From positions 1 to 38,379 of the forward strand of contig NZ_BIXY01000069.1 in assembly GCF_008326305.1 (NCBI RefSeq): a stretch of 38,379 bases of DNA. The letters are read 5' to 3'. This document shows, in pieces, positions 1 through 38,379 of the stretch. Each line of letters begins with the position of its first letter. The first letter of the stretch is position 1. Origin of the DNA: Dictyobacter arantiisoli (lineage in GTDB: Bacteria > Chloroflexota > Ktedonobacteria > Ktedonobacterales > Ktedonobacteraceae). The notes below the pieces were generated by a model, which searched no databases, was not told the DNA's origin, and worked only from the letters and a program-made list of their open reading frames with translations. A program made the translations under genes and the position numbers.

Positions 1-206
1 AGTTGGCCCGCCCGGGCCAGAGCTGGATAGCTATGTCGAGAAGGGATAAGCGCTGAAGGCATCTAAGCGCGAAGCCGCACCCAAGATAAGTTTTCCCATC
101 TCTTCGTGAGATCAAGATCCCAGAGAGAACATCTGGTAGATAGACGGCACGTGGAAGCCTGGTAACAGGTGCAGCGAAGCCGCCCTAATGATCGTACGGC
201 TTGTTT
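1..206 (+). rRNA. 23S ribosomal RNA, 3' end (partial)
   Basis: This is the last roughly 200 nt of a large-subunit rRNA gene whose 5' part lies outside the window. The run GGGATAAGCGCTGAAGGC, then ATCTAAGCGCGAAGC and AAGATAAGTTTTCCC, follows the universally conserved helix 98-101 region of 23S rRNA (E. coli: GATAAGTGCTGAAAGCATCTAAGCACGAA). The 3' terminus is placed near 206, where CGTACGGCTTG matches E. coli CGTGAGGCTTAACC just before the end. No 5S signature is seen in the 130 nt between here and the terminator at 336, so the 5S gene is apparently not in the usual downstream position. The exact 3' end is uncertain by a few bases. Confidence 0.93.
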
Positions 207-335
207 CACGCTTTTGTATCTTCATCGTGGCTCTGCAATGGATGGCGCGTCGTCTGCTTCAACGAAGCTGACAGGAAAGCGCTCGGCAAAATTGAGGAAA
301 TGCACGTTTCAGTGGTTCAGACCCAAACAAGTAGG

Positions 336-367
336 CTTTATGCTCTCAGAGAGCGTAAAGTCTTTTT
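336..367 (+). terminator. Rho-independent terminator of the rRNA operon
   Basis: CTTTATGCTCT (336-346) pairs with AGAGCGTAAAG (350-360) around a 3-nt CAG loop, with one G-U pair, and is followed by TCTTTTTTG. This is a textbook terminator about 130 nt after the 23S 3' end. Confidence 0.85.
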
Positions 368-375
368 TGTTGCCC

Positions 376-428
376 TATAAAGAAGAGACAAAATCCTATT
401 TCAAGTACGATTTTGTCTCTTCTTTATA
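376..428. terminator. 20-bp perfect hairpin, probable convergent terminator
   Basis: Positions 376-395 are the exact reverse complement of 409-428, separated by a 13-nt loop. The stem begins TATAAAGAAGAGACAAAATC. It lies between the rRNA operon (plus strand) and the convergent Fe-S gene. The TAA stop of that gene (424-426) is inside the right arm, so the hairpin can act on transcripts from either side. There is no long U-run, so its termination role is inferred from position. Confidence 0.6.
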
Positions 429-2019
429 TCGATTTGGATATCGTTTTATTGATCCTTCTTTGTCGTCTATAACGTAGCAAGAGAGCAACTGCCAGCATTG
501 TAAAGCCTGTACAGATGGCAATAACTGGCTTCGGTGTTTTTTTAGTAACAGTATCATTATGACTGAACAAATAAACCCCCTCTGCTTTGTATGCCTCATC
601 CAATAGTTCTACCGGATGCATCACTTTTAATTGGAGACCGCGTTGTCGTGCGCCCATGGCTATTTGCATCATACAACCTGGATTTCCAGTGGCAATAATG
701 CTTGCTCGAGTTGTTTCGATGTTAGCTATTTTACGTTCTAGTAATTCCTGAGCCATCTGTTGATTCGTGAGATTGTAGATTCCCGCGCTCCCACAGCACC
801 AATCTGACTCTTTAAGATCAACTAATACAATGCCTGGTATTGATTTCAATAATTGGCGCGGTTGTTGTTTGATTTTTTGTCCATGTAATAAGTGACAGGC
901 ATCATGATATGTTACTGTCTGCTGAATTTCCCCCTTTGGTTGTTGATATCCAATATCGAGTAGAAATTCGCTAATGTCTTTGACTCTGGCGCTAAATCGC
1001 TCCGCTCGTTGTGCACACTTTGGATCATCGCGGAGTAAATGAGCATATTCTTTCAACGTCGAGCCGCAGCCAGCTGAATTGATGATGATTGCATCGCAAT
1101 TGTATTGTTCGAAAGTATCAATATTGCGACGCGCCAACTCACGTCCCTGTTCTGCTTCACCACTATGAATGTGTAAAGCCCCACAACAGTTTTGTTGCCG
1201 AGGGGTAATTACTTTACAGCCATTAGCCGCAAGTACACGGATGGTTGCCTCATTTATGTCATGAAAAACTTGATCCATGATACAGCCACTGATCATGCCT
1301 ACTTGATAGCGTTGTGTTCCTAACGCTGGCGTAGTGACAGGCAAGGAGGTATGTATAATCTTTCCACGTGCCGAATCCATAAGCTCTTCAGGTAATTTCA
1401 ATTGACCCTGAAATGGTGTTGGAAGATTGTTTATTCTGTTCAGTAGACCTGTACCGCGTGTAAATTTTTGGAGTCCGCTCTGCTGGTAGATTTTAAGCCC
1501 TCCAAATACAATTGAGAGGACCGTATGTGACGGTAGCATACTTTTAAAGAAGAATAACTTAAGAAGCTTGCTTGACCTGCTATTTTTGGCTCTCCTGGCC
1601 GAAAAACGTTGTTCTTCAGCGTCCTCAAATCCACTAGAAGCATTGATCTTTTCCGTAGTTGGCATTGGAATGGTTATGAGTTGTATTTGTTCACGTGCTG
1701 CCTCTATCAACTTTCCAAACTGTACTCCAGAAGGGCAGGCTGTCTCGCAGGCACGGCAACCAATACAACAATTCATATGTTCAACGAAATCCTCAGAAAT
1801 ATCCAGTTTGCCTTCTGCTACTGCTTGCATTTGATAAATGCGCCCACGAGGTGAGTCCATTTCTACTCCAAGCACAGCATAGGTAGGACAGGTAGGTAGA
1901 CAAAAACCACAGTGAATACATTGGCGCATGAGATTATAGGTGTGTGTATGACGGCGCAATGGTCCTTCGTCTGGAGCAATAAATTCTAATGGCAGATTAT
2001 GGAGCTGTTCTGAATTCAT
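424..2019 (-). CDS. glcF: glycolate oxidase iron-sulfur subunit-like protein (GlcF type) with C-terminal membrane segment
   Basis: This is probably the electron-transferring Fe-S subunit of a glycolate or lactate-type dehydrogenase. Two 4Fe-4S motifs are seen near the N-terminus (C34-x2-C37-x2-C40-x3-C44, CIHCGFCLPTCPTY; and C85-x2-C88-x2-C91-x3-C95, CIGCRACETACPSG). Two CCG-domain motifs follow (QQNCCGALHIHSGE near residue 280, DWCCGSAGIYN near 410), as in GlcF, LutA and GlpC. The protein is 531 aa against about 410-440 for typical GlcF. The excess is a basic linker around residues 115-200 and a C-terminal hydrophobic helix (about 500-517, ICTGFTMLAVALLLRYRR) that could anchor it to the membrane. 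The ATG at 2019 follows AGGTAGGT at reasonable spacing. No GlcD/GlcE partner is adjacent, so the substrate is unassigned. Confidence 0.85.
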   Translation of the reverse strand: MNSEQLHNLPLEFIAPDEGPLRRHTHTYNLMRQCIHCGFCLPTCPTYAVLGVEMDSPRGRIYQMQAVAEGKLDISEDFVEHMNCCIGCRACETACPSGVQFGKLIEAAREQIQLITIPMPTTEKINASSGFEDAEEQRFSARRAKNSRSSKLLKLFFFKSMLPSHTVLSIVFGGLKIYQQSGLQKFTRGTGLLNRINNLPTPFQGQLKLPEELMDSARGKIIHTSLPVTTPALGTQRYQVGMISGCIMDQVFHDINEATIRVLAANGCKVITPRQQNCCGALHIHSGEAEQGRELARRNIDTFEQYNCDAIIINSAGCGSTLKEYAHLLRDDPKCAQRAERFSARVKDISEFLLDIGYQQPKGEIQQTVTYHDACHLLHGQKIKQQPRQLLKSIPGIVLVDLKESDWCCGSAGIYNLTNQQMAQELLERKIANIETTRASIIATGNPGCMMQIAMGARQRGLQLKVMHPVELLDEAYKAEGVYLFSHNDTVTKKTPKPVIAICTGFTMLAVALLLRYRRQRRINKTISKSI

Positions 2020-2040
2020 TTTCTTACCTACCTACTTTCC

Positions 2041-2068
2041 TTGATATCAAGACATTGATATCAAGACA
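2041..2068. repeat. 14-bp tandem duplication between two genes
   Basis: TTGATATCAAGACA occurs twice head to tail (2041-2054 and 2055-2068), filling most of the gap between the stop of the methyltransferase gene (2069) and the start of the Fe-S gene (2019). Each unit contains the palindrome TTGATATCAA. It may be a simple slippage duplication or a pair of operator-like sites. Confidence 0.8.
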
Positions 2069-3178
2069 TTAACGACGCCTTGTCAGAGGTATTGGTTGAG
2101 CTGCTACAACGGTCACTTCTTGCCGGTTATGGAAGAGCTGACGGACCTGCACAATATTGTAACTTCTCCTGAGTATGTTTAAGGCCTCTTTTAAATTTAC
2201 AAAAGGATCAATGCCTATAGTAGCATGCGGCAATTTGAGGATACTGACAATAAATCCATCCTCTGACCGTAAACAAGTTGAAGCCTGACCGAGTAACCTT
2301 GCCGCTTCACGGGCATCCATACGCATATCATTAACAACGAGGTCATACTTTTTATGTTTTTGAACGGCATCGGCAAGATAATCTTCAGCATAGCCACGAT
2401 AATGTTCGAGTCCTTTTCGCCGATCAAGCCTGGAATCAAGTCTGGCAGGATCTACTGCAATAACTTGAAGGCCTGCTTCTAGAAGAAGTCTGGTCCATCC
2501 ACCCGGAGCGGCACCCAGGTCAAGCACCTGTCCCTGGGATGGTAAGGTAATATTAAATACTTCAAGAGCCTCTAATAATTTGAATTCAGCCCGGCTGACT
2601 TGCTCTTTTGTTTGCGAATAGTGCCGTGTCCCACCTGGCCAACTACTAAGGTTGGAATCGGCTGTTGAAATTCCCAGGTACCCTTTCTGCATAGTACAGA
2701 GAAGAGAGATTACAATCTGCGGTTTTTTTATATCCTCGACAGCCCCTGTTTCTTCAGCAAGAGCCTCTGCGAGAGTACGATTGATTTGCCCACTGGTATA
2801 AGCTCGTTCACCGAGAGATTTATCTGTTTGTGCCAGCCGTGTCTGTACAGAAAAGTGTACACTACGTTCTAGCTGCGCCATTCCAGGCAATTCAATTGTA
2901 CTCAGCGCAATATTTCCGATATCCTGCTCGCTCCCATTCAAATCGATAATAGTTTGTACAGGGGCAATGTGTCGTGCAAATGTTGGACGCTTGTCACTGG
3001 CAATACTCATGAGTCGAGCCGCATTTGATGTTTCACAAAGGATAATATCAGCTGCAATTTTTTCGACTTCACTAAGGTTCTTATCAAATACTTTGAGTTC
3101 GCCAATCGCTACATCTATAAACTCGGGTTGGGCAGTCACCAGACAAAAATTTTCAATGTTACTCACAATCCTCCTCAA
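2069..3178 (-). CDS. FtsJ/RlmM-like ribose 2'-O-methyltransferase
   Basis: This is an S-adenosylmethionine-dependent methyltransferase of the RrmJ/FtsJ fold, most like RlmM, which methylates 23S rRNA. Residues 1-170 look like the THUMP-containing N-terminal region. The SAM motif VLDLGAAPGGWTRLL is at 218-232. The K-D-K-E catalytic tetrad of this family is complete: K200 in SRAEFKLLEA, D284 in VVNDMRMD, K315 in SILKLPHA and E354 in NRQEVTVV. The exact RNA target is inferred. The first possible start is TTG at 3178. GTG at 3166 is directly preceded by GAGGAGG and is an equally good choice, giving a product four residues shorter. It lies upstream of the Fe-S gene on the same strand with a 49-nt gap. 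Confidence 0.85.
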   Translation of the reverse strand: MRRIVSNIENFCLVTAQPEFIDVAIGELKVFDKNLSEVEKIAADIILCETSNAARLMSIASDKRPTFARHIAPVQTIIDLNGSEQDIGNIALSTIELPGMAQLERSVHFSVQTRLAQTDKSLGERAYTSGQINRTLAEALAEETGAVEDIKKPQIVISLLCTMQKGYLGISTADSNLSSWPGGTRHYSQTKEQVSRAEFKLLEALEVFNITLPSQGQVLDLGAAPGGWTRLLLEAGLQVIAVDPARLDSRLDRRKGLEHYRGYAEDYLADAVQKHKKYDLVVNDMRMDAREAARLLGQASTCLRSEDGFIVSILKLPHATIGIDPFVNLKEALNILRRSYNIVQVRQLFHNRQEVTVVAAQPIPLTRRR

Positions 3179-3460
3179 TATCTCCCTCTCACAAAAGGCC
3201 CATGTAGGTCAAGTTACTTTTTGAGATGCTGTGTAAGAAAGAAATTGCTCTTTATCTTTTCCCACACTTTTTTGTTCGTATCGATCTGTTTATTGTAATC
3301 TTGTGCGGACCGTTCTGTTTGCACAAGAGCACGATGGGTGTGGCTCTTTAGAGCGCGTTATTACTATGGTATGTGATGGGTATTGTACTCTTTTCAATGA
3401 ACATTGCCAATCTGTAATTATTATTGCAATGGAAAACTAATAGAGAACAGTCTTTATCAA

Positions 3461-4822
3461 TCATTTTAACAAGCGCTCAGGTAAATAGGCTTTGTGAGCT
3501 TGCGCGAGATCGTCATAAACCTGTTCTGCCTTACCAAAAGACCACACAAGCGGGTTAGCTGCCAATGCCTTGATTGCATCGCGTCGATTGCCCCAGAGTG
3601 CCACACGGGCTGTCGCGCCTTCATATTCGGCCAGGGCAGCGATTAATCCCCGTTGGTCAATACTCAAACCGCCATCTTGTTGTGTAAGCGGTGTAGCTCC
3701 ACGCGCATCAACGCGACAAGGAAGTTCTACAACTCTATCATCAGCTAAAAAGTTAAGTGCTCCATTATTCGTCACGCTAAGTACCCATTCTTCTCCTGTA
3801 TCGTCGAGGATAGAGCTGATAACTGAGAGGGCAAAATTTCCTAAACCAGGATCTCCTGGTAGTTGTGAAAGATCAGGTAGATCTTTGCTCGCTTCCTGTT
3901 TATAACTTGCAAGCAACTGCGACCTTTGTTGTTGTTTATCTTCTGAAGGGGTCGTGGCACGTTTCCGTTGATATTTTTGTACAATTTCAGGAAAATAATA
4001 ATAATGCATATAATAAGATGGGATTGTTTTATATTGCATTGTCAGGGTAGCAAGGAGAATCTCCTGATAGTTATCTTCAGTCATATTGGGATTGTGTTGA
4101 ACAAAATCTTCGCACCATTGAATAATCCGGGGGAGGATATTTTCTCCCTCACGCCAGAGCTCAGTGGTCCAATTTCCATGACTAATACCTACGCGACGTG
4201 GATGAAGACGTTTAGGTAGCAGTGGTGCAATTCCCATTAGTTTGGCCAAACGTTCGGTTTCCAGGAACGGGTGATCCTCTAGCCCGATAACACGAATACC
4301 GCTTGAATGAGCGATTGTTTCAGCAATGATATTACTGGGACTAGTATAGTTGAGTAGAAAGGCCTTTGGCGCAATTTTTTCCATTTCTGCTGCTATGCCT
4401 GCTACCACCGGCGCAGTACGGAGTGCATAGAAGAAGCCACCCGGTCCGATAGTATCTTGACCAATCAAACCATGGCTGATTGGTATTTTTTCATCGAACA
4501 CACGGGCCTGCAAGCCACCTGTACGAAAAGTCGTCAATACAAAATTTGCATCTTCAATGGCTTCTTCTTGATTGGTCGTGCGCTCAATAGTAAGATTCAA
4601 TCCAGCATGTTGAAATAGTTTTTTGCTGATCATATATGTAATGTTCAGGCGTTCCTCATTTTTGTCCATCAGCACAATCGTGCAACCGTTAAGGGCTTCC
4701 GGTTGATGCAAGATACTCTGCATAAAGCTAGCGCAATACAGGCTTCCCCCACCAATGATTGCGATTTTTGCATTGTGTTTAGGATGATGTGTATTTGTTG
4801 ATTCGATCTTCGATAATTGCAT
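3461..4822 (-). CDS. glycoside hydrolase family 4 protein (6-phospho-glycosidase / alpha-galactosidase-like)
   Basis: GH4 enzymes use NAD+ and a divalent metal to cleave glycosides or phospho-glycosides by an oxidation-elimination route in the cytoplasm. Family features seen are the Rossmann loop IIGGGSLY (22-29), MDKNEERL (52-59), the GQDTIGPGGFFYALRTAPV stretch (121-139) and NYTSPSNI (158-165, family NxTNPxxI). His215 in GISHGNW corresponds to the conserved metal-ligand His. The position normally held by the metal-ligand Cys (family pattern GLC) is Glu182 here (GLEDHP), checked in the DNA. Substrate preference cannot be read from the sequence. Start is ATG 4822, with only a weak GAGAAG upstream. 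The 282-nt gap downstream (3179-3460) holds a small 8-bp hairpin at 3299-3328 and nothing else recognisable. Confidence 0.85.
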   Translation of the reverse strand: MQLSKIESTNTHHPKHNAKIAIIGGGSLYCASFMQSILHQPEALNGCTIVLMDKNEERLNITYMISKKLFQHAGLNLTIERTTNQEEAIEDANFVLTTFRTGGLQARVFDEKIPISHGLIGQDTIGPGGFFYALRTAPVVAGIAAEMEKIAPKAFLLNYTSPSNIIAETIAHSSGIRVIGLEDHPFLETERLAKLMGIAPLLPKRLHPRRVGISHGNWTTELWREGENILPRIIQWCEDFVQHNPNMTEDNYQEILLATLTMQYKTIPSYYMHYYYFPEIVQKYQRKRATTPSEDKQQQRSQLLASYKQEASKDLPDLSQLPGDPGLGNFALSVISSILDDTGEEWVLSVTNNGALNFLADDRVVELPCRVDARGATPLTQQDGGLSIDQRGLIAALAEYEGATARVALWGNRRDAIKALAANPLVWSFGKAEQVYDDLAQAHKAYLPERLLK

Positions 4823-4962
4823 GGTTTTTACTTCTCGCTTTTTTGATTTTACATGCTACCGACTTTGTTTGGTATGTCTACTATATTATTTTTTTGTTGA
4901 ATTTTCTCTTTTGCTTGTTACAGATCACGTATGTTCCTGAAATGCTGAGAGAAGAGTACTTA

Positions 4963-5907
4963 TTAATCTTTGAAGAAGAGACGTCGGCACCACCAGAGTG
5001 TACCTATGAGCGCGATTACCAATAGCGACAGAAGCACTTTTTTCGTTGTATCAGGTGTTTGTGGCGTTTGGGCATTGGCTGTGGCTGCCTCGACTGCGCT
5101 TGTATCAACGTTGCTGATGGGGGTCGCTGTGGTGGCAGGGAAATGGGCACTCTTCCAGGTTGGTTGTATCGGTGGAACCTGTGTACTCGCAATTTTGGAA
5201 GTACTTGCCTTACTAATTGGTTGAGCCGTCTGAGATGCTGGCTGAGCACTATAATTTTTGGGTGTCGCTGATACTTTCCGGGCGCTTTGTGTCGGGGTGA
5301 CTTTTTGTGTTGGTGTAGGCTTCGGCCTGGTTTTGGTTATATCAAGATTGCTTTCCCCAATCGTTGTAGCGGTTGTGCTATGCCATTTTGGATCTCCATC
5401 TTTCATGCGTGCAAAGGATGTATCTTGAGGTAAAAGTGGTAGTGTGACGGTATCGATAAGCGTGCCAGCCGATAGCAAACGTAGGGTGGGTGTACCAGAA
5501 TGAAATGCATAATTTGATAAGAATATAACAATAAAGCTATGGGCCGCTATCGTTTGAGTGGGAATAAGATGTGGATTGGAACCAGGACCGCTATCTATAT
5601 AGATTGTATTCAGTTGAAGCGCTTGATCGCTTTTATTATATAGTTCTACCCAGGGACCATATAATTGTGGATTTGTGATGGTGGTATCACAATATAAGAG
5701 AGATTTCACAGGGAAGGGTAACACTTCATTAAACACGAGTGATGTTAATTGTGATTGATCTGCCGATATAGGAGTTGCCGTCAGCGTGGGTGTTGAATTT
5801 GCGTCAGATGCCATACAAGCCTGTGCGTGTGCCGGGGTAAAGACAGAAAAAAAGGCCACGCTCAAAATAACGCAAGCGAGACAGACAAACGCGAAAAACT
5901 TCACCAT
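4963..5907 (-). CDS. secreted, membrane-anchored lamin-tail-domain (LTD) protein
   Basis: This is probably a cell-surface protein with its bulk outside the membrane. Residues 1-28 form a signal peptide ending AHA-QA. Residues about 52-185 match the lamin tail fold: VFNEVLPFP, WVELYNKSD, a SFIVIF strand, GTLIDTV, QDTSFARMKDGDPKW and TIGESN. Then comes a Thr/Pro/Gln/Ser-rich linker (about 190-285) and a C-terminal hydrophobic helix (about 287-306) followed by RRLFFKD. This is the layout of an anchored surface display protein. Bacterial LTD domains are often linked to DNA-binding or wall-associated exoproteins. No catalytic domain is present here. Start is ATG 5907. It follows the rsfS-small membrane gene pair on the same strand after 121 nt. 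Confidence 0.8.
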   Translation of the reverse strand: MVKFFAFVCLACVILSVAFFSVFTPAHAQACMASDANSTPTLTATPISADQSQLTSLVFNEVLPFPVKSLLYCDTTITNPQLYGPWVELYNKSDQALQLNTIYIDSGPGSNPHLIPTQTIAAHSFIVIFLSNYAFHSGTPTLRLLSAGTLIDTVTLPLLPQDTSFARMKDGDPKWHSTTATTIGESNLDITKTRPKPTPTQKVTPTQSARKVSATPKNYSAQPASQTAQPISKASTSKIASTQVPPIQPTWKSAHFPATTATPISNVDTSAVEAATANAQTPQTPDTTKKVLLSLLVIALIGTLWWCRRLFFKD

Positions 5908-6028
5908 TCCACCCCTCCATCACTCTTGTACTGCTCATAAAGTATTGTGAACGTGACCATTTATATCGGTCAATGATTACTATTCTCAAATGCCCTTTTA
6001 GTAACAGGCTTCCTCAGCAGGGGAAAAC

Positions 6029-6211
6029 CTATTGCGAAAGATATTTAAAAGGCACTTCACGTTTGCCCGGGAATCTATCTTGCATAGTGCGTTTTACGGC
6101 TTCTACGCTGCTTTCGCCAATAGTAAAAGCAATAACGGAGCCTATGACAATGCCACAGATGCCACCAAGAGCAATTCCCTCAAGGAACAAACGATTACGA
6201 AAAAATGTCAT
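6029..6211 (-). CDS. small glycine-rich single-span membrane protein (YtxH-like)
   Basis: The product is 60 aa: a basic start (MTFFRNRLFLEG), one glycine-rich hydrophobic segment (about residues 12-33) and a charged cytoplasmic tail with RFPGKREVPFKYL. ATG 6211 is chosen because AAAGGTGG lies at good distance upstream. A GTG three codons earlier (6220) would overlap that site. It starts 23 nt after the rsfS stop on the same strand, so the two are probably cotranscribed. The shape resembles YtxH/Gp general membrane proteins, but no specific family motif can be claimed and the function is unknown. Confidence 0.68.
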   Translation of the reverse strand: MTFFRNRLFLEGIALGGICGIVIGSVIAFTIGESSVEAVKRTMQDRFPGKREVPFKYLSQ

Positions 6212-6234
6212 CGTCGCCACCTTTTCTACACATA

Positions 6235-6594
6235 TTATTGTAGATAAACAACTGTTTTGGCTTCACTCCAAAGGCGCTCTAGTCGATAATATTCGCGCTC
6301 TTTTGGCCCGAAGATATGCACAATTACATCACCGAAATCAAGTAAAATCCAACCGGACTCTGCGCTACCCTCACGATGAAACAATGTCGCCCCATGTTTA
6401 CTTAAATCCTTATCAATCGTATTGGCGATAGCCAGGATCTGACGACTATTGTTACCGCTACAGATAACGAAGTAATCGGCGATGACGCTTACATCTCTAA
6501 TATCTAGTAAGAGAATGTCCGATGCTTTTTTGTCAGATGCAATATCTACGACTGCCTTAGCTAGCTGGTCTATATCTAACAGAACTCCCTCCAC
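6235..6594 (-). CDS. rsfS: ribosome silencing factor RsfS
   Basis: RsfS (RsfA/Iojap/DUF143) binds ribosomal protein uL14 on the 50S subunit and blocks subunit joining during starvation. The whole 119-aa protein matches the family: VVDIASDKKASDILLLDIRD, then VIADYFVICSGNNSRQ, ESGWILLDFGDVIVHIF and REYYRLERLW. Start is GTG 6594, with GGGAG five bases upstream. A strong promoter sequence is seen at 6677-6706. In many bacteria rsfS sits with nadD; here it lies downstream of folK and upstream of a small membrane protein gene. Confidence 0.95.
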   Translation of the reverse strand: MEGVLLDIDQLAKAVVDIASDKKASDILLLDIRDVSVIADYFVICSGNNSRQILAIANTIDKDLSKHGATLFHREGSAESGWILLDFGDVIVHIFGPKEREYYRLERLWSEAKTVVYLQ

Positions 6595-6676
6595 GAGTGC
6601 TCCCTATTGTGATGCACATCTGAGATGACGTGCGGGTAAATTGTTCATAGCCAATTATAATAATTGTCGTAACCGC

Positions 6677-6706
6677 ATTATAGCATGATCGGTCACATCT
6701 TGTTAA
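6677..6706 (-). promoter_or_regulatory. sigma-70-type promoter for rsfS
   Basis: On the minus strand, TTAACA (6706-6701) is followed after 18 bases by a perfect TATAAT (6682-6677). It points at rsfS, leaving an untranslated leader of about 75 nt. This is one of the best promoter matches in the window. Confidence 0.65.
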
Positions 6707-6793
6707 GAGGGCAAATCGCCCAGAGATATTTACCCCGATTTTGGTTTATTTGCGCTCGTCCCTCCTCTTTGTACGTAGATAATCTCCCGCAGG

Positions 6794-7354
6794 TTACATT
6801 TGCACGGCTGCCCTGACAACCCCGTCTGATGAGATATCCTGTAAGAGTTCCTGAGCGGTAAGACCACTAAGCGGATCAATCACAGCGGGTGAAATTTCGA
6901 CGAGTGGGATCAGGACAAACGCCCTCTCCTTCATACGTGGATGAGGAAGGGTGAGACTTTCTTCTTTCTGTACATAATTATCATACAAGAGAATGTCAAT
7001 GTCTATTTGTCTGGGACCATTGCGAAAGGTAGTTTGACGGCCTAGCTCTTTTTCGATCCATTTTGCTTGTTTTAAAATTTCCGCTGGCGTATATCGCGTT
7101 TTTCCATAACAGACAATGTTGAAGAAATCAGGTTGATCAAGATAGCCAACTGGCTCTGTCTCATAAACAGAGGAGATGCGTTGGATAGTTACAACTAACT
7201 GTAATTTTTTTAATGCTTGACGAAGATTATCCAGGCGGTCTCCGATGTTTGTTCCAAGAGATAGGTAGATGATATGCTCATAGCCCTGGAATGGATGTTG
7301 AGTTGAATTTGAAACAGGAATATCATCATTCATTGGATTAAAAGTCTTTCTCAT
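6794..7354 (-). CDS. folK: 2-amino-4-hydroxy-6-hydroxymethyldihydropteridine diphosphokinase (FolK)
   Basis: This enzyme transfers pyrophosphate from ATP to 6-hydroxymethyl-7,8-dihydropterin in folate synthesis. Family motifs are YLSLGTNIGDRLDNL (about 31-45), SSVYETEPVGYLDQPDFFN (about 61-79), the ATP/Mg-binding RNGPRQIDIDILLYDN (about 113-128, with DxD inside) and LPHPRMKERAFVLIPL (about 137-152). The length of 186 aa is near the usual 160-180, with about 25 extra N-terminal residues. ATG 7354 has no clear ribosome site. ATG 7333 seven codons in is an alternative. No other folate gene is nearby. It lies just downstream of the kinase gene on the same strand. Confidence 0.95.
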   Translation of the reverse strand: MRKTFNPMNDDIPVSNSTQHPFQGYEHIIYLSLGTNIGDRLDNLRQALKKLQLVVTIQRISSVYETEPVGYLDQPDFFNIVCYGKTRYTPAEILKQAKWIEKELGRQTTFRNGPRQIDIDILLYDNYVQKEESLTLPHPRMKERAFVLIPLVEISPAVIDPLSGLTAQELLQDISSDGVVRAAVQM

Positions 7355-7376
7355 GACTAAAACTGTGTTTTTTTAG

Positions 7377-7406
7377 CTCTGCCAGAATGTCTATTTTATG
7401 GCAGAG
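7377..7406. other. hairpin between kinase and folK genes
   Basis: CTCTGCC (7377-7383) pairs with GGCAGAG (7400-7406) around a 16-nt loop in the 58-nt gap. The minus-strand transcript has no U-run after it, so it is not a standard terminator. The same seven bases form the stem of the hairpin at 9385-9437 on the other side of the kinase gene, and both copies continue as GGCAGAGAATA. Confidence 0.5.
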
Positions 7407-7412
7407 AATACG

Positions 7413-9251
7413 TTATTTCTGGAAGACTGCAAGCTGGTTAAAAACAGCTTCTGTCCCATACATACTATCTCCTCCTACAAGCAGTCCAATTAAGCCCGCG
7501 GCATAAGTACTATCACTAAACGTCGACACGACGAGTTGTTGGTTGATATACATACGGAAGTGATTGTTGGTTGTAACAATAAGCAGGGTATTTACTTGTC
7601 CATAGCCTTTTTGAATGGCATCGGCCGTACTCCAGTCTATTAATGTGAGCCAGCGAGCCGGATCATTGCCCAGTGCGCGTTGTAAACGATACTCTCCATA
7701 GCTATTGAGTTCCAGAACGTAAAATGTTTTGGTGTAAGGATTGAGGCGAAAAACCATACCACAGAAGTCCCCATAGAGCATCCGTACCTGTACTGACAGA
7801 GCTGCATTGGTAAAACGCTGTTGATTTGAGTAACACCAGGCAACTGCGTGTGCCAGGCCTGTATGGACATGATAGCCTTGAGGGGTGAAGTAACACTGGT
7901 TTCCATCGTTAATCCAACCGATACTTTTTTTATCCATAGCGTTATAGTAGAGTATATTCCCGGCGCCGATGGCAGCTGTAATGCCTGTGCTCGCTTGTAT
8001 ACGCGCCTGTGCCGCCAGTGTTGCCTCCAGGTGTAGATGGGCAACTGCTGTCTGTGTTGCCAGTAATAGTGAGCCAGGATGTGTCATATGTTGTTGGTGG
8101 TGTCTGATAATTTTATGGATGGGCCTCATCTGCCAGATCAATACAAGTGATAATGTGACACATAAAACGAGTATCAAACTGATAAAAACAGTATGAATCG
8201 GGCTAAAGCGTCGCTTTTTTTTGAACATCTCGGCTGTATAAGGAATAAAGGATGACTTATCTCTTTCCAATGGAAAGAGCTGCAATTTGGTGGATGGTAT
8301 ATTGAGTTGTGTTGTGATTTGTTCAATGGCAGCGAGCGTACTATCCGTGTGCTGAGACATTGTTCCTTGAATGCTTAGATTGTTCTCGCTGCTCAATGCA
8401 CAAGCCAGAGACTCCTCACCTAAATCGCAGGTATGTTTTTTTAGCAATGCGCATTTGTAGGCAAGCGCAAATGCCTGTGCTTCTTGAAATCGTTCTTCAG
8501 GGACTTTCGCCAATGCTTTAAGCATGATCTCTTCAATCGCAGATGGAATATCTGGGTTTAGTTGACTGGGTGGGGTAGGGAGGGTTTGAATGTGCTTGAG
8601 CGTTACGCCGACTGGGGAATCAGCCATAAACGGGACATGACCGGTAAGCATCTGATATAAAATAATGCCAAGAGAGTAGATGTCACTGCGAGAGTCATTG
8701 CATCCATCAGATTGTTCAGGGGCCATATATTCGGGGGTGCCCACCATCGCACCAGAATGGGTTTGAAATTCAGCTTCTAATTTGGCTTTTGCCAATCCAA
8801 AGTCTACCAGATAAGCATGGCCGTCCAGGCGTAACAAGATATTTGATGGTTTGACATCCCGATGTACGACACCATGGTCGTGAGCATGTTGTAAGGCAGA
8901 GGCCATTTGTTCGAGAAAACTACCTGCCTCTTGGAGTGTTAAACGTTCTCGTTTATGAAGATAATCACGTAACGTTCCGCCTTCGACAAAAGGCATCACA
9001 AGGTAGTACCACGGACGCTGTTCGCCAAAATCGTAAAGTGGGAGAATATGGTCGTGGGAAAGAGTACCAACAGCACGTGCTTCGCGTTCGAAACGATGAA
9101 CAAATGGTTCATCACTTCCATAAAGAACTTTTACGGCAACATAGCGTTTGACTCGGCGATCATATCCAAGATAGACTTCAGACATCCCTCCCTGGGCTAC
9201 CCGAAAGCGCAGTTCGTATCGTCCGAGCTTTGAACCTTCTAACCCTTTCAT
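7413..9251 (-). CDS. transmembrane serine/threonine protein kinase with extracellular sensor-like domain
   Basis: This is a Hanks-type (PknB-like) kinase anchored in the membrane. The kinase domain (about 11-270) is complete: glycine loop VAQGGMSEVYLGY, VAVKVL with Lys41, HRDVKPSN with Asp132 and Asn137, DFGLA with Asp150, and TPEYMAPEQ. A basic juxtamembrane stretch (KKKRR) precedes one membrane span (about 352-374). The outer part (about 430-612) is rich in beta-strand and aromatic residues (FCGMVFRLN, FYVLELNSYGEYRL, FRMYINQQLVV, YAAGLIGLLV), resembling a laminin-G/DUF1080-type jelly roll that could bind a sugar or peptide. The ligand is unknown. ATG 9251 has GTGAGG at good distance upstream. 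A TATAAT lies at 9304-9299 on this strand but lacks a clear -35 partner. Confidence 0.92.
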   Translation of the reverse strand: MKGLEGSKLGRYELRFRVAQGGMSEVYLGYDRRVKRYVAVKVLYGSDEPFVHRFEREARAVGTLSHDHILPLYDFGEQRPWYYLVMPFVEGGTLRDYLHKRERLTLQEAGSFLEQMASALQHAHDHGVVHRDVKPSNILLRLDGHAYLVDFGLAKAKLEAEFQTHSGAMVGTPEYMAPEQSDGCNDSRSDIYSLGIILYQMLTGHVPFMADSPVGVTLKHIQTLPTPPSQLNPDIPSAIEEIMLKALAKVPEERFQEAQAFALAYKCALLKKHTCDLGEESLACALSSENNLSIQGTMSQHTDSTLAAIEQITTQLNIPSTKLQLFPLERDKSSFIPYTAEMFKKKRRFSPIHTVFISLILVLCVTLSLVLIWQMRPIHKIIRHHQQHMTHPGSLLLATQTAVAHLHLEATLAAQARIQASTGITAAIGAGNILYYNAMDKKSIGWINDGNQCYFTPQGYHVHTGLAHAVAWCYSNQQRFTNAALSVQVRMLYGDFCGMVFRLNPYTKTFYVLELNSYGEYRLQRALGNDPARWLTLIDWSTADAIQKGYGQVNTLLIVTTNNHFRMYINQQLVVSTFSDSTYAAGLIGLLVGGDSMYGTEAVFNQLAVFQK

Positions 9252-9384
9252 TAATCCTCACTCCTACTTTTACCTCATCCGCCCAGGCCAGTTATACTAT
9301 TATAAAACGCAAGCTATGTTCATTATATAATTGTTTTTATCTGTTTTCAATACAAATAATGACAATTACTTGCTATAACAGAGT

Positions 9385-9437
9385 GGCAGAGAATAAGGTG
9401 TTCCTTTAAGGTGAACTGGTATTGCTTACCCTCTGCC
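9385..9437 (-). terminator. hairpin downstream of the PIG-L gene, possible terminator
   Basis: GGCAGAG (9385-9391) pairs with CTCTGCC (9431-9437), extended by TAAG/CTTA after a 2x2 internal loop. The large loop contains a near-palindrome TTCCTTTAAGGTGAA. It lies 35 nt after the stop of the PIG-L gene. There is no U-run, so the role is uncertain. Confidence 0.4.
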
Positions 9438-9471
9438 TGAAGTGTAACATATTCCGTAGAGAATAGGTATT

Positions 9472-10395
9472 TTAACGTGCAATCCAATAGCGCTCGAGGC
9501 GAATCGTCTCCACAGGACGAATAGTATGAGCATAACTATCCATTGTTTTATGCATTGCTTCGCGACCACCAAAGTTGGACTGAATTTGTGAAGCATACAA
9601 GTCAGCGGCAGCTAATTTCAGTGGAAGCATTTCTGATGTTTCCACAAGCGTATACTCAAACTCACCGCCCAGTTCTTGTAGCCGTGCATCCAACGCTCCT
9701 TTATCGCGTTGTACATACGGAAAATCTTCATAAAAATACACTTTTGCGCCGCGTTGAACCAGGCGATCTACAGCAGAGAAGAGAATCTGGTGATCGACAT
9801 GCCGTCCAATGCCCAATGGTGCATACCAGGCGGTATCAGGAAGTTGATCGTGCAGATCAACGAGCAGCTGGCCTAATTCACTATCAAGGGAGCGATCAGT
9901 AGTGTGAACTTCTCCACCCATTAATTGTGCCTTGTCGGCATAATAACCAGGTTGTCCTCTATAAATTGCTTCTTGATAATCGAGCCAGAGGTAATCGGCT
10001 TGTAAGTAGTCCAATGCCGCCTTATCCTCTTGTTTCCGCTCTTCCATAACGCGAATGGCACCCTGGGTATCACTGGCGCTCCAATCACGTAGCACATCAA
10101 CTGCGAGAGGACTGAGCTTCTGATTGGCTGCAGGTTTTCCGGTAAAGACAGAAATTACCAGTGGGGTCAGACCGGAGCTTACTTGCATACCAAGCGTCCC
10201 CCCACATGCATACACAACGTCATCAAGATGTGGAGAAAGGAAAATATGGCGATATTGCCTTGTTATGTCTTTCGTACTAGTAAGTTGCAACGCTCTTTTT
10301 CCTCCATGAGATATGGTTTCAGATGATTGAGAAAAATACAGCCTTTGTATACATGTTAAAGAATCAGGGTAAACGCACACCATCCTCGTTCTCAT
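9472..10395 (-). CDS. PIG-L/LmbE family deacetylase
   Basis: This belongs to the zinc-dependent N-acetylglucosaminyl deacetylase superfamily (PIG-L, MshB, BshB), which removes acetyl groups from GlcNAc-linked small molecules. The first zinc motif is FLSPHLDDVVYACGG (about 52-66; family PHPDDE, here Leu-Asp-Asp). The second is GRHVDHQILF (about 197-206; family HxDH). The rest shows the usual ALDYLQADYLWLDYQEA pattern. The start is ATG 10395 or ATG 10383, both inside the 3' end of mutY (stop at 10364), so translation is probably coupled. The product may belong to a thiol or glycan pathway. The substrate is not deducible. Confidence 0.88.
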   Translation of the reverse strand: MRTRMVCVYPDSLTCIQRLYFSQSSETISHGGKRALQLTSTKDITRQYRHIFLSPHLDDVVYACGGTLGMQVSSGLTPLVISVFTGKPAANQKLSPLAVDVLRDWSASDTQGAIRVMEERKQEDKAALDYLQADYLWLDYQEAIYRGQPGYYADKAQLMGGEVHTTDRSLDSELGQLLVDLHDQLPDTAWYAPLGIGRHVDHQILFSAVDRLVQRGAKVYFYEDFPYVQRDKGALDARLQELGGEFEYTLVETSEMLPLKLAAADLYASQIQSNFGGREAMHKTMDSYAHTIRPVETIRLERYWIAR

Positions 10396-11347
10396 CTGCT
10401 AAACCATCTTTTACCAGACCTTGCACGACTTTCTGTAACCAGGGGAAATCCTGGTCGCTGAACTCAGGCTTGATCTGGGGTCCCAATATTGCAAGAGGAA
10501 TGCGTTGATGTGTTGTTAATGAACGAAGCAAATCAACGATCCGCCCTCGAAAATAGCGATTGCTACTGGTAAATGGTTGGGATTGATACGATGTTTTCTT
10601 CTCAGCTACTTTGCGTAATTGGCGGAGTACGGCGCCTGATGGAAAGAGACTATATTGTCCCATCTCGGTATAAGCTCGACAATTTTGTTGGAGCGGGCAG
10701 GAACCACAAAGAGGGTTATTGCTGCTACAAATTGTCGCTCCCATATCCATTAGTGCTTGATTCCAGTTATAAGCCTGGCCTTCTGGCAGAATCTGCTCCG
10801 CGAGTGACAGCATTTGAGCATCGTTCGCTTTCGGCTCTGGATGTTCAAGTCCTAGAAAAACGCGATGCAAGACGCGACGGATATTTGTATCAACGGTTGC
10901 TACCTGTTTACGATAAGCGAAGCAGGCAATTGCCCCCGCTGTATAGCGTCCAATACCCTTAAGCGTCAGCAATTCATCGATAGTATCGGGAATGTGTCCA
11001 TCATATTTATCGACGACCTGTCTGGCAATTGCTTGTAAGCTGACGGCGCGTCTGTTGTATCCAAGTGGAACCCAGACGGCGATCACATCAGCAGTTGCTG
11101 CTGCTGCTAGATCGATCAGGGTAGGGAAGGCAGACAAAAATTGTTGATATTTTGGTAAGACACGATCCACCTGTGTCTGTTGCAGCATCACTTCAGACAC
11201 AAGAATTGCATAAGGATCACTGGTTGTACGCCATGGCAAAGCGCGTTGCTCCTGTTCGTACCAGGAGAGAAGCGACGCGTGCACCTGTGCACTATCATTT
11301 GGTGCAATCTGAGAAGAAAGCATTGAGGATGCTGTGTGTTTACCCAT
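10364..11347 (-). CDS. mutY: A/G-specific adenine glycosylase MutY
   Basis: MutY removes adenine mispaired with 8-oxoguanine. Seen are the catalytic Glu52 in SEVMLQQTQVDRV, the helix-hairpin-helix LKGIGRYTAGAI (129-140), Asp153 in VATVDTNIRRVL, and the 4Fe-4S loop C207-x6-C214-x2-C217-x5-C223. The EVMLQQTQV motif separates it from endonuclease III. The C-terminus (about 235-327) does not look like the MutT/NUDIX-like 8-oxoG reader of E. coli MutY. It is short and basic, with FRGRIVDLL, as in the compact MutY of some Actinobacteria. ATG 11347 follows TGAGG. The gene starts 6 nt after the stop of the small upstream gene and overlaps the PIG-L gene by 32 nt, so this is a three-gene operon. Confidence 0.94.
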   Translation of the reverse strand: MGKHTASSMLSSQIAPNDSAQVHASLLSWYEQEQRALPWRTTSDPYAILVSEVMLQQTQVDRVLPKYQQFLSAFPTLIDLAAAATADVIAVWVPLGYNRRAVSLQAIARQVVDKYDGHIPDTIDELLTLKGIGRYTAGAIACFAYRKQVATVDTNIRRVLHRVFLGLEHPEPKANDAQMLSLAEQILPEGQAYNWNQALMDMGATICSSNNPLCGSCPLQQNCRAYTEMGQYSLFPSGAVLRQLRKVAEKKTSYQSQPFTSSNRYFRGRIVDLLRSLTTHQRIPLAILGPQIKPEFSDQDFPWLQKVVQGLVKDGLADENEDGVRLP

Positions 11348-11353
11348 GAAACC

Positions 11354-11644
11354 TCAGGATTTACTTGCTTGTATAGTTGGCTTTGACTGGATTTCTTGAT
11401 CCAAGGAAGCCTCTTTTTCCTCGTGGCGCCGACGCACGCTCAATGTAAACAGTGTGTCTCCACCTTCTTGCCAGCATTTTGCATCTGGAGCAGGTAAATT
11501 TTCACATTGAATCCAACCATTGGCGTCGCGTAGCACATGGCCTTTGACACATTTCGCATAGGAAATGTGTTCGTTTAAGTCAGGATCACCCGGCTTGACA
11601 CTGGGCGAAGCAATTTTGGGGATAAAAAATCTACACCAGGGCAC
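11354..11644 (-). CDS. small cysteine-containing hypothetical protein
   Basis: The product is 96 aa. It starts at GTG 11644, preceded by AAGGAAGG at 9-nt spacing. It has Cys residues in MPWCRFF, AKCVKGH, WIQCENLP and AKCWQEG, and a highly charged C-terminus (RRRHEEKEASLDQEIQ). No membrane segment or signal peptide is visible. The Cys spacing is too loose for a standard zinc ribbon. It is the first gene of the operon with mutY (6-nt gap) and the PIG-L gene. I do not recognise the family. Confidence 0.72.
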   Translation of the reverse strand: MPWCRFFIPKIASPSVKPGDPDLNEHISYAKCVKGHVLRDANGWIQCENLPAPDAKCWQEGGDTLFTLSVRRRHEEKEASLDQEIQSKPTIQASKS

Positions 11645-12002
11645 GGTTATGTACCTTCCTTATACATTTATAATCATAGAATAGGCCTTGTCTTATAAAC
11701 ACTACCGTAATTGATGAAAACATGCCAGAATATCTGTGACCATATTTTTTAATTCCACCGTGGAATTATGGAACGATGGAAACACAGCCCGTGCCAGTAT
11801 CTGTAAGAATGGCATACTGCTGGCACTCATGGGTCTGGTATTTGCTTGGTATCACTTTCCAGAGTAGTACCGAGTACCTGAAAAAATTGGTAGCTTTGCT
11901 CATTATAGCGCATTTAGCGGCCATGAGTCTATAGAACTAGTGCATTTTTACATGGTGTCTTAACTTCGGAATCTTGAGTACTTGCCGTTTTTTTTTCCTG
12001 TG
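11645..12002. other. intergenic stretch, 358 nt
   Basis: This separates the small Cys-protein operon from the methyltransferase gene, both on the minus strand. It holds the palindrome at 11750-11768 and should contain the operon promoter. No convincing -10/-35 pair, RNA gene or open frame with a ribosome site was found. Confidence 0.6.
11750..11768. promoter_or_regulatory. 19-bp palindrome, candidate operator
   Basis: TAATTCCAC-C-GTGGAATTA is a perfect 9+1+9 palindrome, typical in size for a dimeric repressor site. It lies 106 nt upstream of the GTG start of the mutY operon. The binding protein is unknown. Confidence 0.4.
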
Positions 12003-12752
12003 TTAGCGTTTTCGACTGATGAGTGCGAGGCGGCTTTCTATACTTAATGGGCTTCCATCCAGGTCTCCATAATAAGATTGGAGCTCTAATCCAGCCGTTT
12101 TGAGCATGCGGACGAGCTCGGTAAGTGTGTAAGTGCGGATGGATTGGATATATTGGGTGCGCTGCCCATCAGGATAGATAAGGCTAATGTGAACAGTATT
12201 GTGGCTGGTCAAGAGATCGAAATGCCGTTCTTCAAGCACAATGAGGCCATCGGGATAATGAACAATGCTATGGGGAGTTGTTGTACGGATAATGCGTGGT
12301 TGATGAATCGTTTCTAGCAAAAATAGACCGCCTGGTTTGAGGGCTTGTGAAATCTGTGAGAGTACTTTTTGGTCCTCTTCATCGCTTTGGAAATAGCCAA
12401 AGGATGTGAACATACTAATTACCGCATCAAAAGAGGCTTCAAATGGGATAGTGCGCATATCGCTTTGTATCCAATTGACGTGTACCTGTTGTTTTTTTGC
12501 CTCATCCTGTGCTTTTTGTAGGAGCGATGGACTCAAATCTTGTCCGGTGACAATGCATCCATAACGAGCCAGGGCCAGAGCATGGCGTCCATAGCCACAA
12601 CATAAATCAAGTAAATGATCCCCGGGATGGAGACCGAGCAATCTGACAATATGTTTGGTATCCTGTTCTGATTTGGCTGTTGGCAAAAAGGGGGCATAAA
12701 GCCGGATATAGTCCTCACCAAAAAAATGTACATACCAGGGAAGATCAGCCAT
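12003..12752 (-). CDS. class I SAM-dependent methyltransferase
   Basis: This is a small-molecule-type Rossmann methyltransferase of 249 aa. Motif I LLDLCCGYGRHALALA is followed by VTGQDLSPSLLQKA (motif II region), WIQSDMRTIPF, FDAVISMFTSFGYF and LKPGGLFLLETI. This is the order seen in Methyltransf_11/25-type enzymes. The substrate cannot be told. ATG 12752 is chosen over GTG 12764 because AGGTGG sits 8 nt before the ATG but overlaps the GTG. It is transcribed away from the galactose operon. Confidence 0.88.
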   Translation of the reverse strand: MADLPWYVHFFGEDYIRLYAPFLPTAKSEQDTKHIVRLLGLHPGDHLLDLCCGYGRHALALARYGCIVTGQDLSPSLLQKAQDEAKKQQVHVNWIQSDMRTIPFEASFDAVISMFTSFGYFQSDEEDQKVLSQISQALKPGGLFLLETIHQPRIIRTTTPHSIVHYPDGLIVLEERHFDLLTSHNTVHISLIYPDGQRTQYIQSIRTYTLTELVRMLKTAGLELQSYYGDLDGSPLSIESRLALISRKR

Positions 12753-13145
12753 GTCTGGCACCACCTATTTCTTATAGTACTAAAAGTACTGCCAGGGGCA
12801 GACTCTCGCTCTTCTTTAACTAAACGTGTGTTTTTTGCTTTTCAACGTATCACCGTCTGAGTATCCTGGGACAGAATCGTTCTGTGCAGGAGAATTCGGA
12901 AGTTGGATGGTGCGGATCAAAGAATGTTGTCTTCAGGGTGGACGTGGTGGAAGCTGGTATTTAACAGAGAATTGGCAGGGCTGTGTTGAAGATATATCAT
13001 GCTATGGTTATGTATTGTATACTTTGAAAACAGGTGAGAAAGAGGATGTCTCATTGTTGTCTGAGGGGTTCTATTTAAGAATACCCCTTGCTTTTAATGT
13101 GTTTTTCTTTCTTATGTGTAAGCTATGTGCGGAGGAGCATAATGC
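12753..13145. other. divergent intergenic region upstream of the gal operon, 393 nt
   Basis: This lies between the methyltransferase gene (minus) and the galactose operon (plus). It must carry promoters for both. A TGTATTGTATACTTTG segment near 13006-13022 could supply a -10 for the plus strand but has no clear -35. A 108-codon plus-strand frame (12826-13152) has no ribosome site and unnatural composition, and is not called. GGAGGAG at 13131-13137 serves the next gene. Confidence 0.5.
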
Positions 13146-13715
13146 GTGTTAGCTGAAGAATTTTCCGTTATTGATGCAGCATCTCCATTATGGAATGCAG
13201 CGCGTCCATTGTTAGATATTGCCTTGCGGATTGAGCAGCAATCTGCTTCCTATTCGTGGCATGGATGGCAAAAAAAAGATCTCGATGCATTTTTAAAAGC
13301 TTTGCCAGTTCATTGCTCATTACTTGTTGGAGTCTGGCAAATTGATGTATCTCTCGAGCACGAGGATTTGTGGCTGGGTTGTGTGTGTGAGGTGATCAAC
13401 GGTGAAGTGCATTCAATGCGAACGTTTGATGCATTGACGTCGGATGACCTGCCTCCTATCGCGCAGTTGGAGCCGGGATTTACACATGCTCAAGTGTTGA
13501 TGCTTACTGCAGAAAAACTGGTTGCTCCAGTAGCCTGGGCGCTCTTTACGGATAAGACAACCTGGGATGAGTGGCTTTTAACCGAAGCTACTTCTGTCGA
13601 ACAAGCGGATACTTCACATAATGAGAAAGGCGACCTACTTGCCGCGTTGGTGAGACAAGGACGCTGTGTATTGTTAGGTAGTCAGCTTACTCATCACAAT
13701 CATCATCATTCATAA
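13146..13715 (+). CDS. hypothetical protein, first gene of the galactose operon
   Basis: The product is 189 aa with no signal peptide or membrane span. GTG 13146 is supported by GGAGGAG eight bases upstream. The middle section is moderately hydrophobic with many Trp residues (WHGWQKKDLDAF, VGVWQIDV, DLWLGCVCEV). A conserved-looking core reads LPPIAQLEPGFTHAQVLML and VAPVAWALFTDKTTWDEWL. The C-terminus ends in a His-rich tail (HHNHHHS). I do not recognise the family. Being 18 nt upstream of galT and cotranscribed with galT and galK suggests an accessory role in galactose use, which is inference only. Confidence 0.82.
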   Translation: MLAEEFSVIDAASPLWNAARPLLDIALRIEQQSASYSWHGWQKKDLDAFLKALPVHCSLLVGVWQIDVSLEHEDLWLGCVCEVINGEVHSMRTFDALTSDDLPPIAQLEPGFTHAQVLMLTAEKLVAPVAWALFTDKTTWDEWLLTEATSVEQADTSHNEKGDLLAALVRQGRCVLLGSQLTHHNHHHS

Positions 13716-13733
13716 GTCAGGATATATTTTTTT

Positions 13734-14648
13734 ATGCAAGATTATAGTACTCCACTTGTGTGGAATCCCATTCTCCGCCAATATCTGGTGAATGCGGCTC
13801 ACCGAATGAATCGTCGTGAAGGAACTAATGAATGTCCTTTTTGCGCGGATATTACCAATGGACTCGTTGACCCTGATACTCAAGTCTGGTTACATCCAAA
13901 CGATTTCCCTCCTTTAAAAGCGCCCGTTGGCGAAGCGCATGTCGTGATTTATAATCGAGATCATAATCGTACTTTTACGCAATTAACTGTAGATGAGGTT
14001 TTTGCGGTTACAAAGCTCTGGCGAGAGTTGTATTTGGATGTTGTCTCCCGCTATCCAGCCGTGATGATTTTTGAAAATAGCGGTGCTTCAATTGGACAGA
14101 CGCAAAAACATCCTCATGGGCAAGCCTATGGCGTTTCAGTCATTCCCCCGATGTTGGAAAGAGAGCTAGAAACAGTTATTCTCGATCATGAATCTGGTAG
14201 TGGGTGCCCTTTCTGCCGTGTGCGTGAAGAATTGAGTAATGGCGAGCAGCAGGTGGCAGACAATACTCATTGGCAAGCCTTTGTGCCTCCCTATGTACGG
14301 TATCCTTACGAAACTCATTTGTATCCACAACGCCATGTTGCCAATATTGGTATGATGCAGGATGATGAACTATACGATCTGGCGTCGCTCCTGTTGACAG
14401 TAATTCGAGGTTTTAATGCTTTGAATGATGGAGCTATGGCGCCGATGCCTTATTTATTGGGATTACATCAGTTAGCTGATGAGCGTTTTCATTTTCATAT
14501 TGAGATTCAGGCGATTGGACGAGCACCAGGCAAGCTGAAATACGCTGCTTCCTCTGAGTCAGTATGGGGATTATGGTCAAACGACTCTTCGCCTGTGCAG
14601 AAGGCAAAAGAGTTACGCGAGGCAATTGAGAAAGAAGAGAAAGCGTAA
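13734..14648 (+). CDS. galT: galactose-1-phosphate uridylyltransferase (GalT)
   Basis: GalT swaps UMP between UDP-glucose and galactose-1-phosphate in the Leloir pathway. The zinc-type CPFC is at residues 34-37, and FENSGASIGQTQKHPHGQ (113-130) carries the active-site H126-P-H128, with His128 the nucleotidylated residue by family analogy. A second CPFC near residue 160 and YPYETHLYPQRH near 195 are also family features. The length of 304 aa is short for GalT (about 330-350) but all catalytic elements are present. Start is ATG 13734, with AGGA about 11 nt upstream. It is followed 8 nt later by galK. Confidence 0.94.
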   Translation: MQDYSTPLVWNPILRQYLVNAAHRMNRREGTNECPFCADITNGLVDPDTQVWLHPNDFPPLKAPVGEAHVVIYNRDHNRTFTQLTVDEVFAVTKLWRELYLDVVSRYPAVMIFENSGASIGQTQKHPHGQAYGVSVIPPMLERELETVILDHESGSGCPFCRVREELSNGEQQVADNTHWQAFVPPYVRYPYETHLYPQRHVANIGMMQDDELYDLASLLLTVIRGFNALNDGAMAPMPYLLGLHQLADERFHFHIEIQAIGRAPGKLKYAASSESVWGLWSNDSSPVQKAKELREAIEKEEKA

Positions 14649-14656
14649 TAGTAGTT

Positions 14657-15931
14657 ATGGATACAACGTCGTTGTTACCTCCTGTGACGGAGGCTTTAGC
14701 TGAATTTCCGAAAGCCTTCCACGATGAAACTGAGTATGTAGGCTCACTTGGTGTTGCCTGGGCTCCCGGGCGTGTGAATCTTATTGGCGAGCATACAGAT
14801 TATAATGGTGGATTGGTTTTGCCGCTGGCGGTTGATCGTGTGTCGGCTTTCGCCGGTCGCACGCGTGCAGATCAGACCGTTCGCCTTTGGTCAATCCATT
14901 TTAAGACATATGCGCAATTTTCGGTGGAAGGCTTACCTGATACCTTTGATGAGCAACGAGCTGAGCTTCCTGGCTGGGCGCGCTATATTCTTGGAGTGGC
15001 TGCCGAACTGGCCCGCGCTGGTATTACTTTGAAAGGTTTTGATGCGGTTGTCAGTGGTGATGTTCCATTGGGCGGCGGTATGAGTTCTTCCGCAGCGTTA
15101 GAGGTTGCTGCGGCACATGCATATGCACTTTTTTCTAACCATGCTTTTACGATTGGGGAAGAGAATGCTACGCTTTCACCCATTCTGGTTGCTGGCCTCT
15201 GTCAACATGCAGAACAAATTGCCTCTGGTGTGATGTGTGGCATATTGGATCAGGCCGCATCGTGTTTAGGGCAGCCTCGTAAGGCGGTACTTTTGAACTG
15301 TCGTTCGTTAGAATATCGCTATCTCCCGTTTGCCGATCCTACTATCTCTATTGTGGTCGTTGATACCGGAGTACGGCGTGAACTGGCAGATTCTGCATAT
15401 AATGAGCGGCGTCAGCAGTGTGAAGAGGCGACAAAGCTAATTAGAGAGAGCATATTACAGGCTGAGCCAGCAAATGAACTGGCTCATGATATTAAAGAGT
15501 TATGTGATATTACTCCAGAACAATTTGCACGCTATAAACAGCAACTGCCCGAATTGCTACAGCGGCGAGCTGGCTATGTCATTGCTGAGAATGAACGGGT
15601 ACTTCAAGTTGTAAAGCTATTGGAAGCTGGCAATATAGAGGAAGCCGGAAAGATTCTCTGGCTGGGTCACGCTGGCTTGCAAAATGATTATGAGGTCAGT
15701 TGTACCGAGTTGGATGCTCTCGTCGATATCGCTTGTAATGTGCCTGGTGTATTGGGCGCTCGTATGATGGGTGGTGGATTTGGAGGATGTACCATCAATC
15801 TGGTACGCCATGAAGCGGTTGAAGCATTACAGCAGGCGATTGAGCTGCAATATCCTGAACGAACGGGACGTCGGGCCAGTATCGATATTTGTCGTGCTGC
15901 TGCCGGACCTGGATGTACATTTGTAGCGTAA
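14657..15931 (+). CDS. galK: galactokinase (GalK)
   Basis: GalK phosphorylates alpha-D-galactose at C1, giving the substrate of GalT. It is a GHMP kinase. The galactokinase signature PGRVNLIGEHTDYNGG is at 37-52, the ATP-binding loop VPLGGGMSSSAALE near 130-145, and the third GHMP motif GARMMGGGFGGCTINLV near 375-390. At 424 aa it is slightly longer than the usual 380-400. Start is ATG 14657, 8 nt after galT. No epimerase (galE) gene is in the window. Transcription ends at the 26-bp hairpin 15950-16008. Confidence 0.96.
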   Translation: MDTTSLLPPVTEALAEFPKAFHDETEYVGSLGVAWAPGRVNLIGEHTDYNGGLVLPLAVDRVSAFAGRTRADQTVRLWSIHFKTYAQFSVEGLPDTFDEQRAELPGWARYILGVAAELARAGITLKGFDAVVSGDVPLGGGMSSSAALEVAAAHAYALFSNHAFTIGEENATLSPILVAGLCQHAEQIASGVMCGILDQAASCLGQPRKAVLLNCRSLEYRYLPFADPTISIVVVDTGVRRELADSAYNERRQQCEEATKLIRESILQAEPANELAHDIKELCDITPEQFARYKQQLPELLQRRAGYVIAENERVLQVVKLLEAGNIEEAGKILWLGHAGLQNDYEVSCTELDALVDIACNVPGVLGARMMGGGFGGCTINLVRHEAVEALQQAIELQYPERTGRRASIDICRAAAGPGCTFVA

Positions 15932-15949
15932 TATTGCTCAGGTTAGCAC

Positions 15950-16008
15950 AAAAAGAGAGTTTCTCCATGGTTGCTGCATGCAAGCAACCATGGAGAAACT
16001 CTCTTTTT
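15950..16008. terminator. 26-bp perfect hairpin, bidirectional terminator between galK and the pseudokinase gene
   Basis: Positions 15950-15975 are the exact reverse complement of 15983-16008, with the 7-nt loop GCATGCA. The arms begin AAAAAGAGAG and end CTCTCTTTTT, so both strands have an A-run before and a U-run after the stem. It fills the 78-nt gap between two convergent genes; the pseudokinase stop codon starts at 16012. Confidence 0.85.
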
Positions 16009-16009
16009 T

Positions 16010-17509
16010 TCACAAATGTGCGATCTCTTTTTCATTATTTTTTATCACATCAGGTGGAAGAGAACGATAAAAGGTAAGTGTATATCTTCCAATGGTAATT
16101 TGATCACCATTCTTCAATATAGTGCCTGATTCTTCTGTCAGTTTTTGACCATTTATTAAGATACCATCGGTGCTACGACAATCATAGATAATATAGTGCT
16201 GATCGTTTTTACAAATCATCGCATGATGTCGTGAAATGGTATTGTCATTTTCTAGCAATATATCGCTAGCTCCAGCACGTCCAAGAGATGTTTCTGGTTG
16301 CGTGATTGAATAGGTTACTGGTTCTGTCTGTGTTGGCGATGTGATGACAATCCAGGCATCTTTTGATGGGGCCGGGGGCTGAGGTGCATCTTTATCGGGA
16401 GCAGGATCAGGTAGTGGTACTGGCTGTATAGGGGCATCTGGTTGAGTAAATGGTGTGGCATCAGGCAGTCCTGGAGCAATATCAGGTGCTGGAGGAAGCG
16501 GACCTGCCGGTTGGGGTTCTGTTGGTGTTGCTGGTTGTATTTGTGGTGTGGACTCAGGATCAGGTTGTGGATGTGGCGCATCTGGCTCAATACGGCGTAC
16601 TGGTTCTGGATGTTGTGTAGATTGAGGAGTTAAAATTGTTGAAGTTTGAAGAATGCTCTGTGCTTGTTTTTTTGTTCGCTGAATTCTTTTCAAACTTTGA
16701 GCAAATTCTCCAATCGTTGCATAGCGGTTTTTTGGGTGTGCACTCAATGCTCGATGTAAACTTCTTTCCAATTCTTCAGAAGCATCGATAGCAAAGTGGG
16801 AAAATGGTAAAATAGCTTCTTGGTTTTTGAGCCGCCCTATTTCTTCCGATGAACCAATAAATGGTGGATGACCAGCAAGCCAGCAATATAATAAAATAGC
16901 CAGGGCATATTGATCACTTGCCTGTACGCTTTGCCCTCTCAATTGTTCAGGCGCTATCGTAATGGGAAGATATGAGAATTGTGGTTTGCCATGATTCCGA
17001 ACAAAGGTCGCCAGGCTGGTATCAGAAAGCATTAATTGTAGTTTTGCATCAGCTGAAGGATCGCTGTTAATGAGAATGTTGGAGTGTGTAAGGGAGCCAT
17101 GGACACATCCCATCTGGTGGATATAGAAAAGGGCTTCTGCGATTTGAAGACCATACTCGATGGCTGTTGGTACACCAAGTGGGGGGCGTAATGTAGTACG
17201 GCCAATATCGTTGAGTAAAGAACCAGATGGGATGAACATGCGTGCAACAAATAGTTGACCTTGTACTTCTCCATAGTTGAGTATAGGAGCAATACGAGGA
17301 TGCGCCAGGCTACTGGTATTTTGAAGCTCTCGAAAAAAACGGCGACGTGCTGCATCAGAAAGTGGAGACCAATTATGGATAAGTTTTAACATCACTGCAC
17401 GTTGTTGTCTCGTATCCTCTGCAAGATAACTGCTGGCTGAAATGCCGCTACCTAGTGGTCGAAGGATGCGATAGCGTTCAAACTTTTTCCCTTCTGACAA
17501 TACCTGCAT
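16010..17509 (-). CDS. protein pseudokinase with C-terminal FHA domain
   Basis: Residues 13-270 have the Hanks kinase fold: YRILRPLGSGISASSYLAED, Lys42 in VMLKLIH, TIAPEQL (activation-segment end) and SDQYALAILLYCWLAGHPPF. The catalytic loop reads VHGSLTHSN (136-144), so the HRD Asp is Ser139, and DFG is DTS (163-165). Phosphotransfer by the usual route is therefore unlikely. A Pro/Gln/Asp-rich linker (about 290-395) leads to a full FHA domain (about 398-485), with SLGRAG, ISRHH and STDGILINGQ, which should bind phosphothreonine peptides. No membrane span is visible. It looks like a soluble phospho-dependent scaffold, perhaps recruited to the active kinase encoded at 7413-9251 (inference). 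Start is ATG 17509. Confidence 0.88.
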   Translation of the reverse strand: MQVLSEGKKFERYRILRPLGSGISASSYLAEDTRQQRAVMLKLIHNWSPLSDAARRRFFRELQNTSSLAHPRIAPILNYGEVQGQLFVARMFIPSGSLLNDIGRTTLRPPLGVPTAIEYGLQIAEALFYIHQMGCVHGSLTHSNILINSDPSADAKLQLMLSDTSLATFVRNHGKPQFSYLPITIAPEQLRGQSVQASDQYALAILLYCWLAGHPPFIGSSEEIGRLKNQEAILPFSHFAIDASEELERSLHRALSAHPKNRYATIGEFAQSLKRIQRTKKQAQSILQTSTILTPQSTQHPEPVRRIEPDAPHPQPDPESTPQIQPATPTEPQPAGPLPPAPDIAPGLPDATPFTQPDAPIQPVPLPDPAPDKDAPQPPAPSKDAWIVITSPTQTEPVTYSITQPETSLGRAGASDILLENDNTISRHHAMICKNDQHYIIYDCRSTDGILINGQKLTEESGTILKNGDQITIGRYTLTFYRSLPPDVIKNNEKEIAHL

Positions 17510-17627
17510 ACTTTTCCCTCATTCTGGCTCCTAAATATGTCTTTGTTGCATTCTATTGTACCATATCGGCATGCTTCAGAATAGTTATAGAGATGAATGT
17601 TTTTCTCATTATTCTGGTATGCACTTT

Positions 17628-18326
17628 TTATTTAGCCGCAACTGATTTCTGCTTGCATTTTTTATAGAGAATAAGCGCAATTACAACTCCTATAAGGATA
17701 ATACCGGCGAGTATCCAGGTAACATTGCTGGCAAGGCGTTCTACCTGGGCAAAGTTATTATGAAAAATCTGGCCGGCATAAAAACCGAGTAAGCCATAGA
17801 TGATTGCCCAGAGAATGCCTCCCAGGGCATTGTAGAGAAAGAATTTCTGCCAGGCCATTTTGTTGATACCTGCAAGGAAGGCTGCCCACGCACGTAGGAC
17901 GGCGACAAAGCGTCCAAAAAAAACAGTTTTGTCTCCATGTCTGGCAAAAAAATGTTCAGCTTGTTGAAGACGTTCGGGTTTGAGAAAGAAGTGTTTCCCA
18001 TAGCGTTCAACAAGTGCTTTTCCTCCGGTACGGCCAAGCATATAGCCTAGATTATCACCCATGATCGCTCCTCCAGCTGCGCAGATGATAACGATGGGTA
18101 GGGATAGATCATGATAGACTGCGGCATAGAATGATGCTAGCAAGAGCATTGTTTCTCCAGGAAAAGGGATGCCAGAACTTTCTATCATGACAAACAGTAC
18201 AACTGCCGGATAGCCAAGTGAGTGTAGCGTTGCTTGCAACAGTTGCAAGAAATTAATGCTCGCCAGAGCGAGTGCTGGTTTAGATAGTAAGGAATGTAAG
18301 AAGTATGTTGAGAGTTTTTGTTCCAT
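17628..18326 (-). CDS. DedA family membrane protein
   Basis: DedA/VTT proteins are membrane proteins linked to lipid (undecaprenyl phosphate or phosphatidylethanolamine) flipping and envelope homeostasis. The family signature is clear: VMIESSGIPFPGETMLLLASFYA, GGAIMGDNLGYMLGRTGG, FFARHGDKTVFFGRFVAVLRAWAAFLAGINKM and NALGGILWAIIYGLLGFYAG. ATG 18326 is chosen, preceded by AGAAGGAAG seven bases upstream, giving 232 aa. The open frame extends upstream to 18533 but that part is unlike DedA and lacks a ribosome site. The protein ends with the basic tail KKCKQKSVAAK. It is divergent from the next gene. Confidence 0.92.
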   Translation of the reverse strand: MEQKLSTYFLHSLLSKPALALASINFLQLLQATLHSLGYPAVVLFVMIESSGIPFPGETMLLLASFYAAVYHDLSLPIVIICAAGGAIMGDNLGYMLGRTGGKALVERYGKHFFLKPERLQQAEHFFARHGDKTVFFGRFVAVLRAWAAFLAGINKMAWQKFFLYNALGGILWAIIYGLLGFYAGQIFHNNFAQVERLASNVTWILAGIILIGVVIALILYKKCKQKSVAAK

Positions 18327-18606
18327 GCCAATCTTCCTTCTCTTTCTAGTATGTACGTATTCATCGAAGTGATGCGTTTCACTATGAGCGCTAAATGCCA
18401 GCAGAAGAGGAAATTGGAACTGTCCGACAGTCAGGTTTGATTGACAGAGAAGCGCCATACTCTCTATACTGGTTAAATGCTTCAACAGATTGTAGGGAGG
18501 ATGTCCTGGTTGAGTGACATTTTTGTCTACCAAACGTCCAAAGCTACGAACGAAAGGTTATTTTTTTGTAACCACTGGCGCAAAAAATATAAAGTAAGGC
18601 CTTAAG

Positions 18607-20031
18607 ATGATCGCAACCAATACAAAGACAAAACGTATTTCTCTTTTGGATATAATTGTTATACTCGTCATGGCCGGGTTGCTTTATTTTGGAGCATCCT
18701 GGCAGATTTTTGCGAAAAATACAGATGCTGCAAAATATCAATGTTATACACGCGCCTTTTGGCACGGGACATCCACACTCAGTATTTTTCCAGCAGGGCA
18801 ATGTGACTTTTTAACGGTCCCTAGTAAACGTGCACAACTGGTCCTTATTTCACATCAAGAGTTGGTCAAAAAACTGCAAGATGCAGGATCTCCTTCTGCC
18901 TTAGTACAGTTTGTGGATCGACAATTCCCTGATCAAGCGTTTCACGCTCTCCCTTATGAATATCCAATGTTGACATTGGTGCCATTTACGCTTTCTTTAT
19001 TAGTGCCAATGAATCTTTTTCAGGTTGCTTTTGCTTTCTGGATGCTAGTAGTGGCCGCGCTTGTCTATCTTATGCTCCTACGTTGGCGTTCACGGCGTGC
19101 AGCTATTGCCTATGCTGTCATGATCGTTGTGGGTGCCTGGGGAACATTGGCTGGTCGCTTTGATATCATACCTTCAGCTTTGACACTTTTAGGAGTGATC
19201 TTTGCGATGAAGAAGCGCTGGAACTGGAGTTTTCTCTTTCTTGCCCTTGCTGTCCTCTATAAATTTTATCCCGTAGTTCTCCTTCTCCCGTTTTTGATTG
19301 CCCAGCAGAAGGATGCGTTGCTACCCTGGAAATCATGGAGACGTCTTGTTCCGCTTGGTGTGTTTGTTTTAACTTGTGTCGTTATTATGGGTATTTCACT
19401 GTTACTGAGCGTTGAGGGCACAATTTCTCCTTTTGGCTATTTTAGCAGTCGACCCATCCAGGTGGAATCATTGCCAGCTTCGTTACTTTGGATCATAAGT
19501 TTGCTTGTTGCTAAGCCTCCTACCTATGCATTCACCTTTGGTTCGCTGAATATGTATGCTTCTGGTGCGGCAGTGATCTCGTTGTTGGCAACCCTTGCTG
19601 AAGTTGTTGGTATGCTCTACGTGTTCTGGTTGCAGTGGCGAGGCAAGATTGATCTGGCAACAACATGCCTCTTGACGTTACTGGTAGTGATGGTTACCGG
19701 GAAAGTCTTTAGCCCTCAATATCTGATCTGGATTATTCCTCTGTTAGCCTATGTCGGTAGTGACAAACGTGCATGGGTGATTACCTGGAGTCTGATCGGA
19801 CTTTTGACAACCTGGATTTATCCATACATTTATCGTATGAATCATCATATTGAAAAAGTGCCCTATCTTCCACCTTTCTTTCCGGCCGCGACAGCCCGCA
19901 ATATGCTATTAGCAGGCTTTACGATCACTCTCCTCTACATCGTTTCGCGTAACCGATCCCGGCAGCCTCTGTTTTTAGCCGAGACTGATAAGGTTATTGA
20001 TACTATGCAAGAACGCGCAGCCCAGTCCTGA
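18607..20031 (+). CDS. GT87/GT-C-like polytopic membrane glycosyltransferase
   Basis: The product has 474 aa with about ten hydrophobic spans. The N-terminal span (about 12-30) is followed by a long outer loop (about 31-115) rich in charged and aromatic residues. GRFDIIPSALTLLGVIFAMKKR (about 180-200) and LAVLYKFYPVVLLLPFL (about 212-228) match the pattern of GT87/DUF2029 enzymes that use polyprenyl-phosphate sugars on the outer face. KVFSPQYLIWIIPLLAYV is also typical. The sugar and acceptor are unknown. ATG 18607 follows TAAGG at 7-nt spacing. A terminator lies 24 nt behind the stop. Confidence 0.85.
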   Translation: MIATNTKTKRISLLDIIVILVMAGLLYFGASWQIFAKNTDAAKYQCYTRAFWHGTSTLSIFPAGQCDFLTVPSKRAQLVLISHQELVKKLQDAGSPSALVQFVDRQFPDQAFHALPYEYPMLTLVPFTLSLLVPMNLFQVAFAFWMLVVAALVYLMLLRWRSRRAAIAYAVMIVVGAWGTLAGRFDIIPSALTLLGVIFAMKKRWNWSFLFLALAVLYKFYPVVLLLPFLIAQQKDALLPWKSWRRLVPLGVFVLTCVVIMGISLLLSVEGTISPFGYFSSRPIQVESLPASLLWIISLLVAKPPTYAFTFGSLNMYASGAAVISLLATLAEVVGMLYVFWLQWRGKIDLATTCLLTLLVVMVTGKVFSPQYLIWIIPLLAYVGSDKRAWVITWSLIGLLTTWIYPYIYRMNHHIEKVPYLPPFFPAATARNMLLAGFTITLLYIVSRNRSRQPLFLAETDKVIDTMQERAAQS

Positions 20032-20054
20032 GCAGTTGTTTTTTACGAAAAGGA

Positions 20055-20089
20055 AGCCGGCCAGTTATTCTGCTGCTGGCTCTTTTTTT
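20055..20089 (+). terminator. Rho-independent terminator of the GT87-like gene
   Basis: GCCAG (20060-20064) pairs with CTGGC (20076-20080), or AGCC (20055-20058) with GGCT in an alternative register, followed by TCTTTTTTT. It sits 24 nt after the stop codon. Confidence 0.65.
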
Positions 20090-20220
20090 GCTCTGCCCGG
20101 ATGCCTTTTAGCTCGTTGTGATTTGAACCCAATCTCGATCAATCCTTTGATGGATAAGTTGACCACCACTTGGCTTCATTCCTTGCTTCAGCGCATGATA
20201 AATTTGTCTTGCTGTTCAAC

Positions 20221-20376
20221 TTTTGAAGCATACTATGGCTCTGACCCACTTTTGGTGATAAGCCCTGCAATAACACCAGTCTAGCTGTTTTTCTGAGCTT
20301 GAGAAATAAGAGAGGGCGAAGAAGATAAGCTCATCTATCACCAAAAGTGGACCAGACCCAATATATGGTTCAAAAT
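20221..20376. repeat. MITE-like element with about 40-bp imperfect terminal inverted repeats
   Basis: The core CCACTTTTGGTGATA (20246-20260) recurs as its exact reverse complement at 20336-20350. The match extends outward imperfectly to about 40 nt per side: TTTTGAAGCATACTATGG against TTTTGAACCATATATTGGG, then CTCTGACC against TCTGGTC. About 75 nt of non-coding sequence lies between the arms. No transposase fits in it. The layout suggests a non-autonomous mobile element, or a remnant with the ends of a larger one. The rest of the 574-nt gene-free region (20032-20605) holds only the terminator at 20055. Confidence 0.5.
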
Positions 20377-20605
20377 CTGTATCATTGTCTGTAAATAGAG
20401 TAAAATGGAGAGCAAGGATCTTGCCCACGATCATTGTCACGCCCGGAAGTAACTGTGAAAAACGGTTAGCGGGTGCCGATTACCGAAAGTTTGCCATTTC
20501 CTACCAAAAGATTGGTCACATATACGGTGAAATTGGCTTTACTTTGATCGAAAGCCGTGTTATTTTTCCTGGCATTGTATTTGTATGAGACGAAAAAGGA
20601 ACTTA

Positions 20606-20959
20606 ATGAGCGAGAACATTAACCTTGCAGAGAAGCTTGCCCTCTTTTCAGAACACTGGTCCCCACGAACCGTTACCCATTTTAATGGACACGATATTAT
20701 GGTCGTGAAGGTTCAGGGGGAATTTGTTTGGCACAAGCATGATGAGACCGATGACTTTTTCCTGGTTCTCAAGGGACGCTTGACGATCCATTTGCGCGAT
20801 CGCGACGTGGTATTGGGACCGGGCGAATTGTTTGTGGTACCACGCGGCCTTGAGCACCAGCCGTTCGCAGAAGAAGAAACGCATCTTCTCCTGATTGAGC
20901 CAACAGGAACGCCAAATACCGGCGACACAGCGACCGCTGCATCACAGCAAATTATCTGA
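20606..20959 (+). CDS. cupin-domain protein
   Basis: This is a small single-domain cupin of 117 aa. Motif 1 reads GEFVWHKHDETDDFFLVLKGRLTIHLRD (about 37-64), with two His and a Glu for metal binding, and motif 2 reads LGPGELFVVPRGLEHQPFA (about 69-87), with the last metal His. It resembles mannose-6-phosphate isomerase-like small cupins of unknown substrate. ATG 20606 follows AAAAAGGAAC; the frame opens seven codons earlier, but that start has no ribosome site. It is monocistronic, between the MITE-like element and a convergent operon. Confidence 0.9.
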   Translation: MSENINLAEKLALFSEHWSPRTVTHFNGHDIMVVKVQGEFVWHKHDETDDFFLVLKGRLTIHLRDRDVVLGPGELFVVPRGLEHQPFAEEETHLLLIEPTGTPNTGDTATAASQQII

Positions 20960-21263
20960 TCCCTTCAAAAGCAGGCGTAAGATGAGCGTTGCCGCTCGTC
21001 CTTCTCTGGCAAAGGCGGCAACCTCTTCTACAAGCAATGCAAGTGGTGCTGGCAGGCCGCCTCTAGCTTACTGGAGAAGCTGAATGCACAGAGAGAGACA
21101 CAATCCTGAGCAACTTCATGGTAATAGGTCTTCCCTAAAAAGAGAAAGCAGCGTCTCAGCCCACCGTTGACAATAGAAGAGTAATCCAATGCGCTGGGAT
21201 TTGCCATCGTCGCGATTGGGCTCTTCATTAGCTGAATGGATGTAAATTCACCAAACCACATCG
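20960..21263. other. gene-free stretch between cupin gene and GT-C operon, 304 nt
   Basis: A short hairpin GAGCG-TTGC-CGCTC (20984-20997) lies just after the cupin stop without a U-run. A 100-codon minus-strand frame (21028-21330) overlaps the end of the next gene, lacks a ribosome site and shows no recognisable domain. I do not call it. Nothing else can be identified. Confidence 0.5.
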
Positions 21264-22406
21264 TTAAACCATCCATTTTCCCATGATAAAGAGAAGGCTG
21301 AGGGTAGCAAGCAGAGCGGGAAAGATCCATAAGAGTGCCTGATGAAGGCGGGGACGTTTGATACTTATCATGGCGAGGGTAATAAAGGCTGGAAATATTT
21401 CCAGTACAAAGCGCCGACTGGAGATGAATGCATCACGTTGCCCCAGGCTTGGGGATAAAATGAAGCTCAGTAGCAGGAGGGTTATCCAGATAGTGTAAGT
21501 CAGGCGCAACTTTTTATAGCCGATCCATGCCAAAATGATAAATGTGATGGTCATTCCTGCATCAATTAAAATCTGGACTTGATTAAAGGATCCAAAGGGT
21601 TGGTGCCAGAATAGTTCAAAGATCGTTTGGATAAATGGTTGCCAGGGCCAACTCAATTGGCGTGACCAGTGGGATTGTACACTGGCGAAGGTGAGAAAAT
21701 TACCCGTGAGCATCCAGTTATAAATACCGTAGAGTGCGGTACCTGAAGGAATAAGCGCAATTGGTATGAGAGAACCTGCACATTTGCGCTTGCTTGTTAA
21801 AACGCTTTCTCGGGCCAGCCACAGTTCATAAAGATAAGGGATGGCTAGCAATACGCCAGTGTTGCGTGTAAGGGCTGACAGAAGCCCTAGAACGCCGGCT
21901 AGCCACCATTTCTGGCGGCGCAGTGCCAGGAATGTTCCCGTGCTCAAGAGTAAAAAGAGCGCTTCGTTGTAGGCGGTAAAGAAGAAAAAGGCGGTGGGGA
22001 AAAGGCAAAGATAAAGAATTGTACGCCGTGCAACTTGCTCTCCACCAGCATCTATTACCAGTTGGTAAATAATGAAGAGAGAACCAAGGAAAGCCAGGTT
22101 GCTGATTAGCATTCCAAGAGGAAAATAACTCCAATTTCCCAGCAGATGCCCTGGGATGGAGATAAGGAGAGAGAACAGCGGGAAAAAGGCAAGGTCGTAT
22201 GGAGGGTGATACCCTGTCTGGGCGATACGTACATACATTTTTGCGTCCCACTGATCCCAGTTTGTTAGCAGTGTATTGAATGCCACCGGGCTAGCCGAAT
22301 ATTTTCCTTGTGTTAGTAAGATATATCCGAAGTAAGTGACAAGGAGTAGGAGTAATCGAGTGGCCAGGAAGAGCCAGAGAATGTCTCGAGTGGGAGCGCG
22401 TTTCAT
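21264..22406 (-). CDS. PIG-V-like GT-C mannosyltransferase, paralogue B
   Basis: This is a polytopic membrane glycosyltransferase of 380 aa resembling the PIG-V mannosyltransferase family (lipid-linked mannose donor, active site on the outer face). The signature WDQWDAKMYVRIAQTGY ... DLAFFPLF is near residues 47-73. LCLFPTAFFFFTAYNEALFLL and FLALRRQKWWLAGVLGLLSALTR follow. It is a close paralogue of the protein encoded at 22502-23653. That alignment fixes the start at ATG 22406 (MKRAPTRDILWLF against MQHRPTRDILWLW) rather than ATG 22436. It is the last gene of the three-gene operon. Confidence 0.85.
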   Translation of the reverse strand: MKRAPTRDILWLFLATRLLLLLVTYFGYILLTQGKYSASPVAFNTLLTNWDQWDAKMYVRIAQTGYHPPYDLAFFPLFSLLISIPGHLLGNWSYFPLGMLISNLAFLGSLFIIYQLVIDAGGEQVARRTILYLCLFPTAFFFFTAYNEALFLLLSTGTFLALRRQKWWLAGVLGLLSALTRNTGVLLAIPYLYELWLARESVLTSKRKCAGSLIPIALIPSGTALYGIYNWMLTGNFLTFASVQSHWSRQLSWPWQPFIQTIFELFWHQPFGSFNQVQILIDAGMTITFIILAWIGYKKLRLTYTIWITLLLLSFILSPSLGQRDAFISSRRFVLEIFPAFITLAMISIKRPRLHQALLWIFPALLATLSLLFIMGKWMV

Positions 22407-22501
22407 AAATAAATTGCCTTTTATTGAATGGTGCATGCTTCTGCTATTTTATAAGAGCACGATCTTGGACAGCAAGTTAGTTTCGTTGCTTGATTTTCCT
22501 T

Positions 22502-23653
22502 TTAAACGATCCAGCGATTCATCAGAAATGCAATCCCTAGTATTGCTTGAAGGGTTGGGAAAAGAAACAGTAGAGTAGAATGGAGTCGCTTAAAGCGCTT
22601 TCCTACTATTGCCAGGGTAATGAAGGCAGGAAACATCTCCAGGACAAAGCGTTGGTTCGAGAGCAAAATGTCTGGTTTCTGCGCTGGATTCACTAGAATA
22701 TAGATGAGGAATGCTGCCATCCACAAACTGTAACTTTTTGGTAGTTTATGCCACCCGACGATGACTAGTATGATAAAGCTGAGTGTGGCCGTTAAATCCA
22801 AAAGCAGGTGAGCTTGATTGGAGGAGCCAAAGGCTTGAGGATGATAGATAAATAAAGCCCAGATGGCCTGGAAGAGTCCCATCCATGGCCAGGTGGTGTG
22901 GCGTGACCAATTTGCCTGAACAGCAATAAAGGCCAGCGGATTGTTAAATGTTCGCCAGTTGTACCAGGCATAGCTCAGCGTTCCTAGTGGAATAAGCACC
23001 ACTGGAAGTAGACTGATAACAAGCGTACGATAACGAATAAGCACATGGGCACGTTGTTCCCATAACTCATAAAGATAAGGAATGACTAGAATGATTCCGA
23101 CTGAACGAGTAAGGGCTGCTAGCATCCCCAACACACCTGCTAACCACCATTTCTGACGGCGCAGTGCGAGAAAACTTCCTGACGCAAAGAGCAAATACAG
23201 AGCTTCATTGTATGGAGCGAAGAAAAAAAAGGCGGTTGGGAAGATGCATAGATAGAGTAATGTACGCTGCGAGAGTTCCGAATCTACCAGATCAAAGGCT
23301 AGCTGATAGAGAATAAACAACATGCCTAGTAATGAGGCATTACTGATCACCGTCCCTACGAGAATATAACTCCAACTTCCACCTCCTAATAGGCGTGCTC
23401 CACCTGCAGTAAGTGCAGGAAAGAGAGGAAAGAAGGCCAGTTCATCGGCGTTCTGATATCCATATTGTGCGATATGGGTATAGTTAGCCGCATCCCAGTG
23501 ATTCCATGTACTAAAAAACGCTGCTATATTTACTGGCGTATCAGTATAATTTTTAGACGTCAGCAAAATATAGGCAATATATGTGATAAGTACTAAGAGC
23601 AGGCGCGTACAGAGCCAGAGCCAGAGTATATCTCGTGTTGGACGATGTTGCAT
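22502..23653 (-). CDS. PIG-V-like GT-C mannosyltransferase, paralogue A
   Basis: The product has 383 aa and about nine to ten membrane spans. It shares the full layout of the downstream paralogue: TRDILWLWLCTRLLL, then STWNHWDAANYTHIAQYGY, ELAFFPLFPAL, LCIFPTAFFFFAPYNEALYLL and RRQKWWLAGVLGMLAALTR. The Asp of the WDAxxY motif is the likely catalytic or donor-binding residue by analogy with the family. ATG 23653 directly abuts the stop codon of the upstream PMT-like gene (23654-23656), so translation is probably coupled. Acceptor and product are unknown. Confidence 0.87.
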   Translation of the reverse strand: MQHRPTRDILWLWLCTRLLLVLITYIAYILLTSKNYTDTPVNIAAFFSTWNHWDAANYTHIAQYGYQNADELAFFPLFPALTAGGARLLGGGSWSYILVGTVISNASLLGMLFILYQLAFDLVDSELSQRTLLYLCIFPTAFFFFAPYNEALYLLFASGSFLALRRQKWWLAGVLGMLAALTRSVGIILVIPYLYELWEQRAHVLIRYRTLVISLLPVVLIPLGTLSYAWYNWRTFNNPLAFIAVQANWSRHTTWPWMGLFQAIWALFIYHPQAFGSSNQAHLLLDLTATLSFIILVIVGWHKLPKSYSLWMAAFLIYILVNPAQKPDILLSNQRFVLEMFPAFITLAIVGKRFKRLHSTLLFLFPTLQAILGIAFLMNRWIV

Positions 23654-25384
23654 TTATTTTGAATCCACCTCCAGGATGTAGCAATAGATAGTATTGCCAC
23701 CGGTAATGGCATGTATCATCTTTGTCTGTGAAGGGAGTGGATAACCGCGTTGTACCAGATGTTTAGGCCAGACAAGATACTTATATTGCGTGAAGCTCTG
23801 ATCCTTTGGATGCGCCTCTTTTAACTGAAAAAGTTTAGACATATCTGTGTTGTAGTAAAACCAGTTGGCGGAAGAACTGTAACCATTGAGTGTGCCAGGC
23901 AAAGCAATCAGCCCCACGTTGCTATGCGTGTCATGATTGTCTGCAAGCCATTGGAGCGCTTCTCGATAACCAGGATAAGCAACTTGTAGGGTACTATTCT
24001 CGTTATTTTGGAAAAACTCGTTGGTATATCCTTCTGCAGCATAGACGGTGGTTAATCCATATAAATGGGGAACAATGGTGAGGAGTGCCAGGAGTATAAT
24101 TGGAAGAAGCACCGCTGGTTTGCTTGCTACACGTGCGTCTGGGGTTGACGAGGAGATAACGGCATTTGTCCCTTTATTGTGAATGAAACCCGCAATAAAG
24201 TGAATAATCATTGCCAGACCTGACACTCCTGCTACTGCAACAGGTGGAGCAAGCGGAAGGTGATAGTGAGTGCCCACAACAATATTGAGAAGGCTAAACA
24301 TGCCGAGAATGCTCAGCAGCCAGATGACGATATAAGCCAGGCGAGCAGCTTTATGGTAATCAATCCGGCTTTTGTTGAAATGAAAACGTATCAACTGCAC
24401 AATTTTGGCTACAACAAATATCGCTGCTGGTATGGTCAGAAATGCACTCATTTTCGTGAAGATGATATAGACAATAGACCAATGTGGTACATGGAGGTAA
24501 TACTGCCCAGCGATAAAAGTAGGATGTCCATTTGCTGAGTGACTCCATTCAAATGCAAAGCTATGAGAGAGGCGTGCTAGAGGATTAAGCCAGAGAGCAG
24601 GATCTACGATGAAAAAGGCGAGTGGAGCAATAATAATCGCGATAACCCACCACTTCCAGGGGAGTATCGGCCGTTCTTCAACCGGCATCATTGGACGTAG
24701 CAAGAAATAATAGTATGCGACAAAGAGGATTATACCAGGAACAACCAGCACAGCGGTATATTTACTGGCAGCCCCTAATCCAACGAGTAAAGCTACGATT
24801 GGAAAAAGCCAGGGCCGACGAATAGCATGCCAGAGCGTGAGGAAGGCGATCGTTATAAATGCGGTCATGGTCATATCGAGATACGCCAGCGCGCTGAAAT
24901 AGACGAGCCAGGGACTAAATGCCAGGCTCAATGCCGCGATAAGCGCGATTGTACGACCAAAGGGGGCTCTTCCAAGCCAATACACCGCAGCGACGAGCAG
25001 TGTTCCCATGAGAATACTGGGTATACGGCCCGCGAATAACTCACTAAAGAGATGTCCAAAGATGTTATTAAATGCAATTGATAATCCCATCAGGATTTTT
25101 GCAAGCGGTGGATGTTCGTAGTTGAATGTGTACCATTGGGATGAACTAATGTTAGCATGGGTAATGAGTGGCAAATAGACTTTGCCACCGAGGATATAGA
25201 CAACCTCATCAGTAACAACATCGAGCTGGCGAGCTAATAGAATGCGAGGAATAAGCGTGACAACAGCCAATCCAATCAGAAGAAAAAATTCAATGCTTGG
25301 TTTGTGTTGAATTGGTGTAGACGTTGATGCTGGCAAAGATTGAGGTGAATTATCTCCAGTTGTATGTTCTAGCCTGGTGTGCAT
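23654..25384 (-). CDS. PMT/ArnT-type (GT39/GT83-like) membrane glycosyltransferase
   Basis: This is a dolichyl- or polyprenyl-phosphate-sugar glycosyltransferase of the GT-C class, 576 aa. The first outer loop carries the acidic motif VVTDEVVYILGGKVYLP (about 56-72) and FNYEHPPLAKILMG (about 85-98), as in PMT_2/ArnT enzymes. About eleven spans follow. A soluble C-terminal region of about 115 residues (from GYTNEFFQNNEN) may be a periplasmic-type acceptor domain. ATG 25384 is chosen because GGGGGA precedes it; GTG 25423 has no ribosome site. It is first in the operon with the two PIG-V-like genes, so the three probably extend one glycan or glycolipid. Confidence 0.87.
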   Translation of the reverse strand: MHTRLEHTTGDNSPQSLPASTSTPIQHKPSIEFFLLIGLAVVTLIPRILLARQLDVVTDEVVYILGGKVYLPLITHANISSSQWYTFNYEHPPLAKILMGLSIAFNNIFGHLFSELFAGRIPSILMGTLLVAAVYWLGRAPFGRTIALIAALSLAFSPWLVYFSALAYLDMTMTAFITIAFLTLWHAIRRPWLFPIVALLVGLGAASKYTAVLVVPGIILFVAYYYFLLRPMMPVEERPILPWKWWVIAIIIAPLAFFIVDPALWLNPLARLSHSFAFEWSHSANGHPTFIAGQYYLHVPHWSIVYIIFTKMSAFLTIPAAIFVVAKIVQLIRFHFNKSRIDYHKAARLAYIVIWLLSILGMFSLLNIVVGTHYHLPLAPPVAVAGVSGLAMIIHFIAGFIHNKGTNAVISSSTPDARVASKPAVLLPIILLALLTIVPHLYGLTTVYAAEGYTNEFFQNNENSTLQVAYPGYREALQWLADNHDTHSNVGLIALPGTLNGYSSSANWFYYNTDMSKLFQLKEAHPKDQSFTQYKYLVWPKHLVQRGYPLPSQTKMIHAITGGNTIYCYILEVDSK

Positions 25385-25540
25385 ATTTCCCCCAGTTACT
25401 GTGGTAAGAGTATAAGCAGGCACTTATAGGTATGTAAAAAGTAGATATAAGTTCCTTGTTAATCGCGGGCTAGTATATCATACTCATGGGAAGAGCGTCG
25501 AGCAGGCTAGTACCACAGCATTGATGAGAAGAAAAAGGCA

Positions 25541-25569
25541 CAAAAAAAGGGAACCCACCCCAGGTTCCC
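25541..25569 (-). terminator. Rho-independent terminator of the sigma factor gene
   Basis: GGGAACC (25549-25555) pairs with GGTTCCC (25563-25569), loop CACCCCA. On the minus strand the stem is followed by TTTTTTTG. It lies 15 nt after the sigma gene stop codon. Confidence 0.85.
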
Positions 25570-25584
25570 AATTGTTTGTTTGGA

Positions 25585-26694
25585 TCAGACACATTCTCGG
25601 AGAGAAATGCTTGCGCTCATTCCTCGTAGTTTCATCAGCGCGACAACTTCGAGCTGGCGTACGCGCTCTCTTGAAATGCCGAGCTCTTTACCGACTTCTA
25701 GCAATGTGCGGCTGCGTCCATCGCCGATCCCATAGCGAAGCGTGATCACTGCACGTTCACGTGGTGTCAAAAACGCGAGGGCACGGTGCAATTCTTCTCC
25801 TAAGAGATGTTGCGATGCTGTATCGGCGGGTGCTGGAGTGGTGCTATCTTCTAGCGTATCGGCCAGAGAATAACGAGCCTCTTCATCCACAGGTGCATCC
25901 AGGGAAACGGGCTGTTCAACAACGCTCAGCAGATCTACAACCTCATTGACATCAATGTTGCAGGCAGCTGCAATCTCTTCTGGAAGTGGGTCTAATCCAT
26001 TCTCTTGTGAAAGTTGAGCTGCGATACGGCGTACTTTACGCAGGCGCGTAGCGACGTGTTCAGGGAGATGAATCATACGAGATTGCTCACCGGCAGCACG
26101 ACTGACTGCCTGTCGAATCCACCAGGTTGCATAAGTCCCAAAGTGGCAACCGCGCTGATAGTCAAACTTCTCGGCTGCACGCATCAGCCCCATATTTCCT
26201 TCTTGAATCAAGTCTATAAGCGGAACGCCAGTGCTGATGTAGCGCCTTGCGATAGCTATAACGAGGCGAAGATTTGATTCGATAAGAATACGTCGCGCCA
26301 TATCATCACCGGCAGCCGCACGGCGGGCCAGATTGATTTCTTCTTCGTGGGTAATCAGACCATGACGACGAATATCGCGTAGATAGCTCTGGAAAGCATC
26401 TTCAGACCCTGAAGCATTTTTTGTTCCAGTGATACCTCCCTCACGGCGGCGGGGAGTGGTTTCTTCCAGTATATCTGTACTACTTTCTGCATCATCTTCG
26501 AGTAGCGTATTCGTATCCTCATCCAGAGTAATTTCAATATCTACGAGTGGCTCTGTGACCCGTGTAGTGACGGTTGAAAGCAAGGTATCCTCGAAATTGA
26601 TATTAAGCTTGGATGGGAGCGGTTGGGTATGCCGTTCTCTCGTTGTGGTGCGCATGGTCCTTGGGTCTTCTCTGACAGGATTAACAATTGCCAT
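25585..26694 (-). CDS. sigA: RNA polymerase sigma-70 factor, RpoD/SigA group
   Basis: This is a primary-type or group 2 sigma factor. Region 1.2 is DAFQSYLRDIRRHGLITHEEEINLARR. Region 2 is RILIESNLRLVIAIARRYISTGVPLIDLIQEGNMGLMRAAEKFDYQRGCHFGTYATWWIRQAVSRA, covering core binding and -10 recognition. Region 3 contains HLPEHVATRLRKVRR, and region 4 ends with LTPRERAVITLRYGIGDG and a helix-turn-helix (LLEVGKELGISRERVRQLE). The N-terminal 90 residues are acidic and do not resemble the long region 1.1. At 369 aa it fits a compact SigA, or one of several group 2 factors; the symbol is a best guess. ATG 26694 has GGGAG upstream. A terminator follows at 25541-25569. Confidence 0.9.
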   Translation of the reverse strand: MAIVNPVREDPRTMRTTTRERHTQPLPSKLNINFEDTLLSTVTTRVTEPLVDIEITLDEDTNTLLEDDAESSTDILEETTPRRREGGITGTKNASGSEDAFQSYLRDIRRHGLITHEEEINLARRAAAGDDMARRILIESNLRLVIAIARRYISTGVPLIDLIQEGNMGLMRAAEKFDYQRGCHFGTYATWWIRQAVSRAAGEQSRMIHLPEHVATRLRKVRRIAAQLSQENGLDPLPEEIAAACNIDVNEVVDLLSVVEQPVSLDAPVDEEARYSLADTLEDSTTPAPADTASQHLLGEELHRALAFLTPRERAVITLRYGIGDGRSRTLLEVGKELGISRERVRQLEVVALMKLRGMSASISLRECV

Positions 26695-26777
26695 AATTCC
26701 ACGCTCCCTTCAGGAAACTCACCGACAAAATCAGCGTCGGACCCGTATTGCCTTGTGGGTAGCGCCCTCACAGGCAG

Positions 26778-26786
26778 AGTATAACA
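26778..26786 (-). promoter_or_regulatory. candidate extended -10 promoter of the sigma factor gene
   Basis: The minus strand reads TGTTATACT here, matching the extended -10 form TGnTATAAT at five of six core positions. No good -35 is seen at 17-19 nt. It would give a leader of about 75 nt. Confidence 0.4.
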
Positions 26787-26883
26787 CATGTAAAAGGGAT
26801 GTCTCGAATGTGTTGTGATTACGTGTCCATATTTCCATACTATGTTTAGCCTATATTTTATAGAATCTGGATATGAAGTCACA

Positions 26884-26938
26884 TCAGGTGATCACCTGAA
26901 ATACAATCAGGTTATAACTGTATATTCTCTTTACCTGA
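26884..26938. promoter_or_regulatory. TCAGGT/ACCTGA palindrome cluster, candidate operator
   Basis: TCAGGTGATCACCTGA (26884-26899) is a perfect 16-bp palindrome. Two more half-sites follow: TCAGGT at 26907-26912 and ACCTGA at 26933-26938. Four matching half-sites in 55 bp is unlikely by chance and looks like a regulator binding array about 190 nt upstream of the sigma factor start. The cognate regulator is unknown. The remaining gene-free bases (26695-27232) hold the repeat at 27071-27192 and two plus-strand TTGACA boxes (26994, 27036) with poor -10 partners. Confidence 0.45.
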
Positions 26939-27070
26939 CAAGAAGATTTCGCTTAATGTGAGAAATTTCGTTTGAAAGTTTTGCTGTCCGAGCTTGACAT
27001 TTTTATGGATGGGTTTTGTATGAAAACACTTGTTGTTGACAGGCTGCTGATAAAAGAATAGAAGGTCTAT

Positions 27071-27192
27071 CATGAGTTTTCGCACCTACGGTGCTCAAAC
27101 ATCTTTTTATTGTGTGATGTCGGAAAAGTTCGAAGAACTTTTCCGACATCACACAATAAAAAGGGCGCAGGCGCGCATGCACCTGCCAGCAG
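27071..27192 (-). repeat. three-hairpin repeat, copy 1
   Basis: Read on the minus strand it starts CTGCTGGCAGGTGCATGC, whose CAGGTGC/GCGCCTG stem closes an ATGC loop. A central perfect 28-bp hairpin follows (27104-27131 paired with 27135-27162, loop TTC on this strand), then the mini-hairpin GCACC-GTA-GGTGC and GAAAACTC. Copy 2 lies at 35711-35835 on the plus strand with nearly identical flanks. This copy begins 40 nt behind the stop codon (27233) of the DUF2171-like gene, in the same orientation as that gene. Confidence 0.8.
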
Positions 27193-27232
27193 ATGAGCAG
27201 TAAGATCCCACTACCTGGTGAATAGTACTGAA

Positions 27233-27568
27233 TCAGGCCTGGTTAGGATCTTCTTCATCAAATGGATCATGAACACCATGCCCGCGGTCATAGAAAAGCT
27301 GGGTTGGATCATCTAAATGATCTTCATAATCTGGCCGCTTCTGCCATTCTTTTTCTTGAGATTCTTTAGCTGTCAATTGTAGATGAATAGAATCGCCCTC
27401 TATTTGTTGAATGGCTTTATAAGGAATATAGCTATCTTTTGCGAAAAGAAATCCCTTTTTTACCATGAATGAATCTTCGTAGATGTCCTCTACATGCCCA
27501 ATTTTTTGGTTATCAGAAGAATAAACAATCATGTGTTTATGTAAATTCTTTTGGGTCCACGTTCCCAT
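27233..27568 (-). CDS. DUF2171/PRC-barrel-like small protein
   Basis: The product is a soluble acidic protein of 111 aa. Residues 1-68 form a beta-rich module (MIVYSSDNQKIGHVEDIYEDSFMVKKG, DSYIPYKAIQQIEGDSIHLQLT) like DUF2171 or PRC-barrel domains, whose characteristic element is a D/NxxKIGxV strand. The tail is rich in Asp, Glu, His and Pro (YEDHLDDPTQLFYDRGHGVHDPFDEEDP). Such proteins are common in Chloroflexota and related groups and often stress-linked, but no activity is known. ATG 27568 follows AGAGGA; the frame extends to 27613 without a ribosome site. The three-hairpin repeat sits behind its stop. Confidence 0.82.
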   Translation of the reverse strand: MGTWTQKNLHKHMIVYSSDNQKIGHVEDIYEDSFMVKKGFLFAKDSYIPYKAIQQIEGDSIHLQLTAKESQEKEWQKRPDYEDHLDDPTQLFYDRGHGVHDPFDEEDPNQA

Positions 27569-27846
27569 AAATATCCTCTTTCTTTGTCGTATAAGATATC
27601 TATTCGTAGTCACGACTGATTTTACGGAAAAGTTTCATATTCTTGAGTTCTTTCTTTCTTTGTTGCCTCTCAATCCTTTTTTTGTCTAGAGATAGAGGTC
27701 ATAGGAGCTCATGCATATATCTATATGAGCAAAATATCCAAAAAATAGGAGGTATGAAATATTGGTCTAAAAAACTTTCCTATTACGTGGCCTCGAGAAG
27801 TATATAAATACATAGAGAGATGAAATTATATACCGGGGAGGTTAGG

Positions 27847-29301
27847 ATGGTTGCATTTAAATCTACTCCATACTGCGATAATCCATTGATGCAAAAATCT
27901 ATATTGTCTGCCTGGCACTGGCGTTCTATTCTTATCGTTGGTGATACCTTTCTTGTGCTATTTACCATTCTCTATACTTTACTATTATCTGATCAAGGTC
28001 AGGAAATTGTACCAATTGTGGCTAACGCACTCCCAGGGAGTGCGTCCGTTTTGCTGTGGTGGTTTGTTGTAGGCGTACTGGCATGGGTGGTTGGCGTACA
28101 TATTGCTAATCCATATGATCGGATGTATCTATTGAATTTTTGTCGTGGTGTATTGTCAGGATATTGTGCAATATGGGGAATGCTCTGTACCTGGGGCGCT
28201 TTTTTGCTGACATATTCACAGGGCAATCTCTTGCTTTGTTTGCATATCATTTTGAATTATGCTTTGGTCATCTTATTATCATTCGGGTTTTGGCGCATGT
28301 GTTTTGCTTATTGCCAGAATCTTTTTCTTTTTCGACCACGAACTATTATCATTGGCACCAATCAAATGACCGATATCCTCATTAATGAGTTGTGTTGGGC
28401 GGGAAAGCCAGCCCCGTTGTTGCTTGGTTATGTCAGTGAACAGGCAACAGATAATCAGTCGATGTTATCTTGCCCTTACTTAGGAGGACAGGATGCATTA
28501 TGTTCTATGATCCAGCATGGTTGTGTGGATATGTTGATTGTAGCAACTGACAATCCTTTTGAGTCGCTAGTTTCTCAAGATATATTACATGCAACGCCGC
28601 ATGAGATTTATATCTTTTCGCTGGCTGAATTATATGAATTGTCTATGGGGAAAGTTGCCTCAATCCATGCTGAAAATACGTGGCCAATAGTCTTGACTTT
28701 CTATACGCAACTGTCTTTAGGATATCGTTGCTGGCATTGGTTATTGGATATGTGTTTTGCTTTGCTTGGTAGCTGCCTCCTCATTCTTGTTCTGCCTATG
28801 ATTGCTACTTTGATTTGTCTGGACTCGCCCGGCCCCATTTTCTACTGGCAAGAGCGCGTAGGTCATCGTGGTCGTTTGTTTCGTATCCTGAAGTTTCGTT
28901 CAATGCGCGTAGATGCCGAGCAATGTGGCGCGAGTTGGGCTACGCCAATGGACCTTCGTGTGACGCGAGTTGGGCGAATTTTACGCGCTCTCCATCTTGA
29001 TGAACTACCTCAGGTTATCAATATCCTTCGTGGTGAAATGAGCTTGATCGGTCCACGCCCAGAACGTCTGTCATTTGTTCTTCCATTAGAACAGGCACTA
29101 CCGTTATTTCAATATCGCTTAGCTATCAAGCCAGGTTTAACAGGCTGGGCACAAGTGAAGGCTCCTTATGCCAGTAGCCTCCCTGAGTCTGCCATTAAGC
29201 TGCAACATGATCTTTACTATATTAAGCATCAATCATTTACGCTGGATATATGTATATTGTTTAAAACAATTATCGAAATATTCTGGTGCTCTGGTCGTTA
29301 A
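27847..29301 (+). CDS. polyprenyl-phosphate sugar-1-phosphate transferase (WcaJ/WbaP type)
   Basis: This initiates exopolysaccharide repeat-unit synthesis by moving a hexose-1-phosphate onto undecaprenyl phosphate. Four N-terminal spans (about 22-160) lead to a cytoplasmic Rossmann-like region with RTIIIGTNQMTDILINEL. A re-entrant hydrophobic segment (about 300-325) then precedes the catalytic domain: SPGPIFYWQERVGHRGRLFRILKFRSM, RVTRVGRILRALHLDELPQVINILRGEMSLIGPRPE and YRLAIKPGLTGWAQV. The D-E and P-R-P-E catalytic motifs are intact. ATG 27847 has GGGGAGG five bases upstream, better than ATG 27820. It is first of a five-gene plus-strand cluster. Glucose and galactose cannot be told apart. 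Confidence 0.93.
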   Translation: MVAFKSTPYCDNPLMQKSILSAWHWRSILIVGDTFLVLFTILYTLLLSDQGQEIVPIVANALPGSASVLLWWFVVGVLAWVVGVHIANPYDRMYLLNFCRGVLSGYCAIWGMLCTWGAFLLTYSQGNLLLCLHIILNYALVILLSFGFWRMCFAYCQNLFLFRPRTIIIGTNQMTDILINELCWAGKPAPLLLGYVSEQATDNQSMLSCPYLGGQDALCSMIQHGCVDMLIVATDNPFESLVSQDILHATPHEIYIFSLAELYELSMGKVASIHAENTWPIVLTFYTQLSLGYRCWHWLLDMCFALLGSCLLILVLPMIATLICLDSPGPIFYWQERVGHRGRLFRILKFRSMRVDAEQCGASWATPMDLRVTRVGRILRALHLDELPQVINILRGEMSLIGPRPERLSFVLPLEQALPLFQYRLAIKPGLTGWAQVKAPYASSLPESAIKLQHDLYYIKHQSFTLDICILFKTIIEIFWCSGR

Positions 29302-29337
29302 GGTTTGTTTTTGCTTCTATTATTGGTAGGGAGGTGT

Positions 29338-31050
29338 ATGGTGTCTTTTGAGCAGTTCTGGGCTATTCTGTGTAAGCGTTGGTCTTTACTACTTATCTGT
29401 ACCTTTTTGGTATGTGCTGGTGCATTCGCGAGCAGTTTACTGATGACCCCGGTCTATCGATCCAGTGTGATTGTACAAGTGGTTGTGCATGCTGGTGTTG
29501 ACCAGAGCGATATTAATGCACTATTAGCAAGTAACCAACTTGTACAAACAGAAGCACAATTAGCGACAAGCGATCCCATTTTGTTAGAAGTAACCAAGCA
29601 TCATCCTGCATTGACGATGGCGCAACTGCGTATGATGGTTTCATCTGAAACCAGAATCAATACTCAGTTGTTTGTTTTGAATGTGCAGTCAACAAACGCA
29701 AAGGAGGCTGCTGATCTGGCTAATGAGATTGCTGGAGTGTTTATTCAGCAACAGGAGCAATCTCATCAAAAGGAAAACCAGAAACAAGAGCAAGAACTAC
29801 AACAAAAGATATCAGGCATTAGTCACCAGATAGAAAAGATCAAGCTTCAGTTGATGCATGGGGTCCAGGCGACCGAAAAGGATAACCTGGAAAATCAATT
29901 GATAATGCTGCAGCAGCATAATAGCCAATGGCAGTCAGCATTATCACAGTTAGATGTTACTCAAACCCAGAGTAGTGATTTCTTATTGATTGTTCAGGCT
30001 GCTCAACCGGCTACGGAACCAATACAGCCAGATATCTGGTTGAATACAGGGGGAGGATTGGGTGTTGGCTGTTTATTGGGATGCCTGCTGATTATCATCG
30101 TGGATTATTTGGATCAGCGTGTGCGTAATATTAATGATATTCAACGTCTTGTTGATTGGCCTCTGCTTGCCATGATCTGGGATATAGCGGAACAAAAGCA
30201 CCATCCCCAATCTTCCGATGTCAATGGAGAAGCATATCGTAGTTTACGAACGAGTGTTACTTTTGTTGCTAATACTTCTCAGTTGCGCACGTTTCTGGTT
30301 ACAAGCGCCTTCCAGGATGAAGGAAAGAGCACAATTGCTGCAAACCTCGCCATATATATGGCAATGGCAGGAAAGAATACTTTGTTGATTGATGCGGATC
30401 TGCGTAGCCCGGTCTTGCACGAAAAATTTGGCCTGGAAGCCGATAAGCCAGGATTTAGTAATGCTCTTTTAGCATGTACCATGTTTGCAAATCGGGCATC
30501 TTTACCGCATGCACATCCTATAAACTTAGTCCCCCCTATCATTTCTCTTAATCCTTTCATACATACGGTAAACATTCCAAATTTGCGCGTCATGCCATCG
30601 GGGCCATTGCCTCCCAATCCATCTGAGTTACTGGCTTCTAAGGCAATGCAGCGTTTCCTGCAACTTTTGGATCATTATGGAGCGGAAATCATTGTTTTTG
30701 ATTCCACGCCCCTTCTTGGCCTCTCAGAGGCTACGACTCTGGCTCATAAGATAGATGGAACCATTGTCGTAATCGATACGAAGCAGATTCATCAGGCTCA
30801 ATTGCGTCAGGCTCATACTATTCTTACGCAAGCCAATGCACACGTAATCGGGTGCGTTTTGAATAAACAAAAAATTGGTCGTTCTGCTGCACATTCCTCT
30901 TACTATACTACTTATCATCATTCCAATGAGCAGACTTATACGCGTGACAATGAACAGAGCGAGGAGGTAAGTCATATTCCTCTATTAAATCAATCTTCAA
31001 CTCTTGATGCGCAATCTGAAATGCAAACGCCGACAATTCCATTGCAATAG
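29338..31050 (+). CDS. Wzz chain-length regulator fused to a BY-type tyrosine kinase
   Basis: This controls polysaccharide chain length and export. The N-terminal Wzz part (1-256) has two spans (about 17-36 and 236-256) with a glutamine-rich coiled coil between them (about 136-205). The C-terminal bacterial tyrosine kinase carries Walker A SAFQDEGKSTIAANLA (323-338), A' LLIDADLRSPVL (349-360) and Walker B IIVFDSTPLL (451-460). A tyrosine cluster near the C-terminus (SYYTTYHH, EQTYTR) is a likely autophosphorylation site. One-protein fusion is the Gram-negative-style arrangement (Wzc). ATG 29338 or GTG 29341 follows GGGAGG. An upstream TTG (29305) is unsupported. Confidence 0.92.
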   Translation: MVSFEQFWAILCKRWSLLLICTFLVCAGAFASSLLMTPVYRSSVIVQVVVHAGVDQSDINALLASNQLVQTEAQLATSDPILLEVTKHHPALTMAQLRMMVSSETRINTQLFVLNVQSTNAKEAADLANEIAGVFIQQQEQSHQKENQKQEQELQQKISGISHQIEKIKLQLMHGVQATEKDNLENQLIMLQQHNSQWQSALSQLDVTQTQSSDFLLIVQAAQPATEPIQPDIWLNTGGGLGVGCLLGCLLIIIVDYLDQRVRNINDIQRLVDWPLLAMIWDIAEQKHHPQSSDVNGEAYRSLRTSVTFVANTSQLRTFLVTSAFQDEGKSTIAANLAIYMAMAGKNTLLIDADLRSPVLHEKFGLEADKPGFSNALLACTMFANRASLPHAHPINLVPPIISLNPFIHTVNIPNLRVMPSGPLPPNPSELLASKAMQRFLQLLDHYGAEIIVFDSTPLLGLSEATTLAHKIDGTIVVIDTKQIHQAQLRQAHTILTQANAHVIGCVLNKQKIGRSAAHSSYYTTYHHSNEQTYTRDNEQSEEVSHIPLLNQSSTLDAQSEMQTPTIPLQ

Positions 31051-31135
31051 ATCATTAGCGTAGAGCGTTATCTGTTGTTCTATAAGTGGAAGCTGCCAGA
31101 AATTGGTAAAGAACATAAGGAATAGTGAAATAAGG

Positions 31136-32617
31136 ATGGTAGGTGGAATAGTGTTCAATAGATGGGGCAGAAACTTTTTGGTTACACAAATGAAGATCCA
31201 TGTTAGATATTGCTGCAGGGAATGGCATATTGGACTATGGGGGATGATTTGTGGGACGTTTTTATTCGGTGGAATATTGACTTGGTTGGGCCTATATGCA
31301 TTTATGGCTGCCGTTATGGCACTTGTATTCACAATTCTTGTCATTTTACGTTTAGATATTCTTACGGCAATGATCGTTGTTGTGATTCATCTGTATGCTG
31401 ATTGGTATCTGGGATTGCATTTGATCGCTCCTCTCCTCGCAATTATGTTACTGATTGCCTATTATCTTACCCGTTCTACGCGCCATCCCTGGGTTCAATT
31501 GCGCTGTTTCTGGCTCTGGGGGCTCTTTTTAGGGTTCACCATTTATCCTGCAATTCGAGGAGGTCTTGTCATGACATACGATGCTGCCTCCTTTTATCCT
31601 AGCGATATTATGGGTGCACTACTTATGTATTGGATTGGATCGTTAATTGTGTATGATAAATGGCGCTTACGATTCTTCTTTTTCCTGTTTAGTTGCCTGG
31701 CTTCCTTACTGGCGTTGCATACGTTGTATCAAAACTTTACTGGGACTATCCTTTTTGCCTCGTCAAAAGTGGCTGTTTTTTTGTCGCAATCTGATGTTGC
31801 CTATTATCAGATGTCTGGCACCAATGTTCAACGTACTGGCTCGTTCTTTATCGATCCAAATTGGAATGGGGCCTTTTTAGCCATGGCTTTCTTTTTACCA
31901 ACAGGTCTGTTTATCTCAGAAACCAACTGTTGGCGAAAACTCTGTGCTCTTCTAATGATGACGGTTATCTTATTGGCTTTGATGTGTACATATAGCACGG
32001 GAGCCTGGGTAGCTTTTCTCTTTGGGATAGGTGTTTTGTGTCTCTTTTCTGGCAAGATGTTGTATTGTATTGCACTCCCGATAGCTTCCTTCTGTGTTGC
32101 CGTATTGCTGGCAACGTTGTTCCCGTCCCAGATTGCATTGCAAATGCGACACATCAGTGCGAACAATGAGCTTTCACTACGCATTGCAACCTGGCAGACA
32201 GCATTGCGAGTGATACGAGCCCACCCCTGGGATGGAGTTGGACTAGGCCACCAGATATATCTGATTCAGTCCAATATTTATCGTGTGCCAGCGCAATTTG
32301 TCATGCTTTCGCATCCTCACGATTCTTATCTTGAATGGGCCGCAATGGCCGGAATACCTGTGGCTGGTATATTCATTTCCTTGCTGATTGCCACTCTGTG
32401 GCTGGCTTATCGCAACTGGCGTTGTTTCCGTGGTGCTTCAAGAACTTTAATTGGTTCTGGAATCGCGGCGATGGTTACATTGAGCATCAATAGCATCAGC
32501 ATTAATGGTTGGACACATTTCGCTCTGGCTATGATGGCATGGCTAATTCTCGGGGCAATCTCATCGCCATTACTTTGTACAAAAGATGGTAGCACGGACA
32601 CACAGGAAAGCGAGTAA
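31136..32617 (+). CDS. O-antigen polymerase/ligase-like membrane protein (Wzy/WaaL)
   Basis: This probably polymerises lipid-linked repeat units outside the membrane. The product is a polytopic protein of 493 aa with about twelve spans. The Wzy_C-type signature near the C-terminus is LSHPHDSYLEWAAMAGIPVAGIFISLL, preceded by LSLRIATWQTALRVIRAHPWDGVGLG, the usual W-G-x-G order. The long outer loop before the signature (about 310-370) fits the family. ATG 31136 is used. GTG 31151 with AGGTGG four bases upstream is a good alternative, and the TTG at 31103 is unlikely. Its place between wzz and wzx genes supports a Wzy role over a ligase role. Confidence 0.87.
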   Translation: MVGGIVFNRWGRNFLVTQMKIHVRYCCREWHIGLWGMICGTFLFGGILTWLGLYAFMAAVMALVFTILVILRLDILTAMIVVVIHLYADWYLGLHLIAPLLAIMLLIAYYLTRSTRHPWVQLRCFWLWGLFLGFTIYPAIRGGLVMTYDAASFYPSDIMGALLMYWIGSLIVYDKWRLRFFFFLFSCLASLLALHTLYQNFTGTILFASSKVAVFLSQSDVAYYQMSGTNVQRTGSFFIDPNWNGAFLAMAFFLPTGLFISETNCWRKLCALLMMTVILLALMCTYSTGAWVAFLFGIGVLCLFSGKMLYCIALPIASFCVAVLLATLFPSQIALQMRHISANNELSLRIATWQTALRVIRAHPWDGVGLGHQIYLIQSNIYRVPAQFVMLSHPHDSYLEWAAMAGIPVAGIFISLLIATLWLAYRNWRCFRGASRTLIGSGIAAMVTLSINSISINGWTHFALAMMAWLILGAISSPLLCTKDGSTDTQESE

Positions 32618-32625
32618 GTGAAGCC

Positions 32626-34419
32626 ATGACAACAACTCCACCACCGGCCCAGCCCGAAGAAAATAACGCACATACTCATCCATTGTTTACCCGCGCTGTG
32701 CGTATGCATCGACCTTCTTTATTAAAAGATCCAACGACTTTATTCTCTGAGAAGGTTAGCTCAGAACAAAGCTCAGTATATGCTTTGTTGAAACCGCCGT
32801 TTATAGCAGCACAGCATATGCAAGCTAGTGAGCCGATTGCATGTGCTTCATCCTTTCCAGACAGTGATGTATCTGTAATACCTTCTTTCGATGTCGAAGA
32901 GGTACCTGCTGATCAACAACTCACCTGGTTGATTCCGGCAGTTGCTACTCTGGAGCGCCTGAAAAAAATGCCTTCGATAATATCCGAAGATGGCAATCCA
33001 ATGGCTTTACTTTCGAAGTTGATAAAAGATTCAGGGATATATGCTATTGCTTCCTGCTTATCGCCGCTATTATCCCTGTTTGTATCTCCGTTCTTAGCGC
33101 ATCACCTTACGTATATGGATTACGGGATGCTTATATTATTGAATACAACCATTGCTTTATTAGCTGGCCTCTCACAATGTGGTCTGGGTAGTGCTTTTGT
33201 GCAAATATATCACCGGGTTGATACATCACGAGAGACGCAACGTCGAGTATTGACCACTGTTTGCTTGCTCATGTTTATGCTTTCATGTGCTTGTTTGTTG
33301 ATAATCGCATGTGCAGCTTCGGAGATTGCGCGCTGGCTTTTGCACAATAGTGCTTATGCTTCAGTAGTTCGCATCGCGGCTTCTGTATTATTTATACAAA
33401 ATTTTGTGGTGCCCACATTAGCACTTCTGAGGGCAGAACGTCGAGCCAATCTTTTTTGTCTACTATCTGTGCTAAATCTACTTGTGGCTGCTGGCTTGAC
33501 CTATGTATTGGTTGGCATTTTGCAATGGGGAAGCAGTGGAGCTTTGCTTGCAGTGGGTGGTGGCTCCTTGTGTGTGGGAATCTGCCAATTGCCTATCATC
33601 TGGCGACGCGCTCGTTTCTGTTTAGATTGGAAAATAATAAAAGAGCTGTTTGTTTTCGGTTTATCGACAGTACCGGGTTTTTTAGCTGTCTGGATCTTGC
33701 AGCTTTCGGATCGCTATTTTTTGAGCTGGTTGGGTTTTTTATCACAGACCGCTGGCTATGGAGTGGCTTATACATTAGGAAATGTTCTTGGTCCATTAGT
33801 GATTATGCCTTTTTCTCTTGCCTGGTACTCGACCATGTATGGTATTGCCAGGCGGACAAATGCGTCGACGATCTTTTGTTTTGTTTTCCGTTGGTATTGT
33901 TTGGCATTACTCTTCTGCGCTTTTTTCGTAGCGTTGTTCGCAAATGATGTATTGACCTGGATGTTTCCTCCAGCTTACGCTTCTGCAGAGATGATCATTC
34001 CTTTTATAGCACTTGCGAATGTATTCTATGGTTTGTTTGAGCTTTTTATGGTTGGCGTTTTGTTACGAGAAAAAGTTCGTTTTACCATCTTGTTTTTACC
34101 GCTGGCGGCGGTTGTTCATATTGCCTTAAACTGTTTGCTTATTCCAAACTATGGCATAGTCGGGGCAGCGATTTCAACGCTTGTTGCCTATCTTCTGCTG
34201 GCGTGTGTGGCTTATTTTGTAAATCAGCGCATCTATCCCCTTCCGTTTGAAATTGGTTTGTTTGGATTGGCTTTATGTTTAGGTATAGTTTGGTATATCG
34301 GTGCCATGCTCTTACTGCGAGGTCAAAGTGTCGTGATGCATTGGATTATTTTAGGTGGGATTGGATGCCTCTATGGGGGAATCTTGTTTTTGTTGGGTCA
34401 CATACCAGCAAAAAAGTAG
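32626..34419 (+). CDS. Wzx-type polysaccharide flippase with long soluble N-terminal extension
   Basis: This is a MOP-superfamily flippase moving lipid-linked repeat units across the membrane, 597 aa. The membrane part (about 137-595) has some fourteen spans with family-typical LAHHLTYMDYGMLILLNTTIALLAGLSQCGLGSAFVQIYH and LIPNYGIVGAAISTLVAYLLLA. The first 130 residues are unusual: Pro/Thr/Ser/Asp-rich, no signal peptide, no recognised domain, with acidic stretches (SFDVEEVPADQQ). They are probably cytoplasmic, and could be a target of the neighbouring tyrosine kinase (inference). Start is ATG 32626, 8 nt after the Wzy gene. Confidence 0.88.
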   Translation: MTTTPPPAQPEENNAHTHPLFTRAVRMHRPSLLKDPTTLFSEKVSSEQSSVYALLKPPFIAAQHMQASEPIACASSFPDSDVSVIPSFDVEEVPADQQLTWLIPAVATLERLKKMPSIISEDGNPMALLSKLIKDSGIYAIASCLSPLLSLFVSPFLAHHLTYMDYGMLILLNTTIALLAGLSQCGLGSAFVQIYHRVDTSRETQRRVLTTVCLLMFMLSCACLLIIACAASEIARWLLHNSAYASVVRIAASVLFIQNFVVPTLALLRAERRANLFCLLSVLNLLVAAGLTYVLVGILQWGSSGALLAVGGGSLCVGICQLPIIWRRARFCLDWKIIKELFVFGLSTVPGFLAVWILQLSDRYFLSWLGFLSQTAGYGVAYTLGNVLGPLVIMPFSLAWYSTMYGIARRTNASTIFCFVFRWYCLALLFCAFFVALFANDVLTWMFPPAYASAEMIIPFIALANVFYGLFELFMVGVLLREKVRFTILFLPLAAVVHIALNCLLIPNYGIVGAAISTLVAYLLLACVAYFVNQRIYPLPFEIGLFGLALCLGIVWYIGAMLLLRGQSVVMHWIILGGIGCLYGGILFLLGHIPAKK

Positions 34420-34444
34420 CCAGGGAAAAATAGCGGAGGAGAAA

Positions 34445-35710
34445 ATGGGAGGATGGATGATGATATTAAGTAAGATTGTGAAGCATATACGTTTGAATGC
34501 TTATGTGAATAAGCCCCAATTTCAGGTTTGCATGCATGTGCTTGGCCCGGCTCGTTATAACTATCGGGTTATGAATGATGCGTTTGCTTTGCACAAGGCT
34601 GGTTATAAAGTTACTATTTTAGATGTAGTAGGGAGCTGTGACGGTTGTACAAAGGAAGTTATTGAAGGGATTTCTTTTAAGCATGTTGTGGCTCCAGGTT
34701 GGTTTATACCATCGCAATTTAAGTTCTGCTTTGTCTTGAAACTGATTGTTATGATCATGCGTTGTACTTTTTCTTTGTTATTGACGCAGGCTGATATTTA
34801 TCATGCCCACGTGGAGCATACGTTTCTCGCGTCTTATCTCGCGGCACGTATACGTCGAAAAACCTTAATCTTTGATACGCCTGAGCTCACAATGTTTGGT
34901 CCTAATATTCTACGCTGGCCTTTATTGCGACAAATGGCTATTTGGATTATTCGCCTCATGTCAAAGAATTGTACTGTGCATATTACAGGTTCGCCACTCT
35001 ATAAACCAATACTGACTGACCTCTATGGCAATAAATGCGTCCAGGTTATACGGCATATCCCTCCCCATCGCGTGGTGGTTGAGAATACATTGTTCCAGCA
35101 AACATTGCTGCTTGCTCCAGAAACGCAAATCGCTTTATACCAGGGGAATTTGCAGGAGGATCGAGAATTAGACACCCTGGTATTGGCAGCCGTTTATCTA
35201 AATCCTGGCATCGCTATTGTCATGATGGGGGATGACTATGGAAATTGTAAAAGCCGCTTGCAGACACTTATTCAGCGTGAGCAGTTAGCTGATCGCGTCA
35301 AAATTATCCCTGCTGTGCCATATGCTCAGCTATTGGATTGGACTGCCTCGGCCACTATTGGTTTAACGGTTTTACCTCCCACATATTCTCTCAGTATTCG
35401 ATTGTGTTTGCCCAACAAATTTTTTGAATATGTGATGGCTGGTTTGCCCATCCTGTCATCTCGTTTAGATGCTATCGCTGAAATGATCCAGCTTTATGAT
35501 ATTGGGCACGTGCTTGATGAATATACACCATATCAAATTGGGCAGGCCATTAATCTGATGCTGGCTGACCAGGATGAACTTCTGCGAATGCAAGCTAACA
35601 CGCGAACAGCGCTTAAAAGTGGCCTGACCTGGGAAGAAGAAAGCCAGAAATTAGTCCAAATCTATCACAAAGTGTTTGATGCTCATCACCATTGGGATCT
35701 TACTGTTTGA
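34445..35710 (+). CDS. glycosyltransferase family 4-like protein
   Basis: This is a cytoplasmic GT-B glycosyltransferase, 421 aa, probably adding a sugar to the repeat unit. The N-terminal half has GPARYNYRVMNDAFALHKAGYKVTILDV and ADIYHAHVEHTFLASYLAAR. The C-terminal donor domain has ALYQGNLQEDRELDTLVLAA, VKIIPAVPYAQLLDWTASATIGLTVLP and NKFFEYVMAGLPILSS, the E-x7-E-like loop of GT4. The donor sugar is not deducible. ATG 34445 follows GGAGGAG. It is the last gene of the exopolysaccharide cluster and the only GT-B enzyme in it. Copy 2 of the three-hairpin repeat starts directly after its stop. Confidence 0.88.
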   Translation: MGGWMMILSKIVKHIRLNAYVNKPQFQVCMHVLGPARYNYRVMNDAFALHKAGYKVTILDVVGSCDGCTKEVIEGISFKHVVAPGWFIPSQFKFCFVLKLIVMIMRCTFSLLLTQADIYHAHVEHTFLASYLAARIRRKTLIFDTPELTMFGPNILRWPLLRQMAIWIIRLMSKNCTVHITGSPLYKPILTDLYGNKCVQVIRHIPPHRVVVENTLFQQTLLLAPETQIALYQGNLQEDRELDTLVLAAVYLNPGIAIVMMGDDYGNCKSRLQTLIQREQLADRVKIIPAVPYAQLLDWTASATIGLTVLPPTYSLSIRLCLPNKFFEYVMAGLPILSSRLDAIAEMIQLYDIGHVLDEYTPYQIGQAINLMLADQDELLRMQANTRTALKSGLTWEEESQKLVQIYHKVFDAHHHWDLTV

Positions 35711-35835
35711 CCTGCTGGCAGGCGCATGCGCGCCTGTGCTCAAAAGAGTTTTAGTATGTGATGCAGAATGGGTGCTTCGCACCCATTCTGCATCACATAC
35801 TAAAACTCTTTTGAGCACCATCGGTGCGAAAATTC
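35711..35835 (+). repeat. three-hairpin repeat, copy 2, with 40-bp perfect stem
   Basis: It starts CTGCTGGCAGGCGCATGC, with a CAGGCGC-ATGC-GCGCCTG mini-hairpin. The central stem is perfect over 40 bp (35736-35775 with 35779-35818, loop TTC). It ends with GCACC-ATC-GGTGC and GAAAATTC. Flanks match the reverse complement of 27071-27192 at almost every base. It begins immediately after the stop codon (35708-35710) of the GT4 gene, in sense orientation. It may end or protect the exopolysaccharide transcript. Confidence 0.85.
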
Positions 35836-35883
35836 CTATAAAGAGAACATGAAGAGCGTAGGAACCAAACACTCTCTCACCTT

Positions 35884-35972
35884 GACTTTGTACATTTTTA
35901 AGCTTTTGAGCTTGCGAAAAAGGTCGAGTGCGACGCATTTTTGAGTTCACATTTTCAAGATTGTACAAAGTC
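35884..35972. repeat. 89-bp inverted-repeat element
   Basis: GACTTTGTACA (35884-35894) returns as its exact reverse complement at 35962-35972. Between them is a small GTCG-AGTG-CGAC hairpin and imperfectly mirrored A/T-rich sequence (CGAAAAAGG, ATTTTTGAG). It is non-coding. It could be a tiny MITE, or part of a termination or insulation region before the valS promoter. Confidence 0.4.
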
Positions 35973-36018
35973 GAGCTCACTAAATCTTATGCTGGTTTAT
36001 TGATCAGTTCTCTGTTGC

Positions 36019-36047
36019 TTGACAAAAGATTGCATTTGCGGTACTCT
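36019..36047 (+). promoter_or_regulatory. promoter of the T-box/valS transcript
   Basis: A perfect TTGACA (36019-36024) is followed after 17 bases by TACTCT (36042-36047). The -10 is weak, but the spacing and -35 are ideal. It points at the T-box stem I starting about 38 nt downstream. Confidence 0.6.
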
Positions 36048-36084
36048 TCTTCATAAGAAACAATAAATCAATAAAGACCATGAA

Positions 36085-36366
36085 CGAGCGGAGTAAAGAG
36101 ATACGATTCGTCAGAGAGTGGAGGTCATCGGGTGCAAGCCTCCTTCGAGTACGTCTCTTGAATGTGGCTCGGAAGTCGGGTATCTGAAATGCATGGTAGC
36201 CTCGATTGTGATGAGGATTACAGGTCGTTAAGATCCTTCGGGTGTGTCCGTTAACGCACGATTGAGGATAGCTTGTATTGACCAGGTTGGGCGTGCCAGC
36301 TATCAAAACAAGGTGGTACCACGAGTAGCGTTGCCCTCGTCCTTGCGAGGAGGCAACGTTTTTTTT
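36085..36366 (+). promoter_or_regulatory. T-box riboswitch (valine specific) with terminator
   Basis: The leader senses uncharged tRNA and permits valS transcription when valine is scarce. Stem I base CGAGC (36085-36089) pairs with GCTCG (36167-36171). The loop-E elements AGTA (36092-36095) and GAA (36160-36162) flank a specifier loop where GTG (36164-36166), a valine codon, is the best reading. The T-box AAGGTGGTACCACG (36310-36323) has TGGT facing the tRNA ACCA end, so discriminator A, as in tRNA-Val; Trp (codon TGG overlapping) would need G. The terminator stem CGTTGCCCTCG (36329-36339) with CGAGGAGGCAACG (36346-36358) ends in eight T. The antiterminator would use the T-box strand instead. 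Confidence 0.93.
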
Positions 36367-36394
36367 GTTAGTACACACTATAAGGAGTACTACT

Positions 36395-38252
36395 ATGTTG
36401 CCCAACCGTTATCAGTTTCGTGAGGTTGAACCTCGGCTAACGCGCCTGTGGGCGGATACTGATCTTTACACCTTCGATCCGCATGGATCTGGTCCACTCT
36501 ACACAATTGATACCCCTCCTCTAACCGTTTCAGGTGAATTGCATATTGGACATTGTTATTCATATACTCAAACGGATGTTATCGCCCGCTTTCATCGTAT
36601 GCGAGGTGAACGTGTTTTGTATCCAATGGGATTTGATGATAATGGATTGCCTACTGAACGTTTTGTTGAAAAAATACTCAAGCGTAAGGCAACTGAAATG
36701 GATCGTGCGGAGTTTCTCGCCGCATGTTTAACGCTGACTCAACAGACAGAAGATCGATTTGAGGCTCTCTGGCGACGTTTAAGTCTGAGTGTTGATTGGC
36801 ATTATCGCTATTCGACCCTTTCTCCTATAGCACAGCAAACTTCTCAGTGGTCGTTTATTCAACTCTATCGGTCCGGTCGGGCGTATGCACAATTAGCTCC
36901 AACACTCTGGTGTCCTGATTGTCAGACTGCAATTGCTCAGGCCGAGTTGGATGATAAGATGTTACCCACACTGTTTACGACCTTTGCTTTCCAGCTACCT
37001 GATGGTCGATCCCTACCAATCGCTACCACACGTCCTGAACTACTACCTGCCTGTGTTGCCATTTTTGTTCATCCCAATGATCAGCGTTATGCTTCCCTGG
37101 TTGGTTCTTCTGCACATATTGCAAGCGCTGCTTTTTCTTCGCAAGAGTCAATTGAAGTTCCTATTCTAGCTGATGAATTGGTTGATCCCGCTAAGGGAAG
37201 TGGCGCTGTTATGTGTTGTACCTTTGGTGATGCGACCGATGTGCGCTGGTGGCGTATGCATCATCTGCCATTACATGCGGCAATTGGCCGCGATGGACAT
37301 ATGACTGCTCTGGCTGGTCCGTTGGCTGGTTTGACCTCCATTGCCGCGCGCAAGTTAATTCTTCAACGTTTGTCTGAACAAGGCTTGATTTTGCAACAGA
37401 AAACAATTGAACATACCGTTGGAATTCACGAGCGTTGCGGTACACCTATTGAGTATTTGCAAACTAGACAATGGTTTATTCGTGTATTAGATCAAAAAGA
37501 GCGTTTTTTGCAAGCTGGCCGTCAGATGCGTTGGAATCCTGCCTATATGCGTAGTCGTTACGAACATTGGGTTGAGAATTTGCAGTGGGATTGGTGTATC
37601 TCACGACAGCGTTTCCTGGGGGGTCCTTTTCCTGCCTGGACTTGCCGCGCCTGTGGTGAGTTGCTGCTGGCAGAGCTAGATGATCTGCCGGTTGATCCTC
37701 TTCTCGCCGCTCCCGGACGCGCTTGCGTGTGTGGATCGAAAGATTTTGAACCTGAAACGGATGTCATGGATACCTGGGCAACATCCTCTTGTACGCCCTT
37801 GATTATTGGGCATTGGGCAGATGATCCAGTCTGGTTTCAGCGGCACTATCCGCTTAGCCTGCGCCCTCAGGCTCATGATATCATTCGTACCTGGGCTTTC
37901 TATACTATTGTCAAAGGCATCTATCATACAGATTTGCCTCCCTGGCAAGAAGTGATGATATCTGGTCATGCGCTTTCAACAGAGAGAAGTAAAATCTCTA
38001 AATCGAAAGGAAACAGTTCTGTTGATTCCATGACTTTGATCGAACAAGAGTCAGCGGATGCTCTACGTTATTGGGCCACGTCGGTTAAGCCTGGGCATGA
38101 TACTCCTTTCAATCCAGAGCTGTTAGCGTTGGGCCGCCGGCTGGTTACAAAGCTGTGGAACGCCAGCCGTTTTGCCGAGAGTCGTCTTCAAGAGTTAGAT
38201 GCTATTGCACTAACGGCACCGCCGACGCTTTTGCATTTGACCGATCGCTGGT
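36395..38252 (+). pseudogene. valS: valine--tRNA ligase, 3' end removed by IS insertion
   Basis: This is a class I synthetase that charges tRNA-Val. Start is ATG 36395, with AAGGAG seven bases upstream. HIGH motif ELHIGHCYSYTQTDV is near residue 47, followed by YPMGFDDNGLPTERFVEK, the archaeal/Rickettsia-type ValRS variant rather than the common GTDHAGIATQ form. The zinc-type WCPDCQTAIAQAELDD, the editing-domain core TTRPELLPACVAIFVHPND and the KMSKS loop KISKSKGN are present. Homology stops after LHLTDRWL (about residue 619). The frame then runs 17 codons into insertion-sequence DNA and ends at 38305. The anticodon-binding domain (about 200 residues) is lost, so the product should be non-functional unless the 3' part is rescued. 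A second valS elsewhere is expected. Confidence 0.9.
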
Positions 38253-38379
38253 TGTTTATAATGCCCCTAGAAATTCAGACAGAAAAAAGTTGGCTCGTAA
38301 GATAAAATTGATTCATGGAAAAGCAAAAAAGAAAACAACACACGGCAGAATTTAAGGCAAAAGTAGTAAAGGAGATTTT
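38253..38379 (+). mobile_element. IS3-family insertion sequence, left end (partial)
   Basis: The element begins with TGTTTATAATGCCCCTAG, where the valS reading stops matching its family. The TG start and the short leader of about 62 nt before the transposase gene are typical of IS3/IS150-type elements. The right end and target duplication are outside the window, so the exact boundary is uncertain by a few bases. Confidence 0.75.
38315..38379 (+). CDS. IS3-family transposase OrfA, N-terminal fragment
   Basis: The first 21 residues are visible before the window ends: MEKQKRKQHTAEFKAKVVKE plus one more. The pattern RKQHTAEFKAKVxxE is the standard start of the IS3/IS150 OrfA helix-turn-helix protein, which binds the element ends and is joined to OrfB by frameshifting. 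The fragment is too short for subgroup assignment. The ATG at 38315 lacks a strong ribosome site, which is usual for these weakly expressed genes. Confidence 0.8.
   Translation, partial: MEKQKRKQHTAEFKAKVVKEI

Follow-up and report, generated by a model that had tools for sequence, protein, structure and literature searches.

The Locus

Two long perfect hairpins are found in the window, by which we mean the whole stretch of 38,379 nucleotides of the Dictyobacter arantiisoli contig NZ_BIXY01000069.1 that was analysed. One of them, copy 1, provides the final codons and the stop codon of a glycosyltransferase gene; the other, copy 2, lies on the opposite strand (Table 1). A sequence-only reading of the window had described both palindromes, and its account of them was reproduced: the 28 loop-proximal arm positions comprise 18 that are identical in the two copies and 10 that differ, all 10 being compensated on the other arm, and the outer motifs are common to both copies. 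Its coordinates cover just the middle of the element, whole copy 1 reaching from one TCA duplication to the other. The predicted fold of copy 1 has an energy of -107 kcal/mol (z -11.5). Copy 2 is decayed at its left end, and no right TIR is recognisable on the other side.

Table 1. Coordinates of the two copies and of the adjoining gene in the window.
Feature	Position	Strand	Basis or remark
Glycosyltransferase gene	34355..35710	+	Last codons and stop codon inside copy 1
Whole copy 1, 209 bp	35668..35876	+	TIRs and TCA duplications
Left target-site duplication, copy 1	35665..35667		TCA, same triplet at 35877-35879
Left TIR, copy 1, partly decayed	35668..35689	+	End alignment of 76 copies
P2 hairpin, copy 1	35718..35737	+	GCAGGCGC-ATGC-GCGCCTGT; family-wide 8-bp stem
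P3 long variable palindrome, copy 1	35736..35818	+	40-bp arms (35736-35775 and 35779-35818), 100% complementary; loop TTC at 35776-35778
P4 hairpin, copy 1	35815..35827	+	GCACC-ATC-GGTGC, then GAAAA; sequence conserved
Right TIR, copy 1	35857..35876	+	End alignment
Right target-site duplication, copy 1	35877..35879		TCA; triplet match
P4 hairpin, copy 2	27082..27094	-	Sequence
P3, copy 2	27103..27163	-	29-bp arms (27103-27131 and 27135-27163), 100% complementary; loop TTC
P2 hairpin, copy 2	27167..27186	-	Sequence
Left end of copy 2, decayed	27193..27232	-	Compared with the ends of other copies

Other structured elements are present in the window as well. A member of a second repeat family, bounded by CTCGACTTTGTACAT...ATGTACAAAGTCGAG, occupies 35881-35975 directly beside copy 1; the genome contains 32 instances of ATGTACAAAGTCGAG (control 0), which frequently lie next to copies of the element described here. 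A T-box leader (RF00230, 94.9 bits) at 36071-36347 stands just upstream of a gene at 36365-38305 whose best match is valine--tRNA ligase. A perfect 26-bp inverted repeat with an A-tract and a T-tract (15950-16008) lies between convergent genes and resembles a bidirectional terminator.

A MITE Family in Dictyobacter and Its Relatives

Both hairpins are almost certainly copies of a small non-coding transposable element, a MITE. The element is non-autonomous, measures about 209 bp, carries no transposase gene of its own and reaches a high copy number, with more than 150 copies in the 7.2-Mb assembly of D. arantiisoli. With up to 3 mismatches allowed, the left outer motif is matched 131 times in the genome (control 0), and with up to 2 allowed, the right one is matched 251 times (control 1); counts so far above the controls indicate a repeat family rather than chance. 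Copies were located through the P4 motif, with 157 sites examined in this genome, and were mostly scored for the palindrome, the low-scoring ones being read one by one. Apart from assembly gaps and one chance match to the motif, the latter turned out to be deletions and a few shifted or mismatched stems; none of those read individually was a slowly eroded hairpin. The copy numbers for this genome are lower bounds because some contigs stop within the long hairpin or have runs of N at that place (L397 at the end of C18, L400 at the end of C58, L139, L155 and L089).

When about 130 copies are placed side by side, their similarity extends past the coordinates of the sequence-only reading to TIRs of about 20 bp, and a common internal order appears: left TIR, P2 with its 8-bp stem, the long P3, P4 (GCACC-NNN-GGTGC followed by GAAAA) and right TIR. 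P3 generally has about 28-40 bp per arm and a loop of 3-4 nt. TIRs are recognisable in 76 of the 113 copies in which both arms can be recognised, they fall into several sequence types (CAAAGTGTTTGATTCCC, GAGAGTGTCAGCCTCCC and GAATGTGTCGGACTCCC), and exact matches to them number 133 in the genome (control 0). Identical triplets, in most cases TNA, flank 46 of the 65 copies with both ends readable, as against a mean of 10.7 and a maximum of 21 in 5000 shuffle trials. These shared triplets represent a target-site duplication, which means that the family transposes. The copies often lie near the 3' ends of genes, on either side, in all gene orientations and with no strong strand preference, as judged with crude ORF calling in which some cases 'inside ORF' are open frames within the element. 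Such a placement is in keeping with insertions that spare promoters and coding sequence.

The search for further copies that the sequence-only reading had proposed also gave relatives in four Dictyobacter congeners, among them Dictyobacter aurantiacus and D. kobayashii, and in Ktedonobacter (Ktedonobacter robiniae belongs to the same bacterial family). Neither an absence of other copies nor a set of copies with non-complementary arms was encountered, and more than 140 distinct alleles of the repeat were collected in two genomes. At two loci of D. kobayashii (L196 and L200) a part of the hairpin together with P4 is present in many tandem repeats (e.g., CACCTTTGCTGCAACTCACCATAAAACCACTTGAG), one arm having been amplified locally. 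Across the whole sequence collection the P4 motif also matches in unrelated bacteria and archaea; no long palindrome was seen in any of the 20 inspected non-Ktedonobacteria records with a P4 match, and such matches are therefore taken as chance or unrelated. In the Akkermansiaceae MAG RYN_631 (L321, L326, L334, L341 and L345) a repeat, GAGCGCCGCAGGTGCGAAATGAGACAGCCAGGGGTGAAACCCCTGG, recurs that has only the P4-like motif in common with the MITE and is apparently unrelated. An initial search of viral contigs at the protein level gave no matches.

A Probable Autonomous Partner

Searches with DDE_Tnp_1 and DDE_Tnp_4 gave no partner with matching ends, and a search with DUF4096 gave one. In D. aurantiacus, complete IS5-family insertion sequences (NF033580) lie between TNA triplets and have GAGAGTGTCAGAGTTGCGTC or GAGTGTGTC at their ends. 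In the D. arantiisoli assembly no complete copy of the IS is assembled; six contigs break inside it, and its readable 3' end consists of the C-terminus of a homologous transposase followed by a TIR and TNA. The TIR of the IS in this genome, e.g., GATAGTGTTTGATTCCCATCAC, is the same 22 bp found at the ends of MITE copies such as L057 and L393. As it ends in the MITE's own 22-bp TIR, the IS5-family element, present in at least six copies, is the probable autonomous partner, and its transposase would move the MITE in trans.

Covariation of the P3 Arms

Covariation was assessed by explicit pair counts, with shuffled and slid structures for comparison. Among 50 different copies of the same length, 99.3% of cells are paired, and both members have changed in 19 of the 28 central pairs. 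None of 500 shuffles reaches the observed paired percentage, number of covarying pairs or score, and slid structures are only 33-55% paired. In 100 copies of D. arantiisoli, counted with the stem left untruncated, 1.95% of the inner 20 pairs are mismatched, compared with 36% when the right arms are dealt randomly. The arms of D. aurantiacus are largely different in sequence, and there the mismatches amount to 2.2% vs. 46% for shuffled arms. In Ktedonobacter the arms differ further; in most copies examined the P4 motif still adjoins a palindrome, with arms of 19-33 bp.

Signs of Arm Rewriting

Under selection on an RNA, the RNA strand can carry G.U pairs, whereas A.C is not tolerated. The mismatches that do exist comprise 13 G.T and 19 A.C pairs (p = 0.38) and 26 of transversion types, so that G.T is not above A.C, which points away from RNA selection. 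Nor does the mismatch frequency follow the decay of the remainder of the element (Spearman -0.01, p = 0.88, with a mixed consensus as the yardstick, a rough measure of age). Since preserved and decayed copies have equal mismatches, it is not intactness or mobility that keeps the arms matched.

The P3 loops occur both ways about equally: GAA/TTC 19/17, TAT/ATA 10/8 and TGT/ACA 7/7; both orientations are also present in D. aurantiacus. Flips are distributed at about 93:11 for the 8-bp stem of P2, are almost missing for the 5-bp stem of P4 and reach about 50:50 for the long P3. In yeast, spacer inversion by template switching was seen only with arms longer than 9 bp (PMC8604942), and inverted rRNA loops have been attributed to template switching (PMC8794818), a process known to yield both arm homogenisation and spacer inversion (PMC8604942, PMC8794818).

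Individual copies add to this picture. In copy 1 the left arm has grown by a stretch complementary to the conserved right flank (GTGCTCAAAAGAG), and this stretch stands in place of the family's CGCCC. L057 is a hybrid whose arms derive from two subfamilies, and six copies (L011, L092, L102, L124, L162 and L164) are collapsed and have no hairpin; hairpin-less deletion derivatives still carry TIRs. Hybrid and collapsed copies are expected as by-products of recombination and of replication that skips the hairpin. Between nearest neighbours, which are not dated orthologues, 75 pair positions differ in both arms and 30 in a single arm; as two-step paths can also give such counts, they favour single-step rewriting and are not a proof of it.

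Alternative Explanations

The sequence-only reading had offered two causes of the perfect compensation, selection on a structure and a process in which one arm serves as the template for rewriting the other. It is the second that the data support, through the lack of a wobble excess, the loop inversions, the independence from decay and the arm extension; selection on an RNA structure found no support. An RNA hairpin (a terminator, an mRNA stabiliser or a regulatory RNA) whose complementarity is kept by two-step compensatory mutation would account for the very stable fold of copy 1, the strong covariation and the many copies near gene 3' ends. However, the mismatches and the freely inverted loops disagree with it, the copies stand in every gene orientation, and no Rfam family matched at copy 1 or copy 2. 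The stem has no U-tract after it, and a terminator in particular was rejected on this ground and because any orientation preference is weak. We give selection on RNA little chance of being the explanation. The palindrome might instead have a role as DNA, forming a cruciform or a single-stranded hairpin in transposition, replication or protein binding, with unmatched copies removed by selection. In line with this, the mismatches are strand-symmetric, as fits double-stranded DNA, and from Dictyobacter to Ktedonobacter the palindrome remains beside the conserved motif GAGCRCC-NNN-GGTGCGAA despite very different arms. Nevertheless, decayed copies, which are unlikely movers, are as perfect as intact ones, the copies that lost the hairpin have retained TIRs, and selection alone leaves unexplained both the even loop inversion and the extension of an arm into the flank. 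On balance, such a selected DNA role appears improbable.

For a mobile element whose arms are perfect in most copies, one may also suppose that rewriting takes place only in transposition, for instance by way of a snap-back or hairpin intermediate, and that new copies are therefore born perfect. Decayed copies should then accumulate mismatches and show no such build-up, and no hairpin step in the centre of the element is known for IS5-family cut-and-paste; this explanation, too, seems very unlikely to hold. Least of all do we expect an element of the REP/RAYT type or another HUH (Y1) element, the class in which the sequence-only reading had suggested looking for a transposase (TnpA_REP). P2 and P4 are indeed REP-like short GC-rich palindromes, and REP elements share with the MITE short conserved palindromes in intergenic repeats, but REP/RAYT systems use a Y1 transposase. 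The family described here has TIRs, a TNA duplication and a DDE partner with IS5-family ends, and the single Y1_Tnp gene found in the genome has no MITE copy within 1.5 kb. A reading as attC/integron sites was dropped on inspection, as the R-box pattern is absent.

Proposed Mechanism

In our judgment, template switching in DNA replication is quite probably the main cause of arm matching; a mechanism of this kind is already known in principle (PMC8794818, PMC8604942, PMC7202029). The IS5-family transposase would mobilise the MITE in trans, recognising the matching ends and duplicating the TNA triplet. Mutation or recombination between copies would make the P3 arms differ. A polymerase that stalls at the extruded hairpin could switch template to the opposite arm, copy it and return, and if it crosses the loop, the loop would become inverted. 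In this way the P3 arms may remain complementary while their sequence drifts freely. It would be template switching in replication, rather than another DNA-level process, that does the rewriting, and if the mismatched pairs, about 2%, represent a steady state, rewriting would occur at a rate of the order of 100 times the point-mutation rate per site.

That the palindrome is retained from genus to genus is a hint of selection in its favour. The element may need a long perfect palindrome whatever its sequence and regenerate it by its own cycle or by host replication, which we regard as rather unlikely; if true, the transposable element would have a structural part that renews itself and is tied to no sequence.

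Comparison with Known Systems

The family shares many traits with IS-derived bacterial MITEs (review PMC10969869): these are small and non-coding, have TIRs, target duplication, many copies and a folded interior, insert at gene ends and have an autonomous partner with equal ends. Unlike them, the present family has a long central palindrome that is perfect in each copy, variable in sequence and closed by loops of either orientation. QMITE2 of Coxiella burnetii, compared by its description in the same review (PMC10969869), is similar in size (full length about 190 bp) and in its strong predicted folding; it differs in duplications of 7-9 bp and longer TIRs, and a variable perfect centre is not mentioned in that description. 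Quasipalindromes shaped by template switching (PMC8604942, PMC8794818, PMC7202029) show the same arm homogenisation, inversion of the spacer or loop and dependence on arm length, whereas they concern single loci or rRNA stems followed over a phylogeny and the present data comprise many alleles of one repeat.

Significance

The MITE family in Dictyobacter is new and preserves, with unusual clarity, a natural record of how arms are rewritten; among open-licence papers, no description of this family or of such a record in a bacterial repeat was found. By means of related strains, it offers a simple way to gauge how often, within a bacterial lineage, arms are rewritten and loops inverted. The family also constitutes a natural experiment which suggests that near-perfect covariation can arise without RNA selection, and this matters wherever covariation is taken to prove that an RNA structure is functional.
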